Source of the DNA: Verrucomicrobiales bacterium
GTDB taxonomy: Bacteria; Verrucomicrobiota; Verrucomicrobiia; Limisphaerales; UBA9464
Direction of reading: 5' to 3'
DNA length: 64,000 nt
Assembly (NCBI GenBank): GCA_027488845.1
Contig: JAIYBC010000016.1
Coordinates: forward strand, 1-64,000
The notes beneath the pieces were generated by a model. The model saw only the letters and a list, made by a program, of their open reading frames with translations. It was not told the DNA's origin and searched no databases. Both the position numbers and the translations under genes were made by a program. Numbering within the stretch: the stretch's first letter is position 1; each line of letters begins with the position of its first letter. Positions 1-64,000 of this stretch are shown piece after piece.

Positions 1-282
1 CGGCTCATGGCTCTAAGTCGAAAGCTCGGCTTCAGCCTCGTGAAGGATCCCGACCCCATCCCGGCGACCTGAAGGAAATGCCCCAAAAGGCTGACATCTC
101 GGGTTCAGTTCATTGGTAGCCGCAAAGCCGCTGAGGAGGAGGGAGGAAGCCGGTGGGCTCCCGTTTTGAAACCGAGCTCCGCGCATGGGTGGGGGCTTCA
201 AACCCGGATCACGCTCTCCCGAGGAGTCTTCGCGTACCTGCATGTGGTCGGCTCGTACCCCATCTGGAACGTTGGCTGAGTC
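1..282. other. non-coding flank
   Basis: No supported gene is visible between the window edge and the stop codon of the first gene. Short open frames here show no recognisable protein signature. The segment at about 120-160 (AGCCGCAAAGCCGC followed by a GGAGG-rich run) vaguely resembles the dispersed repeat described near 22.2 kb and 58.9 kb, but the match is too weak to call. Confidence 0.4.
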
Positions 283-3200
283 CTAGTTCTCCGGCTCAAC
301 AAGCTCCAGTTCCCTGCGGTCGCCGGGCCATGGCGTCCTCGTCTCCCGGCCGCCGGGCCAACGGACCCGCACGGCCTCGGGCCTTCCGCCGGTGAGCAAG
401 ACACGCGGGGAATCCTGGGACCACCATCCGGAGCCCGCGTGCACAGCATGGGCGGCACCCGACGCACCGCCCGATTCCGCCTGGACCACCGCTCCGATGG
501 CGGCCGGGTTCCGTTTCCCGCCTCGGAGCGTGACCGTCCATCCGGGAATGGCCGTGCGGTTGCGGAAGAGCCTTGCCGGTCCTTCCGCCTGCGCGGCGAC
601 GACATCCATGCGGCCGTCGTGGTCGAAGTCGAACACCGAGGAGCCCCGACCTTCGCCGGTCATCCGGACCCCCGATTCGGCCGATCCCAAAGGTCGGAAG
701 CCTCCTGTTCCATCGCCCATCAGGACCAGGCCGAGACCGGCATCCTGGCGTGAGGTTTCCGCATCGGTTCCGAAGTGGTTCTGGGTGAGGAAGAGGTCGG
801 TTCGGCCGTCGCCGTCGAAGTCCGCAGCGGAGATCCCGTAGGCCGGGGTCCATTGGGCCTCGGCCGGAAGCGGGCGAACGAGGAAATGGTCCCCGCGGTT
901 CAGGAAGACGGTGCTCGCGAACCAGTCGGCATCGAGCCGTCCGGCTTCTGCGGCATGGGACCCGAGCAGGCTTTCCAGCGACGTCCGCCCGTACGTGGCA
1001 TGGTCCGGGGCCTTCTCGAGGATGAACGGAAGGGCGTTCCGCAACTGGGTCCATTCCCGCCAGGGCAGCAGGATTCCCTGCGCCGGATCGACCGAGGCGA
1101 GCAGCGGATGGACTCCGGTTCCGAGGCCGAATTCCCCGTGGAGGACCGTCACGCGGTCCCGGCGCGGGTCGATTCGTGCCTCGCCGAAGTTCCAACCCCA
1201 GTTGCCGACGGCGAGGTCCAGGCGTCCGTCGCCGTCGAAGTCCGCCGCGGTGACGCCGTTCCAGAATCCCCTCAGTCCCGACGCCGGAGCCGGTTTCCGG
1301 GAGGAATCGGTGAAGCGCAGCTCCGGATCCCAGGCGGACATCCCCTGGTCCGAGCGGCGGAAGAACCGAACCGGACCGAACTCCGTCGTGAGCACCAACT
1401 CGCCGCGTCCGTCGCCATCGAAATCGGCTGCGGTCGCGCCGGTGGTCAGCCCGTTGCCCGGGATCGGCACCTCCGCGCCGAATCCATCGGCGGTACCCGT
1501 CAGGATCCGCGATGCGACGCCGACCGGCCACCTGCCCGGTGCGGCGCGTCCGGCGACCACGAGGTCCGGGTGGGAGTCCCCGACGAGGTCCGCGAGGACC
1601 AGTGCGCCGGAGGAGGCGGATGACGGTGCGAGGGCGCGGGGCGGACCTTGGCGATGGAGCGATGCGGAGGGCGCGTCCGGTTGGCCGTCCCTCCAGTTGG
1701 ATTCGGCCAACACGGACGTCGGTGACCCATCGTCGCGGCGATGGAATGCCAGGAGACCGGCCACGTTGCGTCCGCCGATGGCCCGGACATCGCGTTCCGG
1801 CCACGGCGCGAACCCGCGGCCGCCGACATTCCTGTACGCCTGGGCCGCCCCGGCGCTTCCGAACAGCAGGTCCTCGTGGCCATCGGCGTCGAGGTCGGCC
1901 ACCGCCACGCCGGGCGGTTCCCGGGACAGGAGCCTTGGGAGCAGGGGTTGACGTTGGAAGTCGTCGGAAGCCGGCGGTGGGGAACGGTGCGGCAGCGAGT
2001 CGGACCGGTCTTCGAACAGGGGCTCGGCTCGGGTGGATGGGGGCTTCGGCGAGGAAGCCGATGGCGTCGTCGGGAAGTCCAGCTCGACCCGGGAGTTGGC
2101 GGGGATCCCGTCCAATCGGCTCGTGATGCCGCCGGGCCAGCGGACCTCGACCGAATGCAGGGCACCGGCGGTGGCGGCAAAGGTCCGGACCGCGTCGTCG
2201 CCGGAGAGGTAGCGTCCGCCGGAGACCATCTCCTGGGATTGGGCCACGGGGCCGCCGCGCACGGTGATCCGTGAACCGATGCCGCGGGTGTTGGCGCCGG
2301 CTCCGCGGAGCCGCACGGAGATCCGCGGCGCGGTGGAGTCGTTGCGCAGGAGCAGGGCCGGGGCGTTGAGCCGATTGGCCACCACGTCGAGGTCCCCGTC
2401 GTTGTCGAGGTCCGCGAGCGCCAGCGCGGTGGTGACACCGTGGGCGTCGAAGCCCCAATCCGGACCGGCTTCGACGAAGGTCCCGTCCCGGCGGTTCCTG
2501 TAGGCGCGGTTGGTGCACGCGAGGTCGGGAAAGCGGTTGAAATCCCGCAGCCGCTGGGCCGGGGACGGCGGTTCACGTCTCCGCGACTGCGCTTCGAGCA
2601 CGTCCGCGTGCTGCACGTCGTGGAGGTTGCCGTTGCCGGTCAGGAGGTCCTCCCAGCCGTCGAGGTCCACGTCGAGGAAGACGGCGCTCCAGGTCCAATC
2701 GGAGGCCGCGACACCGGCGAACTGGGCGATTTCGGCGAAGCCTCCGGAATCGCGGGCGAGGTGGAGGGTGTTGCGGGTGACCTCCGGACGGAAATCGGGG
2801 TCGAGCACGGGCGGACGGAGGCTGGCGGCCATGGTGTTGGGCCGTTGCCAGGCACGTTTGGCCAGGTCGGTCCCGAGCATCTCGGCGACGAACAGGTCGT
2901 CGCGGCCGTCGCGGTTGATGTCCGCGGCGTCCACGGCCATGGAACTGAGGCTCTGGTGCCGCAGCCACGTCCTGGGGGCGGCCTGGAATCCCGCCCCGGC
3001 GCGGTTCAGCCAGACGCGGTCGGACCAGTGGACGAAGTCGTTGCAGACATACAGGTCTGGCCAGCCGTCGCCGTCGAGATCACGGAACAGCACGGAGAGG
3101 CCCCAGTCGGTCGGTGGGGCGGTGAGCGGTTTGCCGTCCTCGTCGAGGAACGTGCCCTGGGTCCAGGAGACGGGTGCGAAGTCGCCGCCACCGCGGTTGA

Positions 3201-3981
3201 GGTAGAGGAAGTCGCGTTCGCCCCGCTCAAGGATCTCCGCGGACTCGCCCTGTGCGCCGAGGGCCAGGAAGCGGTCGGCCGGAGTCACGACGATCCCGCC
3301 GCCCGGTTCGCGCCGGGCCTCGACCCGCAGGCCGGGCGGGTTGTCCCGGAAGGTGGTGGTCCGGTAGTTGGTCACGTAGAGGTCGAGGTCCCCGTCGCCG
3401 TCGAGGTCCGCCAGGGCGAGCGAGGTGGCTCCGAGGCGCCGTGTGAGGCGGTTGTTGGTGGACTCGGTGAAACCGCCGCGGGCGTCGTTCAGGAAGAGCC
3501 GGGTGCCGGTTCCGATGCCGTTGACGAGCAGGTCGAGGTCGAGGTCGCCGTCCACGTCGGCCATCACCGCACCGGTGCTGGCATCCGACGCGCACGCGGC
3601 CCCGCCGGCGTTGGGCACGGCTTCGAACCGCCAGGAACCGCGGTTGAGGTAGAGGCCGTTGGGACCCTGGAGACGGCAGAGGTAGACGTCGCAGAGTCCG
3701 TCGCCGTCGACGTCGCCGAGGGCGATGCCGGATCCGTTCTCAAGGATCCGGTTGTTGGCGGCGGCCTGGGGGTCGAGGGAGTTGGTGAAGGCAAGTCCGG
3801 TGTCGGCGGGCCGGAGCGTCGTGAATCCGGTTTTGCCAACCTCCCCGCCTGGAGCCGGGGCGAGCGCCTGAAACCGGCCGCCGTTGGCCAGTTTCCAGGG
3901 CGTATCGGGGAATCCGGAGACCGCCGTCTGGAGCAGGACCAGCAGGAGTCGGAGTGCCGTCGACAACGGGAAAGGCCGCAT
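283..3981 (-). CDS. secreted FG-GAP/VCBS repeat protein with two ASPIC-UnbV domains (CRTAC1 family)
   Basis: This 1232-residue protein starts with a hydrophobic signal peptide (about residues 1-22). It is packed with calcium-binding FG-GAP motifs of the D-x-D-x-D-G type, for example at about 91, 142, 193, 301 and 524, each followed by a DLYV-like strand, which predicts extracellular beta-propellers. A first ASPIC/UnbV domain lies at about 554-636 (ending near RWPGG). A second propeller follows, and a second ASPIC-like domain closes the protein at about 1145-1232, again with RWPGG. Known CRTAC1-type proteins usually carry one such unit, so this looks like a tandem duplication. It lies just downstream of the DUF1501 gene on the same strand, which suggests co-transcription. 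The ligand is unknown; adhesion or polymer binding at the cell surface is an inference. Confidence 0.85.
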   Translation of the reverse strand: MRPFPLSTALRLLLVLLQTAVSGFPDTPWKLANGGRFQALAPAPGGEVGKTGFTTLRPADTGLAFTNSLDPQAAANNRILENGSGIALGDVDGDGLCDVYLCRLQGPNGLYLNRGSWRFEAVPNAGGAACASDASTGAVMADVDGDLDLDLLVNGIGTGTRLFLNDARGGFTESTNNRLTRRLGATSLALADLDGDGDLDLYVTNYRTTTFRDNPPGLRVEARREPGGGIVVTPADRFLALGAQGESAEILERGERDFLYLNRGGGDFAPVSWTQGTFLDEDGKPLTAPPTDWGLSVLFRDLDGDGWPDLYVCNDFVHWSDRVWLNRAGAGFQAAPRTWLRHQSLSSMAVDAADINRDGRDDLFVAEMLGTDLAKRAWQRPNTMAASLRPPVLDPDFRPEVTRNTLHLARDSGGFAEIAQFAGVAASDWTWSAVFLDVDLDGWEDLLTGNGNLHDVQHADVLEAQSRRREPPSPAQRLRDFNRFPDLACTNRAYRNRRDGTFVEAGPDWGFDAHGVTTALALADLDNDGDLDVVANRLNAPALLLRNDSTAPRISVRLRGAGANTRGIGSRITVRGGPVAQSQEMVSGGRYLSGDDAVRTFAATAGALHSVEVRWPGGITSRLDGIPANSRVELDFPTTPSASSPKPPSTRAEPLFEDRSDSLPHRSPPPASDDFQRQPLLPRLLSREPPGVAVADLDADGHEDLLFGSAGAAQAYRNVGGRGFAPWPERDVRAIGGRNVAGLLAFHRRDDGSPTSVLAESNWRDGQPDAPSASLHRQGPPRALAPSSASSGALVLADLVGDSHPDLVVAGRAAPGRWPVGVASRILTGTADGFGAEVPIPGNGLTTGATAADFDGDGRGELVLTTEFGPVRFFRRSDQGMSAWDPELRFTDSSRKPAPASGLRGFWNGVTAADFDGDGRLDLAVGNWGWNFGEARIDPRRDRVTVLHGEFGLGTGVHPLLASVDPAQGILLPWREWTQLRNALPFILEKAPDHATYGRTSLESLLGSHAAEAGRLDADWFASTVFLNRGDHFLVRPLPAEAQWTPAYGISAADFDGDGRTDLFLTQNHFGTDAETSRQDAGLGLVLMGDGTGGFRPLGSAESGVRMTGEGRGSSVFDFDHDGRMDVVAAQAEGPARLFRNRTAIPGWTVTLRGGKRNPAAIGAVVQAESGGASGAAHAVHAGSGWWSQDSPRVLLTGGRPEAVRVRWPGGRETRTPWPGDRRELELVEPEN

Positions 3982-4077
3982 GGGGAGGCCAAGAAGCTAG
4001 GCCGCCCGGAGATGCCGTGGAAGTCCCGAAGTGGTCTTGGGAAGGGGTGGAATGCCCGCGGGACGCCGGCGCGAGGC

Positions 4078-5526
4078 TCAGGCCATGATGCCGCGGACGA
4101 CGTTTCCGTGCAGGTCGGTGAGGCGGAAATCGCGGCCGGCGTGGCGGTAGGTGAACTTCTCGTGGTCGAAGCCGAGCAGGGCGAGCAGCGTGGCGTGGAG
4201 GTCGTGCACGTGCACCGGGTTCTCCGCGGCGGCGAAGCCGAACTCGTCGGTGGAACCGTAGACCGTACCGCCCTTCACGCCTCCGCCGGCCAGCCACATG
4301 GAGAAGCCGTGGTTGTTGTGGTCGCGGCCGTTGATCTTGCCGGAGTTGGCGCCGGGTGTGGGCAGCTCGACGGTGGGGGTGCGGCCGAATTCGCCGCCCC
4401 AGACCACGAGGGTATCCTCCAGCAGTCCGCGTTGCTTCAGGTCCTTGAGCAGCGCGGCGATCGGCTGGTCGGATTCGCGGGCGAGACGGCGGTGGTTGAC
4501 CTCGAGGTCGTCGTGGTTGTCCCAGGGTTGCCCGGCGCCGTGCCAGACCTGGACGAAACGGACGCCGCGTTCGATCAGGCGTCGGGTGATCAGCAGCTGC
4601 CTTGCTTGGGTTCCCTCGCCGTACATCTCCCGGATGTGCGCCGGCTCGCGGCTGATGTCGAAGGCGTCGGACGCGTCGATCTGCATCCGGTAGGCCAGCT
4701 CGAAGCTCTGGATCCGTGCGTCCAGCTGGGAATCGGCGTCCCGCGCTTCCCGATGGCGCCGGTTCAGGGCCTGGAGCAGGTCCAGCTGCGCCCGTTGTCC
4801 GGAGGGGGAGGTGGACTGGTTCGAGATGTTCTCGATCAGCTTCTCGATCCGGGTGTGTTCGGTGTTGATGTACGTGCCCTGGTACACGCCCGGCAGGAAG
4901 CCGCTCTGCCAGTTCTGGGATTCCTGGATCGGGTAGCCGCCGGGGCAGAGCACCACGAAGCCGGGCATGTTCTGGTTGTCGCTGCCCAACCCGTAGGTGA
5001 CCCACGAGCCGAAGCTGGGACGCACCTGCCGGGCCTCGCCGCAGTTCATCAACAGCAGGGAAGGCTCGTGGTTCGGGACGTCCGCCTTCATCGAACGGAT
5101 CACGCAGAGGTCGTCCGCGCACTCGGCGGTCTTCTCGAAGAGCTCGCTGATCTCCATCCCGCTTTGGCCGTACCTGCGGAACCGGAACGGGGAACGCCAC
5201 GCGGCACCGGTCTTCCGCTCGGTGGCGAAATGGACCGGGATCTCCTTCCCGTGCCAACGGTCGAGCGAAGGCTTGGGATCGAAGGTGTCCACGTGGGACG
5301 GGCCGCCGTTGGCGAAGATGTGGATCACACGCTTGGCCTTGCCCGGGAACTGCGGGGACCTGGGGCTCAACGGATGGATGACGCCCTCCGCCCGGGCGGT
5401 CGACGACAGGAGACCGGTCGAACCGAGCAGGGAAGTCAACCCGAGCGTGCCCATTCCCATGCCGCAGGTGCGCAGGAATTCACGGCGCCCGAGACCGGAG
5501 CTGGATTGGGGGGAGGCGGGATTCAT
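4078..5526 (-). CDS. Tat-exported DUF1501 protein
   Basis: This 482-residue protein has a twin-arginine signal (GRREFLRTCG at about residue 13, then a hydrophobic stretch ending near ARAE). The body matches the DUF1501 family: an IFANGGPSHVDTFDPK-type motif near the start of the mature protein and VVWGGEFGRTP in the second half. DUF1501 proteins are abundant in Planctomycetota and Verrucomicrobiota, have an alkaline-phosphatase/sulfatase-like fold, and often sit beside secreted cytochrome or repeat proteins. Here the partner is the FG-GAP/ASPIC protein 96 bases downstream. The substrate is not known. Export in folded form suggests a bound cofactor or metal. Confidence 0.88.
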   Translation of the reverse strand: MNPASPQSSSGLGRREFLRTCGMGMGTLGLTSLLGSTGLLSSTARAEGVIHPLSPRSPQFPGKAKRVIHIFANGGPSHVDTFDPKPSLDRWHGKEIPVHFATERKTGAAWRSPFRFRRYGQSGMEISELFEKTAECADDLCVIRSMKADVPNHEPSLLLMNCGEARQVRPSFGSWVTYGLGSDNQNMPGFVVLCPGGYPIQESQNWQSGFLPGVYQGTYINTEHTRIEKLIENISNQSTSPSGQRAQLDLLQALNRRHREARDADSQLDARIQSFELAYRMQIDASDAFDISREPAHIREMYGEGTQARQLLITRRLIERGVRFVQVWHGAGQPWDNHDDLEVNHRRLARESDQPIAALLKDLKQRGLLEDTLVVWGGEFGRTPTVELPTPGANSGKINGRDHNNHGFSMWLAGGGVKGGTVYGSTDEFGFAAAENPVHVHDLHATLLALLGFDHEKFTYRHAGRDFRLTDLHGNVVRGIMA

Positions 5527-5940
5527 GGACGTGGCGGAAACGGGACGGGTGGAAGCCGGGGTTCATTCAACGGAGACCGGGTGGGAAATCAACCCTACGG
5601 CAAAATCCTTTCCTCGGGAGGCTCAAGTGTTGGTTGGAAGAGACGATGTCCCGGGTGTCGACAGCGACCGGATTCCGTTCTCCGCGAATGAACGGACGGG
5701 AAGAAGGTGGTACGCCCGCAATCGGAACCGCCCGCGGCATGGATGCCGCGAAGTCAAGTCCCGGCCCTGTCCGGGACCTCAAGGAAAGAGAATCTTTTGG
5801 GAGCGGTGGAACGCCGGGGGGCGGACCGCCAGTAGTTGTTCCAGTCACCGAGCGAAATCTCGACCGCGGCTCCGTCCTGCCCTGTTTCGGAGCCACCGTG
5901 TCCTGACGGTCGGCTGAGTCGACATGCCAGAAGGAACGTC
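5527..5940. other. divergent intergenic region with two small hairpins
   Basis: This 414-base gap separates the divergent DUF1501 and cytochrome genes, so it should carry both promoters; I could not identify convincing -35/-10 pairs. Two adjacent inverted repeats are visible: GCGGCAT/ATGCCGC at about 5735-5750 and GTCCCGG/CCGGGAC at 5758-5777. Neither is followed by a T-run. The plus-strand gene has a good ribosome-binding site (AAGGA, 5-6 bases before the ATG at 5941). Confidence 0.5.
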
Positions 5941-7983
5941 ATGAGCTTCATCAAGGGATCCGGTCCGAACGGTCCTCGCCAGTGGCTCTCGACGTCCCGC
6001 AACGTCATGAAAATCCGCATTCCGGCCCGCATGGCGGCCATCTTGGGGAAGATGGCGTGCCTCATGGCCCTTTTCGTCGCCGTACCCCGGAGCTCGGCAG
6101 CCGGTTGGGTTCCGCCGGTCACGCCCAGGAAGTTCTCCGTCCTCGAGCTGCTCGGCGTGCCAGGCACGTCCGTGACCATCGGCGTCCAGGTTCCCTCGGG
6201 CGGCACCACCCTTTGGCTGAAGGCCCATGGACTGAACTACCAGAACAAGGCCAGCATCCGCGTCAACGGCGGCGAGTGGGTGGCCCTGAACAACACCAAC
6301 TGCGTCTTCGACTACCCCGGCGACCGTCTCAGCGGCATGGGCGGCCCCTTGGACACGCTGTCCTTCCGGGTGACCGGCGTGAGCCTGGTGCCCCGCCGCG
6401 CCAACACCATCAGCTTCCGCTTCAACTTCACCGACGGCGTCAGCATCGGATACCGGATCCTCGACCTGAACATCCTCAACTCCTCCAACAGGCGGTTGCT
6501 TCCAGAGGCCCAGCCGGTGTTCGTCCGCGGACGGACGTCGGGGATCAGCGCCACCGACATCGCTGCGGGTTCCAACCTCTGGTACAACGCGAATCTCCGC
6601 CTCAACTGGATCGGGGACAGCATGAACGCCAAGTGCGCCGACTGCCACGCGGACAACGGCGCCGACCTCAAGTACTTCAGCTATTCCGACAAGGCCATCA
6701 GCGAACGCGCCCGTTTCCACGGCCTCACACTGACCCAGGGACGCCAGATCGCCGCCTACATCCGGTCCCTTCCCCTGAACAACCCGGGCACTCCTTGGGA
6801 CCCTCCCTATCAGCCGGGTCCTGGCCAGGACGCCAAGCCGGTCGCCGACTTCGCCGCGGGCGCCGGACTCCAGTGGGTCCTCCCCGACGACAGCCTCTCG
6901 TTCGACTACCTGTTCCCGGACGGGACGCCCCAGGTCAATTTCACCAACACGGTCAACGTCCGGGACATTCCGATCGCGATGCCGCTCCCCGACTGGAACT
7001 CGTGGCTTCCGCGGGTCCATCCGAAGGATTCCTACGGCCCGGACTTCCAGCCCGTGTACGACGCCCTGCGTTTCGTCCGGGACGAACCGGACATCACGCA
7101 GCAGTTGGTTCGGTTCAACGAATGGCAGGTGAACCTCTGGAACTGGTCGGTCGGTCCTGCGACGCAGCTTCCGTTGGAACTTCGCGACGGGTCCATGACG
7201 GCGATGACCGCGTGGTGGTCCGTGGGCCGCTGGCGCAGCGTGAAGTCGTGGGATGTCATCAAGACCAAGGGACTCGAGGACCGAGGTCAAGAGATGTTCG
7301 ACTGGCCGGTGCACCCGAAGTCCTGGCCGACCCATTCCGTCTTCATTTCCGCCCCCCATTACACGATCACGAATCCCGATGCGCACTTCCTGCGGAACGG
7401 CAGCCGGCAGGTTTGGGACATCCTTTCCCACCAATGGTACTGGCTGCAGATGATCCTCAACGACGCCAACCACCGCCACCTCGAGGGGTTCCCGATCGAC
7501 TGGCCCTATCTCCAGGCGTTCACCAGCAGCCAGTACGCCTACGGTTTGGGAGTCGAGGCGCAGGCGACGATCGCGTCGATCAAGGTGGGCGAGTCCTCGA
7601 CCTACAATCCGCAGGGACGATGGGATGGCGTCACCGCGTATTCCGGTGTCTCGATGGAGTGGCTCTGGAACACCAGCTGGGGAAACCTGGCGTGGAAGGA
7701 CTACGATCCCCAGTTCCGGGATGCGGTCGTCCGAGCGATCTTGTCCGAGCACAAGCGCATGATCCAGCTGGCGGGTCGGGAGCACTTCCGGGACACCATG
7801 CAGGAGATCTTCGAAGGGGAGTCCGACAACAGCAACGGGCCACCGCGTAGCCTGCCTCTGATCCGCTCCTTCGCCGGCAACATCCAGTTCCTCAAGGACC
7901 ATGGGGCGGCGCCGGACATCGTCGAGATGATGAAGGACATCGGCCAGTATCTCTGGCCCGCCGCGGATTGGTCGCGGTTCTGA
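5941..7983 (+). CDS. secreted c-type cytochrome-like protein, function unknown
   Basis: The protein is 680 residues from the ATG at 5941, which is preceded by AAGGA at good spacing. A later ATG at 6007 would give a more compact signal peptide but has no ribosome-binding site. A hydrophobic export segment at about 35-54 ends in an AxA-like site. An N-terminal beta-rich region (about 55-190) resembles a carbohydrate-binding-type sandwich. A single CADCH haem-binding motif follows at 232-236, then a long alpha-rich region rich in Trp and His. I do not recognise the C-terminal 400 residues; a periplasmic haem protein, possibly an oxidase or dehydrogenase partner, is a guess from the motif. A hairpin lies about 20 bases after the stop. 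Confidence 0.75.
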   Translation: MSFIKGSGPNGPRQWLSTSRNVMKIRIPARMAAILGKMACLMALFVAVPRSSAAGWVPPVTPRKFSVLELLGVPGTSVTIGVQVPSGGTTLWLKAHGLNYQNKASIRVNGGEWVALNNTNCVFDYPGDRLSGMGGPLDTLSFRVTGVSLVPRRANTISFRFNFTDGVSIGYRILDLNILNSSNRRLLPEAQPVFVRGRTSGISATDIAAGSNLWYNANLRLNWIGDSMNAKCADCHADNGADLKYFSYSDKAISERARFHGLTLTQGRQIAAYIRSLPLNNPGTPWDPPYQPGPGQDAKPVADFAAGAGLQWVLPDDSLSFDYLFPDGTPQVNFTNTVNVRDIPIAMPLPDWNSWLPRVHPKDSYGPDFQPVYDALRFVRDEPDITQQLVRFNEWQVNLWNWSVGPATQLPLELRDGSMTAMTAWWSVGRWRSVKSWDVIKTKGLEDRGQEMFDWPVHPKSWPTHSVFISAPHYTITNPDAHFLRNGSRQVWDILSHQWYWLQMILNDANHRHLEGFPIDWPYLQAFTSSQYAYGLGVEAQATIASIKVGESSTYNPQGRWDGVTAYSGVSMEWLWNTSWGNLAWKDYDPQFRDAVVRAILSEHKRMIQLAGREHFRDTMQEIFEGESDNSNGPPRSLPLIRSFAGNIQFLKDHGAAPDIVEMMKDIGQYLWPAADWSRF

Positions 7984-8004
7984 GGCGGTCTTGATTCCAG
8001 TTTT

Positions 8005-8025
8005 CCGTCACCGGAAAGGTGACGG
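8005..8025 (+). terminator. possible terminator after the cytochrome gene
   Basis: An 8-bp perfect stem (CCGTCACC / GGTGACGG) with a 5-base loop begins 21 bases after the stop codon at 7983. The following tract (TCTTCGGTT) is only weakly T-rich, so termination may be inefficient. Confidence 0.45.
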
Positions 8026-8185
8026 TCTTCGGTTGGGGGCAACCAGGAGGTTCGGGGGGTCGCGTAACAGCGGCCCCCCGTTTGTTCCACGGAGGTCGTC
8101 GTCAACCACGCCTGAAATGCCGGGGAACGGGTTGCCCGCGAATCCCGGCTTGCTCTATTCTCCGGGCAACTCGGAAGACCGTTCC

Positions 8186-8830
8186 ATGATGACGAACTCC
8201 ATCCAGCCTCCCTCCAACGGATTCCGTCCACTGGCCAAGGCGGTGGCGACGCTGCTGGGAGCCGCGTGCGTCGCCGTCTCCGCCGCCGACAGGCCGACGG
8301 TGCCCCGTGGCCAGCCGATCAAGCCGGTCCGCAGCAAGCCGCCCGCGGAATCCGCGCCCGCGACGAACGCCGCGCCCCGCGTCGAAACTCCGGCCCCCAC
8401 GTCCGCCGTTGCGTCTGTCGGTTTCGACATCCTCTCGACCTTCAAGTACGAGGTTCCGGAGGAAGGCGGAGCCGGTTCCAAGCCCGCGCCGAACGCCCCG
8501 GATCCCGACGCGCAGATCCCGGCGAACGTGAAGGCCTACAACGGGAAGAAGATCGCCCTGAAGGGGTTCATGCTCCCGCTGAAGGTCGAGGGCGGACTGG
8601 TGACCGAGCTTCTCCTGATGCGCGACCAGTCCATGTGCTGCTTCGGGACGGTTCCCAAGATCAACGAGTGGGTGGCGGTCAAGATGACCGGCGGCGGCGT
8701 GAAGCCGGTCATGGACCAGGCCGTGACGCTATCCGGGACGATCAAGATCGGAGCCATGCGCGAGAACGGCTACCTTGTCGGCATCTACCAGATGGACGGC
8801 GACAAGATGGACGCCCACGGCGCACTCTGA
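8186..8830 (+). CDS. exported DUF3299-family protein
   Basis: The 214-residue protein is read from two adjacent ATGs (8186, 8189). The first 38 residues form a likely signal peptide (hydrophobic run VATLLGAACVAVSAAD). A Pro/Ala-rich linker follows, then a C-terminal domain with YNGKKIALKGFMLPL and VTELLLMRDQ, the pattern of DUF3299, small periplasmic proteins sometimes found with MacB-like transporters. Two adjacent cysteines (MCCFG) stand in the domain where other members often have a CIH-type motif. Function is unknown. It lies 200 bases downstream of the cytochrome gene, probably as a separate unit because a hairpin intervenes. Confidence 0.75.
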   Translation: MMTNSIQPPSNGFRPLAKAVATLLGAACVAVSAADRPTVPRGQPIKPVRSKPPAESAPATNAAPRVETPAPTSAVASVGFDILSTFKYEVPEEGGAGSKPAPNAPDPDAQIPANVKAYNGKKIALKGFMLPLKVEGGLVTELLLMRDQSMCCFGTVPKINEWVAVKMTGGGVKPVMDQAVTLSGTIKIGAMRENGYLVGIYQMDGDKMDAHGAL

Positions 8831-8956
8831 ACGTCCAGTCGGGTTGATGGCCCAAGGCGTCCTTCAACCCCGAAGGATCGCCTTGGAGGTGTTCCTTCCG
8901 CGGTTCTCCGGAGGGTTGAAGGGATCAGGGGTTGGAGGGCATCGTGGCGGCCTCGC

Positions 8957-10252
8957 ATGCGCATCACCCGACTGGAGGTCCACGACATCCGATTCCCGAC
9001 GTCCCGGCAGCTGGACGGCTCGGATGCGATGAATCCGGACCCGGACTACTCCTCCGCCTACGTGGTCCTGCACACGGACGCCGGCCTGAGGGGCTACGGT
9101 TCCACCTTCACCATCGGCCGTGGCAACGACGTCGTCTGCGCGGCGATCCGGGCGCATGAGCACCTCGTGGTCGGCTTGGAGCTGGACGAATTCGCGGCCG
9201 CTTCCGGCAAGGTCTGGCGGCGGCTGAACGGGGATTCCCAGCTGCGTTGGATCGGGCCGGACAAGGGCGCGGTGCACCTGGCGTTGGCGGCGATCGTCAA
9301 TGCGCTGTGGGACCTGCTGGCACGTCGCGAAGGCCTGCCGGTCTGGAAGCTCGTCAGCCGCATGACGCCCGAGCAGGTCGTGGCGTGCGTGGACTTCCGC
9401 TACATCACGGACGCCATCACTCCGGAAGAGGCTTTGCAGCTGCTGCGGCGGGCGGAGCCGGGCAAGGCGGAACGGATCACGCGGCTCGAGGCCGAAGGTT
9501 ACCCGGCCTACACCACCAGCGCGGGCTGGCTCGGCTACCCGGACGACAAGATCCGCCGGCTTTGCCGGGAAGCGGTGGCCGAGGGCTGGAACCACATCAA
9601 GATCAAGGTCGGCCGGGACCGCGACGACGATGTGCGCCGCCTCGGGATCATCCGCGAGGAGCTCGGCTGGGACCGCAGGCTGATGGTCGATGCCAACCAG
9701 GTCTGGGATGTGCCGGTGGCCATCGAATGGATGAAGCACCTCGCGCCCTTCCGGCCTTGGTGGATCGAGGAGCCGACCTCGCCGGACGACATCCTCGGCC
9801 ACGCCGCCATCGCCCGGGCTATGGAGCCGCTGGGCATCGGTGTGGCGACGGGCGAGCACGGCATGAACCGGATCCTCTTCAAGCAGCTGCTCCAGGCGCG
9901 GGCCATCTCGTTCTGCCAGGTGGATTCCTGCCGGTTGGGCGGACTGAACGAGAACCTGGCGGTGCTGCTGATGGCGGCGAAGTTCGGCGTCCCGGTCTGT
10001 CCTCACGCGGGTGGTGTCGGTCTGTGCGAATTCGTCCAGCACATCAGCATGATCGACTTCACCGTGGTCAGCGGTTCGTGGGACGGACGGGTGTGCGAGT
10101 TCGTCGACCATCTCCACGAGCACTTCAGCGATCCATGCCGGATCCGGACCGCGCGCTACCTCGCCCCGGAAAAGCCGGGGTTCAGCACCGAAATGGTGTC
10201 CTCCAGCGTGGCCACCTACAGCCATCCGGACGGTCCTGCATGGCGTGGCTGA
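8957..10252 (+). CDS. L-fuconate dehydratase, enolase superfamily
   Basis: This 431-residue protein matches the FucD branch of the mandelate racemase/enolase superfamily, which dehydrates L-fuconate to 2-keto-3-deoxy-L-fuconate. The catalytic set is visible: the KxK pair in HIKIKVGRD, metal ligands in VDANQ, WIEEPTSPDD and TGEHG, and the His base in PHAGGVGLCE. The opening MRITRLEVHDIRFPTS is typical of the family. No other fucose pathway gene (fucose dehydrogenase, lactonase, aldolase) is next to it, so it stands alone here. The family assignment is firm; exact substrate specificity is from similarity to FucD. Confidence 0.9.
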   Translation: MRITRLEVHDIRFPTSRQLDGSDAMNPDPDYSSAYVVLHTDAGLRGYGSTFTIGRGNDVVCAAIRAHEHLVVGLELDEFAAASGKVWRRLNGDSQLRWIGPDKGAVHLALAAIVNALWDLLARREGLPVWKLVSRMTPEQVVACVDFRYITDAITPEEALQLLRRAEPGKAERITRLEAEGYPAYTTSAGWLGYPDDKIRRLCREAVAEGWNHIKIKVGRDRDDDVRRLGIIREELGWDRRLMVDANQVWDVPVAIEWMKHLAPFRPWWIEEPTSPDDILGHAAIARAMEPLGIGVATGEHGMNRILFKQLLQARAISFCQVDSCRLGGLNENLAVLLMAAKFGVPVCPHAGGVGLCEFVQHISMIDFTVVSGSWDGRVCEFVDHLHEHFSDPCRIRTARYLAPEKPGFSTEMVSSSVATYSHPDGPAWRG

Positions 10253-10264
10253 CCGGCATCGGGA

Positions 10265-10948
10265 TCAACGGCGGGCGGTATGGGCTTCGGCGGCGTAGAC
10301 GTCGGCGTTGATGCGTCGGGCCTGCTCCAGGAGTCGGTCGGTTTCCGGTAGGTCGTGCCAGGTCGCGGCGTGCTGGAGCGTGGCGACCTGTTCCAAGGCG
10401 GATTCGAAGGCGGGACGCTCGGCACCCGCCGGCGGGTGGATGCTGCCCTGGATGAGGAGGCCGAGCCGGTTCCGGCGTTGGGCCGCGCCGGCGATCTTGC
10501 GGTCGCCGTGGAGGAGGTCGGACTTCTCGGCGCCGACGAAGCATTGTCCGGGTCCGCTGGGATCGCAGCAGGGAGCGAGTCGGGTGGGGACGCCGATCAT
10601 CCTGAACGCGTCCCGGAGCCAACGGTGCATCCTCTCATAGCTTTCGGTGGCGGAGAGTCCGTACCAGGGGTGTGAGGGTGGGATGACGGCCGAGTAGGTC
10701 CAGTCGGCGTCGTGGGGCACCACGCCGCCGCCGGTGGATCGGCGCACCAGGGGCCGGAGCGTGGTGAGGAGCGAGACGTCCGCCAGACGCTGGAAGTAGC
10801 CGAAGGAGGCGGCGGGACGATCCCAGGAATAGCAGCGGAGCACGGGGACGCCGCGGCCCGGTGCCGCTTCGAGCAGGGCCTGGTCGATCGCCATGTTCAG
10901 GGCGGGATCGGTGGGGCCGGAGCGGAGTCGGAACCAAGGGTCGGACAT
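10265..10948 (-). CDS. lipoate-protein ligase A-like (BPL/LplA/LipB family)
   Basis: This 227-residue protein, read from the ATG at 10948 (MSDPWFRL), has the biotin/lipoate ligase fold: NMAIDQALLE near the N-terminus, RRSTGGGVVPHD as the lipoyl-AMP binding loop, and KIAGAAQRR with the expected catalytic lysine. Such enzymes attach lipoate or octanoate to the E2 subunits of 2-oxoacid dehydrogenases and GcvH. The open frame extends 93 codons further upstream but that part overlaps the divergent lipoprotein gene and lacks conservation. It converges with the fuconate dehydratase gene, 12 bases apart. Ligase versus octanoyltransferase activity cannot be told from sequence alone. Confidence 0.82.
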   Translation of the reverse strand: MSDPWFRLRSGPTDPALNMAIDQALLEAAPGRGVPVLRCYSWDRPAASFGYFQRLADVSLLTTLRPLVRRSTGGGVVPHDADWTYSAVIPPSHPWYGLSATESYERMHRWLRDAFRMIGVPTRLAPCCDPSGPGQCFVGAEKSDLLHGDRKIAGAAQRRNRLGLLIQGSIHPPAGAERPAFESALEQVATLQHAATWHDLPETDRLLEQARRINADVYAAEAHTARR

Positions 10949-11030
10949 GGTGGCGGAATCTGGAGGTACTTGGTCCGCCGTGCAAAGGCGCATTGATTCA
11001 CGGTGTCTTCTCTGGCAACCAACCGCCCTC

Positions 11031-12491
11031 ATGAAGAAGGTCATCTCGACCGCGTGGCTGCTGGCGCTGGGCGCCTGGCTTGCCGGATGCGGTGGTTCCG
11101 AACCGAAGCTCGATGCGCGTTGGCGTTTCGCCGGGGCGGATGGTTTGCGTGCGCAGACGGCGGCTCCCGCGCTCCAGAAGGTCCTTTCCGGTCCCGCCGC
11201 CGCGGCCCTCGGTTCCCGTCTTGCCACGAACGCCGGTTCCGCCTTCGCGGGCTTTGTCGCTGGCGGTCCGGCGACGCCCGAGGCCGGCGCCTTGGCGATG
11301 CCGCTTGTCGGCGACCTGCTGGATCACGAGTCCGCCGGTGAAGTCTGGCGGCATTCCGATGGGTCGACCGAACTGCTCCTGGCCGTGAAGGTGACCGCGG
11401 AACGCGCGGCCCTGTGGACCGAGAATTTCCCGAAGTGGGTGCGCCCGCTCCACGCCGGGACCTCCGGTGCGTCCGTCTCCGCCGAGGGCGGATGGCTCTT
11501 CGCCATGAGCCGCAGCGGCTCGGCGTTGGCCGCGGACTTCCGCCGGCGGGTGTCGACGCCGTCCACCGTCTCCGGGCGCCTGCTGGAGCTGGAGACCGCC
11601 GCCGGGAAGCTGCCCGGGATCCAGGCCACCGTCGTCGCGAGCAACGGCGCCGTGCGTTGGAACGGCACGCTCCGGACCGCCGTGGACGCGGCCATACCCA
11701 CCTCGGAGTGGAGCTACCCGACCAACCTGATCGGCGACTCGGTCATCGCCTTCACCGCGGCGAGGGGCCTGGTCGCGCCGCTGCTGGAACAGGCCGGACT
11801 CGCCGAGCTGATCCAAGGCGGGGAGCTTTCCCAGATGTACCTGTGGTCGCAGCCGGAGACGCCGTTCTCCACCTACGGGGTCGTCCACGCCGACAAACCC
11901 GCGCAGCTGATATCCCGGGTCCACGACTGGATCCGGCCCCAGTTCTCGACGAACGCCACGCCCGGCACGAGGCAGGGTCTGGTGATGTACGATCCGACGC
12001 GGCAGATCCTGGCCCTGTCCAGCGCCCCCGTGGCGACGCCGACACTGGCCGGCCCGACCAACGGACAGCCCGGCTTCGTGGGCCTCAGCTTCGTGGGCCT
12101 CAACCGTTCGAAGGGGCCGCTCCCCAAGGAACTGCTCGCGGAGCTGCTCAAGCCCGGCGTCCTCTATTACGACTGGGAGATGACCTCGGAGAACATCGCC
12201 CACTGGTCCGCCGGCCTCCAGGTGAAGGACATCTCGGCCGGCTTGCGTCCGCCGCCGGCGGAAGGTCCTGGTCGGCGGTTCCTCGAGGAATCGGCTCCCT
12301 ATCTCGAGAACGCCGTGACCGTCGTCTCGCAGAAGTCCCCCGGTGTCTTTGAACTCCAACGCAAGACGACGGTCGGTCTCACGTCCTTCGAGCTGGTCCT
12401 CCTGACCCGCTGGCTGGATCCGCCCACGGCCCGTCCGGCGCGTCCCGCGCGTCCGGCACCTCCCGGTGCGGCAACGCAGAAGTCCCGCTGA
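11031..12491 (+). CDS. hypothetical lipoprotein
   Basis: The 486-residue product starts MKKVISTAWL and has a lipobox (LAGC, cysteine at about residue 22), so it should be a lipid-anchored envelope protein. The mature part is Ala/Gly/Leu-rich with alternating strands and helices and no motif I recognise; the overall look resembles DUF3352-type proteins of similar size, but this is weak. The C-terminus is a Pro/Ala/Arg tail of simple-sequence type. The gene is followed after four bases by pdxJ, so it probably leads the transcript that carries pdxJ and acpS. Confidence 0.7.
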   Translation: MKKVISTAWLLALGAWLAGCGGSEPKLDARWRFAGADGLRAQTAAPALQKVLSGPAAAALGSRLATNAGSAFAGFVAGGPATPEAGALAMPLVGDLLDHESAGEVWRHSDGSTELLLAVKVTAERAALWTENFPKWVRPLHAGTSGASVSAEGGWLFAMSRSGSALAADFRRRVSTPSTVSGRLLELETAAGKLPGIQATVVASNGAVRWNGTLRTAVDAAIPTSEWSYPTNLIGDSVIAFTAARGLVAPLLEQAGLAELIQGGELSQMYLWSQPETPFSTYGVVHADKPAQLISRVHDWIRPQFSTNATPGTRQGLVMYDPTRQILALSSAPVATPTLAGPTNGQPGFVGLSFVGLNRSKGPLPKELLAELLKPGVLYYDWEMTSENIAHWSAGLQVKDISAGLRPPPAEGPGRRFLEESAPYLENAVTVVSQKSPGVFELQRKTTVGLTSFELVLLTRWLDPPTARPARPARPAPPGAATQKSR

Positions 12492-12495
12492 ACCC

Positions 12496-13236
12496 ATGCT
12501 CAAGCTCGGAGTCAACATCGACCACGTCGCCACCCTCAGGCAGGCGCGCTACCGGGGTCTCCCCGGCGGCGAGCCCTGTCCGGTCGAGGCCGCCCGCATC
12601 TGCCTCGCGACCGGCGCGCATGGCATCACCGCCCACCTGCGGGAAGACCGCAGGCACATCCTCGACGACGACATCGTGGCGCTGCGTCGCGTGGTGACGA
12701 CGCGGTTCAACCTCGAGATCGCCAACGTCCCCGAGATCATCGACATCGCGGTCCGGGTGAAGCCGGACATCGTCTGCCTGGTTCCGGAACGGCGCGAGGA
12801 GATCACGACGGAAGGCGGCCTGGACGTGGTGGCGGCGGAGTCCTCGCTGGCCGAGTGCCGTCGGCGGCTGAACGACGCCGGCATCGAGGTCAGCCTCTTC
12901 GTCGGCCCGGACGCCGCGCAGATCGAGGCATCGGCCCGTATCGGGGCCCAATTCGTCGAACTGCACACCGGGCCCTACGCCCACGCCTTCCATTCCAAGA
13001 GGGAGCGGATCGTCGAGATCGAACGGCTGGTGGCGGCGTCCCGGTTGGCCCATGGCCTCGGGCTGAGGGTGAACGCCGGGCATGGTCTGAACGTGGAGAA
13101 TGTCCCGGTCCTGCACGTCGTGCCCCATCTCGAGGAACTCAACATCGGCCATTCGCTCATCAGCCGCGCCGTCTTCAAGGGTTTGGCGGCGTCCGTGCAG
13201 GAGATGCTGAAGGCGATGGAGGGATACCGCGGATGA
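12496..13236 (+). CDS. pdxJ: pyridoxine 5'-phosphate synthase
   Basis: This 246-residue protein is PdxJ, which condenses 1-deoxyxylulose 5-phosphate with 3-amino-2-oxopropyl phosphate to form pyridoxine 5'-phosphate. The opening MLKLGVNIDHVATLRQAR is diagnostic. The phosphate- and substrate-binding segments are seen in ITAHLREDRRHI, in CLVPERREE with its TTEGGLDV loop, and in VNAGHGLN near the C-terminus, which ends with the usual NIGHSLISRAVFKGL. It is a TIM-barrel enzyme of normal length. acpS follows at once, the same pairing as in Escherichia coli and many other bacteria. Confidence 0.97.
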   Translation: MLKLGVNIDHVATLRQARYRGLPGGEPCPVEAARICLATGAHGITAHLREDRRHILDDDIVALRRVVTTRFNLEIANVPEIIDIAVRVKPDIVCLVPERREEITTEGGLDVVAAESSLAECRRRLNDAGIEVSLFVGPDAAQIEASARIGAQFVELHTGPYAHAFHSKRERIVEIERLVAASRLAHGLGLRVNAGHGLNVENVPVLHVVPHLEELNIGHSLISRAVFKGLAASVQEMLKAMEGYRG

Positions 13237-13264
13237 CCTTTCGGGGGCAGGGGAGGCGGCCGCG

Positions 13265-13642
13265 GTGATCCTCGGCGTGGGCATCGACCTGATCGAGGTC
13301 TCCCGGATCCGCGATTCCCTGGAGCGCTTCGGCGACCGCTTGGCCCGGCGGATCCTGCGGCCGGAGGAGTTCCAGTACTGCATGTCCCATCCGGATCCGG
13401 CGCCGTATGTGGCGGCGCGTTTCGCGGCGAAGGAGGCCGTCAGCAAGGCCTTCGGGACGGGCATCGGAGCCACGCTCGGATGGCAGGACATCGAGGTGCG
13501 GCGGCTCGAATCGGGGCGTCCGGAGGTCCTGCTGCATGGTGAGGCCCGCCTCTATTCCGACAGCCGAGGCTGCCGCAACCTGCACCTGAGCCTGACCCAT
13601 ACCGTCCACTACGCCTCGGCCGTCGCGGTGCTCGAGGCCTGA
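13265..13642 (+). CDS. acpS: holo-[acyl-carrier-protein] synthase
   Basis: AcpS transfers the 4'-phosphopantetheine arm from CoA to acyl carrier protein. The 125-residue product begins at a GTG (13265) and shows the family motifs: ILGVGIDLIEVSRI at the N-terminus with the metal-binding Asp, and FAAKEAVSKAFGTGI with the conserved Lys-Glu pair. LSLTHTVHYASAVAV closes the fold. Length is normal. It lies 28 bases after pdxJ and probably shares its transcript. Confidence 0.96.
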   Translation: MILGVGIDLIEVSRIRDSLERFGDRLARRILRPEEFQYCMSHPDPAPYVAARFAAKEAVSKAFGTGIGATLGWQDIEVRRLESGRPEVLLHGEARLYSDSRGCRNLHLSLTHTVHYASAVAVLEA

Positions 13643-13781
13643 ACTCGGGCAAGGGGAATCAGGCCGGGCTTCCAGGCGGGTTGCCTCCAACGTGGGCCGG
13701 CCGGCAATCACGGGGCTTCTCGGCCCCCGGAGTCTCCGGTGCAGGAAACCGGGGGCATCGAAACTGCTGGGTCATGACGGC

Positions 13782-14648
13782 ATGCCACTTCACGCGACTT
13801 GGACCAATCTCCTGCTGATGACGGCCACCCTCTCCATCGGGTGGGCGTTCGGGCGGCGTGGTGGGGCGCCGGCGAGGATCGCCGTCGTCCTCGGACTGGG
13901 GGTCCTTGTCCTTGGTGTGATTGCGAACCTTCGGCCCGACCTCTGGAGCCGATGGATCCCCTGGAGGGATCTCCTGTTCGTCTCGAACCTGTTTCCGTTC
14001 GCATTCGCCCTGATCCTGCCTTCCGCCGTTTTCCGCCAGCCGGACCGGTCCGGTAGGCTGCGTCTGGGCATCCTGTCGATCTTCCTCACCTTGGCCTCCG
14101 TGCGCCCGTCGTTCGAGTTCCTCGAGCCGGCGGCGCGTGCCCGGATCACCTGGGTCGACCGCGATGGGATCTGCCGTCAATCCAGCCGGGAAACCTGTTC
14201 CGCCGCGGCCCTTGCCACCGTCCTTCTTCGGCACGGGATCGAGTCGAACGAGAAGCGGATCGCTGAACTGGCTTGGACCCGGCGCGACCGTGGCACTTCC
14301 GTCTTGGGACTCTACCGCGCCGCCGTCTTCCTGACCGATGGCAGGCCGGAACTGCGCCCACGGATCCGCCGGATCACCGCCGAGGAACTGGTTGCGTCGG
14401 GACGGCCGGCTGTCGTCACGGTGGGGCTGCCCAGACTGGGGAGTTCGCCGGCGGCGCTCGAATTCGGGAAGGCCTACGAATGGGAACCCGGTGTCCTCCA
14501 CGACGTCGCCTTCCTCGGCAGATCCCCGACGCGGGGTCTGGTCCGCATCGGCGATCCCGACTTCGGCCTCGAGGAATGGCCCGAGGAGCACCTGCGCTAC
14601 CTCCATCGCGGAACGGCCTTGGTCCTGGAAACGGTCGCCGGGCGTTGA
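13782..14648 (+). CDS. membrane-anchored C39-like cysteine peptidase
   Basis: The 288-residue protein is read from the ATG at 13782; an in-frame frame extension upstream has no support. Four predicted membrane segments occupy the first 110 residues (about 8-24, 31-50, 63-84, 94-108). The remainder is a papain-like domain: Q133 and C139 in RQSSRETCSAAALA, H240 in VLHDVAFLG and D258 in IGDPDFG, spaced as in peptidase family C39. Unlike bacteriocin exporters it has no ABC transporter domains and no adjacent bacteriocin gene. The topology places the peptidase either in the cytoplasm or the periplasm; the DRDGICRQ start just after the last helix does not settle it. Substrate unknown. Confidence 0.72.
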   Translation: MPLHATWTNLLLMTATLSIGWAFGRRGGAPARIAVVLGLGVLVLGVIANLRPDLWSRWIPWRDLLFVSNLFPFAFALILPSAVFRQPDRSGRLRLGILSIFLTLASVRPSFEFLEPAARARITWVDRDGICRQSSRETCSAAALATVLLRHGIESNEKRIAELAWTRRDRGTSVLGLYRAAVFLTDGRPELRPRIRRITAEELVASGRPAVVTVGLPRLGSSPAALEFGKAYEWEPGVLHDVAFLGRSPTRGLVRIGDPDFGLEEWPEEHLRYLHRGTALVLETVAGR

Positions 14649-14733
14649 GTTCCGGCTTCACCGGTTCCCGCAGGAAGGCCCGGGTTCCACGCTGCGGTGT
14701 AAGGTTCCTTGGATTGGCACGACCCACCCGTGC

Positions 14734-15195
14734 ATGAAACGCAACCTGATGCTCCTGTCCCTCCTGGGATTCCTCGCCACCACCACCGCCTCCATCGCCG
14801 CGGAGAAGCGGCTGCTGAACCTCGACAAGGAGGGTGTCGCCATCCAGGGCTACGACCCGGTGGCGTTCTTCACCGTGAAGTCCCCCGTGAAGGGGAAGCC
14901 CGAGTTCGCGAGCGAACACGAGGGCGCCCGCTACTTCTTCCATTCGGCAAAGAGCAAACAGCTCTTCGACGCCGAGCCGAAGAGGTATGCGCCGCAATTC
15001 GGCGGCTATTGCGCCTATGGCGTGAGCCGGAACGCGCTCGCCCCGATCCAGGTCGAGGCGTGGCAGATCGTGGACGGACGGCTGCTGATGCAGAAGAACC
15101 CCGGGATCCGGGACGACTTCAACGAGGACGCCAAGGGCAACCTCGTGAAGGCCGATTCGAACTGGCCGAAGTTGCTCGGGAAGAAGGGCAAGTGA
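14734..15195 (+). CDS. secreted YHS-domain protein
   Basis: This 153-residue protein has a signal peptide (about 1-22, ending ASIA-A) and a YHS-type domain: VAIQGYDPVAFFT, then YFFHSAKSKQLFDAEPKRY and PQFGGYCAYGVS (about 35-100). YHS-domain proteins of this exported class are widespread and are thought to bind metal or haem-like ligands through the conserved Tyr/His/Cys, but their role is not established. The stop codon is 12 bases before the DoxX-like gene, so it appears to be the first gene of the redox operon that follows. Confidence 0.85.
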   Translation: MKRNLMLLSLLGFLATTTASIAAEKRLLNLDKEGVAIQGYDPVAFFTVKSPVKGKPEFASEHEGARYFFHSAKSKQLFDAEPKRYAPQFGGYCAYGVSRNALAPIQVEAWQIVDGRLLMQKNPGIRDDFNEDAKGNLVKADSNWPKLLGKKGK

Positions 15196-15207
15196 CCCGC
15201 ACCCGGA

Positions 15208-15711
15208 ATGAACCCGAATCGCAATCCAGTCACCGGCTCCCCATCGCGGGGATTCCGCCCGGAAGTCCGTCCCGGCGAGGGCCACTTCATCGACGAAACC
15301 GCCGAGAACCTCAGCCAAGGTGAGCGCCGGGTCAGCCTGGGAGCGCGGATCCTCACCGCTTCCATCCTGCTGGAGACGCTCTGGTTCAAGTTCACCGGCC
15401 ACCCCGAGTCGATGTGGATCTTCCGCCAGATGAACATGGAATCCTGGGGACGCTACGGGCAGGGCATCTGGGAGCTGACCGCGTCGGTGCTCCTGTTCGT
15501 CCCGCGGTTCCGGTGGGTCGGAGCCCTGCTGGCCCTGGGTGCCATGGGGTCGGCGATCGCGAGCCACCTCACCGTCCTCGGCATCGCCATCCAGGGGGAT
15601 CACGGACTCTTGTTCGGGATGGCCTGCACCGCCTTCCTCGGTGCGCTGGCGACCCTTTGGATCCACCAGCAGTCCATCCCCAACATCACCCGATTGGACG
15701 ACGCGCCATGA
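15208..15711 (+). CDS. DoxX-like integral membrane protein
   Basis: The 167-residue protein has a hydrophilic N-terminus of about 40 residues, then four membrane helices: one around ILTASILLETLWFKFTGH, two in the central segment and one near FGMACTAFLGALATLW. The order, short loops and the LLET-x-WFKFTG pattern fit the DoxX/SURF4-like family, small quinone-interacting or structural membrane proteins that accompany redox genes. Its last codon overlaps the next start by the four bases ATGA, so translation of the pair is probably coupled. Confidence 0.8.
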   Translation: MNPNRNPVTGSPSRGFRPEVRPGEGHFIDETAENLSQGERRVSLGARILTASILLETLWFKFTGHPESMWIFRQMNMESWGRYGQGIWELTASVLLFVPRFRWVGALLALGAMGSAIASHLTVLGIAIQGDHGLLFGMACTAFLGALATLWIHQQSIPNITRLDDAP

Positions 15712-16124
15712 CGTCGTCCACGGAGGTGGCCGCGGGCATCCTGGTGGATGCGGCGGGGTTTTATCTCGCACTGGGAATCGCGGTCGCGGTCGGGATCCAT
15801 TGGCAGGGTCTTGCGCGCATCGATCCCGGGACCCGGGGCGCGGGGATCGGATTCCGGATCCTGATCACCCCGGGTCTGGTGGCGCTCTGGCCATGGCTGC
15901 TGGTGGTGTGGAACCGGGCCGTCCGCGGCTCCGGATTCCGAGGCGGCTCCGCAGTCGCGCCGAGCGCGGGGTCCCTTCGCACCGCCCACGTTTGGGCCTG
16001 GGGGATCCTCGGCATCCTCGTCCCGACGACCCTGGCGATGCTTCTTGTCTCCCGTCCCCCGATGTCGCCGCCCACGACCCTTCCCGTCCCTCCACCGGCC
16101 TTGCCTGAAACCCCATCCGCCTGA
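15708..16124 (+). CDS. small membrane protein of the redox operon
   Basis: A 138-residue product starts at the ATG that overlaps the DoxX-like stop codon. Three hydrophobic segments are visible (about 9-29, 46-66 and 93-113), with a Pro-rich C-terminal tail. I do not recognise a family. Position between the DoxX-like gene and the ferric-reductase/Rieske gene, with overlap on one side and one base on the other, argues for a subunit or assembly factor of the same complex; that role is inference. Confidence 0.72.
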   Translation: MTSSTEVAAGILVDAAGFYLALGIAVAVGIHWQGLARIDPGTRGAGIGFRILITPGLVALWPWLLVVWNRAVRGSGFRGGSAVAPSAGSLRTAHVWAWGILGILVPTTLAMLLVSRPPMSPPTTLPVPPPALPETPSA

Positions 16125-16125
16125 C

Positions 16126-17199
16126 ATGTCGTCCCACTATCGCGTCGTCGACTGGAACCCGGAGAAGCGCCGCTACGACTTCGGCCTCGGCATCCTGGTG
16201 GCGGTCACGCTTGTCGCCTTCGGGGTGGTGACCGCCTGGAAGTCGCCGGAGGTCACCGTTGAGACTTTGCTGATCCGCGGAACCGCCCTGGTCGCCTTCC
16301 TGCTGCTGCACCTGGTCCTCGCGATCGGCCCGTTGGCGCGGTTGGACCGACGCTTCCTGCCCCTGTTGTACAACCGCCGGCACCTCGGCGTGACCCTCTT
16401 CGGGATCGGCCTGGTCCACGGCGGATTGTCTCTGTTCCAGTTCCACGCGCTCGGGGACGTGAATCCCTTCGTGAGCGTGCTGACGTCCTACTCGCAGGAT
16501 GCACGGCTGTTGTCCGATGGGCGTCTGGTCGCAGGGCATTTCCCCTTCGAACCGTTCGGCGTCGCAGGATTGGCCGTGCTCTTCCTGTTGGCCGCCACCA
16601 GCCACGACTTCTGGCTCAAGCTGCTCGGACCGTCCCTTTGGAAGTCGCTGCACCTCGGCGCCTACCTCGCCTACCTGCTGTTGTTCATCCATGTGGCCGC
16701 CGGGGTGGTTCAGGCCGAGCGCAGCGTGATCCCGCCTACGCTCCTGTCTGCCGGTTTCCTGCTGCTGCTGGGACTCCACGTAGCCGCGGCGCGAAAGGGT
16801 TTCGTCCGGAGGCCCGCGGTGGGAGCAGCGGTTGCCGAAGGCTTCGTGGACGTGGGTGAGGTCGAGGCCTTTCAGGAAGCTCGGGGCCGGGTTGTGACTG
16901 TCGGAGAAGGGCGGATCGCCGTGTTCCGGCACCGCAACCGGATCTTCGCCACCTCCAACGTCTGCCGGCATCAGGGTGGGCCGCTGGGAGAGGGACGGAT
17001 CCTCGACGGCTGCATCACGTGTCCTTGGCACGGATGGAACTACCGTCCCGAGGACGGCTGCAGTCCTCCGCCCTTCGAGGAGACGTTGGAGACCCACGCG
17101 ACCCGGAACGTCGGTGGACGGCTTTGGGTCCGAGCGGAGGTGAATCCGTTGCGGACCGTTTGTCCGGGAAGCGAATCCACGAAGGGGAGGGGGGAATGA
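16126..17199 (+). CDS. ferric-reductase-like membrane domain fused to a Rieske [2Fe-2S] domain
   Basis: This 357-residue protein has about six membrane helices (about 20-38, 50-68, 85-105, 143-160, 176-195, 203-221). Conserved histidines (H86, H98, H176, H189) sit in the helix pattern of the ferric-reductase/YedZ (MsrQ) family, which binds b-type haem. A C-terminal Rieske domain follows (about 235-335) with C280/H282 and C299/H302, the CxH...CxxH ligand set. The fusion suggests electron transfer between a membrane haem and a soluble iron-sulfur centre in one chain. It starts one base after the preceding gene and overlaps the next by ATGA. The electron donor and acceptor are unknown. Confidence 0.88.
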   Translation: MSSHYRVVDWNPEKRRYDFGLGILVAVTLVAFGVVTAWKSPEVTVETLLIRGTALVAFLLLHLVLAIGPLARLDRRFLPLLYNRRHLGVTLFGIGLVHGGLSLFQFHALGDVNPFVSVLTSYSQDARLLSDGRLVAGHFPFEPFGVAGLAVLFLLAATSHDFWLKLLGPSLWKSLHLGAYLAYLLLFIHVAAGVVQAERSVIPPTLLSAGFLLLLGLHVAAARKGFVRRPAVGAAVAEGFVDVGEVEAFQEARGRVVTVGEGRIAVFRHRNRIFATSNVCRHQGGPLGEGRILDGCITCPWHGWNYRPEDGCSPPPFEETLETHATRNVGGRLWVRAEVNPLRTVCPGSESTKGRGE

Positions 17200-17939
17200 A
17201 CGACGAGTTCTATGTCGGATACGCCGAGGAGGCTCCGCTGGGCCTGAGTCGGTTTCGGGGCCGGGTCGCGGCTTTCCTCTACGGCTTCGGTGTGGTGGCG
17301 GCTTCGCTCCTGGCGATCGGCCTTTCACCGGCCGAGCCCGGCACATTCGAGTTCGGGGTCCGCAAGGCCTTCGAGGGCCGCATCCTGGAAACCCCGCTGC
17401 CGTTGCTTCGGACCGTTTCGGATGACGGCGTGGTGCGGCACCATCTCCTGGTGGGTGCCGGGAAGCATGGGTTGCCGGCTTTCGCGCGGGGACATCATGG
17501 CGAGTGGGTGCGGTTCGAGGGCTCACGCATCCAGGCCGGTCGGTTGGCCATGATCGAGATGAGCTCACCGGAATCCTTCCGGGTGCTCGGTGGGGTACCG
17601 GAGACCCGGCCGGAGGTCCGGGATGTCGATCTGGGCGAGGTCCTGCTCGAAGGGGAGCTCGTCGACACGAAGTGCTGGGCCGGCGTCATGCGACCGGCAA
17701 CCGGCAAAGTCCACCGCTCCTGCGCCGTCGTCTGCCTCCGGGGTGGAGTCCCGCCGGGTCTGTTGGTCCGGGACGCGAAAGGAGACGGGTCGGTCGTGCT
17801 GCTGACCGGCCGTGAAGGGCGTCCGCTGGACCTCGACCCGCGGCTCGCGGCCCGGAGGTTGGGTGTCGCTGGAAGACTCTTCGTCCTCGGGGAAGTGCCG
17901 AGGATGGAGGTTTCTCGGATCTCCCTGGCGGGACCCTGA
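17196..17939 (+). CDS. membrane-anchored protein with Cys/His motif, redox operon
   Basis: The 247-residue product starts at an ATG that overlaps the stop of the Rieske-fusion gene. A single membrane helix lies at about 25-43. The C-terminal half carries a striking motif, C160-x12-H173-x2-C176-x3-C180 (DTKCWAG ... KVHRSCAVVC), followed by RGGVPPGLLV. This looks like a metal- or cluster-binding site and I recall similar motifs in proteins of unknown function from related operons, but I cannot name a family. Tight coupling to the Rieske fusion suggests a dedicated electron-transfer or maturation partner. It is the last gene of the operon; the next gene, infC, has its own promoter candidate. Confidence 0.75.
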   Translation: MNDEFYVGYAEEAPLGLSRFRGRVAAFLYGFGVVAASLLAIGLSPAEPGTFEFGVRKAFEGRILETPLPLLRTVSDDGVVRHHLLVGAGKHGLPAFARGHHGEWVRFEGSRIQAGRLAMIEMSSPESFRVLGGVPETRPEVRDVDLGEVLLEGELVDTKCWAGVMRPATGKVHRSCAVVCLRGGVPPGLLVRDAKGDGSVVLLTGREGRPLDLDPRLAARRLGVAGRLFVLGEVPRMEVSRISLAGP

Positions 17940-18028
17940 GCCCTCGTCCCGCATGCCGTTCCAGATCCAGGAACCGATCGGGAGTGTCGGAAACCCATCC
18001 GCGAAGCGGGCATTTCGGGTCTTTTGGC

Positions 18029-18057
18029 TTGCCCGGAAAGCGGGGTCCCCCTATAGC
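18029..18057 (+). promoter_or_regulatory. candidate sigma-70 promoter for infC-folA
   Basis: TTGCCC (18029-18034) and TATAGC (18052-18057) are separated by exactly 17 bases, each matching four of six consensus positions. Transcription would start near 18064, giving a leader of about 65 bases before infC. No other pair as good was seen in this gap. Confidence 0.45.
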
Positions 18058-18099
18058 GACCGAGACCCTGAAGGGTAGTCTGTCGGTTCGTTTGCACGC

Positions 18100-18132
18100 A
18101 TGATTCACCACAAACCGGAGGCGGTACTTTGA
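18100..18132 (+). promoter_or_regulatory. possible 10-codon leader ORF overlapping the infC start
   Basis: An ATG at 18100 opens a frame encoding MIHHKPEAVL. Its TGA stop (18130-18132) overlaps the TTG start of infC (18129-18131) as TTGA. The Shine-Dalgarno sequence GGAGG of infC lies inside this ORF. If translated, it would couple infC initiation to leader termination. It could be fortuitous, since it has no ribosome-binding site of its own. Confidence 0.35.
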
Positions 18133-18893
18133 ACCGCCCGTTTTCGCGTCACCAGCAGGCACAGCCCCTGCATCGCATCAATGGCAAGATCCGGGCCCGC
18201 GACGTCCGCGTCATCGGCCATGATGGACAGCAGGTCGGGGTCATTGATCTGGCGGCGGCCATCAATCTCGCCCGCCAGGCCGGCGTGGATCTTGTCGAGA
18301 TCGCGCCCAACGCGGTCCCTCCGGTCTGTCGCATCATCGACTACGGGAAGTTCAAGTACGAGTTGTCGAAGAAGGAGCGCGACAGCAAGAAGCACCAGCA
18401 CACCAACACGGTGAAGGAGGTGCAGCTGTCTCCCCGCATCGATCCGCACGACCTGGGAATCAAGCTCGAGCATGCGATCGGGTTCCTCTGCGAGGACATG
18501 AAGGTGAAGGCCACTCTCCGGTTCCGTGGACGCGAGATGGCCCACACCGAGATCGGCAAGGAGGTCATGGAGAAGTTCCTCGAGAAGCTTGCGCCTTGGG
18601 GGCATCCGGACTTCCCGCCGAAGCTGATCGGTCGTGCGATCAACGTGATGGTCAGCCCCTTGGCGAAGAACAAGCGGGCCAAGAACCCGAAGGAGGCTGT
18701 CGCCGCCCCGGCCGAGGCTCCCAAGGCCACTTCGGCCGCTCCTGCTCCGACCAAGGTTTCCACCAACGCGGCGGAGTCCAAGGGATCACTGGGTCCCAGT
18801 CCCTTCGAGGGGCTTTCGGTGCCGACTTCCGAGTCCGCGCCGGCTCCCTCGGCCATGCCTTCCGCCGAGGCCACGCCTCCCGCCGGGGCCTGA
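18129..18893 (+). CDS. infC: translation initiation factor IF-3 with C-terminal extension
   Basis: IF-3 binds the 30S subunit, checks start-codon pairing and prevents premature 50S joining. The 254-residue product shows the N-domain (INGKIRARDVRVIGHDG, then APNAVPPVCRIIDYGKFKYE) and the C-domain (VKEVQLSPRIDPHDL, FLCEDMKVKATLRFRGREM). It begins at a TTG with GGAGG seven bases upstream; rare start codons are typical of infC, where IF-3 discriminates against its own message. After about residue 175 comes an 80-residue Ala/Pro/Ser-rich tail absent from classical IF-3. The usual downstream genes rpmI-rplT are missing; folA follows after 13 bases. Confidence 0.95.
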   Translation: MNRPFSRHQQAQPLHRINGKIRARDVRVIGHDGQQVGVIDLAAAINLARQAGVDLVEIAPNAVPPVCRIIDYGKFKYELSKKERDSKKHQHTNTVKEVQLSPRIDPHDLGIKLEHAIGFLCEDMKVKATLRFRGREMAHTEIGKEVMEKFLEKLAPWGHPDFPPKLIGRAINVMVSPLAKNKRAKNPKEAVAAPAEAPKATSAAPAPTKVSTNAAESKGSLGPSPFEGLSVPTSESAPAPSAMPSAEATPPAGA

Positions 18894-18906
18894 TCCGCAA
18901 CCCCAG

Positions 18907-19389
18907 ATGGGCCGACTCCGCGCGATTGCGGCCGTTTCCGAGAACGGTGTGATCGGCGACCACGGTCGCATTCCTTGGCATGTGCCTGCGGACTTCAAAT
19001 GGTTCCGAGAGGTCACGATGCGTGGCGTCCTGATCCAGGGGCGGAAGACGTTCGAATCCATCGGGCGTCCGCTCCCGGGTCGCGAAACCTGGGTACTCAC
19101 TCGCGGCGACTTCCAGCATCCCGGCGTCCGTGTCTTCAACGACCTGGAGGTGCTGCGGTTGGCCATCGGGGAAGATCCCCGACCGCTTTGGCTTTGCGGG
19201 GGCGCGGAGCTGTACTCGAAGCTGCTTTCGTCCTGTTCGGACCTCTTCCTCAGCCGGGTCCATCGGGATGTCGGCGGCGACGCCCGTTTTCCGGAGTTCG
19301 AAAAGGAATTCTTCCGCCTGGCGGAGGTGCTGCGCCATCCGGATTTCCACGTCGAGCACTGGGTGCACCGCTCGACCCTGCTTGCCTGA
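18907..19389 (+). CDS. folA: dihydrofolate reductase
   Basis: DHFR reduces dihydrofolate to tetrahydrofolate with NADPH. The 160-residue product has the expected layout: IAAVSENGVIGDHGRIPWH at the N-terminus, the active-site acid in PADFKWF, GRKTFESIGRPLPGRE for the NADPH-binding loop, and LCGGAELY. Length is normal. The gene follows infC by 13 bases and is probably co-transcribed from the same promoter, an uncommon pairing. No thyA is visible nearby. Confidence 0.96.
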   Translation: MGRLRAIAAVSENGVIGDHGRIPWHVPADFKWFREVTMRGVLIQGRKTFESIGRPLPGRETWVLTRGDFQHPGVRVFNDLEVLRLAIGEDPRPLWLCGGAELYSKLLSSCSDLFLSRVHRDVGGDARFPEFEKEFFRLAEVLRHPDFHVEHWVHRSTLLA

Positions 19390-19479
19390 TGCGGTTGCCC
19401 CGGGGCCCGATCCCCTTTTCGATCCGGAAAAGGGCCTGTGGGTCCGTGGCGCTGGAGTCCTGGAAACCGAGGAATCCGG

Positions 19480-20364
19480 TCAGGGATGGAATTCCAAGAG
19501 CGAGGCCACGAACTGCTTCATCGCCGGGGAAAGCACCTTGGTCTTCTTGTGGATCAGGCCGATCGGGCGGGTGAGTTCGACGTCGGCGAACGGCACCGCG
19601 GCCAGCGTGTGCTTCGAGACTTCCTGCGCCACGGTGCCCGCCGGCACGATGCTCACGCCGGCCTCGATCTCGACGGCCCTCTTCACGGTCTCGATGTTGT
19701 CGAACTCCATGACATGGCGGACCGAGATCGAACGCTCGCGCAGCTCCCGGTCGATGGCCTTGCGTGTCGGGATGTCGGGTTCGAATCCGATGAACTTCTG
19801 TCCTTCCAACTGCTGGAGGCGGAGTCCCTTGACCTTGGCGAACGGATGGCCTGGGTGGCAGATGAGCACCAGCTTCTCCTCACGCAGGGAAACCAGCTCG
19901 AGCTTCGGATCGCGGATCGGGTAGGCGACCAGACCGAGGTCCACGACATTGCCCAGCACGTCGTCGTAGACCTGGTTGGCGCGGTGGTACTCGATGTGGA
20001 CCTTGACCGTCGGGTGCTTCTTGAGGAAGCGCTTCACGTAGGGCTGGAGGTCGTGCAGGCCGATGCTGTAGATGGTGGCGACCCGGATGGTGCCGGAGAT
20101 GACGTTCCTGGACTCCTGGAGGCGGTGGATGAGTCCCTCGTAGGAGAGGATGATCTGCTTGCCATGCTCGTAGAGCAGCTCGCCCTCGCGTGTGAGGCGG
20201 AACTTCTTTTTGCTGCGCTCGATCAGCAGCGCCTTGAGCTGGCGTTCCAGCGAGGTGATCTGCTGGCTCACCGCGCTTTGGGTGATGCCATTGATCTGGG
20301 CCGCCTTGGTGAAGGACTCGGTCTCGGCCAGGTCGCAGAACACCTTGAACGACTGGATTTGCAC
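19480..20364 (-). CDS. LysR-family transcriptional regulator
   Basis: The 294-residue protein has the N-terminal LysR winged helix-turn-helix (MQIQSFKVFCDLAETESFT, AAQINGITQSAVSQQI, about 1-60) followed by a two-lobed effector-binding domain. The overall look is CysB/CbbR-like. It stands divergent to the pseudouridine synthase gene with a 70-base gap, where a LysR protein would normally bind and repress its own gene. The effector and target cannot be read from the sequence; the divergent neighbour is an RNA-modifying enzyme, an unlikely regulated target. Confidence 0.93.
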   Translation of the reverse strand: MQIQSFKVFCDLAETESFTKAAQINGITQSAVSQQITSLERQLKALLIERSKKKFRLTREGELLYEHGKQIILSYEGLIHRLQESRNVISGTIRVATIYSIGLHDLQPYVKRFLKKHPTVKVHIEYHRANQVYDDVLGNVVDLGLVAYPIRDPKLELVSLREEKLVLICHPGHPFAKVKGLRLQQLEGQKFIGFEPDIPTRKAIDRELRERSISVRHVMEFDNIETVKRAVEIEAGVSIVPAGTVAQEVSKHTLAAVPFADVELTRPIGLIHKKTKVLSPAMKQFVASLLEFHP

Positions 20365-20434
20365 GGCCGGAGTCTAGTCCCGTAGCGCGGAAGTGCAGAA
20401 CGATTTTTGCGTCGTCGAAGGAAGGGCGTGAGCC

Positions 20435-21430
20435 GTGGGGACCGCTGTGGTTCAATCCGGCGTGGCCAAGCCCGACTCCTTCGAACTGCCCGATGGGACC
20501 CCCGTCGCGATCCTCTACGAGGACCGCGGCGTGCTGGCCATCGACAAGCCCCCGGGTTGGATGCTCGGGCCCGACGACGCCGAGCACCACGAGCGGAACC
20601 TCCACCGCGCGCTGGTCGACGACATCGAGCACGCGGCGTGGTGGGCGGCGTCGCGCAACCTCAAGTTCCTGCGCTTCGTGCATCGCCTCGACGCCCCGAC
20701 CACCGGCGTCCTGCTCTTCTCGAAAAGCCAGGGAGCCATGTCCGCCTTCTCCCGGGTCTTTGCGGAACGTACCGTCAAGAAGGCCTATCTCGCGGTCACC
20801 GACGCCATTCCGCAGAGGCCGAGCTGGGCCTGCACGGAACCCCTTGGGCCCGACCCCGAGCTCCATGGACGCCACCGGGTGGACCGCCGGGATGGCAAGG
20901 AGGCGGAGACCCACTTCGAACTGCTTCAGGTCGTCGGGCAACGTGCGCTGGTGCTGGCCCGCCCGGTCACCGGCCGGACCCACCAGATCCGCATCCACCT
21001 GCGCCAAGCGGGTTGCCCGGTGGTCGGGGACATCCTCTACGGACGTCGAGATGCCCATGGCCTTGCCCTCCGCGCCGTGCGGCTCGAGTACCCGGATCCG
21101 TTCCTGAAGCGGAACACGGTCATCGTGGCGCCGGTGGCCGAGTTCTGCCGGAAGTTCGGATTCGACCCGAAGTCGGTTCCCCCTGAGGTCCTCAGCCGTC
21201 CCGGGAGGAAACCCGGGGCGTTGCCGGCCAAACCCGGGGAACCCGCGCCGGGCGACGCCCCAGCCGGCTCAGCGGATGGCCCGGCTGCGCCTTCAAAGGA
21301 CGCCACCGTCACGAACCGCGGCGTCTGGGACCCGAAGGCGGAATCGTCCGCCCGACCGGCCCAGCCGAACCGGGCTTCCGAACATCCGGCTCAACGTCCC
21401 CGAGGTGAGCGCGGTCCGAAGCGGCCCTGA
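20435..21430 (+). CDS. RluA-family RNA pseudouridine synthase
   Basis: This 331-residue protein matches the RluA family, which isomerises uridine to pseudouridine in rRNA or tRNA. The catalytic aspartate is D86 in HRLDAPTTG; VKKAYLAV, RPVTGRTHQIRIHLRQAG and GDILYG follow in the normal order. No S4 domain is present. The first in-frame start is GTG at 20435; later GTGs at 20447 and 20462 are equally possible and none has a clear ribosome-binding site. The last 80 residues are a Pro/Ala/Arg-rich tail, and their coding DNA overlaps the 3' end of the convergent ABC ATPase gene by 138 bases. Confidence 0.88.
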   Translation: MGTAVVQSGVAKPDSFELPDGTPVAILYEDRGVLAIDKPPGWMLGPDDAEHHERNLHRALVDDIEHAAWWAASRNLKFLRFVHRLDAPTTGVLLFSKSQGAMSAFSRVFAERTVKKAYLAVTDAIPQRPSWACTEPLGPDPELHGRHRVDRRDGKEAETHFELLQVVGQRALVLARPVTGRTHQIRIHLRQAGCPVVGDILYGRRDAHGLALRAVRLEYPDPFLKRNTVIVAPVAEFCRKFGFDPKSVPPEVLSRPGRKPGALPAKPGEPAPGDAPAGSADGPAAPSKDATVTNRGVWDPKAESSARPAQPNRASEHPAQRPRGERGPKRP

Positions 21431-22108
21431 GGCCACGGTGCGTCCGGCCCGGAGCAAAAGTGCGTGGGAAAAGACCGGGGTGATCTCCTCCACATGGTGG
21501 GTGACGAGCACCAGTGTCGGGGCGTCGGGGCGTCCCGCCAACCGGTCCAGGAAGCCGAGGAAATGTTCCCGCGCGACCGGATCGAGGCCGGCGCAGGGCT
21601 CGTCGAGGATCAGGATCCGGGGTTCCGCCATGAGGGCCCGGGCGATGAGCACACGTTGGCGTTCGCCCTGCGAGAGCACCGCCCAAGGCCGGCGCTCGAG
21701 GTGCGAGGCCTCGACATCGGCCAGGAGCCGCCGCGCCTTCTCGGAATCGGAACGTTTGGGACGCCCCCAGTAGTCGATGATCGCATACCGGCCGCTCACG
21801 ACGGAATCGAGCGCCGGCTCGGTGTCGTTCATCATCTGCCGCACCGAGGAACTGACGATGCCGATCTTGAGGCGGACTTCGCGCCAGTCGGCGTGTCCAT
21901 ACTCGTGGCCCAGCAGGTGGATGCCGCCGGCGGTGGGCATCAGGTAGCCGGTGAGCGCCGAGAGCAGGCTGGTCTTCCCCGAACCGTTTCCGCCGAGCAG
22001 CGCCCAGTGTTCGCCTGGGGCGATCGTCCACTCGATGCCGTCGAGGATGGTCACGCCGTCGCGCTGGATCCGCAGGCCTTCGACGCGGAGGATCGATTCG
22101 GAACTCAT
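21293..22108 (-). CDS. ABC transporter ATP-binding protein
   Basis: The 271-residue protein has all ABC ATPase motifs: Walker A GGNGSGKTS, signature LSQGERQR, Walker B ILILDEPCAG and the switch histidine in LVTHH. The sequence around the signature resembles the single-domain ATPases related to ModF/YlmA-type proteins. No permease or binding-protein gene lies beside it, so its transport partner, if any, is elsewhere. Its 3' end overlaps the convergent pseudouridine synthase gene by 138 bases; both C-terminal tails look low in complexity (Arg/Gly/Ser-rich here), so the overlap probably arose by loss of stop codons. Confidence 0.92.
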   Translation of the reverse strand: MSSESILRVEGLRIQRDGVTILDGIEWTIAPGEHWALLGGNGSGKTSLLSALTGYLMPTAGGIHLLGHEYGHADWREVRLKIGIVSSSVRQMMNDTEPALDSVVSGRYAIIDYWGRPKRSDSEKARRLLADVEASHLERRPWAVLSQGERQRVLIARALMAEPRILILDEPCAGLDPVAREHFLGFLDRLAGRPDAPTLVLVTHHVEEITPVFSHALLLRAGRTVASGPLRTALTSGTLSRMFGSPVRLGRSGGRFRLRVPDAAVRDGGVL

Positions 22109-22184
22109 TCTCGGAAGAGCCTAGGACGCGACGGATTCCGGAGCGAAGGGCAAACGGATGCGAAGTCCCTGTGGAGCGGCCCAT

Positions 22185-22252
22185 TCCAGCGGAAGAGACC
22201 CTCACGCCAAGGCGGGGAGCCGCGAAGCCTCTGCAAGGAAGCGCGGGTTCTG
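22185..22252 (+). repeat. dispersed intergenic repeat, copy 1
   Basis: This segment aligns with 58902-58972 on the same strand. The best block is GGAAGRGACCCTCACGCCAA (19 of 20 identical), then AGCCGCGAAGC identical, then a looser block ending GT-Y-CTG. Both copies are intergenic, upstream of genes on the minus strand. It resembles the short GCGAAG-rich repeats I associate with Verrucomicrobiota genomes. Confidence 0.55.
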
Positions 22253-22370
22253 TGACTGAAGAACCCGACAAGGGTGGTTTGCTCCCAAATCCGTCGCAAC
22301 TGCGGTGCAGGATCCCCCTTGGCGTCTTGGCGGATTTGCGTGGGGACCGACTTCGTTCCCGTACCGAGGA

Positions 22371-22925
22371 TCAGGAAGGGCGCATCCGGCTTTCGAACCG
22401 CAGGGAGGGATGGAGGTCGCGTCGTCCGTGGAAGTGGATCGCGGTCCATTCCGCGAGACGGCGTCCCAGCAGGCGGCACGCGGCCTGGGCGGCCTCGTCG
22501 CGGGGTGCCTTCGCCACGACCGCTCCGTAGTGGGGAGTGAGGGCGCGGGCGGCGTAGTCGGTGACGCCGAAGGTGAGGAAGCCGAAATTCATGAGGACGG
22601 TGAGGATCGATTGGCAGGCGAGTTCCATGCCTCCGCCCCAGCCCCCGGCGCTGCTGAAGGCGCAGCCGATCCGGCCGTCCAGCTGCATCCAATGGGGACC
22701 CACCGTCTCGTCCCAGAAGCGCTTCATCCTCCACGACAGGATACCCATGTTGGTGGGGCTTCCCACCGCGATCCCCTCGCACCAGACCACGTCCTCGGCC
22801 GTGGCTTCCTCTACCGATTTCAGACGGACTTCCGCTCCTTCAAGGCTGGCGGCACCTTCGGCCACGAGGCGGGCCATTTCGCCGACATTGCCGGTTTTCG
22901 AATCGAACAGGACGAGGATCTTCAT
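22371..22925 (-). CDS. flavodoxin-like NAD(P)H:quinone oxidoreductase (WrbA-like)
   Basis: The 184-residue protein has a flavodoxin fold: MKILVLFDSKTGNVGEMA contains the FMN phosphate-binding loop, VGSPTNMGILSWRMKRFWDE the second FMN segment, and FSSAGGWGGGMELACQSIL the WrbA/flavodoxin-like third segment. WrbA-type proteins are FMN-dependent NAD(P)H:quinone reductases that lower oxidative stress. It is slightly shorter than WrbA and diverges after about residue 120, so WrbA itself is not claimed. It lies between the ABC ATPase and the protease-TPR gene on the same strand, with no tight coupling on either side. Confidence 0.85.
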   Translation of the reverse strand: MKILVLFDSKTGNVGEMARLVAEGAASLEGAEVRLKSVEEATAEDVVWCEGIAVGSPTNMGILSWRMKRFWDETVGPHWMQLDGRIGCAFSSAGGWGGGMELACQSILTVLMNFGFLTFGVTDYAARALTPHYGAVVAKAPRDEAAQAACRLLGRRLAEWTAIHFHGRRDLHPSLRFESRMRPS

Positions 22926-22946
22926 CGGGGTGCCGCGATGACACCT

Positions 22947-24983
22947 TCACTCCAGCGATTCCGCAAGGGACCGAAGCCGGCGGGTGTCGGGGATGAGGTC
23001 CTCGAGATCCTTCAATTCGGAGTTTGCCTTCGAAATCGACGGCGTGCCCTCCCAGATCCTCATGGCTTCATCGTGGCGCCCTTCCTTCAACTCGATGGCC
23101 ACCAATGCCTCCCAGGCCAGCCGGTTCGCGTTGTTGAGCACGGTGGCGTTCATGATGGACGTCCTCCCGGCCTTGGCGTCGCCGAGGGCGTATTGGCCGA
23201 CGCCGAGCGCCCAGTGGGCGAAGGAATGACCTGCCTGAAGTCCCAAGGCACGCCGTGCGGCCACCGTTGCCCGCTCATGGTCTCCATGGGCGTTTGCGGC
23301 GACGGCGAGGCGCGTCCAGCACTCGGCATCGTCCGGGGCGGTCCAGACGCAGGCCTCGAGAATCGGCCAGACCACCTCGCCGGCCTTGTGCTGGACCAGG
23401 ATCTTCGACAGCGCTTCGTGGGCTTGCGGCGAATTCCAGTCCTTGGGCCGCATCCGGTCCAGTGCGGCGCGGGATTGTGGGTCGGCGTCGGGACCCGGGG
23501 CGTTCTCCGGATGACGTGCGGCCTCGAGGAACCGTCCAAAGGCCTTCATCGCCGCCTTCGAATCGCCGGATCCCCAGTCGTAGAGGAAAAGCACGTACAG
23601 CGCTGAGGTCGGATTCCGGAAGTTCGGACATTCCAAGGCGCGCCGGAGGCTGGCCCGGCTGCCGTTGGTGTCGCCTTGGCGCCATTGGACGAGCCCCAAC
23701 TGCATCCAGGCTGGACCGAGTTCCCCTTGGATCTGGGTGGACCGCTCGAGGTGCCTTTGTGCCTGTGGCAGGCAACCGACATTGGCGAGCAGCACCCCGT
23801 AGGTGAGGTGGCATGCCGCTTGGTCCGGTCCGAGTTTGCAGGCCCGTGCGCCCGCCTCGATCGCCTCCTCCCGTTTCCGGGCGCCAAGGCGGGCGACGGC
23901 AAGCCAACTCTGGAGGATCGGCTTCCCTGGATTCTCCCGGGCCAACTCCTCGGCAAGGCGGCGGCCTTCGGCGTGTCTTCCGCCTAGGACGAGGCAGGCG
24001 GAGCGTTCGAGGCGGATTCCGGTGAGGCCTGGCCGGAGTTCCTCCACCTTCCGCAGGCAGGCTTCGGCTTCGAGCGGACGCTGAAGGGCCAGCAACAGGG
24101 CTGCGCGACGCGTCCAGGCCCGGGTGAACGAAGGACTCTGTCGAAGCGCTTCGGCGATCAGCGACAGGGAGCGCGGAAGGTTGGAGAATCCGAGCGCCTC
24201 GGCCTGGCTGACGAGGATCGAGGCCGCCGGAGTCGGTTGCGGGTGCAACTCGAGCCAGCGGATCACGGGTGTCGATTGACCCCGGAGCAATGGCTCCAGT
24301 TCCGACGCCGGCACCGCCCGCAGGACGCTTTCCGAACCCTGAGTGAGGATCTCCGAGGTGATCCCGAGGACATTTCCCTGGGCGTCTAGAACCGGTCCAC
24401 CGCTGAATCCCGGGCTCACTGGAACGGAAAGGACGATCGACTTGGAGAGCAACCCGCCGCCGATCTCGGGCACTGCCAGGACCTTTCCCCGGGTCGCATG
24501 AACCCGCAGGTGCTTGTGGCCCGCCAAAGCCGTCACCGGCTCGCCGATGGACGCCGTGGAGGTCCGGAGTGACAAGGGGGCGGGCGAAGAAGGTCCGTCA
24601 TCGAACTCGAGGACGACCAGATCGTTGAGCGGATCCGACCCCCGGACCCCGGAGACGTTTCGGATCTCACCCGAAGGCAGGCGGACCTGGATGAGGGATG
24701 CGGATTCGATGACATGGAGACAGGTCGCCACCGTGCCGGGACCGACGACGAAGCCGGTTCCGAAGCCCAGGAGGCGCCGGCGTCCATCCACCGCCTCGAC
24801 GGTCAGCACCGCCGGCGAGGCGCCTCGGACAAGGGGATCCGATTCCGGCCGATCGATCACCGTCCCGTCGAACCGCCTCAGGTATCCCTTCTGCTGGGGC
24901 AGGCAGCCGGCCAGCAGCACCAACACAAACAACCATCCAACGGTCGTGGTCCGTGAGCGGTGGCGATGTGGGGCGGCGATCAA
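22947..24983 (-). CDS. lipoprotein trypsin-like serine protease fused to TPR repeats
   Basis: The 678-residue product is read from a TTG at 24983, chosen because it precedes the lipoprotein signal and falls between the thrS stop and the signal; no ribosome-binding site supports it. The lipobox LLAGC has its cysteine at about residue 27. A chymotrypsin-like domain follows (about 55-230) with H90, D121 and S194 (GFSGGP), like the S1C/HtrA class but without a PDZ domain. From about 280 the protein consists of TPR-like helical repeats rich in Ala, Arg and Leu. The layout suggests an envelope protease whose TPR part recruits partners. It is just downstream of thrS. Confidence 0.82.
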   Translation of the reverse strand: MIAAPHRHRSRTTTVGWLFVLVLLAGCLPQQKGYLRRFDGTVIDRPESDPLVRGASPAVLTVEAVDGRRRLLGFGTGFVVGPGTVATCLHVIESASLIQVRLPSGEIRNVSGVRGSDPLNDLVVLEFDDGPSSPAPLSLRTSTASIGEPVTALAGHKHLRVHATRGKVLAVPEIGGGLLSKSIVLSVPVSPGFSGGPVLDAQGNVLGITSEILTQGSESVLRAVPASELEPLLRGQSTPVIRWLELHPQPTPAASILVSQAEALGFSNLPRSLSLIAEALRQSPSFTRAWTRRAALLLALQRPLEAEACLRKVEELRPGLTGIRLERSACLVLGGRHAEGRRLAEELARENPGKPILQSWLAVARLGARKREEAIEAGARACKLGPDQAACHLTYGVLLANVGCLPQAQRHLERSTQIQGELGPAWMQLGLVQWRQGDTNGSRASLRRALECPNFRNPTSALYVLFLYDWGSGDSKAAMKAFGRFLEAARHPENAPGPDADPQSRAALDRMRPKDWNSPQAHEALSKILVQHKAGEVVWPILEACVWTAPDDAECWTRLAVAANAHGDHERATVAARRALGLQAGHSFAHWALGVGQYALGDAKAGRTSIMNATVLNNANRLAWEALVAIELKEGRHDEAMRIWEGTPSISKANSELKDLEDLIPDTRRLRSLAESLE

Positions 24984-25006
24984 GGAGGTAGGATTGGCTC
25001 CCGTGT

Positions 25007-27007
25007 TCAGGAGCGGCGTTCCCGGATCGAGGCGAGGATGTCGGCGACGACCTCCTGCCGCGGCTTGGCCCCGATGTTCCCCTTGCCGTGGAGGCGCACG
25101 CTGACGGCGCCGGCTTCGAGGTCGCGCTGGCCGACCACGAGCATGGTGTGGACCTTGGCGCTCTCGGCGTCGGCGATCTTGGCCTTCACCGGATTCGGCC
25201 CGAGGTCGCCTTCCACGCGGACGAACTGGTTCCGGAGCTCGGACACAATCGAACGGGCATAGTCCACGAGCGCAGGTTCGTCGTTGAGGGTGAGGACACG
25301 GACCTGTTCCGGGGCGAGCCAGAGCGGGAAGTTGCCGGCGTAGTGCTCGATGAGGAACCCGATGAACCGCTCGTGGGTTCCGAGGGGCGCCCGGTGGATG
25401 CAGAGAGGAGTCTTCTCCGTGTTGTCGCGGTCCCGGTAGGTCAATCCGAAGCGCGCAGGCACGGCGAAATCGACCTGGTTGGTCGCGATGGTGAACTCCC
25501 GCCCGATGGCGCTCCAGACCTGGACGTCGATCTTGGGTCCATAGAACGCGGCCTCGTTGGCCACCTCGACGAAGTTGATACCGGATTCCACCAACACCTG
25601 ACGGACCATGTCCTCGGTCTTCTTCCAAAGCTCGGGCTCGTTGACGAACTTCTGTCCGAGCCGGGCCGGATCGTGGGTGCTGAAACGCATCTGGTAGCGG
25701 TCGAGCCCGAAGATCTTGAAGTACTTCAGGTACATCTCGTTCACCGCCCGGAACTCGTCGGCGAACTGCTCCGCGGTGCAGTACAGATGGGCGTCGTTCA
25801 TGTTCATCGAACGCACACGCATCAGCCCGAAGAGTTCGCCGGACTGCTCGTACCGGTAACAGGTGCCGTACTCAGCCAACCGCAGCGGCAGATCCCGATA
25901 GCTGCGGGGCTCGGCCGCGAAGATGCGATGGTGGTGTGGGCAGTTCATCGCCTTGAGGTAGTATCGGCCGCCGAGGAGCGAGATCTCGGTTTCCAGTCGC
26001 TGGACGTCCTGGCGGATCTGTTCCCGGGTCAATCCGCTGGTGTTGGCCCCGATGGCGTTCGAAAGTCCTTCGTCGAGGCGAAGGAGGTCCGCCCGCTTCT
26101 CCATGAGATCATCGCGTCTCGCCCGTTCGTCCTCTTCCAACATCTCCATGGGCGGGAACATCGACTCGGCGTAGTAGGGAAGGTGGCCCGAGGTGCGGTA
26201 CATCTTTTCCTTCGCCAAATGGGGCGTCTTGACGCGGACATACCCGGCTTGGAACTCGGTCTCCTTGGCCAGGCGTTCCAATTCCTCCACCAGGACGGTT
26301 CCCTTGGGCAGCCAAAGGGGTAGGCCGGGTCCCACGTAATCGGCGTCCATCGCGAAGAGTCCCATTTCGGCGCCGATTCGACGATGATCCCGTTTCCGGG
26401 CCTCCTCCTGCATCTTCAGCCACGCCTCGAGCTCCTCCTTGTTCTTGAAGGCGGTGCCGTAGAGGCGTTGGAGCTGCGGGTTCTTCTCGTTCCCCCGGAA
26501 GTACGCGCTGGCGACCTTGAGGATCTTGATCGCACCGGGTTTCACGTTTCCGGTCCGCATCACGTGGGGACCCGCGCAGAGGTCCACGAACTCGCCGTTC
26601 TGGAAGAAGCTGATCGCCTCGCCCTCGGGGATGTCTCCGAGACGCTCCACCTTGAACTTCTGTCCCTTGGACTCGAAGTAAGCCCTCGCTTCATCGCGGG
26701 TCTGGACGGTCTTTTGGAACACCTGGTTTTCCTTGATGACCTTCCGCATCTCCTCCTCGATGCGAGGGAAGTCTTCGGGTGTGAAGCGGTGTTGCAGGTC
26801 GAAATCGTAGTAGAAGCCCTCGGCGGTGGGCGGGCCGATGTCGAGCAGGGCATCCGGCCAGATCCTCAGCACCGCGGTGGCCAAGATGTGGGCGCAGGAA
26901 TGGCGGATGCGTTCCAGTTCACCCATCTGATCGCGCTGCTCCAGCGTCTTGCGTTCAACCTCGGACTTGGCGGCCTGGAGGGAAGGGGAAGGGGTTGGTT
27001 CTTGCAT
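25007..27007 (-). CDS. thrS: threonine--tRNA ligase, TGS-less with insertion
   Basis: ThrRS charges tRNA-Thr and edits mischarged Ser. The 666-residue protein is read from the ATG at 27007; the upstream frame is not conserved. It lacks the N-terminal TGS domain and goes almost directly into the editing domain (HSCAH at 36-40, CAGPH at about 144). The class II catalytic core shows NCPHH, the motif 2 region RYEQSGELFGLMRVRS with MNMNDAHLYC where most ThrRS have FTQDDAHIF, then the C-terminal anticodon domain. A charged, helical insertion of about 60 residues (about 288-347) lies between MFPPM and YLKAMNCP. The missing TGS and the insertion set it apart from E. coli ThrRS. Confidence 0.95.
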   Translation of the reverse strand: MQEPTPSPSLQAAKSEVERKTLEQRDQMGELERIRHSCAHILATAVLRIWPDALLDIGPPTAEGFYYDFDLQHRFTPEDFPRIEEEMRKVIKENQVFQKTVQTRDEARAYFESKGQKFKVERLGDIPEGEAISFFQNGEFVDLCAGPHVMRTGNVKPGAIKILKVASAYFRGNEKNPQLQRLYGTAFKNKEELEAWLKMQEEARKRDHRRIGAEMGLFAMDADYVGPGLPLWLPKGTVLVEELERLAKETEFQAGYVRVKTPHLAKEKMYRTSGHLPYYAESMFPPMEMLEEDERARRDDLMEKRADLLRLDEGLSNAIGANTSGLTREQIRQDVQRLETEISLLGGRYYLKAMNCPHHHRIFAAEPRSYRDLPLRLAEYGTCYRYEQSGELFGLMRVRSMNMNDAHLYCTAEQFADEFRAVNEMYLKYFKIFGLDRYQMRFSTHDPARLGQKFVNEPELWKKTEDMVRQVLVESGINFVEVANEAAFYGPKIDVQVWSAIGREFTIATNQVDFAVPARFGLTYRDRDNTEKTPLCIHRAPLGTHERFIGFLIEHYAGNFPLWLAPEQVRVLTLNDEPALVDYARSIVSELRNQFVRVEGDLGPNPVKAKIADAESAKVHTMLVVGQRDLEAGAVSVRLHGKGNIGAKPRQEVVADILASIRERRS

Positions 27008-27406
27008 GGAATGGAAGCTCTGGGTTCTCGGCCCTCTCTCCGGTCTGTGTGTGGCAGAACTGAGGGCCGTGATCTGATTTCGGTTCGGTTGAAGACGGTT
27101 CGGAAGCGGAGCCAAAAAACGAAAACGCCCCGGACCTGATGGTGCGAGGCGTTCTGGCGTCCGACAGGGTGAACCCCGGCCAGACGCTATCGGGTTGTCG
27201 AATCGTTGGAGCCGTTGCTCACGTCGTCATTAGGCCTCCAGAGGGCTCCCGGAGGCAACGCGAAACTCCCTGGGGATGGAGCGTGGCAAGGATCGGAGCA
27301 AACTGAGGCGGTGGCCGACAGTGTCACCGTGAGCAGGTCGACCGATGGAAAACTGGACGCTTTGGAAGGGGGCTCGAGGACGTGTTGTCGCCCCGCCGCC
27401 CACGGT
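27008..27406. other. gap between iscX and thrS
   Basis: This 399-base region lies between two minus-strand genes. It holds one terminator-like hairpin (27113-27153) about 105 bases before the thrS start, so thrS is either separately promoted or attenuated. I looked for a T-box and found none of its conserved elements. No protein-coding frame here is supported. Confidence 0.5.
27113..27153 (-). terminator. possible terminator or attenuator upstream of thrS
   Basis: On the minus strand AACGCC (27153-27148) pairs with GGCGTT (27129-27124), with a smaller ACC/GGT helix in the loop, and is followed by TTTCGTTTTTT. The T-run is strong, the stem only moderate. It may end the iscX transcript or control read-through into thrS. 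Confidence 0.5.
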
Positions 27407-27607
27407 TCACTGACGTTCCTCGAACCAAGCCATCTGGATGTTCTCGAGGATCTTCTCGTTGGAAGCGTCTGCCCGATCCTCGAAGCCCTCCAGCTCGCAC
27501 ACCATCTTGTGCAGCTTGGGAAAACTGAGCTTGAGCGGGTCTTGGTCAGGGAATTTGTCCATGAGCGCCCAAGCCACTTCCTCGGAATCCTTCCACGTCA
27601 GTTTCAT
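27407..27607 (-). CDS. iscX: Fe-S assembly protein IscX
   Basis: This 66-residue acidic protein matches IscX (YfhJ) along its whole length: MKLTWKDSEEVAWAL, then FPKLHKMVCELEGF and DASNEKILENIQMAWFEE. IscX binds the cysteine desulfurase IscS and iron and tunes iron-sulfur cluster assembly. In E. coli it is the last gene of the isc operon; here no isc or suf gene is adjacent, so it stands alone between the PEP-CTERM gene and thrS. Upstream is the terminator of the PEP-CTERM gene, so iscX has its own promoter. Confidence 0.93.
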   Translation of the reverse strand: MKLTWKDSEEVAWALMDKFPDQDPLKLSFPKLHKMVCELEGFEDRADASNEKILENIQMAWFEERQ

Positions 27608-27670
27608 CGTTCAATCAATGTCTCCGGACTTTCGGAACGGCAAGCCACAGTGCGGGGGGGAAATGAAAAA

Positions 27671-27698
27671 AACGGACCGGAGTCGCCTCCGGTCCGTT
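27671..27698 (-). terminator. rho-independent terminator with GNRA loop
   Basis: A perfect 12-bp stem (AACGGACCGGAG / CTCCGGTCCGTT) with a 4-base loop, read on the minus strand as GCGA (a GNRA tetraloop) and followed by a run of T (TTTTTCATTT after TT of the stem). It sits 25 bases downstream of the PEP-CTERM gene stop and is a textbook intrinsic terminator. Confidence 0.92.
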
Positions 27699-27723
27699 TC
27701 CCCAAAATTGAAACCAAATCAGA

Positions 27724-28440
27724 TCAGGCCTTCTTGGCCATCTGACGGCGGCGCCAAATCGTGGCGCCGGCAACCAAGCCGACGAAGCCCATGGCCGCGT
27801 AGGTGCTCGGCTCGGGAACCTCGGTCAAGGAGTAGGTGTAGGTCACGTCCACGGTCGTGGCAGAGCGACCGGCAGCCGTCTGGCCAATGGTCACTTCGCC
27901 AGATCCGACGGCGTTGCCGGAGATCGACAGCGAGGTCACGTTGACAGAGCTGAAGGAGACGGTACCCGTGCCAGTGTAGGCAGCGAGGTTGGCGTCGTTG
28001 ATCGCGCTGGAGGTCGCCGTGAAGACAGGGGTGAAGTGAGGACCAGTCGGAGAGGTCACATTCAGGAGCGAAACCTGCGCAGGAACAGGCGAGTTGACGA
28101 TGGTCAACGGGGCGTTCGCGGATCCGCCGGCACGGGTCACCGTGGCGAAGGCGAGAGTCAAGCTTCCCTGAATGTTGGCCGGCTGGGAAACGCTGGTGAT
28201 GCTGAACTGTCCGAAGGCCTCCAACTGGATGGTGTAGGAGACGCTCAGGAGCGTCGCGCCCGGGATGTTGAACTGCGGAACAGTCAACGAGAGGGTGCCG
28301 TCAAGCGAGCCGTTGCCAGCGCCGGCGGACAGCGGATCTCCACCGACGGTGGATCCGGAGACGGTCTGGGTGAGCTGGGCGAAAGCGGTCGACGCAGTCA
28401 GCGACGCGGCAACAGCAGCAAGGATCAGGTTTTTCTTCAT
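27724..28440 (-). CDS. PEP-CTERM sorting-domain protein (choice-of-anchor E-like)
   Basis: The 238-residue protein starts MKKNLILAAVAA at 28440 and has a signal peptide ending AFAQ. The middle is a Gly/Ser/Thr-rich beta-sandwich region that resembles choice-of-anchor E proteins. The C-terminus is a PEP-CTERM anchor: the VPEPS tetrad, a short hydrophobic helix and a WRRR basic end. Such proteins are exported and processed by an exosortase at the cell surface. No exosortase gene lies in this window. A strong terminator follows. The open frame extends 40 codons upstream without signal-peptide features. Confidence 0.9.
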   Translation of the reverse strand: MKKNLILAAVAASLTASTAFAQLTQTVSGSTVGGDPLSAGAGNGSLDGTLSLTVPQFNIPGATLLSVSYTIQLEAFGQFSITSVSQPANIQGSLTLAFATVTRAGGSANAPLTIVNSPVPAQVSLLNVTSPTGPHFTPVFTATSSAINDANLAAYTGTGTVSFSSVNVTSLSISGNAVGSGEVTIGQTAAGRSATTVDVTYTYSLTEVPEPSTYAAMGFVGLVAGATIWRRRQMAKKA

Positions 28441-28561
28441 TCTAATTTTGGGTCGTTCCCCCTTGGAACGTGCGCCGTGAGGAAACCGTGGGAGCGGAAT
28501 TCTTGCAAGGAACTTTGTAAAAAATCTTTGCCGGCACCGGATGGAGGTTCTCGGAAACACC

Positions 28562-29629
28562 CTAGGTATTCTCCCTGGGGAGCCTTGGCTGGCTTGGTGT
28601 ACGTTCTCCGGTTCCCTCCTGCCGGACGGGCATTTGCAGAACGAGGTTGGCCAGCAGGATCAGGGTGCCGCCCACGATCAGATTCCGGCTCAGGACTTCG
28701 TTGGGGTAGTCGATCCCGGTGCCTTGGGAGATCCAAGACGGGACAAACAGGCAGACCAGACTCGTGAAGACGGGTTCGGTGCAGTAAAGGAGTCCCGCTT
28801 GGGTTGCGCTCACCTTGGGTTGCCAATGGTTGGCGAGCGGGAAGGTCAGGAGCGTGCAAAGCACCGTCAGGAGAGCCAGCAGGGCCGCGGCCTCCTTCGT
28901 GGCGAAGGCGGCGAACAGTCCAACGGCGGCCGGCTTCAATTGGAGCGCGAGCACCCAGCAAACGAGGGACATGGTGGTGAACATCAGGGTCGTGGATTGC
29001 CACGTCCGGTTGTCCCGGAAACGGGGCCTTTCCAGCCAGAGGATCTGCGCCGCGAAAAGCACCGACCCACCGAGGGTCTCCCACTCGCCGCGTCCGAGTT
29101 GCCTTTGGGACCAGGTCAGTCCGGACAGCACGGCCGCCCCGATCACCACCAGCCCGCAGGCCGACATCACGCGGAATCGGGGAAGTCGTCTCTGGACCGC
29201 TGCGGTCCAGAGCGGGATGAGGATCGCATACCCTTGGGTGAGGAAGGCCGACACCGATCCGGAGGTGTAGGCGAGGCCGTCCATCTGGAGGACCAGTCCA
29301 AGGCCGCCGAAAAGACCGATGCCGCCGCCTTGGAGCAGTTCCTCGCGGGTGAACCAGGGTGAAGTCCTCTTGGCGTGCGCGGGGGCCGGCGTCGGGTTGG
29401 ACTTCGCCCTGTGGCGCGCGAGCCATCGGCGGAAACCGATGGCCGCGAGGAAGAACACGGCAGCGATGGAGAACCGGACCGCAACCAGCAGGGTGGAGAT
29501 GAAGAAACTGTCGGCCGCGGGGGCGGAACGCTGTCCCAGGACCTGCAGCGCCTTGAGCAGTGGAAAGCTGAAGGCCCAGAGGGCGCAGGTGCCGACGAGG
29601 ACGAAGCTGGCGATGCGGGCCGGATGCAT
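28562..29629 (-). CDS. EamA/DMT-family transporter
   Basis: The 355-residue protein has about ten hydrophobic helices in two similar halves, the pattern of the drug/metabolite transporter superfamily with EamA domains. Recognisable pieces are ALWAFSFPLLK in helix 1, a GLAYTSGSVSAFLTQGY end to the first half and YCTEPVFTSLV in the second. Substrates of EamA proteins vary and cannot be deduced. The start is ATG at 29629; its upstream region is not a ribosome-binding site but the T-tract of a terminator that ends the prepilin gene. The frame upstream of the ATG runs through that hairpin and is not used. Confidence 0.86.
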   Translation of the reverse strand: MHPARIASFVLVGTCALWAFSFPLLKALQVLGQRSAPAADSFFISTLLVAVRFSIAAVFFLAAIGFRRWLARHRAKSNPTPAPAHAKRTSPWFTREELLQGGGIGLFGGLGLVLQMDGLAYTSGSVSAFLTQGYAILIPLWTAAVQRRLPRFRVMSACGLVVIGAAVLSGLTWSQRQLGRGEWETLGGSVLFAAQILWLERPRFRDNRTWQSTTLMFTTMSLVCWVLALQLKPAAVGLFAAFATKEAAALLALLTVLCTLLTFPLANHWQPKVSATQAGLLYCTEPVFTSLVCLFVPSWISQGTGIDYPNEVLSRNLIVGGTLILLANLVLQMPVRQEGTGERTPSQPRLPRENT

Positions 29630-29638
29630 GAAAAGGAA

Positions 29639-29666
29639 AAACCCGCCGTCCGAGGGCGGCGGGTTT
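29639..29666 (-). terminator. terminator of the prepilin-like gene
   Basis: A 10-bp stem (AAACCCGCCG / CGGCGGGTTT) with an 8-base loop, followed on the minus strand by TTCCTTTT. It sits 43 bases downstream of the prepilin-like stop and ends only ten bases before the EamA start codon, so the hairpin and that start overlap in function. Confidence 0.8.
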
Positions 29667-29708
29667 TGGTAAGGGGGAATCTGGGAGCGGTCGGGCCGGT
29701 CCCCGGGA

Positions 29709-30545
29709 TCACTGGAGGCGGACGGTGGTGTTGTCGGCCATCCATCGGACGTCGACCCAGGAGTCGCCGGCCGGGGCATTGAGTTGGACGAGCGTGCCAC
29801 GACCGTAGGTCACCTTGGCCTTGCCGATCTTGCTGCCGACCCAGCGTCGGACCTCGGCGTGGTTGTCGGCGAAGGTCAGCGCGGCGCCACCGGCGGCGTA
29901 GGAAGCGGGGAAGTCGATGATCTGGGCGGTGCCGATGGCCTGGGCGCCGGTGCAGGCGTTGGCGAAGGCTCCGTCATTGATGCTGTCCGGATGCTCGTCG
30001 ATGGTCACCCAGGTGTTGGAAGGACGGTCGATCTGGCTCTCCTTCTGGTAGGTGCGCCAGACGCGTTGGCTCTGGTTGTAGGTCTTGTCCAGCCATTCGC
30101 CGAAGCCGAAGACCTGGCTCATCGAGATCGAGCGGATGCGCGGCGTCAACCGGCCTTGGTAGGTGACCTTGGAGAGGTCGAACGGCGAACGGAAGATCTC
30201 GAAGCTCTGGCCGACGTGCTTGAACATCGGGCTGTTGGTGATGTAGCGCGGGTTGGCTGAATCCGCGGAGTAGTCAAGGTTGCCCTCCATCCAGTTCGGC
30301 CGACCGGCGAGACCGCCTTGGGCGGCGACGAGGGTGTCGTTGTTGTCGGTGGAGTAGAGCGTCCAACCGAGGGCGAGCTGTTTGCCGTTGCTGATCGACT
30401 TGGTCAGCATCGCCTTGGTCTTGGCCTTGCCCAAAGCCGGCAGAAGCATGCCAGCGAGAATCGCGATGATGGCGATGACCACGAGCAACTCGATCAGGGT
30501 GAAGCCGCCGGGGCGGCGATTCGATGAGAGAGCAGGAAGTTTCAT
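29709..30545 (-). CDS. prepilin-type secreted protein
   Basis: This 278-residue protein has the type IV prepilin leader ([19 protein letters not shown], cleaved before F by PilD-type peptidase) followed by the hydrophobic helix typical of type II secretion pseudopilins. The long C-terminal domain with [11 protein letters not shown] fits the DUF1559/type II secretion-like family greatly expanded in Planctomycetota and Verrucomicrobiota, found as isolated genes rather than in a gsp or pil operon. A TTGACT box lies about 40 bases upstream of the ATG, but its -10 is poor. A terminator follows. Function unknown. Confidence 0.88.
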
Positions 30546-30847
30546 GGAAGAACGGGGGAAAACTGTCTCAGCGAGACCATACAGTCAACCGCCCGATGGT
30601 TTCGGAATCGAGGTTTCCGTCTTGAACCGGGAACCGGAGTGTCCAGGTCGCAGGATGGAGCGGAACGGTTGGGTGGCCAAAGAGAGGCCGGAAACGGTGA
30701 TTGCCGGGATGCGGTCTCCCGATTGTTGCCGCTGTGCTGTTTCGAAAAGGCCGGAAATCGGCCCAAATCCATCGATGGGATCATTTTCTGACAAAAATCC
30801 GTTGCAACGTGGACGCCCATTACGCAACTTCCGCGCCGCATTTGGTA
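30546..30847. other. gap before the tRNA pair
   Basis: This 302-base segment lies between the divergent prepilin-like gene and tRNA-Pro. It should hold the promoter of the tRNAs. A TTGCAA box at about 30802 and a CTGACA box at 30788 are visible, but neither has a good -10 at the right spacing. No ORF here is supported. Confidence 0.45.
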
Positions 30848-30924
30848 CGGGGCGTAGCGTAGCCTGGTAGCGCGCTTGTTTCGGGTACAAGAGGTCGTGA
30901 GTTCGAATCTCACCGCCCCGACCA
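30848..30924 (+). tRNA. tRNA-Pro(CGG)
   Basis: A 77-base cloverleaf with acceptor stem CGGGGCG/CGCCCCG, T-loop sequence GTTCGAATC and a CCA end encoded in the DNA. The anticodon loop TTCGGGT places CGG as anticodon, reading CCG proline codons, which should be very common in this GC-rich genome. Confidence 0.95.
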
Positions 30925-30983
30925 TCTTTGCGACGATCCGAAAGGGTTGTGACCTCCCGGGTAGCGATACCTCGGAACAACAT

Positions 30984-31068
30984 GCGCACGTGGCGGAATT
31001 GGCAGACGCGCTACTTTGAGGTGGTAGTGCCGTAAGGCGTGCAGGTTCAAGTCCTGCCGTGCGCACCA
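30984..31068 (+). tRNA. tRNA-Leu(GAG)
   Basis: An 85-base class II tRNA with long variable arm. Acceptor stem GCGCACG/CGTGCGC, anticodon stem CTACT/GGTAG with loop TTGAGGT, so the anticodon is GAG, reading CUC/CUU leucine codons. The variable arm (GTGCCGTAAGGCG region) and GGTTCAAGTCC T-arm are intact; CCA is encoded. It lies 59 bases after tRNA-Pro and both probably share a transcript ended by the hairpin that follows. Confidence 0.95.
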
Positions 31069-31073
31069 ATCTC

Positions 31074-31104
31074 GGCCTCCGATCTTCGGATCGGAGGCCT
31101 TTTT
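31074..31104 (+). terminator. terminator of the tRNA operon
   Basis: An 11-bp perfect stem (GGCCTCCGATC / GATCGGAGGCC) closed by a TTCG (UUCG) tetraloop and followed by TTTTT. It begins five bases after the tRNA-Leu CCA end: a strong intrinsic terminator. Confidence 0.95.
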
Positions 31105-31232
31105 GTTCTGTGCCGGTTGACGGCTCCGGCGTGGCCTTCCACGGCTCCCCAAGCGCGTCCGGGTTGCCTGATCCGCCTTTTGCCGGGACTCCCGCGTTGC
31201 CTCCGGAGCCGTCGCCTGTTCCCGTTGGACCG

Positions 31233-32351
31233 ATGTCGGGAACGTTTCAAGAATGGATGAAGGCCTGCCGATTTCCGGCGCTTTACCTGTTGCTTTGGAC
31301 GCTCCTGGGACTGGCGTTTGCCGGGCAGCATTTCCTGAAGTCGGCGAAGCTGGGGGATACGATCCCATGGCGTTGGGCCATCGAGGGTGCATTGGCGGAC
31401 TGGTACCTTTTCGGTGTCCTCGCCTTGCCTTCGTTCTGGCTGGCCCGACGTTTCCATCTTGGCGGACCGGAGTGGCGTCTGCGCATCGCGCTCCACCTCG
31501 TCGGAGGAGCGGTGTTTTCGTTGGTTTGGATCCTCCTCCGGACGCTTCTGGTGGAACCCTTGCTGCCTTCGCGGAGCGGGGGGAAGGCCCTGAACGACCT
31601 GCTTCGATACGTCGTCGTGGCGACCTTTTTCTTCAATACCTTGGTGTACTGGGTGGTGGTGACTGTGGCCCATGCGTTGGCCTACTTCCAAAGCCTACAG
31701 GACCGCGAGAGAAGGTTGTTGGAGATGGAGAACCGGTTGACATCGGCTCGGTTGCAAGCCCTTCAGATGCAATTGAATCCACATTTCCTATTCAACGCGC
31801 TCAACGGCATCGGGACCTTGATGTACCGGGATGTGGACGCCGCGGACCGGATGTTGGTCAAGCTGGCCGGCCTGTTGCGGCATGCCCTCGACCAATCCGG
31901 TCAGCACCTGGTTTCCTTGAAGGACGAATTGTCGTTCCTCGACCGCTATCTCGATCTGGAGCAGATGCGATTCGGGGACCGGTTGACCGTGGTCCGGGAA
32001 ATCGATCCCTCGACGGAATTCGTTCTTGTTCCGAATCTTCTGCTGCAACCGATCGTCGAGAACGCGATCAAACACGGGATCGAACCGAAATTGGACCAGG
32101 GCCGGATCATCATCCGGAGCCGTCGGGTTCCGTCCGGGCATCTGAGGATCGAGATCGAGGACAACGGACGCGGCCTTGTCGGCGACCGTGGACTGGGTTC
32201 CGGTGTCGGCACCTCGAACTGCCAGGCGCGACTTCGGCAGCTCTATGGTGCGGACGGGTCCTTCCGTCTCGAGAAGGCGGTCGGCGGCGGCGTGTTGGCC
32301 GTTGTCCAGTTGCCTTTCCGGATCGGGTCCGGATCCCAAAGCGACGAGTGA
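31233..32351 (+). CDS. LytS/YehU-type sensor histidine kinase
   Basis: The 372-residue protein is read from the ATG at 31233; the frame runs upstream into the tRNA terminator and is not used there. Four membrane helices (about 15-33, 55-72, 83-105, 122-148) form the sensor. A coiled segment leads to a His-kinase domain of the LytS class: H184 in LNPHFLFNALNGI is the phospho-acceptor, followed by the ATPase with VENAIKHGI and DNGRGL. The partner regulator gene starts five bases after its stop. LytS/LytTR pairs often control envelope or carbohydrate functions; the ligand is unknown. Confidence 0.93.
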   Translation: MSGTFQEWMKACRFPALYLLLWTLLGLAFAGQHFLKSAKLGDTIPWRWAIEGALADWYLFGVLALPSFWLARRFHLGGPEWRLRIALHLVGGAVFSLVWILLRTLLVEPLLPSRSGGKALNDLLRYVVVATFFFNTLVYWVVVTVAHALAYFQSLQDRERRLLEMENRLTSARLQALQMQLNPHFLFNALNGIGTLMYRDVDAADRMLVKLAGLLRHALDQSGQHLVSLKDELSFLDRYLDLEQMRFGDRLTVVREIDPSTEFVLVPNLLLQPIVENAIKHGIEPKLDQGRIIIRSRRVPSGHLRIEIEDNGRGLVGDRGLGSGVGTSNCQARLRQLYGADGSFRLEKAVGGGVLAVVQLPFRIGSGSQSDE

Positions 32352-32355
32352 ACCC

Positions 32356-33177
32356 ATGCCCAACACCAAGACCGAATCTGGACAGCCCGCGAACCTGATG
32401 CAGGTTCCGCCCATGCCGCCGATCCGCGTCCTGATCGTGGATGATGAACCCTTGGCCCGGGAAAAGATCCGGACGCTCCTGACCCGGGCGACCGGATTCG
32501 AGGTGATCCTGGAATGTGCGAATGGCGAGGAGGCCTTGATTGCGATCCGGAGGGAACGGCCCGAACTGGTCTTCCTCGACGTCCAGATGCCGGGCTTGAC
32601 CGGCATCCAGGTGCTGGAGCGTCTGGGGGCGGAGGCGCCGCCGGCGGTGGTGTTCGTCACCGCATTCGACCAATACGCGGTTCGTGCCTTCGAATTCCAC
32701 GCGGTCGACTATCTGTTGAAGCCCGTCGACCGCGAACGCTTCCAAATGGCCATGGAACGTGTCGCCAAACGCCTGCGGAGCCACAAACCCGACGACATCC
32801 ACGCCAAACTCGGTGCCATGCTCGCGGACATGAAGGCCGGCGCCAAGCAGCCGGAGCGGATCCCGATCAAGAACAACGGGAAGATCCTTTTCATCAGCCT
32901 TTCCGAAATCGACTGGATCTCGAGTGCCGACAACTACGTCGAGCTCCATGTCGGCACCCATTCCTATCTGCTTCGGGAGACGATGAACTCGATCTCACAG
33001 CGTCTTCCTCCCGAGCAATTCGTCCGCGTGAGCCGTACGGCGATCGTGGCGGTGAACCGCGTACAGGAGTTGCAGCCGCTTTTCCACGGGGAGTACTCGA
33101 TCAACCTCAAGAACGGGGTCAAGGTCACCCTGAGCCGCAGCCATCGGGATCAACTGCCCCGCCTTGGCGTCCGCTGA
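32356..33177 (+). CDS. LytTR-family response regulator
   Basis: The 273-residue protein has an N-terminal receiver domain (about 22-140) with VDDEP, phosphorylation site D75 in FLDVQMPG, and the KPVDRER segment after the conserved Lys. The C-terminal LytTR DNA-binding domain (about 165-270) has the typical IPIKNNGKILFI, SSADNYVELH and VSRTAIVAVNRV segments. It is the cognate regulator of the upstream LytS-like kinase and is co-transcribed with it. The gene could start at a later ATG (residue 15 or 20), since the first 20 residues are not conserved. Confidence 0.94.
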   Translation: MPNTKTESGQPANLMQVPPMPPIRVLIVDDEPLAREKIRTLLTRATGFEVILECANGEEALIAIRRERPELVFLDVQMPGLTGIQVLERLGAEAPPAVVFVTAFDQYAVRAFEFHAVDYLLKPVDRERFQMAMERVAKRLRSHKPDDIHAKLGAMLADMKAGAKQPERIPIKNNGKILFISLSEIDWISSADNYVELHVGTHSYLLRETMNSISQRLPPEQFVRVSRTAIVAVNRVQELQPLFHGEYSINLKNGVKVTLSRSHRDQLPRLGVR

Positions 33178-33222
33178 AATCCGGGTCCCGGAAGAAATCC
33201 CGGCCGCCAACGGTTTCCCTTC

Positions 33223-34011
33223 GTGACAAAGCAAACCTGGACCATCGCCGCCTTCCTCACCGGGACATTGGCCTTGGCGATCCTCTGGCTTCAGGCGCGG
33301 GGCGCCGTCGCTTCGCGTGAAGAGGCCTTGGGTCGTCTTCAGACCCTTGTCGAGCAGTCGGCCGCCTTGTCCGAGACCAACCGCCATCTGTCCACGGAAC
33401 TGGAGCGGATCCGATCCGAGGCCGCCGAACTGCAGGAGCAGGTTGAACAATCCACCCAGGCGCGGCTCAGCATGGAGCAGCAGTTCCGGTCCGACCTGGA
33501 GTCCAAGGACGTCACCATCTCGGAGCTCCAGGGCCGTCTTACTGTGAACATCCTCGACCGGGTGCTCTTCGATTCCGGCGAGGCGAGGCTGAAGCCCGAC
33601 GGCGAAGCGGTCTTGGCGAAGGTGGCGGTGTTGTTGGCGAAGTACCCGTCCCGGCAGGTTCAGGTGGCCGGCCACACCGACGACGTCCCGATCCGCAACC
33701 GGACCGCGGATGGATTCACCGACAACTGGGGACTCTCGGCGGGACGTGCGACCGCCGCCGTGAAATGTCTCGTGGAAAAGGGGGGCGTGGATCCGAAACG
33801 GATCGCCGCCGTCGGTTTTGGGGAGTTCCGTCCGGTGGCCGACAATGCGACTCCGGAGGGCCGTGCGAGGAACCGCCGGATTGCGGTGGTGGTCCTCCCG
33901 GAGGAGGTGGCTCCGGTGGAACGGCCACAGGAGCCCACCGGAGGCGCCCAAACAGTCCTTCCCCCTCCCGTCGGATCGGAATCGTTGCCGGACTCCCCGT
34001 CCGGTCGTTGA
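33223..34011 (+). CDS. OmpA/MotB-domain envelope protein
   Basis: The 262-residue product starts at a GTG. An N-terminal membrane anchor (about 6-25) precedes a coiled coil of about 75 residues. An OmpA-like peptidoglycan-binding domain follows (about 105-230): LFDSGEARLKPDG, GHTDDVPI and GRARNRRIAVVV carry the expected Asp and Arg that bind diaminopimelate. A Pro-rich tail ends the protein. The plan, helix plus coiled coil plus OmpA domain, resembles TolR/MotB-like stator-type proteins or envelope spacers, but no motA-like gene is adjacent. Confidence 0.87.
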   Translation: MTKQTWTIAAFLTGTLALAILWLQARGAVASREEALGRLQTLVEQSAALSETNRHLSTELERIRSEAAELQEQVEQSTQARLSMEQQFRSDLESKDVTISELQGRLTVNILDRVLFDSGEARLKPDGEAVLAKVAVLLAKYPSRQVQVAGHTDDVPIRNRTADGFTDNWGLSAGRATAAVKCLVEKGGVDPKRIAAVGFGEFRPVADNATPEGRARNRRIAVVVLPEEVAPVERPQEPTGGAQTVLPPPVGSESLPDSPSGR

Positions 34012-34060
34012 GTTCCAACGTGGACGGGCGGCGGTCCGCCATCCACGCTGTTCCCACAAG

Positions 34061-34546
34061 ATGGAGACGAGTTCCAAGATATTGACGGCCGACACCCTGG
34101 CGACGTGGAGGCAACGCATGCGCGTCGAGGGGCGACGAGTGGTGGTCACCAACGGCTGCTTCGACCTCTTGCACGCCGGCCATGTTGCCTACCTTGAATC
34201 GGCGCGCTCGGAGGGGGACATCCTCCTCGTGGGACTGAATGGCGACGATTCCGTCCGACAGCTCAAGGGACCGAGCCGACCGCTGAATCCCGAGGAGGAT
34301 CGGGCCCGGGTCCTCGCGGCGCTGGAATGCGTCGGTGCGGTGGCGGTGTTCCCGGAGAAGCGTGCCGTGCGCTTCCTGTCGGCCAGCGCGCCGGACATCT
34401 ATGTGAAGGGCGGCGACTACACCTTGGAGACCCTCGACCAGGACGAGCGCCGCGCGGTGGAATCGGGCGGAGGACGCATCGTCTTCATTCCCTTCCTGCA
34501 GGGCCGTTCCACCACCGGAATCGTCGCCAAGATCCGTACCCTTTGA
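34061..34546 (+). CDS. rfaE2: D-glycero-beta-D-manno-heptose 1-phosphate adenylyltransferase
   Basis: The 161-residue protein matches the C-terminal (adenylyltransferase) half of HldE as a stand-alone RfaE2. It has the nucleotidyltransferase motif TNGCFDLLHAGHVAYL, LVGLNGDDSVRQLKGP and the ISTTKI-equivalent GRSTTGIVAKI. It makes ADP-D-glycero-beta-D-manno-heptose for lipopolysaccharide core synthesis; the kinase partner is not in this window, but a heptosyltransferase-like gene lies at 48.8 kb. ATG at 34061 chosen because conservation starts there. Confidence 0.93.
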   Translation: METSSKILTADTLATWRQRMRVEGRRVVVTNGCFDLLHAGHVAYLESARSEGDILLVGLNGDDSVRQLKGPSRPLNPEEDRARVLAALECVGAVAVFPEKRAVRFLSASAPDIYVKGGDYTLETLDQDERRAVESGGGRIVFIPFLQGRSTTGIVAKIRTL

Positions 34547-34555
34547 ATCCGAGAC

Positions 34556-34870
34556 ATGAGTGAACCCACCACCACCCCGGGCCGTCTTGGCGGCGCCGAA
34601 CTCCGCAAGCTCCGTGGACGCGCCCAGCGCCTTGAAGCCGTCACCCGTCTGGGAAAAGGCGGGGTTTCCCCTGAGTTTCTCGCCGGCTTGGACCGGGAGC
34701 TCGCCCTGCACGAGCTCGTCAAGGTGCGGCTCTACGAGCTGAAGGACCAACGCCATGAAGTCGCCGAGCAGTTGGCCCAGAAGACCGGCAGCCATCTGGT
34801 GACGGTGATCGGCCATGTGGTGGTGTTGTACCGGCCGAAACCGGCCGCCGCGGCCGAGACTGCGGCCTGA
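34556..34870 (+). CDS. yhbY: YhbY-family RNA-binding protein (CRS1-YhbY domain)
   Basis: This 104-residue protein has a CRS1-YhbY (CRM) domain: LRKLRGRAQRLEAVTRLGKGG, then HELVKVRL and GSHLVTVIGHVVVLYRP. E. coli YhbY binds pre-50S ribosomal subunits, and the domain resembles a KH-like fold with a basic GxxG-like loop. Short N- and C-terminal extensions are Ala/Thr-rich. It follows rfaE2 by nine bases and may be translated from the same message. Confidence 0.93.
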   Translation: MSEPTTTPGRLGGAELRKLRGRAQRLEAVTRLGKGGVSPEFLAGLDRELALHELVKVRLYELKDQRHEVAEQLAQKTGSHLVTVIGHVVVLYRPKPAAAAETAA

Positions 34871-34915
34871 CCCCTGGATGCGCTTTGGCCGACCGTTCGG
34901 GACGATCGTTCCAAC

Positions 34916-35611
34916 ATGAGCCGACATTTCCGGGCATTCTTCGCCGCCTTCCTCTGGGTGGGCCTTCTTCAGGCCGCCGCGCCTACACCGCCGCCGGCGT
35001 CGAAGACCTTGGTCGTCCTCGGGGACAGCCTCTCGGCGGGATACGGCGTCGATCTGCCGGAGGCGTGGCCGTCGGTCCTGCAGGAGAGGATCCGCTCGGA
35101 GGGCCTCGATTGGACGGTGGTGAACGCCGGGGTCAGCGGGGACACCAGCGCGGGAGGTTTGCGGCGGCTGGAATGGCTCCTTCGGCGTCCGGTGGGTGCG
35201 TTGGTGCTCGAACTGGGAGCGAACGACGGCCTTCGTGGGCTTTCGGTTGAGGCAACGCGGACGAATCTGCAGGCGGTGATCGACAGGACCCGGGCGCGTT
35301 GGCCGGGTGTTCGGATCGTGGTCGCCGGGATGCGTCTTCCGGCGAACATGGGGGCGGACTACCTGGAACGGTTCGAGGGGCTTTTCCCGTCCCTCGCGGC
35401 CACCAATGGGGCGGCGTTGATCCCGTTCCTGCTCGAAGGGGTCGGGGGCCGACCCGAATACAACCAGGCGGACCAGATCCATCCGAACGCCGAAGGACAC
35501 CGTCGGGTCGCGACGAATGTCTGGTCGGTGGTGCGACCGATCCTGAAGGAAGCGTCCGTCGGTGGCACCGCTGACAAGCCTGTCTTGCCCGCGAAGACGG
35601 CCGCCCCGTAG
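34916..35611 (+). CDS. secreted SGNH hydrolase (TesA/arylesterase-like)
   Basis: The 231-residue protein has a signal peptide (about 1-20) and the four SGNH blocks: GDSLSAGYG (Ser nucleophile), NAGVSGDTS (Gly), ELGANDGLRG (Asn) and DQIHPNAEGH (Asp/His). This is the layout of E. coli TesA and related periplasmic arylesterases, which hydrolyse acyl thioesters or esters. The C-terminal 20 residues are extra. Substrate is not predicted. It lies 45 bases after yhbY. Confidence 0.93.
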   Translation: MSRHFRAFFAAFLWVGLLQAAAPTPPPASKTLVVLGDSLSAGYGVDLPEAWPSVLQERIRSEGLDWTVVNAGVSGDTSAGGLRRLEWLLRRPVGALVLELGANDGLRGLSVEATRTNLQAVIDRTRARWPGVRIVVAGMRLPANMGADYLERFEGLFPSLAATNGAALIPFLLEGVGGRPEYNQADQIHPNAEGHRRVATNVWSVVRPILKEASVGGTADKPVLPAKTAAP

Positions 35612-35621
35612 ATTCCGGTCC

Positions 35622-36533
35622 GTGATTCCCTCCTATTCCCGTCGCGGGTTCCTTGGGACCGGTACGTTTGCCTTGGGGGCCTTGGCGGCCAGGCCGCTTC
35701 TGGCCGCTGAGCCGTTCGCCCGTTCTTCCACCCCGAGGCTGCGGTTGGGCTTGGCCGCCTACGGATTCCGGGACCAGTTCAAGCCGGAGAAGGGTGGCGA
35801 GCCGGCGCGAATGACCATGTACCGCTTTCTCGACTACTGCGCGGAACACCGCTGCGAGGGGGCGGAGCTGACGAGCTACTACTTTCCCCAAGCCGTTGAC
35901 GACGCCGAACTGCTGAACATCCGTCGTCATGCCCATCTGCGTGGAGTCACCGTCTGCGGCACCGCGGTGGGCAACGACTTCTGCCATCCGGCGGGACCGA
36001 AGCGCACGGAGACGATCGCCTCGGTGAAGGAATGGATCCGCCGGGCCGCGCTGCTGGGGGCCCCGCACATCCGCGTGTTTGCGGGCAGCGTCCACGGAAC
36101 CTCGGAGGAGGAAGCCATGCGGCTCACCATCGCGGCGCTGGAGGAGTGCGGCGAATCGGCCGGGAAGGCGGGGATCTTCCTTGGCATCGAAAACCACGGC
36201 GGAATCGTGAAGGACTCCGCCAACCTTCTCCGGATCGTCCAGGCGGTGAAGAGCCCGTGGGTCGGCATCAACCTCGACACCGGGAACTTCTATTCCGAGG
36301 ACCCCTATGCCGAACTCGCCCTGTGTGCCCCATGGGCGGTCAACGTGCAGTTCAAGGGCAAGGTCCGTCCCGCCTCCCGGAAGTCCGCCGAGAAGGCGGA
36401 CTACGCCCGGACGTTCAAGATCCTGAGGGACGCCGGCTACCAGGGATTCGTCACCCTCGAGTACGAGTTCCCGGAGGATCCGTTTGCGACGATCCCCAAG
36501 GTGCTCGACGAGATGCGGCCGTTCATGGGGTAG
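35622..36533 (+). CDS. Tat-exported sugar phosphate isomerase/epimerase-like TIM-barrel protein
   Basis: The 303-residue protein starts at a GTG (35622), eleven bases after the previous stop. It has a twin-arginine signal (SRRGFLGTGTF) cleaved near LLAAE and a xylose isomerase-like TIM barrel: GAELTSYYFP, HIRVFAGSVHG, IENHGG and NLDTGNFYSEDPY contribute metal ligands as in the AP endonuclease 2/IolE-like family. Such exported sugar isomerase-like proteins are common in PVC bacteria; the substrate is unknown. Its last 11 bases overlap the convergent larC gene. Confidence 0.88.
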   Translation: MIPSYSRRGFLGTGTFALGALAARPLLAAEPFARSSTPRLRLGLAAYGFRDQFKPEKGGEPARMTMYRFLDYCAEHRCEGAELTSYYFPQAVDDAELLNIRRHAHLRGVTVCGTAVGNDFCHPAGPKRTETIASVKEWIRRAALLGAPHIRVFAGSVHGTSEEEAMRLTIAALEECGESAGKAGIFLGIENHGGIVKDSANLLRIVQAVKSPWVGINLDTGNFYSEDPYAELALCAPWAVNVQFKGKVRPASRKSAEKADYARTFKILRDAGYQGFVTLEYEFPEDPFATIPKVLDEMRPFMG

Positions 36534-37830
36534 GAGACACCCCCGGAATAGGGGCGCGGCGCGCGGCGTCGAAGACCTCCTTCACCGGGACTCCCGCCAT
36601 CGCCGCGACGCTGCGGCATGATTCGAACTCCGGCGCCGCCTGGAGCACCCGGCCGTCCAGTCGACCCAGCTTCACCTTCACCGTGCCGAACGGCGTCTTC
36701 ACGTCGACGAAGTCCCGGCGGAGCTTGCGGCGCTCGGCACGGGTCCTCCGGACTCCGAACGCGGTGGTCTCCGTCAGGAGCAGTTCGGTGAAACGGTCGG
36801 CGTCGGCGGGTTCGCAGAGCAGGGTGAGCAGGACTCCCGGCCGTTGCTTCTTCATCTGGATCGGCGTGTGGAAGGCATCCAGCGCACCCATCCGCAGCGA
36901 CTTCTCCAGGACGTGTCCCAGGATCTCCGCCGAGACGTCGTCGAGGTTGGTCTCAAGCACCGTCACGGTGTCGGTCTCCCAGTCGTGTTCCACTGCGTCA
37001 CCTTCGCTCAGGACCGCCCGGAGCACGTTCGGCCGGGTCTTGTTGTCCCGAGTGCCGAGGCCGTAGCCGACGCGGCTCGCGACCAAGCCCTCCATCGGGC
37101 CGAAGGATTCCGCGAACTCCGCCAGGATCGCCGCCCCGGTGGGCGTGACCAGTTCGTGCGGTTCCTCGCACTGGCTCAAGCCGACACCACGGGCGCCGAG
37201 GATCTCCAGGGTCGCCGCGGTCGGGATCGGGAAGCGACCGTGGGCGCAGCGGACGAAGCCGGTGCCTTCCACCACGGGGCCGCTGCGAACGCGCGGACGT
37301 CCGAGCAGCTCGAGCGCGATCGCGGCGCCGACGATGTCGACGATGGAGTCCACGGCACCGACCTCATGGAAGTGGACCTTCTCCGGGGGCAAACCGTGGA
37401 TCTTGCCCTCGGCCACGGCCACCCGATGGAACATCGAGATCGATCGCTCCTTCACCCATTCCGAGAGCGGGCTGCGCGAGATCAGTTCCCGGATGCCGGC
37501 GAAGTCGCGCGAATCCCCGTGATCGTGTCCATGGCCGTGGGAATCGGCGTGGGCGTGGGCGTGGGCGTGGGCGTGGGCAAGATCCTGATCGTGCGCGTGA
37601 TCGTGTCCGGGTTCGGCGCAGGTGTGCCCGTGGGACTCGAGGTGGACGTCGAACTTGACCCCTTCGATGGACGACTTGTGCCGCCGCTGGGCGTGGAGAT
37701 GGAATCCGCCGAGGCCGAGGAGATCCAGCTGCCGACGGAGTTCGGGGAAGGGAACCCCGAGGTCGAGCAGGGCTCCGAGGAACATGTCGCCGCTGATGCC
37801 GCTGAAGATGTCGAGGTGGAGCGTCCGCAT
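36523..37830 (-). CDS. larC: nickel-pincer cofactor biosynthesis protein LarC
   Basis: LarC inserts nickel into the pyridinium-3,5-bisthiocarboxylic acid mononucleotide cofactor of lactate racemase and related enzymes. The 435-residue protein starts MRTLHLDIFSGISGDM, contains VHFHEVGAVDSIVDIVGAA and ends with a domain containing LETNLDDVSAE. It is one unbroken frame, whereas some lactobacilli split it into larC1/larC2 with a frameshift. Residues 67-104 are a His-rich loop (18 or so His) encoded partly by a hexamer repeat and probably bind metal. larA and larB are not adjacent. It begins 41 bases after the ilvC terminator. Confidence 0.93.
   Translation of the reverse strand: MRTLHLDIFSGISGDMFLGALLDLGVPFPELRRQLDLLGLGGFHLHAQRRHKSSIEGVKFDVHLESHGHTCAEPGHDHAHDQDLAHAHAHAHAHADSHGHGHDHGDSRDFAGIRELISRSPLSEWVKERSISMFHRVAVAEGKIHGLPPEKVHFHEVGAVDSIVDIVGAAIALELLGRPRVRSGPVVEGTGFVRCAHGRFPIPTAATLEILGARGVGLSQCEEPHELVTPTGAAILAEFAESFGPMEGLVASRVGYGLGTRDNKTRPNVLRAVLSEGDAVEHDWETDTVTVLETNLDDVSAEILGHVLEKSLRMGALDAFHTPIQMKKQRPGVLLTLLCEPADADRFTELLLTETTAFGVRRTRAERRKLRRDFVDVKTPFGTVKVKLGRLDGRVLQAAPEFESCRSVAAMAGVPVKEVFDAARRAPIPGVSPTP
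37546..37578 (+). repeat. GGCGTG tandem repeat in larC
   Basis: Five and a half perfect copies of the hexamer GGCGTG; on the coding strand it reads CACGCC-type codons and encodes alternating His-Ala. Unit length is a multiple of three, so copy-number changes would keep the frame and change only the length of the His-rich loop. Confidence 0.85.
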
Positions 37831-37870
37831 GGGGTGGACGTTCGCATCGTCGGCGTCCGCGGGGAAAAGC

Positions 37871-37902
37871 AAAACCGCCGGGGACCTGGGGGCCACCGGC
37901 GG
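37871..37902 (-). terminator. terminator of ilvC
   Basis: On the minus strand CCGCCGG (37902-37896) pairs with CCGGCGG (37881-37875) across a 14-base loop and is followed by TTTTGCTTTT. It starts 22 bases downstream of the ilvC stop and separates ilvC from larC. Confidence 0.75.
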
Positions 37903-37924
37903 CTTGGATCGGATTGCAGACGGC

Positions 37925-38947
37925 TCAGTAGGCGGCCTGGGCGCCCTTGATGGAGCGCTTCTGCATCCAAGGCATCATCGAGCGGAGCTTGGCGCCCGTC
38001 TTCTCGATGGGGTGCTTCTCGCCGGCGGCGAGCAGGGCGTTGTACTTCTTGTAGCCGCCCTTGTACTCGGCGACCCAGTCCTTGGCGAACTTGCCGGACT
38101 GGATGTCCTTGAGCGCGGCCTTCATGCGCTTCTTGACCGAGGCGTCGATGATCTTGGGGCCGACGGTGACGTCGCCCCACTTGGCGGTCTCCGAGATCGA
38201 GAAGCGCATGCCGGCGATGCCGGCCTCGTTCATGAGGTCGACGATCAGCTTCAGCTCATGCAGACACTCGAAGTAGGCCATCTCCGGGGAGTAGCCGGCC
38301 TCGACGAGCACCTCGAATCCGGCCTGCACCAGCGCGCTGGTGCCGCCGCAGAGGACGGTCTGTTCGCCGAAGAGATCCGTCTCGGTCTCCTCCTTGAAGG
38401 AGGTCTCGATGACGCCGGCGCGGGTGCCGCCGATGCCCTTGGCCCAGGCGAGCGCGATCTTCTTCGCGGTGCGGGTCGGGTTCTGGTGGACGGCGATCAG
38501 GCTGGGGACGCCCTTGCCCTCGGTGTACTGGCGGCGGACGATGTGTCCGGGGCCCTTCGGGGCGACCAGGATCACGTTCACGTCGGCCGGCGGGACGATC
38601 GTCTTGTAGTGGATCGAGAAGCCGTGGCTGAACAGCAGGGTCTTGCCCTTGGTCAGGTTGGGCGCGATGTCCTTCTCGTAGGCGGACGCCTGCTTGGTGT
38701 CCGGAAGGGCGATCATGATCACGTCGGCGCGCTTGACGGCGTCGGCGCTCGAGACGACCTCGAAGCCCTTTTCACGGGCGACCTTGATCGACTTGGACCC
38801 CTCGTAGAGTCCGATGATGACGTTGAGCCCCGATTCCTTGAGGTTCAGCGCATGGGCGTGGCCCTGGGAGCCGAAGCCGAGGACGGCGAGGGTTTTGTCT
38901 TTGAAGACGCTCAGGTCGGCGTCCTTGTCGGTGTAGACTTTAGCCAT
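37925..38947 (-). CDS. ilvC: ketol-acid reductoisomerase (NADP+)
   Basis: IlvC isomerises and reduces acetolactate or acetohydroxybutyrate in valine, leucine and isoleucine synthesis. The 340-residue length is that of class I enzymes. The Rossmann loop [39 protein letters not shown] and HELKLIVDL (metal-binding Asp/Glu) are all present. ilvB/ilvN are not adjacent. The start codon is only 24 bases from the divergent dus start, and no ribosome-binding site is visible. A terminator follows. Confidence 0.97.
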
Positions 38948-38971
38948 AGGTACGGAAACGAAAGCGCGAGC

Positions 38972-40123
38972 ATGGCCATATTTTCATCCGACACAAGCCC
39001 CGGAGCGGTTCAGAACGTCGGGGCGGGGGGAGCGAAGGGCGCCGAACCGCCCTCCATATGGCGTTTGCCTGCGCGTTCCCGGGCCTTGGAACAGGCCTTG
39101 AACAGCGGGGAGCCGGTCCTCGCCTTGGCCCCCATGCAGGACGTCACCGACCTCCCGTTCTGGCGCCTGCTTTCGGAGTACGGCGGTCCGGACATCTATT
39201 GGACCGAGTACAGCCGGGTGCATTCCACCAGCAACATCGACCGGGCGGTCCTCAAGGCGATCCAGGAGAACCCCACCGGCAGGCCGGCGATTGCACAACT
39301 GATCGGCAACGACGCCGAAGCGCTCGCCAAGGCGGCTTCGGAACTCCAGGGACATCCGGTGGTTGCGGTCGACCTCAACCTCGGTTGTCCGGCGCCGGTG
39401 GTCTATCGCAAGTGCGCCGGCGGCGGTCTCCTGCGCGAACCGGAACGCATCGACCGCATCCTCGGTGCCATGAGGCAGGCCGTCACCGACGTGGCCTTCA
39501 CCGTGAAGACGCGCATCGGGTTCGACGACACCGAGGTGTTCGAGACGTTGTTGGAGATCGTTGCCCGCCATCGGGTCGACCTGCTCACCGTGCATGGTCG
39601 CACCGTGCGCGAGATGTACCGTTCGGAAGTCCGATACGGGTTCATCCGACGTGCGGTGGAGGCCTTGGGTTGTCCCGTGCTCGCCAACGGAAACGTCTAT
39701 TCGCCCGGCCGAGCCGAGCAGGTGCTTGCCGAAACCGGCGCACGGGGACTGATGATCGGCCGCGGTTGCATTCGGAACCCATGGATCTTCGGCCAGATCC
39801 GCGATCACCGTGCTGGCCGCGGCTTCCGTCGCCCCACCGGACGGGAGGTCCTGGACTACGTCCGCAGACTCTATGAAGCGACCCAGCCGACGGCGGGTTT
39901 CCGTGAGCGGTTGCAGGTCGAGAAGATGAAGAAGTACATGAACTTCGTCGGGGACGGCATCAGCCCCGACTTCCTGCATCGGATCCGGCGGGCCACGACC
40001 CGGGACGAGTTCTTCACCGCCTGCAACGACCACCTGGACCACGAGCGGCCGATGGACCTCGTGCCCGTCCCGAACGTCGCTTTGGAAACGTCCGCGGAAA
40101 CGGTGGAAGAAACGTGCGGCTGA
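38972..40123 (+). CDS. tRNA-dihydrouridine synthase
   Basis: Dus enzymes reduce specific uridines in tRNA to dihydrouridine using FMN and NADPH. The 383-residue product shows [15 protein letters not shown] (FMN loop), the catalytic C148 in [29 protein letters not shown] and NGNVYS, then [15 protein letters not shown]. The subfamily (DusA, B or C) is not certain. Conservation begins at about residue 49, so the true start may be downstream of the ATG at 38972; that ATG lies only 24 bases from the divergent ilvC start. Confidence 0.93.
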
Positions 40124-40195
40124 TCGGCTGGGAGGAATCGAAGTCCAACCGTGATCCGAGGCGGGAGCCGCTGGAAGGCAGTCGAGCGGACGGCG

Positions 40196-41212
40196 TCAGT
40201 AGGCGAGCAACTCGAGGAGTTGGGATCCCTTGTTGGTGAGTTCCCAGGATTGTCCGCGGCGGACCACGATCTTGCCGCAGGGATGGGCGGCGGCCACCAC
40301 GGGATTGACGGTCAGGAGGGCGTTGCGACGTGAGCCCTCCAGTTCTTGTCGGCTGCGCGGGGTCGCATGGAGCGGGACGCCGTTGAATCCGAGGGCCAGT
40401 TCCCATCCGGCGATGCCGTCGCGTTCGGCCTTTGGGTTGGGACGGACCGCGCCGCGGTTGCGCCGGACCCAGTCGGGATTCGGTTGACGCAGCACCACCC
40501 GGCACAACTCGGGTATGCCGCCCAGGTGCCGCACGAGATCGTAGCCGGAGCCGACCTTGGCCTGGATGCGGTAGACCTCCACGGGATCGATTCCCATCAG
40601 GTTGCGGCCGTTGAAGTCGCCGTGGTCGTTCCGGGTTCCCTTCAGTGTCCCACGGTGCCATTCGGCGTAGCGGGAGTTGGCCATGAAGAGGATCTCGAAA
40701 TGGAGATGGGCCCGGTCGGGGGTGATGCGTTGGCGGGTATTGGAAGTCCGGCCCATGACACCCAGGACGTCCCCGGACTGCGTCGGGGTTCCGGCCTTGA
40801 TCCCCGACTTCACCGAGGCGAGGTGGGCATAGAGGGTGAAGACCTCGAGTTGGTCGATCTTGTGTCGCACCACCACGTAGTTGCCGTAGTTCGAGAGGGA
40901 CGGCTTGGTGTTCACATAGGCCACCACACCTTCGGCGGCGCACCGGGCGGGATCGGTCGGTTCACCCCGCCGATCCCGGTCCATCGGACGGATGTCGACG
41001 CCTTCGTGGAGCTGGAAGCCATCGGTCCGGACGCATCCGAACCGTCCGCTGGTCCAAGGTTTCCCCACGGTGCCGACGAAATAGCGTTCCTGTCCGCCAT
41101 CCGGGTCGAGCACCGCTCGGTTGGCGGTGGGCAGCTGGAACGGCTGGGCGAAGAGGCGACCGACTCCCGGGACCAGGAGCAGCGCCAGGAGGGCGATGCG
41201 ACTGAGGTTCAC
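40196..41212 (-). CDS. secreted M23-type peptidase (LytM-like)
   Basis: The 338-residue product starts at a GTG that shares one base with the stop of the preceding lipoprotein gene. A signal peptide (about 1-22) precedes a zinc peptidase domain with the M23 ligands: H69 and D73 in HEGVDI, H130 in YAHL, H169/H171 in HLHFE. M23 enzymes cleave peptidoglycan cross-links or act as EnvC-like activators; all metal ligands are present here, so catalysis is expected. The final 130 residues are an extra domain I do not recognise. Translation is probably coupled to the upstream lipoprotein. Confidence 0.88.
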   Translation of the reverse strand: MNLSRIALLALLLVPGVGRLFAQPFQLPTANRAVLDPDGGQERYFVGTVGKPWTSGRFGCVRTDGFQLHEGVDIRPMDRDRRGEPTDPARCAAEGVVAYVNTKPSLSNYGNYVVVRHKIDQLEVFTLYAHLASVKSGIKAGTPTQSGDVLGVMGRTSNTRQRITPDRAHLHFEILFMANSRYAEWHRGTLKGTRNDHGDFNGRNLMGIDPVEVYRIQAKVGSGYDLVRHLGGIPELCRVVLRQPNPDWVRRNRGAVRPNPKAERDGIAGWELALGFNGVPLHATPRSRQELEGSRRNALLTVNPVVAAAHPCGKIVVRRGQSWELTNKGSQLLELLAY

Positions 41213-41934
41213 TAGGGCTGGGGCAGGAACGGGTCGAAGTCCCTCTTGAAGGTGCTGGAAGGCTTCTCGGACTCCTGCTTCTTCTGCTTCTTCGCCGCCT
41301 TTTCCGCGGCCTTCTTCGCCTTCTTCTCATCCACCGGCTTGGGCTGGTTCTCCAACTTGATGGCCACGTTGTTGAGACCCCGCACGAACCGGGTGGCCTC
41401 CTCGCGGTTCATGTCGGGGGTGAAGACCAGGAAGCCCTTGTCCAATTGGCGTCGGATGATCGGCGCGGCGATGAACCGTCCCATGACGTTGGTGCCGTCC
41501 GACCATCGCGCAGCGACGACCAGGTGTTGGCCTTGGACGGCGAGCGAGTTCATCTGGAGCACCAGGCTGCCGTGCGCGGTGAACTCGAGGCCGATCATGA
41601 AGCCGTTGTCGCCCTGTTCGACGAGTTGGGCGCGCTTGATGTCCCGTTCGTCGAGGAAGGACTCGCGGAGGACCGTCAATTCGGCCGGGTCGGAACGCCC
41701 GACGGTCGCCTTGCTCGTGCCGAGGCTGCCGGCTTCCGCGGCGCGGCCGGAGAAATCCTTGGCTTCCCGATACACCCGCACCTGGGCCAGGTCCTTCTTC
41801 TCCGCCTTGCTCTGCTTCTCCTCCGGTGTCGAAGAGCATCCCGTCGCGAGCAGCCCCACCGCGGCGCACCCGAGGAGAAAGTGGTTGATGCAGCCGCTGG
41901 CACGACGCATCTTCCGACTCAAGACTTGCAACAT
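41212..41934 (-). CDS. hypothetical lipoprotein with Lys-rich C-terminal region
   Basis: The 240-residue product has a lipoprotein signal (LLATGCSS, cysteine near residue 33); a second in-frame ATG at 41910 would shorten the n-region to a more usual length. The mature part has a mixed alpha/beta domain (about 50-190) of no known family and then a run of Lys/Ala (about 200-220). The M23 peptidase gene follows with one base of overlap, so a role in envelope or peptidoglycan processing is likely but inferred. The gene is nearly head-to-head with the small basic ORF at 41956. Confidence 0.75.
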   Translation of the reverse strand: MLQVLSRKMRRASGCINHFLLGCAAVGLLATGCSSTPEEKQSKAEKKDLAQVRVYREAKDFSGRAAEAGSLGTSKATVGRSDPAELTVLRESFLDERDIKRAQLVEQGDNGFMIGLEFTAHGSLVLQMNSLAVQGQHLVVAARWSDGTNVMGRFIAAPIIRRQLDKGFLVFTPDMNREEATRFVRGLNNVAIKLENQPKPVDEKKAKKAAEKAAKKQKKQESEKPSSTFKRDFDPFLPQP

Positions 41935-41955
41935 TTGCGAAAGTAAATCTTAGCC

Positions 41956-42060
41956 ATGGGACAACAATCCAACAAAATCCAGAAGCGCCGCCGCCGTTAC
42001 GCCTACAACAAGCGTAAGAAGGAAACCGCGCGCGTCGCGAAGACCGCCAAGGCCAAGTAG
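41956..42060 (+). CDS. 34-residue highly basic protein
   Basis: An ATG at 41956 opens a 34-codon frame encoding MGQQSNKIQKRRRRYAYNKR and further Lys/Arg/Ala residues, ending in TAG. The protein has about 16 basic residues and a predicted isoelectric point well above 11. It is followed by a stem-loop terminator 20 bases later, which supports a real short transcript. Similar MGQ-start basic peptides seem familiar from other Verrucomicrobiota, and its look is that of a small ribosome-associated or nucleic-acid-binding protein; I cannot assign a family. It lies divergent to the lipoprotein gene with 21 bases between the starts. Confidence 0.65.
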   Translation: MGQQSNKIQKRRRRYAYNKRKKETARVAKTAKAK

Positions 42061-42080
42061 GCCCGTCGGTTCCGTCCAAG

Positions 42081-42100
42081 GGCCACCCGCAAGGGTGGCC
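42081..42100 (+). terminator. terminator of the small basic ORF
   Basis: An 8-bp perfect stem GGCCACCC / GGGTGGCC closed by GCAA, a GNRA tetraloop, followed by TTCGTCGTTT. It lies 20 bases after the stop codon of the 34-residue ORF. The T-tract is imperfect. Confidence 0.7.
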
Positions 42101-42152
42101 TTCGTCGTTTGCGGCGACGGATTCCCTACCTCCCTTCCCAACAGAAAGACCC

Positions 42153-43058
42153 ATGTCCTTTCCCTCCCTCTATTGCGGCATCGGCGACGAGGCCGGCCAG
42201 TCGCTGACCTCCCAGATCGAAGCCACCCGCGAACTGGGTTGGCGCCACATCGAGGCCCGAAACGTCACGGTTCCGGGGCATCCGAGGGCGAATCTCCACG
42301 ACCTGACGGACGCGGCCTTCGACACCGCGGTCGGGATGCTGGAGGAAGCCGGCATCTCGGTTTACTGCTTCGCCTCGACGATCGGCAACTGGGCGAAACG
42401 GATCGAGGACCCGTTCGAGATCACCGTTGCCGAGGTGGATCGCTGCATCCCGCGCATGCAGCGGCTTGGAACCCGGTTCGTCCGCATCATGAGCTACAAG
42501 GTGCGGGACGATGGGGACCAGATGGAGGCCGAACGTTTCCGCCGTCTGCGTGAGGTGACCCGCCGCTTCCTCGACGCCGGACTCCAACCGGTCCACGAGA
42601 ACTGCATGAACTACGGCGGGATGAGCTGGAGGCACGCCGAACGCCTCCTCGACGAGGTGCCCGGCCTCGCTTGGGTCTTCGACACCGCCAATCCCGTCTT
42701 CAACGTGGACCGCACCCGACCGGAACCGATGCCCCGCCAGGATCCATGGGAATTCTGGACCCATGTCCGCGACCGGAGCGTGCACATCCACGTCAAGGAC
42801 GCCCGATGGAATGCGGCGCGGGGCGATGCCGACTACCACTGGCCGGGCGACGGCGAAGGCGCGATCCGTCGGATTCTCGCCGACGCGAAGGCGAGGGGAT
42901 ACACGGGTGCGTTGAGCATCGAACCCCACATGGTCGCGGTGTTCCACGACGTCCAGGCCAATGCCCAGGCCCAGGATGAAGCCCTGCTGACGAACTACGT
43001 CGAGTACGGCCGTCGGTTGGTGAAGCTGGTCGACAGTCTTGGATCCGGCTCCGTCTGA
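42153..43058 (+). CDS. sugar phosphate isomerase/epimerase-like TIM-barrel protein (cytoplasmic)
   Basis: This 301-residue protein has no signal peptide and the xylose isomerase-like barrel: LGWRHIEARNV, TRFVRIMSYK, VHENCMNYGG, LAWVFDTANPVFN and HIHVKDARWNA carry the metal-binding Glu, Asp, His positions of the family. It differs from the Tat-exported homologue at 35.6 kb. Typical activities are sugar isomerisation, inosose dehydration or related steps; none can be chosen. Its promoter should lie just downstream of the preceding terminator. Confidence 0.88.
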   Translation: MSFPSLYCGIGDEAGQSLTSQIEATRELGWRHIEARNVTVPGHPRANLHDLTDAAFDTAVGMLEEAGISVYCFASTIGNWAKRIEDPFEITVAEVDRCIPRMQRLGTRFVRIMSYKVRDDGDQMEAERFRRLREVTRRFLDAGLQPVHENCMNYGGMSWRHAERLLDEVPGLAWVFDTANPVFNVDRTRPEPMPRQDPWEFWTHVRDRSVHIHVKDARWNAARGDADYHWPGDGEGAIRRILADAKARGYTGALSIEPHMVAVFHDVQANAQAQDEALLTNYVEYGRRLVKLVDSLGSGSV

Positions 43059-43091
43059 TCAGCGAGATTCCGGAACCTGCTTCCGTCAGGA

Positions 43092-43114
43092 CGCCGGTAT
43101 TCCCTTCCGGCGTT
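43092..43114 (+). terminator. possible terminator after the TIM-barrel gene
   Basis: A 7-bp stem ACGCCGG / CCGGCGT with a 9-base loop, followed by TCTTCCC. It lies 33 bases after the stop at 43058, between convergent genes. Weak T-tract. Confidence 0.4.
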
Positions 43115-43159
43115 CTTCCCGGGCGGAACAGGGCCGGCCTTCCACGAAGCCGGAACGGA

Positions 43160-45304
43160 TCAGAAATCGTGGAAGAGCTCCACGTTCGGGGCGCTTCCGT
43201 GGGATTTCGCATTCTCCTTGCGGCTGAACTTCGAGGGAAAACCATCCGGCGGCGGCATCGGGAAAGCGTCCTCGGGGTTCGACAACGGGGAAAAGGTGGA
43301 ACCCGCAGTCGGGCCTGCGAACCCATTTCCGGCGTCCCTCATCGCGGAGGGGTTCCTCAGGATGACATGGGCTTCACCGTTGCCGTCCGTCGCCGGAGCG
43401 GCGGCCGCCATGGAAGCCGTCTTCGCGGGAAGGGGGCGGGCCGCGGCGGGGCCGGGAGCCACGGTCGCGGATTTCCTCTCGGCTCCCCGGACCAGCTGCC
43501 CCAGGGTCCGGACGGCGTCCTTCAGGGCCTGCGTCTGCTCGGTGAGGTGGCCGATGGATTGAGTCGTCTCCTCGGTGGTTGCGGCGTTGTCCTGGGTGAT
43601 CCGCTCCATCCGCCCCACCGACTGGTTGATCTGGGAGATGCCTTCGCTTTGCTCCTTCGAGGCCGCGGCGATCTGGGCCACCAGTTCGTCGACTTGACGC
43701 ACCTTCTCCAGGATGTCGTTGAGTCCCGCTGCGACTCGGTTGCTGAGGGACACGCCCCGTTCCGACTTGGCGATGGCGTCGCCGATCTTGGCCGACGTCT
43801 CCTTGGCCGCCGCGGCGCTGCGTTGCGCCAGGCTGCGAACCTCCTCGGCGACCACGGCAAAGCCGAGTCCCTGTTCCCCGGCCCGGGCGGCCTCGACGGC
43901 CGCATTGAGGGCGAGGATGTTCGTCTGGAAGGCGATCTCGTCGATGGTCCGGATGATCCGCGTGATGCTGTCGCCCGCGGCCTTGATCTCCTGCATGGCC
44001 TGGGACATCTGGGCCATGTCGCCCGCCCCCGAGTCGACCGCCGCCCGGGCCTGCCCGGCGAGGGCCTTTGCGCTGCCCGCATGTTCCGAGTTGCGACGGG
44101 TCATGCTGGCCATCTCCTCCAGGGCGGCCGCCGTTTCCTCGAACGACGCAGCCTGGCTCGAGGCGCCGTCGGCGATGGCCCGGCTGGCTTCCTTGAGCTC
44201 CGCCGTCGCGGTGTCGAGGGTCTCCACCGTGGAACCGAGTTCGAGGGTCACCCGGTCAAGAGGACGCGCGATCGATCGGGCCAACGCGTACACCACGCCC
44301 AGAGCGGCGACGAGTGCTGCCAAGCCGAGCAGGAGTCCGCGCAGGATGGCGTCGGTTCCCGACTGACGGATCCGGTCCAATGGAAAGCGCGCCTCAGCGA
44401 TCCATGGCGTGTCGGTCTCGCCGATTCGGATCGGGGCGTAGACCCGGTGGATTTCGGCTCCCGTGGCCGGGTCGAAGCCGGTTTCCGGGTGCAGGCGTCC
44501 CACGCGGATGTCGTCCAGGACCTTGGACAGCGATTCCGGCTGGATCCGTTTCCTGGGTTCGATGGACTTGGAATCGGCCACCTGGATCCCGGAGAAGGTC
44601 GCGATGCCCAGGTGGCCATCGGGGCCGGAATCCCCACCGAGTGCCAGGGTCTGGAAGGTCGCCAGCGGAAGCAGGATTCCAGCAGCGCCGACCACCTCTC
44701 CGCCGGTGCGGATTGGAACCGCCAGCGAAACCACCTCGTGATCACGGTCGCCAAGGCGGATTCGGAAGGGCTCCGAGACGTGCTCGCGGCCGTGGTTCAG
44801 TGGCTTCTGAAGATAGTCACCCTTGCCGGCAATCTGATGGTCCGGAAGGACCGAGTTCGTGGCCTCGGCCCCGACACGGAACCAAAGCGGAACAAAACGG
44901 CCGGTCGAGTCGTGTCCCGGCTTGTCCGCGAAGTCCTTGTCCTTTCCGTCCAACGCGTCCGGTTGCCAGCCGGACCAAACGGCGAGGAAGTTTGTGTTGG
45001 CCGTGAGGACCTGCTTGAGGATGGAGCTGTAGAGGGAGCGGTCGTCCACCCAGGCCGTCTTCATGCCCTCCAATGCCTGCGATACGGTACGGGCGGCGAG
45101 GAGGGCCTCGTTGAGATGGCGCCCAGCCTCGAGCGCATGCCGCTGGGCGAATTGGCCTGCATCCCGGTAGGCGTTTTCCGTTGCGGAGTGGGCCGTATTG
45201 CGGGCTTCGACGCCAACGATGGCGGTGATGGCGACGAGCAGTATCCCGCCGATGGCGAGACTCATCCGAAGGCCGAGTCCAAGTCGATTCATCCATCGCC
45301 GCAT
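43160..45304 (-). CDS. methyl-accepting chemotaxis protein
   Basis: The 714-residue protein has two membrane helices (about 14-34 and 321-342) flanking a 285-residue periplasmic dCache-type sensor. No clear HAMP domain is seen; the cytoplasmic part goes from ARPLDR directly into the signalling helices, whose tip ([20 protein letters not shown], 455-474) is the conserved hairpin that binds CheA and CheW. Methylation-type Glu/Gln pairs flank it. After about residue 609 comes a 105-residue disordered tail rich in Pro, Ala and Ser, ending LFHDF. No che genes are adjacent. Start 45304 is chosen from the signal helix; the frame extends upstream into the divergent gene. Confidence 0.93.
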
Positions 45305-45445
45305 CGGCTCGACCGGGGCGATCCTTGAGTCGGAGTCGGGTGTTCCACCCCGGGTGGATGCCTGATGCGTGCCGCGGGCAGCGGATCGCCGCCGGTGCCG
45401 AAGGGGCTTGGTGCCGCCGTCGCCGCCGCCTACCTTCCGCGCCTC

Positions 45446-46975
45446 ATGAAGCGACAGGGGAAAGTGTTCCTGGTGGGTGCCGGACCCGGTGATGCCGGAC
45501 TGATCACGGTGCGGGGTGCCGAGGTGCTCGGCACCGCCGACGTGGTGGTCTACGACGCCTTGGTCAATCCGGCGCTGCTGGCGCTGGCGCCGTCCACGGC
45601 GGAACGGATCTTCGGCGGCAAGCGTGCCGCCGCGCACGCCATTCCCCAGGAGGAGTTGAACCAGCTTCTGGTCGAGAAGGCGAAGGCGGGGGCCACGGTG
45701 GTCCGTCTCAAGGGCGGCGATCCGTATGTCTTCGGCCGGGGAGGGGAGGAGGCGCTCGAGTTGGCGGACGCCGGAGTGCCGTTCGAGGTCGTGCCGGGCG
45801 TCTCGTCCGTGACCGCGGCGTTGAACTACGCGGGGATCCCTCTCACCCACCGCGACCACTGTTCCAGCTTCACCGTGCTGACCGGACACGAGGATCCGGC
45901 CAAGCCGGATTCCGCGGTGGACCTGGGGCTGTTGGCGCGGTTACCCGGGACCAAGGTGGTCCTCATGGGTGTCGAACGGATCGACGAGATCGCCCGGCGC
46001 CTGGTGGAAGGCGGTGCGGCGGCGACGACCCCGGCCGCCATGGTCCAATGGGGCACGACCGGTCGCCAGAAATCGGTCTCCGCCACGCTCGCAACCCTCG
46101 GCGAGGCCGCCCGCAAGGCTGGCATCACCACTCCCGCGATCACCGTGATCGGCGACGTGGTTTCGGAACGGAAGCGTCTCAACTGGTTTGAGACGCGCCC
46201 CTTGCATGGACGTCGGGTCGTTGTGACACGGACCCGCGAGCAGGCGTCGCAGGTCTCCGTCCAGTTCCGCGATCTCGGAGCCGAGGTGCTCGAGATCCCG
46301 ACCATCCGCATCGCTCCGCCGGTGGACATGGATCCCTTGGTCGAGTGCATCTCCGGGATCGGCGAATACGACTGGCTGGTTTTCACCAGTCCCAACGGCG
46401 TCACCACCTTCTTCGACTACTTCTTCAAGGCCTTCAAGGACGTGCGGGACATCGGCAACGTCCGGATCGCGGCGGTCGGGCCGGCAACCGCGGCCAAGGT
46501 CGCGGAATTCCACCTGAACGTGGATGCGATGCCGTCGGAATACGTGGCGTCCAAGGTGGCTGCCGCCATCGGCGCCGTGGAGACCATCGAGAATCTCCGA
46601 TTCCTGATCGTGCGGGCCGAAGTGGCGACGCCGGAACTGCCCCGGATGCTCGAGGAGAAGGGCGGCATCGTGGACGCCATCGCCTGTTACCGGACCATTC
46701 CCGAGACCGAAGACCTCAACGGTGCCGCGGCGTCCCTTGCCGAATCCGGTGCCGACTGGGTCACGTTCACCAGCGCCTCGACGGTTGAGAACTTCCATGG
46801 CCGCTTCGACCTGCCGGCGCTGCGCCGTCGGTTTCCGGGACTGAAGACCGCGAGCATCGGTCCCGAGACCAGCAAGGCGTTGAAGGCCCTCGGGATCGAG
46901 CCCGACGTGGAAGCCCGGGAGCACAACATCCCCGGACTCGTCGCCGCGGTCCGCAAGGCGGCCGGCGTCCGCTGA
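45446..46975 (+). CDS. uroporphyrinogen-III C-methyltransferase / uroporphyrinogen-III synthase fusion
   Basis: The 509-residue protein joins two tetrapyrrole enzymes. The N-terminal half (about 1-245) is a CobA/SUMT methyltransferase: [34 protein letters not shown] and [17 protein letters not shown], which makes precorrin-2 on the way to sirohaem and cobalamin. The C-terminal half (about 262-509) is HemD, uroporphyrinogen-III synthase: [17 protein letters not shown] and [10 protein letters not shown]. Such CobA-HemD fusions are known in several phyla. hemA, hemB and hemC are not adjacent. The ATG at 45446 fits the conserved start; an upstream extension does not. Confidence 0.95.
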
Positions 46976-47090
46976 CGACGAGGCTTCCCGAGGTCTTGGG
47001 CGGTTTCCTCGCAACCATCCTCATCGGCCGGCATTTCACCGGTTGCGCCGAGGCTGGCCACTGCCAGACTCCAACGAACTTTTTCATCCT

Positions 47091-47435
47091 ATGTCCAAAC
47101 CGACCATCACTGCCTACCTGAAGCCCTGGTGTGGCTGGAGCGCGGGCGTCCGCGCCGTTTTCAAGAAGTACGATCTCGCCTTCGAGGAGAAGGACATCAT
47201 CAACGTCCCCGAGAACTTCGACGAGATGGTCCGGAAGACCGGCCAGACGAAGCAGCCCACGGTCGAGATCAACGGCCGTGTGTTGGCGGATGTCAGTGGC
47301 GAGGAGGTCGAGGCGTGGATGCTCCAGAACGGGGTGGTGTCCGAGAATGGCCGGGTCCCCGAGGTTCCCATCAACCAGCCGTGTGCCCATGAGATGCCCC
47401 AGGCGCAGGCGGCTCCGATGACCTTCAAGCGCTGA
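47091..47435 (+). CDS. glutaredoxin-like protein with CGWS active site
   Basis: This 114-residue protein has a glutaredoxin-like thioredoxin fold: ITAYLKPWCGWSAGVRAVF, then EEKDI and the cis-Pro in KQPTVEINGRVLADVSGEEV. The active site is C14-G-W-S17, a monothiol variant of the usual CPYC or CGFS. A 30-residue C-terminal extension contains one more Cys and His (QPCAHEM). Monothiol glutaredoxins act in iron-sulfur transfer or protein deglutathionylation; here function is inferred from fold only. No operon partner is obvious. Confidence 0.85.
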   Translation: MSKPTITAYLKPWCGWSAGVRAVFKKYDLAFEEKDIINVPENFDEMVRKTGQTKQPTVEINGRVLADVSGEEVEAWMLQNGVVSENGRVPEVPINQPCAHEMPQAQAAPMTFKR

Positions 47436-47462
47436 GGTCGGCACCCCCGGTTTCCACCGTCC

Positions 47463-48722
47463 ATGACTGCCCGCCACCCCCGGTGCCTCCCGTCGCCGGG
47501 GGTGTTCCGTTTCCTATCCCTGATTCCGGCGCTGTTGCTCGCCGGATCGATGGCCCTTTCCGCACAGGAGTCGCCGACCTTCGTCGATACCCTGGACTTC
47601 ATTCGCCGTTCCCTCGATGAGCATGGCGACTTCCGGAACCTCGCCGGTGGAGGCCGCGTGCAGCAGAAGCTGACCGAGGTGTTGGGGCGCCGCTTCCGGG
47701 TCCGCCGGATCCTCTCCGACGGCACGCCGGGCGGGCCGGAGATCCGTGGGACCACGGAGTTCTCACTCGCCGAGCTGGACCCTGAGGCCACCCATGTCCG
47801 GATCACCTTCATTGGCGACCGGATGGCCTTTGCGGTTTGGCTGGCCGACGTCGGCAAGGGGGCCGGAGTCCGCGAGTGGCGTGCCGGCAACGAGGATCTC
47901 GGGGCCGAGAACCGGCCCTACGGTTGGTTTGCCGTGGATTCGGAGGAGCTGGCCCAGTCCCTGGTCCGGGCGGTGAACCACTGCATCGCCCTGGCCGGCG
48001 GAAAGGCGCGGCCATCCGTGGATCGCTTCTTCGGCGCACCGAGCCAGAGCCGGGCCGTGCCGACCTCGCCGATCACCGGAGAGGTCCATCATGTGGTGTC
48101 CCTGGAGGACGCCGAGAAGCTGGTTCGTCGGAAGATCCGTTCCGATCCCGCGGTGTTTCCCCAGATCGCGGCCGGAACGCTCGGAAAGTCGGGCTGGGCT
48201 CCGGTTCCATGGCCGGGTCGGCCCCTGTTGGTGACCCTTCCTGGGACAGGGTCCGGGTTCGAGACCAACTACCTGGACGCCGTCCGTTTCGACGGGACGC
48301 TGGCGGGGAAAGGCAACGGTGTCGCGCTGTTGTTGGAAGTGGTCCCGGACTTCATCTCCGCGGGTGTTTCGGGACTCCGGGACGGACCCTTGCCCTGCGA
48401 ATTGGTCCAGCTGCCGCTGAACGCGGGACAGCTCGTACCGTTGGCGCAGCGCGTTGGGGAAGGCACTCAGGTTCGGCTCTGGAGTTCCGTGGGTGACGGT
48501 TGGCCCGATGAGGAAGGCGGGTTTGTCTGGTTGGCCAGGTCCCGGGAAGGCGCCCGCGAATGGAGGGTGGCGGCGCATTCCATGAAGCGCTTCCGCGAGT
48601 ACGGACCGGACGCCGCCCGGGCGGCCGCGACCGAGCTCGGCCTCAAGCTCGCGGATCCGGTCGTGGACCTGCTGAAGTCCCGGGCCAAGGCCGCCAAGAA
48701 GGCGATGAAGGAGGACCGCTGA
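47463..48722 (+). CDS. hypothetical secreted protein
   Basis: The 419-residue product has a signal peptide (FLSLIPALLLAGSMALSAQ, about 16-34). The mature protein begins with an FIRRSLDEHG region and continues with alternating strands and helices; no known domain or catalytic motif is visible. The C-terminus is Lys/Ala-rich (AKAAKKAMKEDR). It starts 27 bases after the glutaredoxin-like gene and may share its transcript. I cannot suggest a function. Confidence 0.72.
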   Translation: MTARHPRCLPSPGVFRFLSLIPALLLAGSMALSAQESPTFVDTLDFIRRSLDEHGDFRNLAGGGRVQQKLTEVLGRRFRVRRILSDGTPGGPEIRGTTEFSLAELDPEATHVRITFIGDRMAFAVWLADVGKGAGVREWRAGNEDLGAENRPYGWFAVDSEELAQSLVRAVNHCIALAGGKARPSVDRFFGAPSQSRAVPTSPITGEVHHVVSLEDAEKLVRRKIRSDPAVFPQIAAGTLGKSGWAPVPWPGRPLLVTLPGTGSGFETNYLDAVRFDGTLAGKGNGVALLLEVVPDFISAGVSGLRDGPLPCELVQLPLNAGQLVPLAQRVGEGTQVRLWSSVGDGWPDEEGGFVWLARSREGAREWRVAAHSMKRFREYGPDAARAAATELGLKLADPVVDLLKSRAKAAKKAMKEDR

Positions 48723-48770
48723 GCGGTGTCCAGAAATGGCCGTGGCCAAGTTGGCGCAACTTGCAGATTC

Positions 48771-49796
48771 CTAGGCTTCCATCCTGGCCACCACCGCTTC
48801 CAGGACATCCGACGGACCGATTCTCTTCAGACAGGCGAGCTTCTCGGAGATCCGGCAGCGATCGCTCATGCAGGGAGCGCAGGGAAGGGCGCGGACACGG
48901 AGAACGTTGGATGATTGGCCATAAGGGCCGGTGCGTTCCGGCGCGGTTGGCCCGAAGACGGCAACCACGGGTCGACGCAATGCGACCGCCACATGCATCG
49001 GTCCCGTGTCGTTGGTGACCAGCAGTCGGATGCGCCGAAGCCCTTCGATCATCCCCGGCAGACTCAGTCGGCCGGTGAGGTCGAGGATCCGACCCTTTCC
49101 ATCGGCGCGCACGATCGCTTCACCCAACGCCGTTTCATCCGGGCCACCAAAGACGGCAATCCGAACCGAAGGCAGCCGCTCTTGGAGGCCGTTGGCCAAT
49201 TGGCTCCAACTCTCGATCGGCCAACGCTTGTTTTCCCAGCGGGCGCCCGGCTGGAGGCCGATCCAGTCGCCGTCAGAAAGCTGCGGGAACAGACGCTGGA
49301 TTTCTGCGGCGCCGGCAGGCCGAGGCGGTAGCCATTCGAACGGTTGGCGGGTGTCCCACCCGAGGTGACGGGCCACCGTGAGATACCAGTCCACGGCGTG
49401 GGTGGACGGCGAAGGGCGGGGAACCGACTCGCCATGGAACAAGGGGGCGAATTCCCTCCAGTCTCCAACGCCGACAAACCGGCCGGCACCGCAGGCGCGC
49501 CCCACCAAGGCCGATCGGGCGAGTCCCTGGAGGTCCAGGACGAGGTCGTACCTTTCCGATCGGAGGGCCGACACCTCGCGGAGGATCTGTGCAAAACCGA
49601 GCGGACGCCCCCAGGCCTTACGGTCGAAGGGAACGATTCGGTGGATGTCCGGATCCCCTTCCAACAGGGGAACCAGGTTCCTGTGAAGCCACCAATCGAC
49701 GCGGGCATCCGGATGGTTTCGCCGCAGGTGCCGGACAACCGGCAGGGCGTGGATCACGTCGCCGAGCGAACTCGGCTTGAGGACCAGGACCTTCAC
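48771..49796 (-). CDS. glycosyltransferase family 9 (heptosyltransferase-like)
   Basis: The 341-residue protein matches GT9: KVLVLKPSSLGDVIHALPVV at the start, GLQPGARWENKRWP for the nucleotide-sugar loop and TNDTGPMHVAVALRRPVVA in the C-terminal domain. GT9 enzymes add heptose to the lipopolysaccharide inner core (WaaC/WaaF-like). A cysteine-rich segment near the C-terminus (PCAPCMSDRC) is common in GT9 members. With rfaE2 at 34 kb it suggests heptose-containing lipopolysaccharide. It follows the phosphoesterase gene by 51 bases. Confidence 0.92.
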   Translation of the reverse strand: MKVLVLKPSSLGDVIHALPVVRHLRRNHPDARVDWWLHRNLVPLLEGDPDIHRIVPFDRKAWGRPLGFAQILREVSALRSERYDLVLDLQGLARSALVGRACGAGRFVGVGDWREFAPLFHGESVPRPSPSTHAVDWYLTVARHLGWDTRQPFEWLPPRPAGAAEIQRLFPQLSDGDWIGLQPGARWENKRWPIESWSQLANGLQERLPSVRIAVFGGPDETALGEAIVRADGKGRILDLTGRLSLPGMIEGLRRIRLLVTNDTGPMHVAVALRRPVVAVFGPTAPERTGPYGQSSNVLRVRALPCAPCMSDRCRISEKLACLKRIGPSDVLEAVVARMEA

Positions 49797-49847
49797 AGGC
49801 GTCGGGCCGGGAGTTTCGGACCCGGTGTCGCCAACCGGGAAGGGGCT

Positions 49848-50570
49848 CTATTTGCCGGTGGCCAAACGGTCGGCAAGCCGCTGTGGGAGACCGGCCTGCA
49901 TGATCTTCCTCTGGGCGGTCGCGATGTCATAGTCCAGACGCCGGAGTTCGACGGTCTGGGTCGGCATGTCATAGACGACATAGGCCGCGCGGGGGTCTCC
50001 GTCCCGTGGCTGTCCGACGCTGCCGACATTGATGAAGTACTTGCGACCCGGCTCGATCTTGAGCTTGGAGTATTGGCCGCCACGGACTGCGGTATCGCGG
50101 ATGAAGGCCACCGGGACGTGGGTATGTCCGAAGAAGCAGAGTTGGGTGTTCTGGTAGGTGAAGCTGGCCGCAGCCTCGAGCTTCTCGAAGACGTAACCCC
50201 AGCGCTGAGGACCATCGAGGGTCGCGTGGACGATCGAGAAGTTGGCCACCAGTCGGAAATACTTCAGGTCGCGCAGCCACTTGCGGTCATCCGGAGTCAA
50301 CTGGGAGCGGCTCCAGGCCACGGCCTCGGCTGCCGCATCGTTGAATCCCTCCGGATCCTCGTCCAAGCCGATGTACTCGTCGTGGTTGCCCTTGACCGTC
50401 GGGATGTTCATCCCACGAACGATGTCGAGGCATTCCTTGGGGTTGGCCCCGTAGCCGACGACATCCCCCAGACACACGACATGGGTGCAGTTCTGTTCCT
50501 TGATGTCGGCAAGCACCCGTTGGAATCCTTCCAGATTCGCGTGGATGTCGGCTATGATGGCGTACCTCAT
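49848..50570 (-). CDS. calcineurin-like metallophosphoesterase
   Basis: The 240-residue protein has all metallophosphoesterase blocks: IIADIHANLEGF, CLGDVVGYGA, KGNHDEY, the His in VHATLDG and GHTHVPV. The arrangement fits the YfcE/MJ0936-like group that hydrolyses phosphodiesters or serves as a regulator. It lies five bases downstream of the acylphosphatase gene on the same strand. Substrate unknown. Confidence 0.93.
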   Translation of the reverse strand: MRYAIIADIHANLEGFQRVLADIKEQNCTHVVCLGDVVGYGANPKECLDIVRGMNIPTVKGNHDEYIGLDEDPEGFNDAAAEAVAWSRSQLTPDDRKWLRDLKYFRLVANFSIVHATLDGPQRWGYVFEKLEAAASFTYQNTQLCFFGHTHVPVAFIRDTAVRGGQYSKLKIEPGRKYFINVGSVGQPRDGDPRAAYVVYDMPTQTVELRRLDYDIATAQRKIMQAGLPQRLADRLATGK

Positions 50571-50575
50571 TCTGT

Positions 50576-50863
50576 CTACTGCACGATCTCGAATCCCCGG
50601 AACCCTCCGGAGCCGGCAGACCAGTTAACTTGTTCGTCGCGGATCATCGGTCCCAGACCGCTTCCCCGGATTGCGATTCGGAACGCTTCCAGTTCGTCCC
50701 GACTGCCTTCCGCGATGAGTTCGACCCTGCCATCCAGCAGGTTCCGAACCGTTCCAGCGACTTCGAAGCCGGTGGCCAGATTTCTGGCCTGGTACCGGAA
50801 ACCCACTCCTTGGACACGTCCGGAGTACCAGATGTGCATTCGGAACCGGTTCATCATCGTCAA
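50576..50863 (-). CDS. acylphosphatase
   Basis: The 95-residue protein carries the two acylphosphatase motifs: GRVQGVGFRYQ with the phosphate-binding Arg, and GTVRNLLDGRVELIAEG with the catalytic Asn. Acylphosphatases hydrolyse carboxyl-phosphate bonds such as in 1,3-bisphosphoglycerate. The true start may be the third Met (MHIWYSGR), as the first residues are not conserved. First gene of a three-gene minus-strand cluster with the phosphoesterase and GT9 genes. Confidence 0.92.
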   Translation of the reverse strand: MTMMNRFRMHIWYSGRVQGVGFRYQARNLATGFEVAGTVRNLLDGRVELIAEGSRDELEAFRIAIRGSGLGPMIRDEQVNWSAGSGGFRGFEIVQ

Positions 50864-51052
50864 CGCCGCAACTGCGGCCGGACCGGAAATCTCCGGCTCA
50901 GCAAAGGCAAAAGCTTATCCACACCCTCCGGAGGGGGCGCAAACAGTTATTTCCAGTGACTTTACCTCGGCAGAGACCGGGCCCGGATCGCCCAGCCGGC
51001 ATTCCGGCTCCCTGCCTCTTGATGCCCTGCGCGGTCCGCGTCAGGCTGAGGC

Positions 51053-52273
51053 GTGATTTCCACGCTGCGTGCTCCGTTCGCGCTCCTGATCTCCGTCGGA
51101 CTCTTGTCCTCGCCCCTGACGCTCCAGGTTTCGGCGGCGGAAACCAGCCTCGCTCGGGTTGTTTCACTGGCTTTTTCCGCAAACGATAAAGAAGTGCGAC
51201 GTGATGTGCTGCGTGGTTTGGAGGCGGCGGTGCGTGGCCGGACGGGATTGGCGACGCCAGAGGGATGGGAGGCCTTGGAGGAAGCGGTTGGCCAAGGGGG
51301 AGATGCCGAGTCGCTGGCCTTGGTTCGCAGCCTGGGTGTGGCGTTTGGCAGCCGGCGCGCGATGGATTCCCTGCGCGCCACCGCCGCTGACACCAACGCA
51401 TCCCCAACGGACCGCAACGCCGCCTTGGCCGCCTTGCTCCGCACCCGCGACGCCTCGTTGGCGGGGCTTCTCCTGAAATTGGCCTCGGATTCCGCGACCC
51501 GTGTTGCGGCGGTGCGCGGTTTGGCGGGGTTCGACGCCCCTGGTACTCCGGAGACGCTCCTGAAGCTCTTCCCGGAGATTCCACCCGCGGACCAGCGGGA
51601 AGTGCTGAATGCGCTGGCTTCCCGTCCCAGCTATGCCCGCCCCCTGTTGGAGGCCGTGCGTTCCGGCGTCGTTCCCAAGACGGCCCTGACCGCGGATCTC
51701 GTCCGCCAGCTGCGTTCGCTGAAGGACGACAGGTTGGCTGCGAATCTCACGGAGATCTGGGGTGTGGTGAAGGAGACCAGTCCCGACATGACCGCGGAGA
51801 TCGAACGTGTGAAGCGGGTCTATTGGGCCGGTGGCTCCACTCCCGGCGACGCGTCCCGTGGGCGGGTGGTTTTCAACCAGGTCTGCGCCCAATGCCATCA
51901 CCTGTTCGATTTCGGGGGCCAGGTCGGTCCGGACATCACGGGCGCCAACCGCGGCGATCTCGACTATCTCCTGCAGAACATCCTCTTCCCGAACGCGGTG
52001 ATCCCAAACGAGTACCGGGCCTCCACCGTGGAGTTGAAGGATGAGCGGGTGCTCACCGGGCTGGTTCGGTCGCAGGATGCGAATTCCGTGGTGGTGCAGA
52101 CCGCGACCGAGGTGCTGACGCTGCCGAGGGCTGAGGTGGTGAAGATCACCGGTTCGGAGATTTCCATGATGCCGGAAGGCCTGGTCGCCGGATTGAGCGA
52201 AACCCAGATCCGGGACCTGCTCTATTATCTCGGCCGTCCCGGACAGGTGCCGCTTCCGGGCAATGCCAAATAA
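51053..52273 (+). CDS. PVC-type haem-binding protein with HEAT-like repeats
   Basis: The 406-residue product starts at a GTG. A signal peptide (about 10-29) is followed by a helical HEAT-like array (about 35-245) and a C-terminal cytochrome c domain with CAQCH at 278-282 and the family-typical GQVGPDITGANRGDLDYLL and NAVIPNEYRA segments. This C-terminal module is the one that ends the large membrane-bound dehydrogenase-like proteins of Planctomycetota and Verrucomicrobiota; here it is fused only to HEAT repeats and lacks the usual PQQ/propeller part. Electron transfer in the periplasm is likely; the partner is unknown. Confidence 0.85.
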   Translation: MISTLRAPFALLISVGLLSSPLTLQVSAAETSLARVVSLAFSANDKEVRRDVLRGLEAAVRGRTGLATPEGWEALEEAVGQGGDAESLALVRSLGVAFGSRRAMDSLRATAADTNASPTDRNAALAALLRTRDASLAGLLLKLASDSATRVAAVRGLAGFDAPGTPETLLKLFPEIPPADQREVLNALASRPSYARPLLEAVRSGVVPKTALTADLVRQLRSLKDDRLAANLTEIWGVVKETSPDMTAEIERVKRVYWAGGSTPGDASRGRVVFNQVCAQCHHLFDFGGQVGPDITGANRGDLDYLLQNILFPNAVIPNEYRASTVELKDERVLTGLVRSQDANSVVVQTATEVLTLPRAEVVKITGSEISMMPEGLVAGLSETQIRDLLYYLGRPGQVPLPGNAK

Positions 52274-52308
52274 CGGTCTCGGACCGGGACTTCAGCCAAG
52301 CGGTTGGG

Positions 52309-53745
52309 TCAGCCCAACAGGATGACCTTGCAGGCCTTCTCCAGCTTCTTCATCTGGGCCGCTGACTTCGCCTCGATGTAGCAGCGGATCAGGGGCTCCG
52401 TGCCGCTGGCGCGGAAGGCCACCCATTCGCGGTTGGGAAGCAGGAACTTGAAGCCGTCGGTGGTGATGAATTTCTCCACCTTGAGGTTGCCGACCTTCTC
52501 CAGACCACCGGCGAGCCGGGCCAACAACGCCTCCTTCTTGTCCGCCGGAATCGCCACGTTGATCCGCGTGGTGTGGAACTCGCCGGTCTTCTTCTCCAGC
52601 TCCGCGAGGATCTTCATGAGCGGCTTCCGCTCCGTGGCCACCAGTTCCGCCATGAGCAGGCACGCGAGGATGCCGTCCTTCTCCGGAACATGCCCCTTCA
52701 CGCTGAGCCCTCCGGACTCCTCGCCGCCCACGATGATCGGGCCGGCTTCCATCAGGGCACCGATGTACTTGAAGCCGACCGGCGTCTCATGGAGCTCGAC
52801 GCCCAGCAACTCGGCGACGGCGTCGACCTGATGGCTGGTCGGCACGGTGCGGACCACGCCGCCGGTCCAACCGCGGTTCTTTTTCAGGTGGTACAGCGCC
52901 AGGGCGAGGATCTGGTTCGGGGTGAGCCAGGTCCCGTCCCGGTCCACGATGCCAAAGCGGTCCGCATCCCCATCGAGGCCCAATCCCAAGGTCGCCTTCC
53001 CGCCCAGGATGGCCTTGCGCGCCTCTTCCATGCCCTCGGCATTGGGTTCCGGATGATGACCGCCGAAGCTGGGATTCAGTTCGTCATGGAACCGGAGCAC
53101 CTTCGCTCCGCCGTCCTCCTCGAGCAGGGTGTCGAGGTAGCCACGGCCGGTTCCGTACATCAGCTCCACCGCGATCCTCAGACGGGCCTTGCGGATCACG
53201 TCGAAGTCGATGAGACGGCGCACCTGCTTCAGGTAGGACGGCATCGGATCGAAGGTCTTGCATTCGAAGGTACCGACCACCGCCGACTTGAATGTCCAGC
53301 CGGCTTCCTGATGTCCGCGAATGGCGGCCTCGATCTTCTTGGTGACCTCAGGCGGCGCGGCGGCGCCGTTGGACACGCTGAACTTCAGTCCCTGATATTC
53401 CGCCGGATTGTGGCTGGCGGTCATGTTGACGCCGCCGATGGCCTTCCGGGCGCGGATGGTGTGGGCGATGACCGGTGTCGGAGCGTCCCGCTGGCAGAGC
53501 AGGGGAATCAAGCCGTTGGCGGCCAGCACTTCGGCAACGGCGAGGGAGAATTCGCGACCGAGGAAACGGGTGTCATGCCCGATGACGACCTCGGGCTTGC
53601 GCCCATGGATCGTGGACGCCGGATCGGCCAACTCCGCCTTGAGGTAGTCGGCAATGCCCTGTGCCGCGAACCGGACGTTCTCGAAAGTGAAGTCGCGCGC
53701 GATGAGGCCGCGCCAACCGGAGGTGCCAAACTTGATCGACGTCAT
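52309..53745 (-). CDS. phosphohexomutase (phosphoglucomutase/phosphomannomutase family)
   Basis: The 478-residue protein is of the alpha-D-phosphohexomutase family: IKFGTSGWRGL at the start, the catalytic phosphoserine loop TASHNPAEYQG, the Mg site LDGDADRFG, the sugar-binding GGEESGG and the phosphate-binding RASGTEPLIR. Such enzymes interconvert glucose 1- and 6-phosphate or the mannose pair. Specificity cannot be fixed by sequence. The gene converges with the haem protein gene, 35 bases apart. The frame runs 83 codons further upstream without conservation. Confidence 0.94.
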   Translation of the reverse strand: MTSIKFGTSGWRGLIARDFTFENVRFAAQGIADYLKAELADPASTIHGRKPEVVIGHDTRFLGREFSLAVAEVLAANGLIPLLCQRDAPTPVIAHTIRARKAIGGVNMTASHNPAEYQGLKFSVSNGAAAPPEVTKKIEAAIRGHQEAGWTFKSAVVGTFECKTFDPMPSYLKQVRRLIDFDVIRKARLRIAVELMYGTGRGYLDTLLEEDGGAKVLRFHDELNPSFGGHHPEPNAEGMEEARKAILGGKATLGLGLDGDADRFGIVDRDGTWLTPNQILALALYHLKKNRGWTGGVVRTVPTSHQVDAVAELLGVELHETPVGFKYIGALMEAGPIIVGGEESGGLSVKGHVPEKDGILACLLMAELVATERKPLMKILAELEKKTGEFHTTRINVAIPADKKEALLARLAGGLEKVGNLKVEKFITTDGFKFLLPNREWVAFRASGTEPLIRCYIEAKSAAQMKKLEKACKVILLG

Positions 53746-53878
53746 GCAGGGAGTCTTCCGGAATCCCCCGGGGAAGCGCAAGCTACCGGACGGCCGGCTC
53801 GCCTTCGGCCTTGCGGAACGGTATTGAAGCCCGGCTGTCGACACAGGACTGCGTCCGCCGGACGTCCAGCCGTGTGGA

Positions 53879-54028
53879 TCAACGCCCCTTCGAGCCGGCG
53901 GCCGCCTTGCTGAGCGCGTCCAGATGTTCGGTTTCGGCGCATTCGTTGCTGATCCAAGAGTGGATCCCGAGGACCCAGAAGGAGACGAGGACAACGGCGG
54001 CGGCGAAGATCAGGAAGGAAGTGGTCAT
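53879..54028 (-). CDS. 49-residue single-helix membrane protein
   Basis: A 49-codon frame from the ATG at 54028 encodes MTTSFLIFAAAVVLVSFWVL and a further 29 hydrophilic residues. One membrane helix covers about residues 4-23. A GGGG run lies about nine bases before the ATG. It lies between the DoxX gene and the phosphohexomutase gene on the same strand. No family recognised; it could be a small membrane peptide or a non-coding frame. Confidence 0.4.
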   Translation of the reverse strand: MTTSFLIFAAAVVLVSFWVLGIHSWISNECAETEHLDALSKAAAGSKGR

Positions 54029-54150
54029 GAGTCGAACCCCGGCGTTGCGGCACCATGCCGTCCCGATGGGGTGGCCATTTCCTAGAGCATACGCCGCGGC
54101 GCGGCTTTCCGTGGGTTGTCCGTGTCTGCCCGGATCTTGGCCCGAAAACG

Positions 54151-54549
54151 CTACTTCTTCGCGGGTTTCTTGGCCGGTTCGGGCTTGGTAAAGAGTGCTG
54201 GGAACGAATCCGCATGGCGCCAGAGCAGGAATGCCGAAAGGGCCGCCACGACCGCCGCGGGGACCCAATTCACCCGGTGCACCAGCGCGTGGAAGAGGAC
54301 GATGTTGACCACCACCGGACCGCAAAGCGTCAGGCCCAGCGGAACCCGCCGCAGGAGCAGCAGGAGTCCGGCTGACACTTCCAATCCATGCACCACCCAC
54401 AGCACGTGTGTGGATTCGAGAAGGCGCAGGAATTCCCCACCCTTGCCGCCCGGTGTGGGGAGGTGGAGGAAGTTGTGGAATCCGTTGACGCCGAAGACGA
54501 GGAGGGCACCGCCGAGTCCGATTCGGGCCAGGAAGGTCAGGAACTTCAT
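54151..54549 (-). CDS. DoxX-like membrane protein
   Basis: The 132-residue protein has four membrane helices and short loops: LARIGLGGALLVFGVNGF, LWVVHGLEVSAGLLLLL, LTLCGPVVVNIVLFHALV and VPAAVVAALSAFLLW, then a Lys/Pro-rich tail. It is of DoxX type, though different from the DoxX-like protein at 15.2 kb (that one has a long N-terminal extension). DoxX proteins are small membrane partners of redox systems or of superoxide defence; here nothing adjacent supports a role. Confidence 0.8.
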   Translation of the reverse strand: MKFLTFLARIGLGGALLVFGVNGFHNFLHLPTPGGKGGEFLRLLESTHVLWVVHGLEVSAGLLLLLRRVPLGLTLCGPVVVNIVLFHALVHRVNWVPAAVVAALSAFLLWRHADSFPALFTKPEPAKKPAKK

Positions 54550-54701
54550 TTTCAGTCGGGTTGAGGGGAAGGGCGGTGGATGGTTTCCCGCCCTGACCGA
54601 TGCATAGCAGGCGGACTCGGGCTGCGCCTGTGGAAAAGGGCGGCCTGGCTTCCTGTGCGCGAAAACGTCCCGATCTTCGACCCGCCGACCGACGGGAATC
54701 T

Positions 54702-55217
54702 CTAGAGAACGCGCACCAAAGTTTGCGTCGTGGCCCGACCGCCGATCTCGATCTTCACGGAATCCCCTTCCTTGCGGCCGACCAGTTGGCTTCCCAACGG
54801 GGACTGGGGAGTGATCACCATGACCTCGGCACCATCAAAGACCACCTCGGTGCCGCCGGCCCTGGAGCAGATGAAGTAGCGGGAAGTCTCCTTCCGGTGG
54901 GACACCTCGACGTACGCACCCACGTCGACGGGGAGTCCGTTGGAGAAGTCGCGTGGTTCCATGGCGCCGATCGTGTGGATCGAGAACTCGATCTCCGCGG
55001 CCTGACGGGATTGGCCGCGCGCGAGGTAGGAGGCCTCGAGGCCGCGGGTGTCGTATTTGTTCTCCGCCTTGCTCTGTTCGTGGGTGGCCTCGTACCGGGC
55101 GACCGTGGCCGCCTTGAAATACAGGGCGAGGTCGGCGGAGAGCTTCTCGACGATCGCTTGGAGCAGGGCCTTCTTGTTCACGGTGATGACGGGCGCGGAT
55201 TGAACGGGGATTGGCAT
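54702..55217 (-). CDS. GreA/GreB-family transcription factor-like protein
   Basis: The 171-residue protein has a helical N-terminal segment with the ENKYDTRGLEASYLARGQ motif seen in a Gre-like subfamily, and a C-terminal FKBP-like Gre domain (about 95-170; VDVGAYVEV, SPLGSQLVGRKEGDSV). True GreA has a longer antiparallel coiled coil with acidic tip residues that reach into RNA polymerase; here the helices are different. A role as a transcription factor or competitor at the secondary channel is plausible but not shown. Confidence 0.78.
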   Translation of the reverse strand: MPIPVQSAPVITVNKKALLQAIVEKLSADLALYFKAATVARYEATHEQSKAENKYDTRGLEASYLARGQSRQAAEIEFSIHTIGAMEPRDFSNGLPVDVGAYVEVSHRKETSRYFICSRAGGTEVVFDGAEVMVITPQSPLGSQLVGRKEGDSVKIEIGGRATTQTLVRVL

Positions 55218-55289
55218 CCGCAGGGAACCTCAAATCCGTCCAAGGAATCTTTCTCGTCCTGCCGGTCCCGTATCGACATCCTCATCCCA

Positions 55290-56147
55290 ATGAGCACACG
55301 TGACGCCGAATCCACGATGGCGGTCTTCCTCGACCTCGAGAACATCGCGCTCGGTGCGCGCGACGCGCACTTCCCGAGGTTCGACATCCAGAAGGTGCTG
55401 GAGCGACTGCTGCTCAAGGGCCACATCGTGGTGAAGAAGGCCTACTGCGACTTCGACCGCTACAAGGAGTTCAAGCGGGACCTCCATGAGGCGGCTTTCG
55501 AGCTGATCGAGATCCCGCACGTCCGCCAGTCCGGCAAGAACTCGGCGGACATCCGAATGGTCGTGGACGCCCTCGACCTCTGCTACACCAAGGGGCATGT
55601 GGACACCTTCGTCATCCTGAGCGGCGACTCGGATTTCTCACCGTTGGTCAGCAAGCTTCGCGAGAACGACAAGACGGTCATCGGTGTCGGGGTCAAGAAC
55701 TCCACCTCGGACCTGTTCATCAACAACTGCGACACCTTCATCTACTACGACGACCTCGTGCGAACGGCTCCGATCCGTGTCCGGGCTCGTGCGAAGACCA
55801 CGTCGACGGCTGCCCCGGCATCCTCTTCCTCGGCGTCGAAGTCCCCCGTGGGCGGTGCCGGTTCCTCGGCTGCGGCCGCAGGCGATGCCAAGGCCCTGTC
55901 GTTGGACAAGACCCTCGACCTGGTGGTCGAGACCATCGAGGACATGGCGGATGAACGCGACGAGGACGAATTGATCTGGGGCTCGATGGTCAAGCAGGCG
56001 ATCCAGCGTCGGAAGCCCGGGTTCAGCGAACGGCCGCATGGATTCCGTTCCTTCAACGACCTGTTGAAGGAGGCGGAGAAGCGGGGGCTCATCGACCTCG
56101 AGGCCGACGCCAAGTCCGGCGGCTACATCGTCCGCCCGGTGGACTGA
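55290..56147 (+). CDS. NYN-domain RNase-like protein with LOTUS/OST-HTH domain
   Basis: The 285-residue product joins a NYN (PIN-like) nuclease domain (about 10-155) with acidic active-site residues D15, D87, D113 and D115 (FLDLENI, SADIRM, LSGDSDF), a Ser/Ala/Pro-rich linker (about 160-200) and a C-terminal OST-HTH/LOTUS domain (about 201-285; WGSMVKQAIQRRKPGF, FRSFNDLLKEAE). NYN-LOTUS proteins occur in bacteria and eukaryotes (MARF1, limkain) and are thought to cut or bind RNA. The ATG at 55290 follows a CCCA leader without a ribosome-binding site. Its 3' end overlaps the convergent permease gene by 25 bases. Confidence 0.88.
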   Translation: MSTRDAESTMAVFLDLENIALGARDAHFPRFDIQKVLERLLLKGHIVVKKAYCDFDRYKEFKRDLHEAAFELIEIPHVRQSGKNSADIRMVVDALDLCYTKGHVDTFVILSGDSDFSPLVSKLRENDKTVIGVGVKNSTSDLFINNCDTFIYYDDLVRTAPIRVRARAKTTSTAAPASSSSASKSPVGGAGSSAAAAGDAKALSLDKTLDLVVETIEDMADERDEDELIWGSMVKQAIQRRKPGFSERPHGFRSFNDLLKEAEKRGLIDLEADAKSGGYIVRPVD

Positions 56148-57796
56148 TCTGCGACGGTTGCCGTGTCGGCCGACGTCGTGGCCCCCATGCCGGGCGCCAG
56201 CGAGGCCGCCGCGCGGAAATCTCCATGGAGGCGTGACTTGGCATAGGTCAGTGCCAGGAGGGAGAAGGTGGCGCCAACCGCCAACGTCATCACCAGGACG
56301 CCCTTGAAATCGAGGCCTCCTAGAAGTCCTCCAAGGGTGAGCACAAGGAGCAGGACCAGCCAGGGGCCCATGACGACGATGAGGAACGGTTCCTGACGGA
56401 GTTGCGTTCGCCGGGTCGACGCGCCGATCCAAAGTCCGAGGTGGGCGAGTGAGAGCGAGTCCAGGACCAGGAACCCACCCCGGCCGGTCATGGTGAACAG
56501 CCATTCGATCGATTCAGCGTTCCGGAGTGCTTCCCCGGACAGGACCGCCACCGTGATTCCCGCGTCGAGGACGAGGAGGGACAGGATCGGCTTCAGGTAG
56601 TTCCGGCGCAGCGCAAGCAGGTGTTCCTGCACATGGCGCCGGTCATCGACGGGCAGCGTCAGCAAGAGCTCCATCGCGCCGGAACGCCGGGCATCGAAGA
56701 ACGACCGCTGGGCGTCGTTGGAAAGGCACGCCTTGAGAAACAGGTGAAGCAGGATCGACAACGCCACCCAGGCCGGGAACTCGAAGAAATCGGATCCGAA
56801 GGCGAGCCCGATCCCCGTCCAAGCCGCAAGGATCACGCCGCCGCCGATCCAGGGATTCCAGCCCTTCCAGCGCGAACGCAGGTTCGGCCACGTGAAGGGG
56901 ATCGTGTCGAGGATCTCCCTGCGCGCCTCCCCGGAGGTCAGAGTCCGTGAGCGGACGAAAGCCAGGAGGCGTTCGATGGGCCCCGGTCTTCCCGCGGCTT
57001 CCGGCCGGTCCTTCCATGCGTGACGAAGCCGGCGTTGGGTCGCGAAAAGGAATCCTCCGGAGGTTGCAGCGAGGGTGGCCATTCCGAGGAGATACCCCAT
57101 GCGCCAACCTTGGAAGACCTGCGGCATGGAGAAGGCCAGGGTGGTTCCGGGACTCAGCAGGAAGAGCGGTGCGACCAGCAGACGGACGGACGTACCGTCG
57201 AATCCCTTGTCCAAAAGCAGCGCCTGAAGGATGCCTCCGATGCCTGGGAGGCCGCCGGCGATGAGGAGCGTGAGGGCCAAGGACCGGGTCTGCACCTGTT
57301 GGAACCCGCCCCGGAACGTGGAAAGGAAAAGCGACAGCGACAAGGACCAGGCCAAGGTGAGCAGGAGGGCCAGTGAAGCACGCAGGTAATCCATTCCGCC
57401 GACACCGCCGCACAGCATCGGCAGGCCAAGGACCGGAAGGATGGCGAGGAGGCTGTACACGGAGGACAGGGAACCAGCGGCCAGCTTTCCTGCGAGGACG
57501 TCGAACGGGCGCAGATCGGTCAGGAAAAGCAGCCCAAGGGTCCCTTCGCGGACCTCGCCGCTGATGGAGTCCGAGACCAGCAGTGTCCCGACACCCAGTG
57601 CGACCATGAATGCGGTCCAGAAGAGTCCCACGAAGAGCGCCATTCCGAGCTCACGTGGAGCCACGAGGCCGACGACCTTCACGATGAACGCCGCGACGGC
57701 AAGGGCGAGGCCGGCGGCGGCGCATCGGCCCCAGAACGTCTGGCCCCTCCGGGACGCTAGCCGGAGTTCGCGGTTGGCGACCGGAAGGCGTTCCAT
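56123..57796 (-). CDS. ABC-2-type permease protein
   Basis: The 557-residue protein has about twelve membrane helices arranged as two ABC-2-like blocks. It starts MERLPVANRELRLASRRGQTFW, typical of ABC-2 permeases; SDSISGEVREGTLGLLFLTDLR is the conserved cytoplasmic helix-loop. No ATPase gene is next to it. The substrate is unknown. The start lies within four bases of the stop of the sialidase-like gene on the same strand, so both may be in one transcript. Its end overlaps the convergent NYN gene by 25 bases. Confidence 0.85.
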   Translation of the reverse strand: MERLPVANRELRLASRRGQTFWGRCAAAGLALAVAAFIVKVVGLVAPRELGMALFVGLFWTAFMVALGVGTLLVSDSISGEVREGTLGLLFLTDLRPFDVLAGKLAAGSLSSVYSLLAILPVLGLPMLCGGVGGMDYLRASLALLLTLAWSLSLSLFLSTFRGGFQQVQTRSLALTLLIAGGLPGIGGILQALLLDKGFDGTSVRLLVAPLFLLSPGTTLAFSMPQVFQGWRMGYLLGMATLAATSGGFLFATQRRLRHAWKDRPEAAGRPGPIERLLAFVRSRTLTSGEARREILDTIPFTWPNLRSRWKGWNPWIGGGVILAAWTGIGLAFGSDFFEFPAWVALSILLHLFLKACLSNDAQRSFFDARRSGAMELLLTLPVDDRRHVQEHLLALRRNYLKPILSLLVLDAGITVAVLSGEALRNAESIEWLFTMTGRGGFLVLDSLSLAHLGLWIGASTRRTQLRQEPFLIVVMGPWLVLLLVLTLGGLLGGLDFKGVLVMTLAVGATFSLLALTYAKSRLHGDFRAAASLAPGMGATTSADTATVADQSTGRTM

Positions 57797-57800
57797 GCGC

Positions 57801-58844
57801 TCAAAGCCTGGATGGATCGACGACCACGTGGCGGATCTTCTCCCGCTTCCAGGTGTAGGTGATGTGGATCCGGCCATCCTTCGACTGGATGACCGCGGGG
57901 TAGCTGAGTTCGCCTGGATTCCGGTCCAAGGCGCCGTTGCCTGCTGCCGTGGTGGACTCGAGGTCCTGGACGTGTCTCCAGTCCTTGCCGTCGCGGGAAA
58001 CGGCGATGCCGATGGTGGCTCGGCTGCCGGCGTCCGGATTGTATACCAGCAGGGCGCGTCCGTCCTGGAGCATCACCGCGTCGATGCCGCTGTTCGGGTT
58101 GGGTAAGGGGGTTTTCGCGACGGGAGTCCACGTACGGCCACCGTCGCGGCTCCAGGTCTCGGCCACGACCTTCTGGCGGGTACGCAGCAGGGCCTGGATC
58201 CGGTCCGGCGCCCAGGCAAGCAGGGTCGGTTGGATGGCGCCCCAGTCGTTGGTGCCATTGAGTGCCGGGGTCCGCGACCATTCCGTGAAGGGCGGACGGC
58301 TCCATTCCATGTGGACCCGCCAACCGGCGTCCTCCGAACTCGAACCGAAGAGCCAGGTGCCGTCGGCAAGCCGGATGGGCTTGTTGCGAACCGGGCCGAC
58401 CAGACCGTCGGGAAGCCGGGTGCTTTTGCTCCAGGTCTTGCCGCCGTCCTTGGACGACTGGTGGCGTCCCCACCAGGTGTCGGGGCTTGGTCCGACCTTG
58501 TAGAAGAGGTGGAGAGGACCGGACGGTTCCTGGATGAGGACCGGGTTCCAACAGGCATATTGTGGGGCGCCGGAGTCTTCGTTCCCGCGGGCCACCTCGA
58601 CCGGAGTGCCCCAATGTCCGCCCTCCCGGGGAGCGTACCAGATGACCACGTCCTTTGCCCGCTCCGCCGTTCCGCCGAACCAGGCCGCCGCAATGCCGGT
58701 CGGCGTCTCCACGATGGTCGATGCGTGCGACGATCGGGTCGGAGGGACACCGGCCACGAAGGAGTTCCCAACGATGGCGTCGGCGGAAACGACGGCCGGG
58801 ATCAAGCCCAGCCAAGCCAGGAATCGTGAACGGGGATGGGACAT
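57801..58844 (-). CDS. secreted sialidase/BNR-repeat-like protein
   Basis: The 347-residue protein has a signal peptide (about 1-21) and a six-bladed propeller with Asp-box motifs (SKDGGKTWS, SRDGGRTWT, SRDGKDWRH). The opening RSSHASTIVETPTG and the WNPVLIQ, NKPIRLADG and SYPAVIQSKDG segments fit bacterial exo-alpha-sialidase-like proteins of the PVC type. True sialidase catalytic residues (Arg triad, Tyr) are not all evident, so the substrate is uncertain. Four bases downstream begins the ABC-2 permease gene. Confidence 0.85.
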   Translation of the reverse strand: MSHPRSRFLAWLGLIPAVVSADAIVGNSFVAGVPPTRSSHASTIVETPTGIAAAWFGGTAERAKDVVIWYAPREGGHWGTPVEVARGNEDSGAPQYACWNPVLIQEPSGPLHLFYKVGPSPDTWWGRHQSSKDGGKTWSKSTRLPDGLVGPVRNKPIRLADGTWLFGSSSEDAGWRVHMEWSRPPFTEWSRTPALNGTNDWGAIQPTLLAWAPDRIQALLRTRQKVVAETWSRDGGRTWTPVAKTPLPNPNSGIDAVMLQDGRALLVYNPDAGSRATIGIAVSRDGKDWRHVQDLESTTAAGNGALDRNPGELSYPAVIQSKDGRIHITYTWKREKIRHVVVDPSRL

Positions 58845-58901
58845 GGGTGAGGTCTACGGCTTCCGGGCGGAAAACCCAAACAAGAACCGGTTGCGAGCCG
58901 A

Positions 58902-58972
58902 ATCCATACGGAAGGGACCCTCACGCCAATGTGCCAAGCCGCGAAGCGAGGGGAAGGGAAGCGGAGGTCCTG
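58902..58972 (+). repeat. dispersed intergenic repeat, copy 2
   Basis: Second copy of the repeat at 22185-22252 (same strand), in the gap between the CotH and sialidase-like genes. It shares the blocks GGAAGGGACCCTCACGCCAA and AGCCGCGAAGC with copy 1. Confidence 0.55.
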
Positions 58973-59084
58973 CAGTGGAAACGACGGACTTCGGTCGCCT
59001 TCTTCATCGAGCCTCCAATCCCTGTTCGACGTTGGCGGATGTGCGTTTCTGAGGGGCCTGCCGCCGACTTCGGATTGCTTCCGA

Positions 59085-60785
59085 TCAGGGATCATTGATC
59101 CGGCTGAGGACCATCGAGTCGGCGTCGAATTCCACAACGCCGGAGTCCGCGCGCAATTCGGCGATCAACACCGCATCCTGTTCACCGCCGAGATCCCGGC
59201 GGCCGCCCTCTTGGCCGGGAACGCCGAAGTCATACCGGAGGACCCGCCAATCGTTGGAACCCTCCAGGCCCGCGCCGCGGCGGTTGCCGCTGATGCGGAT
59301 ACCCGCGCCGCGTCCTCTTCCCGTCGCATCCGAGCCACGGACATCGATGGTCCTCGCCCGGGTCTCAAACCGATATCGGCCTGGAGGCAGGTTCAGGCGG
59401 GCACGCCAGGAGCCATAGGATCCCGGGCCGGAAACCTCGATCCGGAGGATCCGCTTTCCGTCGACCTTCACATCCGAGAAGTCGACGTCGTCACCCTCCT
59501 GACTGGTGGTCCAGGAACGCACCCGGCTCCGGCCATCCGGGTCGAACGCGATCGCATGGGGAGTCTGGTAGGCTTCGCCGTTGAAGGAAGCCATGCGAGA
59601 GCGGATGCGGTCCCGTGTGTCCTCCATGGCGGAAAGGATGCGCTGACGTTCCTCGTGTCTGCGTTCCTTCTCGTAGGCCTGAACCAGCCGCGTCCGTGCC
59701 CGCTCGAACACCCCGTCGACGAAGCCGGCGTTGTAGACGGTGTTGGTCAATTCCCGCATGCGGGCCACCAACCGGGCGGACATGCCCTCCAGTCCGAAAA
59801 TACTCGAGGCCACGACGCCGTTGAACCGGGGTGAGAACCCGCTCCTCGGATTCCGCCAAAGCTGATCCATGCCGTGCGGCATGAAGACCAACCGACCGGT
59901 GGTCGGGTCGTTGTAGATCCGGTAGTTGTTGCGCTGACGGGCATAGCCATCCCAGTCGTCGATCAGCACCTGGATCGCGGTGAACGAGATGAAGCGCTCG
60001 ACATCCACGATTTCGGCGAGCCTCCCAAGGCGGCGGCTCCTGTCCTGTTCCTTCAGGGCGCCCCTGAGCCTGTCGAGGTCGGCCCAGTCCGTCTCCCCTT
60101 CGCCGGAGGCCCGCCGGAGGTTCGAGTCGATGTCCTGGGAGAACTCCCCGTCGTAGAAGTTGCCCTTGGAGCTGCCGAAATGCTGTTTGAGGAACGGTTT
60201 GTCCCAGCCTCCTTTCACGACGTAGAGGCCCAGCCTCCGGCCGTTGACATGGACGAATCCGTGGGTGGCGCGCGGGGTCGGCACACCGCTGTTCAAGTAC
60301 ATCTCGGAGGCGAGCAGTTCGTCCATGCGGCCGGCATCCTGGATCGAGTTGTTGAGATGGAGCTTCCGGTGCCCGAAGCAGGTCTGGCCGTCCTGGACCT
60401 TGCCGAAGTTCAGGGTCAGGGCCGGGTTCTGGTCGAACTGCCGGAAGCTGCCCGCGGCGCCCTTCAGGTGGATGGCGACGTTGGTCCAGACCTGGCCGCC
60501 GGCCCTTACGGTGCAGAGCGCCTCGGGCCTCTCCGAAGTGAACGGCCCGGCGGCCCCGCGCAGCTTGGCCATTTCGCCGCGGGACAACTGGATCTCCCAG
60601 GTCAGGATCGGGCCGTCGAAGAGATCCTCCCGACGGATCGCCGCCGCACGGAGCGACGAGGCCGTCGCCGTCGCCAACGACAGCGCCAGCCAAAGGCAGC
60701 GGAGGAACTGGAGGTGGATTGCCGGCCCGGGGGACATCCACGGATGGATGCGAAGCCAGCGCGGATGTTCAAGGCGGGAAGTCAT
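59085..60785 (-). CDS. CotH kinase family protein
   Basis: The 566-residue protein is secreted (signal about 17-48) and contains a CotH domain (about 50-420): AIHLKGAAGSFRQFD, LHLNNSIQDAGRMDE, GFVHVNGRRLGLYVV and the WDGYARQRNNYRIYND catalytic-type segment. CotH proteins are kinase-like and phosphorylate spore coat or surface proteins. A beta-rich C-terminal domain (about 440-566) follows. The start may be the Met at residue 17 (60737), which gives a cleaner signal peptide. Confidence 0.87.
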   Translation of the reverse strand: MTSRLEHPRWLRIHPWMSPGPAIHLQFLRCLWLALSLATATASSLRAAAIRREDLFDGPILTWEIQLSRGEMAKLRGAAGPFTSERPEALCTVRAGGQVWTNVAIHLKGAAGSFRQFDQNPALTLNFGKVQDGQTCFGHRKLHLNNSIQDAGRMDELLASEMYLNSGVPTPRATHGFVHVNGRRLGLYVVKGGWDKPFLKQHFGSSKGNFYDGEFSQDIDSNLRRASGEGETDWADLDRLRGALKEQDRSRRLGRLAEIVDVERFISFTAIQVLIDDWDGYARQRNNYRIYNDPTTGRLVFMPHGMDQLWRNPRSGFSPRFNGVVASSIFGLEGMSARLVARMRELTNTVYNAGFVDGVFERARTRLVQAYEKERRHEERQRILSAMEDTRDRIRSRMASFNGEAYQTPHAIAFDPDGRSRVRSWTTSQEGDDVDFSDVKVDGKRILRIEVSGPGSYGSWRARLNLPPGRYRFETRARTIDVRGSDATGRGRGAGIRISGNRRGAGLEGSNDWRVLRYDFGVPGQEGGRRDLGGEQDAVLIAELRADSGVVEFDADSMVLSRINDP

Positions 60786-60870
60786 CTGGAGTCCAACACC
60801 CGGAGGCCCAGGGATTGGTTTCGGAAGGCTGTCGGTGCTACGGCGCCGCGGACGGGATCGTTCGAAACGA

Positions 60871-60898
60871 AAGAGCCCCGGCTTGCACCGGGGCTCTT
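60871..60898 (-). terminator. terminator of rpoD
   Basis: An 11-bp stem (AAGAGCCCCGG / CCGGGGCTCTT) with a 6-base loop, nine bases after the rpoD stop on the minus strand, followed by TCGTTTCG. T-tract partly T-rich; the palindrome is symmetric enough to work on both strands. Confidence 0.75.
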
Positions 60899-60906
60899 CT
60901 GTGGAC

Positions 60907-62811
60907 TCAGGCGACGGCCTCTTCGCCTTCGAGGAAGCCGTGAAGCTGCCTCAGGCGGGTCGGGTGACGCATCTTCCTCAACGCCTTCGCCTCGATCTGG
61001 CGGATACGCTCGCGGGTCACCTTGAACTGCTTTCCGACCTCCTCGAGCGTGCGGCTGTAGCCGTCGAGCAGGCCAAAGCGGAGCTCCAGCACCTTCCGCT
61101 CGCGTTCCGTCAACGAGTCCAGGACGTCCGCCAACTTCGCCTTCAACAGGCTGTAGCTGGTCATGTCCGACGGGTTCTCCGCGGACTTGTACTCGATGAA
61201 ATCGCCGAAGTTGGTGTCGTCGGAGTCGCCCACCGGGCTTTGCAACGAGATCGGCTGCTGCGCCATCTTGAGGACGGCCCGCACGCGGTCGACCGGCATC
61301 TGCATCTCATCGGCGATCTCCTCCGGGGTCGGTTCCCGGCCGAAGTCCTGGATCAACTGCTTCTGCACCCGCATCAGCTTGTTGATCGTCTCGATCATGT
61401 GGACCGGGATGCGGATCGTCCGGGCCTGGTCGGCGATCGAGCGGGTGATCGCCTGACGGATCCACCACGTCGCGTAGGTCGAGAACTTGTAGCCGCGGCG
61501 GTACTCGAACTTCTCCACCGCCTTCATCAGGCCCATGTTGCCCTCCTGGATCAGGTCGAGGAAGGAGAGGCCGCGGTTCGTGTACTTCTTGGCGATCGAG
61601 ATCACCAGACGCAGGTTGGCCTCGACCATCTCGGTCTTCGCCTGCAGCGCCTTGCGTTCGAAATGCTTCAACTGGCTGAAGGCCTCGATGTAGCCCGTCA
61701 CCGTCATGCGGACGAACTCCTCCAGCGCTTTGATCTTCCGCTCCTCGGCATGGATGATCGCCTGGGCCTGGGCGGCCCGCTTCTGGGGTTCCAGTTCGTG
61801 GATGGAACGCCGGGAGATCTGGAACTTCTCGTGGATGTTCTCCGCGACGAGGGACATCTCCTCGATGACCTTCTGCTTGTAGTAGAACTTGGGGAAGGAG
61901 CGCTGGAGCTTCTCGTCCAGCTTCTTGAACTCCACGCCCATTTTCTCGTGTTTGGTCTTGGAGCCGGGTTCCTGGAGTCCCCGCCAGTACTCGTCCACCT
62001 GCTGGTCGATGGCACGGACGTCCTTGACCAGCTTGCGGAGGGCCTTGAGATGCTCCTCCCGGACCTCGATCTTCTTGTCGACGATCACCCGGTCGAAACG
62101 CTCCTTCGGAGGCTCCGAGATCAGTTTCTCGGCCAGCGCGATGTGTTCCTTCGCCGAGAAACCGAACGAGTAGATGATCCGCTTCACCTCGTTCTCGTTG
62201 TCCTCGATTCGCTTGGAGATCTCGACTTCCTGCTCGCGGGTCAGCAGCGGGACCTGGCCCATCTGCTTGAGGTACATCCGGACAGGGTCGTCGAGGATGT
62301 CGAGGCGCGACTTGTCTTCCTCCTCCTCCTGCTCTGCGTTCTTCGGTCGGTCCACCTCCGCCTGGTCGACGATCTCGATCTCGAGGTTGCGCAGCTTGAT
62401 GTACACCTCGTCCATCTCCTCGGGGGACATGGGGGTGTCGGCCAGCGCGTCGCCGATGTCGCTGTGGGTCAGGTAGCCCTGTTCCTGGGATTGCCGGACC
62501 AGTTCCTTGATCTTCTCGGTGATGTCGACGCCGGAGGCGTTCTTGATCGTGCCGATCGTGGAAGGCAGGCCGTCGCCCTCCCCGGAAGCGATCTGGGCGA
62601 GTTGGGCGGGGCTGGGCCCGGTGAGTTCGACCGGTTCCTTGGGGACGACGATCTCCGCAGGATTCACGGCCGCAGACGGCTTCTTGGAGGGACGCTCGGG
62701 GCGTCCTCCCTTCGACGTGGAATGCGTCGAAGCCGATGCGGGGGCTGCGGGAGTGGTCGGCTTCTTCGGGGCGGCCTTGGCGACGGGCTTCTTCTCTTTC
62801 GTCTTGGACAT
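60907..62811 (-). CDS. rpoD: RNA polymerase sigma factor RpoD (sigma-70)
   Basis: This is the primary sigma factor. The 634-residue protein has a Lys/Pro/Ala-rich N-terminus, a region 1.1-like segment (about 95-150, [12 protein letters not shown]), region 1.2 (about 173-205, [16 protein letters not shown]), a long non-conserved part, region 2 with the -10 recognition helix ([14 protein letters not shown]), region 3 ([10 protein letters not shown]) and region 4 with the -35 helix-turn-helix ([20 protein letters not shown]) near the C-terminus. The start is ATG at 62811. ispD lies 68 bases upstream on the same strand, and a terminator follows. Confidence 0.97.
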
Positions 62812-62879
62812 AGGTGCGTTGACCGCGGGAAGGCGGGGCGCGAACGAGCGGGACAACTTGTCGGTCGCGCCCCGCGGAG

Positions 62880-63578
62880 TCAAGGAAGCGGTTCGGGAGG
62901 GGGAGTGAGCCAATGGGCCACCAACGGAAGGTCCGCTGGGCTGGTGACCTTGGGATTCGGATCCGGGCACTCGGTCAGGACGACAGGGTGCCCGGCAAGG
63001 CCGCACGCGGCCGTGTCGTCGGTCACCAAGACACCCTCCTTCCGGACCTTCTCCAACGATCCGGCCAGGACATCCAAGGCGAAACATTGCGGGGTCTGGA
63101 CACTCCAGAGGCGGGAGCGATCGAGGTGACGTCCGATGATTCCGCCTTCGGCCGTCGACTCCTTGATGGTGTCGACGACCCGTTGTGCGGCCACCGAGGC
63201 GCCGGTGCGCCGAGCGTCGGCCAGGCATCGGGATATCGTGTCCTCCGTGGTGCAAGGACGGGCGCCGTCTTGGACGGCCACCCAGCGGGTGCCGGCTGGG
63301 ACGGCTTGGACCCCGCTTGACACCGAGTCCTGTCTTTCGGCGCCGCCGGGTGCCAAGGACCAAGGCTTGGTCAGGCCCAGGCTGGCACCGATCTCGTGGA
63401 ATGCGGGTTCGGAGCCCTTCCGGACGACCAGGACGACATGATCGATTTCGGGATGATCGTCGAAGCGTTTCCAGGTGTGGCCGACGACGGTTCGACCGGC
63501 GATCTCGAGGAAGAGCTTGTCGATCCCCGGACCCATTCGGGTCCCGCGTCCTGCGGCGACGATCACAGCGGTGGTCAT
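62880..63578 (-). CDS. ispD: 2-C-methyl-D-erythritol 4-phosphate cytidylyltransferase
   Basis: IspD makes CDP-methylerythritol in the non-mevalonate isoprenoid pathway. The 232-residue product shows [13 protein letters not shown], the [12 protein letters not shown] loop, [23 protein letters not shown] and TDDTAAC, all standard. Length is normal. ispF is not next to it. It lies between the OmpH-like gene, separated by a terminator, and rpoD. Confidence 0.96.
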
Positions 63579-63613
63579 GGGATTTGGGGCGGCGGGACTG
63601 AAGGAAAAGAAAA

Positions 63614-63635
63614 GGGCGCGGCCGATGCCGCGCCC
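63614..63635 (-). terminator. terminator of the OmpH-like gene
   Basis: On the minus strand a 9-bp stem GGGCGCGGC / GCCGCGCCC with loop ATCG is followed by TTTTCTTTTCC. It begins 21 bases downstream of the OmpH-like stop. Confidence 0.85.
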
Positions 63636-63655
63636 CGTCGGACCTGAATGGGAGA

Positions 63656-64000
63656 CTACTTCTTCTCCTCGGTCTTGGGAGCTTCCGCCTTCGGCGCGTC
63701 GGGCGGCGCCGAGGCGGCCAACTGCTTGGCAACGGCGTCGGAGAGATCGTTCTCCGACCCGGAAAGGGTGCTGTAGAGCAAAATCGGGGTCTGGTTGGCG
63801 GAAAGCGCCGCGGTGTCCAGGACCATGTTGAAGCCGCCGGCCTTGGCCTTCTCCTCGATCACGCCACGGACCTCGCGGAGGATCGACTCCCGAACCCGGA
63901 ACTTCTGTTCCATCAGGGACTTCTGGCTGTTCTGCTGGAACTGCTTCAGGTTGTTCTCCATCTCGAGGATGTCCTTGCGCTTCTTCTCGAGGTCCTTGCG
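63656..64000 (-). CDS. OmpH/Skp-family periplasmic chaperone (partial, N-terminus missing)
   Basis: The gene runs off the window end; its frame continues without a stop past position 64000. The visible 114 residues form the helical, charged C-terminal part of Omp[20 protein letters not shown], then [16 protein letters not shown] and an Ala/Pro/Lys-rich end. OmpH/Skp proteins hold unfolded outer-membrane proteins in the periplasm. In Gram-negative genomes the gene often follows bamA and precedes lpxD; here ispD and rpoD follow on the same strand. Confidence 0.85.

Follow-up and report, generated by a model that had tools for sequence, protein, structure and literature searches.

Within the window, by which we mean the whole stretch of 64,000 nucleotides that was analysed, one protein joins a ferric reductase domain (FRD) and a Rieske domain in a single chain and is encoded together with four other genes, which raises the question of which of these genes form a unit with it, and from what donor to what acceptor such a unit might carry electrons.

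Gene cluster and conserved unit

The earlier note described five co-directional genes with gaps of 12 bases or fewer, two ATGA overlaps and one 1-base gap, and this layout was confirmed to the base (Table 1), the junctions from the YHS gene to the Cys gene being, in gene order, a 12-base gap, an ATGA overlap, a 1-base gap and an ATGA overlap. No promoter-like site was found in a sigma-70 scan of the module, and the terminator scan returned one terminator-like match, on the minus strand inside the YHS gene, with shuffled sequences giving more.

Table 1. Positions in the window of the genes and motifs discussed in the text
Feature	Position	Strand	Remarks
YHS protein	14734-15195	+	153 aa; optional partner of the triad
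DoxX-like membrane protein	15208-15711	+	167 aa; optional partner of the triad
Small membrane protein (triad member 1)	15708-16124	+	138 aa
Ferric-reductase-domain/Rieske fusion (triad member 2)	16126-17199	+	357 aa
Cys protein (triad member 3)	17196-17939	+	247 aa
Codon of H86 in the fusion gene	16381-16383	+	invariant His, 46/46
Rieske ligand motif C280-x-H282 ... C299-x2-H302	16963-17031	+	46/46

The comparison covered 46 loci, namely the window, 40 loci of a homologue search (41 minus L069) and loci L070-L074; L069, which has 27% identity in the Rieske part only, was left out of every count, and L005, L011, L012 and L025, which duplicate the window, L029 and L030, were likewise omitted. 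The results showed that the conserved unit is a triad, consisting of the small membrane protein, the FRD/Rieske fusion and the Cys protein with its transmembrane (TM) anchor. In all 46 loci the fusion gene is followed by the Cys gene, and in 43 it is preceded by the small membrane gene; at the remaining three the contig breaks off. The YHS gene adjoins the triad in 13 and the DoxX gene in 5 of the 46 loci (5 of the 46 have less than 1 kb upstream), DoxX is non-adjacent but inside the retrieved flanks in 6 further loci, and at L061 YHS and DoxX occur as a pair apart from the triad. YHS and DoxX are optional, non-core partners, and conservation does not extend to the five genes as a set.

The fusion and Cys genes form a single in-frame open reading frame (ORF) in 5 loci, all on MAG contigs, and the fused state requires 4 parsimony changes when mapped on a rapidly built tree with weak deep forks, for which the states (YHS, DoxX, ThDP, GltS, Ols and fused) were assigned by hand from locus inspection. 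Apart from these 5 loci and 1 in which the junction was unmeasurable, 40 measurable unfused junctions were obtained, of which 35 fall within 10 bases and 16 show the identical -4 overlap, these gaps resting on an automatic start-codon guess by which L060 (-103) and L074 (-98) probably received wrong starts. The natural fusion-Cys ORFs are good evidence for one complex. The earlier note had proposed that all five genes encode a dedicated electron-transfer complex, and had held that this would fail if the fusion gene occurred without these neighbours in most genomes or if the overlaps were not conserved. The fusion-Cys overlap is conserved, and the absence of neighbours is true of YHS and DoxX but untrue of the small membrane and Cys proteins; the proposal is supported, by co-occurrence, conserved overlaps and natural fusions, for three of the five genes, and not for YHS and DoxX.

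The fusion gene is rare, being present in 6 of 387 genomes of the phylum and in 3 of 19 genomes of the same genus, the window's own included in both counts. Going by record titles, the family occurs in five phyla and additionally in one MAG labelled Proteobacteria. Four stretches of viral contigs matched a pattern, none of them a relative by tblastn.

The fusion protein and its known relatives

The fusion protein has six predicted TM helices followed by a C-terminal Rieske ferredoxin-type domain, and the presence of both parts in one chain, as read earlier, was borne out by Pfam matches above the cut-offs to Ferric_reduct (PF01794; 36.5 bits, cut-off 28) and Rieske (58.3 bits, cut-off 20.3). 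A set of 75 rows (5 fused, 35 fusion-only and 35 Cys-only) was also searched, without L070-L074 and without L054, the fusion gene of which reads as two overlapping pieces; its 40 fusion-bearing rows match Ferric_reduct at E<=0.01, and the only families matched by more than two members were Rieske families and Ferric_reduct. No FAD- or NADPH-binding domain was matched in the fusion protein by Pfam at E<=1.

The eight ligand residues previously named (H86, H98, H176, H189, C280, H282, C299 and H302) are all at the positions claimed and are identical in 46/46 homologues, as are R84, R85, H107 and H160. R84, H98, H176 and H189 align with R, H, H and H of one verrucomicrobial MsrQ (L106), so that the canonical first haem-His position is occupied by R84 here and likewise by Arg in that MsrQ. 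H86, which the earlier note counted among the haem ligands, is a candidate in this respect: it is invariant but lies two residues past the canonical position, and the MsrQ has Leu in its place. NADPH oxidases (NOX) have two His-x12/14-His haem pairs; in the fusion the spacing is H176-x12-H189 for one pair and H86-x11-H98 for the other, with the Arg 14 residues before H98.

One of the nearest comparisons is MsrQ (YedZ), the haem subunit of the MsrPQ methionine sulfoxide reductase, which shares with the fusion the six-TM FRD core, three haem His and the Arg at the first-His position. The MsrQ model NF003831 matches fusion residues 144-222, but with 31.4 bits against an equivalog cut-off of 130, a shortfall of about 100 bits. 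The fusion differs further in its C-terminal Rieske domain, in the extra invariant H86, H107 and H160, and in having the small membrane and Cys proteins as fixed partners. It is nevertheless conceivable that the core acts as the MsrQ of an unlinked MsrP-type molybdoenzyme, with the Cys and small membrane proteins as structural or assembly partners. Besides the MsrQ-type haem residues, this is favoured by the window's genome, which holds four Oxidored_molyb (MsrP-fold) proteins over the cut-off, one of them on the same contig (C19:80403-80876), and gave no MsrQ match at E<=1e-5; an unlinked molybdoenzyme, and not the Cys domain, could therefore be the true acceptor, and our confidence in the explanation preferred below is lowered by these four proteins. 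However, Oxidored_molyb is common (matched in 9 of 14 control genomes), no molybdoenzyme is present among the six neighbours scanned, three on either side of the module, and the invariant C..M..H..C..C motif of the Cys protein would be left unexplained, and we consider such a role improbable.

A structural model (AF2) was obtained for the natural fusion protein of L036, with a pLDDT of 88.9 and a pTM of 0.85. VIA-align placed it with Rieske ferredoxins (Z 16) and with STEAP and NOX5 (Z 12). The likeness to the NADPH oxidases, STEAP and FRE proteins lies in the fold of the membrane core (STEAP2/4 and NOX5, Z about 12) and in a putative transmembrane haem path, whereas the fusion carries, in terms of Pfam, a Rieske domain in place of the FAD or NADPH domain. 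The Rieske part of the model superimposes on BphA3 with Z 16.0 and an rmsd of 1.9 over 105 residues, and it shares with the Rieske-type ferredoxins of dioxygenase and NirD systems both this fold and the C-x-H ... C-x2-H motif (46/46), differing from them in being joined to a membrane haem core. In the Rieske proteins of bc1/b6f complexes each cluster loop has an additional Cys that takes part in a disulfide; the loops here read CRHQGG and CPWHGW, and the second Cys is absent from both. Against 34 other Rieske domains, those of the fusions form one group (SH-aLRT 80, from few columns and with weak deep forks), which as a sequence tree is compatible with a single origin.

A bacterial FRD joined to a Rieske domain was drawn as architecture model M4 by Zhang et al. 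2013 (PMC3591440). The legend of that model also lists FMN, and M4 may thus be another architecture than the fusion; partners, operon and function are not described in the part of that paper presenting the model.

The partner proteins

The small membrane protein has a TM segment and conserved D39, P55-G56 and W61-P62 (D39, W61 and P62 in 43/43), and beyond these a further segment that bears the motif LRxxH..W...P. In Bacteroidota loci, for example L052, this further segment has a gene of its own, so that split and fused forms exist; the pattern scan matched 40 of 43 loci but was loose, several strings starting in an unrelated reading (L045, L047, L048 and L049). No Pfam, NCBIfam or PHROG family was matched by the small membrane protein or by the Cys protein of the window. 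The YHS protein matches Pfam YHS (34.8 bits, cut-off 30.3) and NCBIfam NF041384 YHS_seleno_dom (135 bits, above the 70-bit cut-off) and carries an N-terminal secretion signal, read by eye, and the DoxX-like protein scores 23.6 bits with Pfam DoxX (PF07681), exactly the cut-off of 23.6.

The Cys protein is modelled as an N-terminal TM segment followed by two OB folds (AF2, pLDDT 83.6; OB-fold matches at Z about 8), and its second OB fold holds the motif K159-C160-x4-M165-x-P-x5-H173-x2-C176-A-x2-C180, in which C160, H173 and C176 are found in 46/46 and M165 and C180 in 45/46. The motif is placed on the periplasmic side by prediction. The matches of the model to SSB, PriB and NlpE (Z 6-8) were taken as fold likeness only, and the list of OB-fold matches contains no known metal or redox proteins, which excludes nothing. 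The Cys profile also hit superoxide reductase at E 0.058, which was judged a chance match, and of seven weak matches in same-genus and same-order genomes (L086-L092) two were opened, L086 and L092, with no relative in either. There is a likeness to DUF5818 (PF19135), a secreted three-Cys domain, which hhalign aligned to profile columns 151-245, spanning C..C..C, at 82% probability, the comparison being against a two-sequence profile. In Pfam, however, DUF5818 was not matched by the window protein at E<=1 and was matched by 1 of 22 relatives (the Cys-protein set, 22 of the 46) at E 0.057, below the gathering score; sub-threshold matches only were found in the window's own genome, and 14 of 14 control genomes also matched at E<=10. 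The Cys protein differs from DUF5818 in its extra Met, second OB fold and TM anchor.

The second OB domain may serve a structural purpose, holding a disulfide and no metal. Alternatively, it may be a metallochaperone or assembly factor for haem or copper, the FRD-Rieske protein reducing the metal or haem at delivery in the manner of a ferric or cupric reductase. The set of C, C, C, H and M could bind copper, and YHS is a metal-binding domain. STEAP and FRE metal reductases are among the FRD relatives treated in PMC3591440, and DoxX turns up in papers on gold/copper operons. Nevertheless, the motif found no counterpart among named metal-binding families, and no metal-transport gene was recognised in the neighbour clusters inspected, most clusters being unannotated; this negative is qualified by an ABC-type ATPase, read by eye, which some loci have on the opposite strand about 5 kb off. 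We give a delivery function a low probability.

Neighbouring enzymes and the direction of electron flow

Neighbouring genes were grouped by all-against-all clustering, which gave many shadow ORFs in the wrong strand or frame and of which some clusters were annotated. In Bacteroidota the triad lies beside a Rieske-tailed PoxB-like (ThDP) enzyme and a Rieske-tailed glutamate-synthase-like FMN enzyme (GltS). The former is present in 12 of the 46 loci, its best PDB match being PoxB (3eya, E 9.9e-63) and ending short of the C-terminal end of PoxB, and the latter in 15 by full-length match, plus a broken copy in L072. Neither was found in the window's genome, and that donor is therefore not general. 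Acyltransferase-type genes lie downstream in 7 acidobacterial, gemmatimonadal and same-phylum loci and do not fit any simple account of the donor.

A protein joining Fer2 to an adenylate/guanylate cyclase is in the cluster at L052 and L067, with weaker matches to it downstream at L035 and L037, and from these the triad could be read as a redox sensing or signalling unit, reporting the redox state of the membrane and not carrying metabolic flux; but with cyclase matches in 4 of the 46 loci only, among neighbours annotated in part, we regard this as very improbable.

The same neighbourhoods bear on the direction of flow. Electrons could run inward, the core taking them from quinol or a periplasmic donor and the Rieske domain passing them to cytosolic enzymes such as Rieske-GltS or a lipid-modifying enzyme, as the glutamate-synthase-like partner has its own Rieske domain, OlsB/OlsA-like genes occur at other loci, and the computed fold is that of Rieske ferredoxins, which normally feed oxygenases. 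On the other hand, the characterised FRD relatives known to us (MsrQ, NOX, STEAP and FRE) send electrons outward or toward the outer face, and the invariant C/M/H motif is predicted on the periplasmic side. An inward route is, in our judgement, unlikely.

We consider it somewhat probable instead that the triad is a haem-b conduit between the cytosolic Rieske cluster and the periplasmic three-Cys OB domain, a proposal that takes its electron path from homology and its components from the gene set, its conservation, the natural gene fusions and the fold models. In this proposal the triad would be one membrane complex moving electrons across the cytoplasmic membrane, built on a b-haem bundle of MsrQ/NOX type in which a Rieske [2Fe-2S] domain would stand in place of the cytosolic flavin domain or separate flavin reductase. 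By analogy with the homologues, the Rieske cluster would be the entry point of the electrons. One or more haems, with H98/H189 and H176 as ligands and H86 or R84 as possible further ones, would receive them next, and the three-Cys OB domain would be their periplasmic exit, serving as acceptor, metal site or thiol relay. The part of the small membrane proteins would be in assembly or as a scaffold, and the YHS and DoxX proteins, in the loci that have them, may work on the periplasmic face. In Bacteroidota the two Rieske-tailed enzymes of the same gene cluster would be the likely donors, and in the window's genome some other protein would take this part.

In the FRD proteins known to us, transmembrane electron transfer begins at a flavin or a separate flavin reductase. 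The fusion family would start from a Rieske cluster instead, has partners to which the searched libraries give no family name, and stands in one lineage beside Rieske-tailed metabolic enzymes. It is possible, and we suggest it with hesitation, that these are a new class of modular transmembrane redox complex, in which a Rieske port replaces the flavin domain of a NOX/MsrQ-type cytochrome, cytosolic enzymes (PoxB-like and glutamate-synthase-like) plug in via their own Rieske tails, and a new redox or metal centre, made up of three Cys, Met and His in a periplasmic OB fold, lets the electrons out. If true, bacteria would have a plug-in route by which pyruvate or amino-acid metabolism could deliver electrons outside the membrane, and there would be a new kind of periplasmic redox site to search for.

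Conservation of the three-gene core

Re-reading of the window sequence showed that the layout of five same-strand genes described in the earlier note, with its gaps, overlaps and named residues, was correct in every point. Pfam identified a YHS domain, a borderline DoxX domain and, within a single chain, Ferric_reduct and Rieske domains (the fusion), and neither the small membrane protein nor the Cys protein matched any family in Pfam, NCBIfam or PHROGs. The module has ordinary neighbours: on its upstream side are pdxJ, acpS and a weak C39 peptidase, and on its downstream side infC and one gene each for DHFR and LysR.

A search of 387 genomes from the phylum found the fusion gene in 6 (E<=1e-20), including that of the window. 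Among 30 genomes (the window's and its relatives), a high-scoring copy was found in the window's genome and in two others of its genus, in one of which it lies in pieces across two contigs; the remaining matches in this set were to the Rieske part alone. A single scan across the species-genome collection yielded 41 loci. Of these, 40 are relatives along their entire length or most of it, and their record titles name Verrucomicrobiota, Planctomycetota, Acidobacteriota, Gemmatimonadota and Bacteroidota, besides a MAG labelled "Proteobacteria" and two entries called just "bacterium". On the tree, the "Proteobacteria" locus sits among the verrucomicrobial ones, which may mean that it is mislabelled. 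The nearest relatives of the window were L029 and L030; the latter, on a contig titled Akkermansia muciniphila, is 91% identical to the window's and falls in the same group, and that title is therefore probably wrong. The 46 loci compared below were the window, five from the 387-genome search (with wider flanks) and the 40 from the scan.

The Cys gene lies downstream of the fusion gene in 46/46 loci and the small membrane gene upstream of it in 43/46; the remaining three are contig stretches on which the fusion starts at base 3, 7 or 192. YHS adjoins this triad in at least 13 loci (more distant in L061 and L071) and DoxX in at least 5 (more distant in L036, L038, L046, L059, L061 and L073), both counts being lower bounds since 5 of the 46 loci have less than 1 kb upstream. 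The proposed five-gene module is thus reduced to a core of three genes, the triad, with YHS and DoxX as optional extras. YHS and DoxX may form a separate two-gene unit, as their pairing away from the triad in L061 suggests.

The junction between the fusion and Cys genes was 10 bases or fewer in 35 of the 40 loci in which it was measurable, out of 41 unfused, and 16 of these 35 were the -4 overlap identical to the window's. In L036, L045, L048, L051 and L059, all MAG contigs, the two genes form a single in-frame ORF, a state that needs four changes by parsimony on a quick tree. Most Bacteroidota loci have two genes, joined in L061, as the counterpart of the window's small membrane protein: smp1 carries a D...PG....WP motif, and smp2 begins with an LRxxH...P-like motif and has a longer tail. 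Conserved neighbours, close junctions and natural fusions argue for the dedicated electron-transfer complex that the earlier note envisaged, with the triad, and not YHS or DoxX, as its fixed members.

Predicted haem core, Rieske domain and Cys protein

Residues R84, R85, H86, H98, H107, H160, H176, H189 and the four Rieske ligands are invariant in the 46 fusion sequences, and H62 and H218 are kept in 42 and 44 of them, respectively. The MsrQ reference (L106), one verrucomicrobial protein scoring above the NCBIfam MsrQ cut-off, aligns its Arg and three His with R84, H98, H176 and H189, whereas it has no His opposite H86, H62, H107, H160 or H218. An Arg in place of the first canonical His is a mark of YedZ/STEAP according to excerpts of Zhang et al. 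(2013, PMC3591440). With R84, three MsrQ-matching histidines and additional ones, the fusion core is MsrQ-like with extra histidines; a YedZ/MsrQ-like core built on H86, H98, H176 and H189 had been proposed, which agrees in type; all four are invariant, but H86 is not at a canonical position. A second haem may be held by H86/H176 even so.

The fusion core could also do a plain MsrQ-like job, serving an unlinked molybdoenzyme, and there is room for such a role because the window's genome encodes four Oxidored_molyb (MsrP fold family) proteins over the cut-off and gave no MsrQ match at E<=1e-5, although this family is common, being found in 9 of 14 control genomes.

The AlphaFold2 model of the natural L036 fusion protein (75 alignment rows; pLDDT 88.9, pTM 0.85) aligned with BphA3 ferredoxin (Z 16.0, rmsd 1.9 over 105 residues), STEAP4 (Z 12.2, rmsd 4.5 over 205 residues) and NOX5 (Z 12.2, rmsd 3.5 over 180 residues). 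Rieske proteins of the bc1 type carry extra cysteines in their cluster loops. Since the loops of the fusion are without these cysteines and the best match was to dioxygenase ferredoxins (Z 16), its Rieske domain should be low-potential and cytosolic. The Cys protein modelled alone (22 rows, pLDDT 83.6) shows a TM helix and two OB folds, and its best structural matches are OB folds (Z about 8), uninformative on function. A profile link of the second OB fold to DUF5818-like secreted proteins (82% probability) is a lead, not membership. The Cys motif loop is less confident (block means 61 for residues 161-170 and 76 for 171-180), which might fit a cofactor loop in this model.

Neighbouring enzymes and possible electron donors

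Features located in the window, its genome (G000) and other loci
Feature	Location	Remark
C39-peptidase-like protein	window 13692-14648	directly upstream of module; Pfam 23.5 bits, cut-off 22
YHS + DoxX-like pair	L061:11584-12433	side by side, 3.5 kb downstream of triad
Oxidored_molyb proteins	G000:C57:128416-128919, C31:49868-50368, C9:20296-20727, C19:80403-80876	
Rieske-ThDP	L052:4437-6386, plus 11 other loci	PoxB-like thiamine enzyme, N-terminal Rieske domain
Rieske-GltS (glutamate-synthase-like)	L072:6126-7631	three overlapping pieces
2Fe-2S ferredoxin domain fused to adenylate/guanylate cyclase	L052:3491-4405, L067:3492-4406	Pfam in L052
OlsB-like + OlsA-like acyltransferase genes	L051:8763-10442, L070:7798-9429	downstream of triad
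NorB/COX1-type protein	L044:2237-4531	upstream of planctomycete triad

Full-length matches to Rieske-ThDP and Rieske-GltS were found in 12 and 15 of all 46 loci, respectively. The 13 loci of Bacteroidota title, whose partner families were identified with Pfam in L052, account for 11 and 12 of these, and 8 of the 13 have an Na+/H+ exchanger; in L052 and L067 the ferredoxin-cyclase gene sits between this exchanger and the Rieske-ThDP gene. For the same two loci, the available stretch starts inside the GltS gene, with its Rieske domain partly visible. A sixteenth GltS, that of L072, is broken by either an assembly error or gene decay.

Among solved structures, PoxB of E. coli, "pyruvate dehydrogenase [cytochrome]", is the best relative of Rieske-ThDP (3eya, E 9.9e-63), and residues 113-633 align to 3-516 of 572 in the full-length entry 3ey9. 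The C-terminal end of PoxB, which binds the membrane, is outside the match, and Rieske-ThDP has its Rieske domain at the opposite end. The Rieske domains of the fusion, ThDP and GltS form three separate groups on the tree. The simplest reading is a Rieske-to-Rieske handover, by which both enzymes would pass electrons into the membrane core; against such donors, the window's genome has its best ThDP match (31% identity) and its GltB-type match on contigs where no Rieske match occurs. A search for "Rieske domain" together with pyruvate oxidase found no paper in the open-access literature searched.

Downstream of the triad in 7 loci (two from Gemmatimonadota, three from Acidobacteriota and two from the window phylum) lie same-strand members of one cluster; the two members scanned, those of L051 and L070, are GNAT acyltransferases. 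The presence of a PlsC-type acyltransferase was confirmed in L051, L054, L059 and L070, and the L051 pair resembles the ornithine-lipid enzymes OlsB and OlsA, with scores under their cut-offs. A link to amino-acid lipids is possible.

Excerpts of PMC3591440, PMC5676040, PMC5449189 and PMC11334425 contained no description of the triad complex, and among the four only PMC3591440 draws a Rieske extension of a ferric-reductase domain (FRD); the one "Rieske" in the PMC5676040 excerpt is an author's name. We find the complex apparently undescribed in the open-access literature searched, and the triad is best called a real, conserved membrane redox complex, a variant of FRD-type transmembrane electron transfer.
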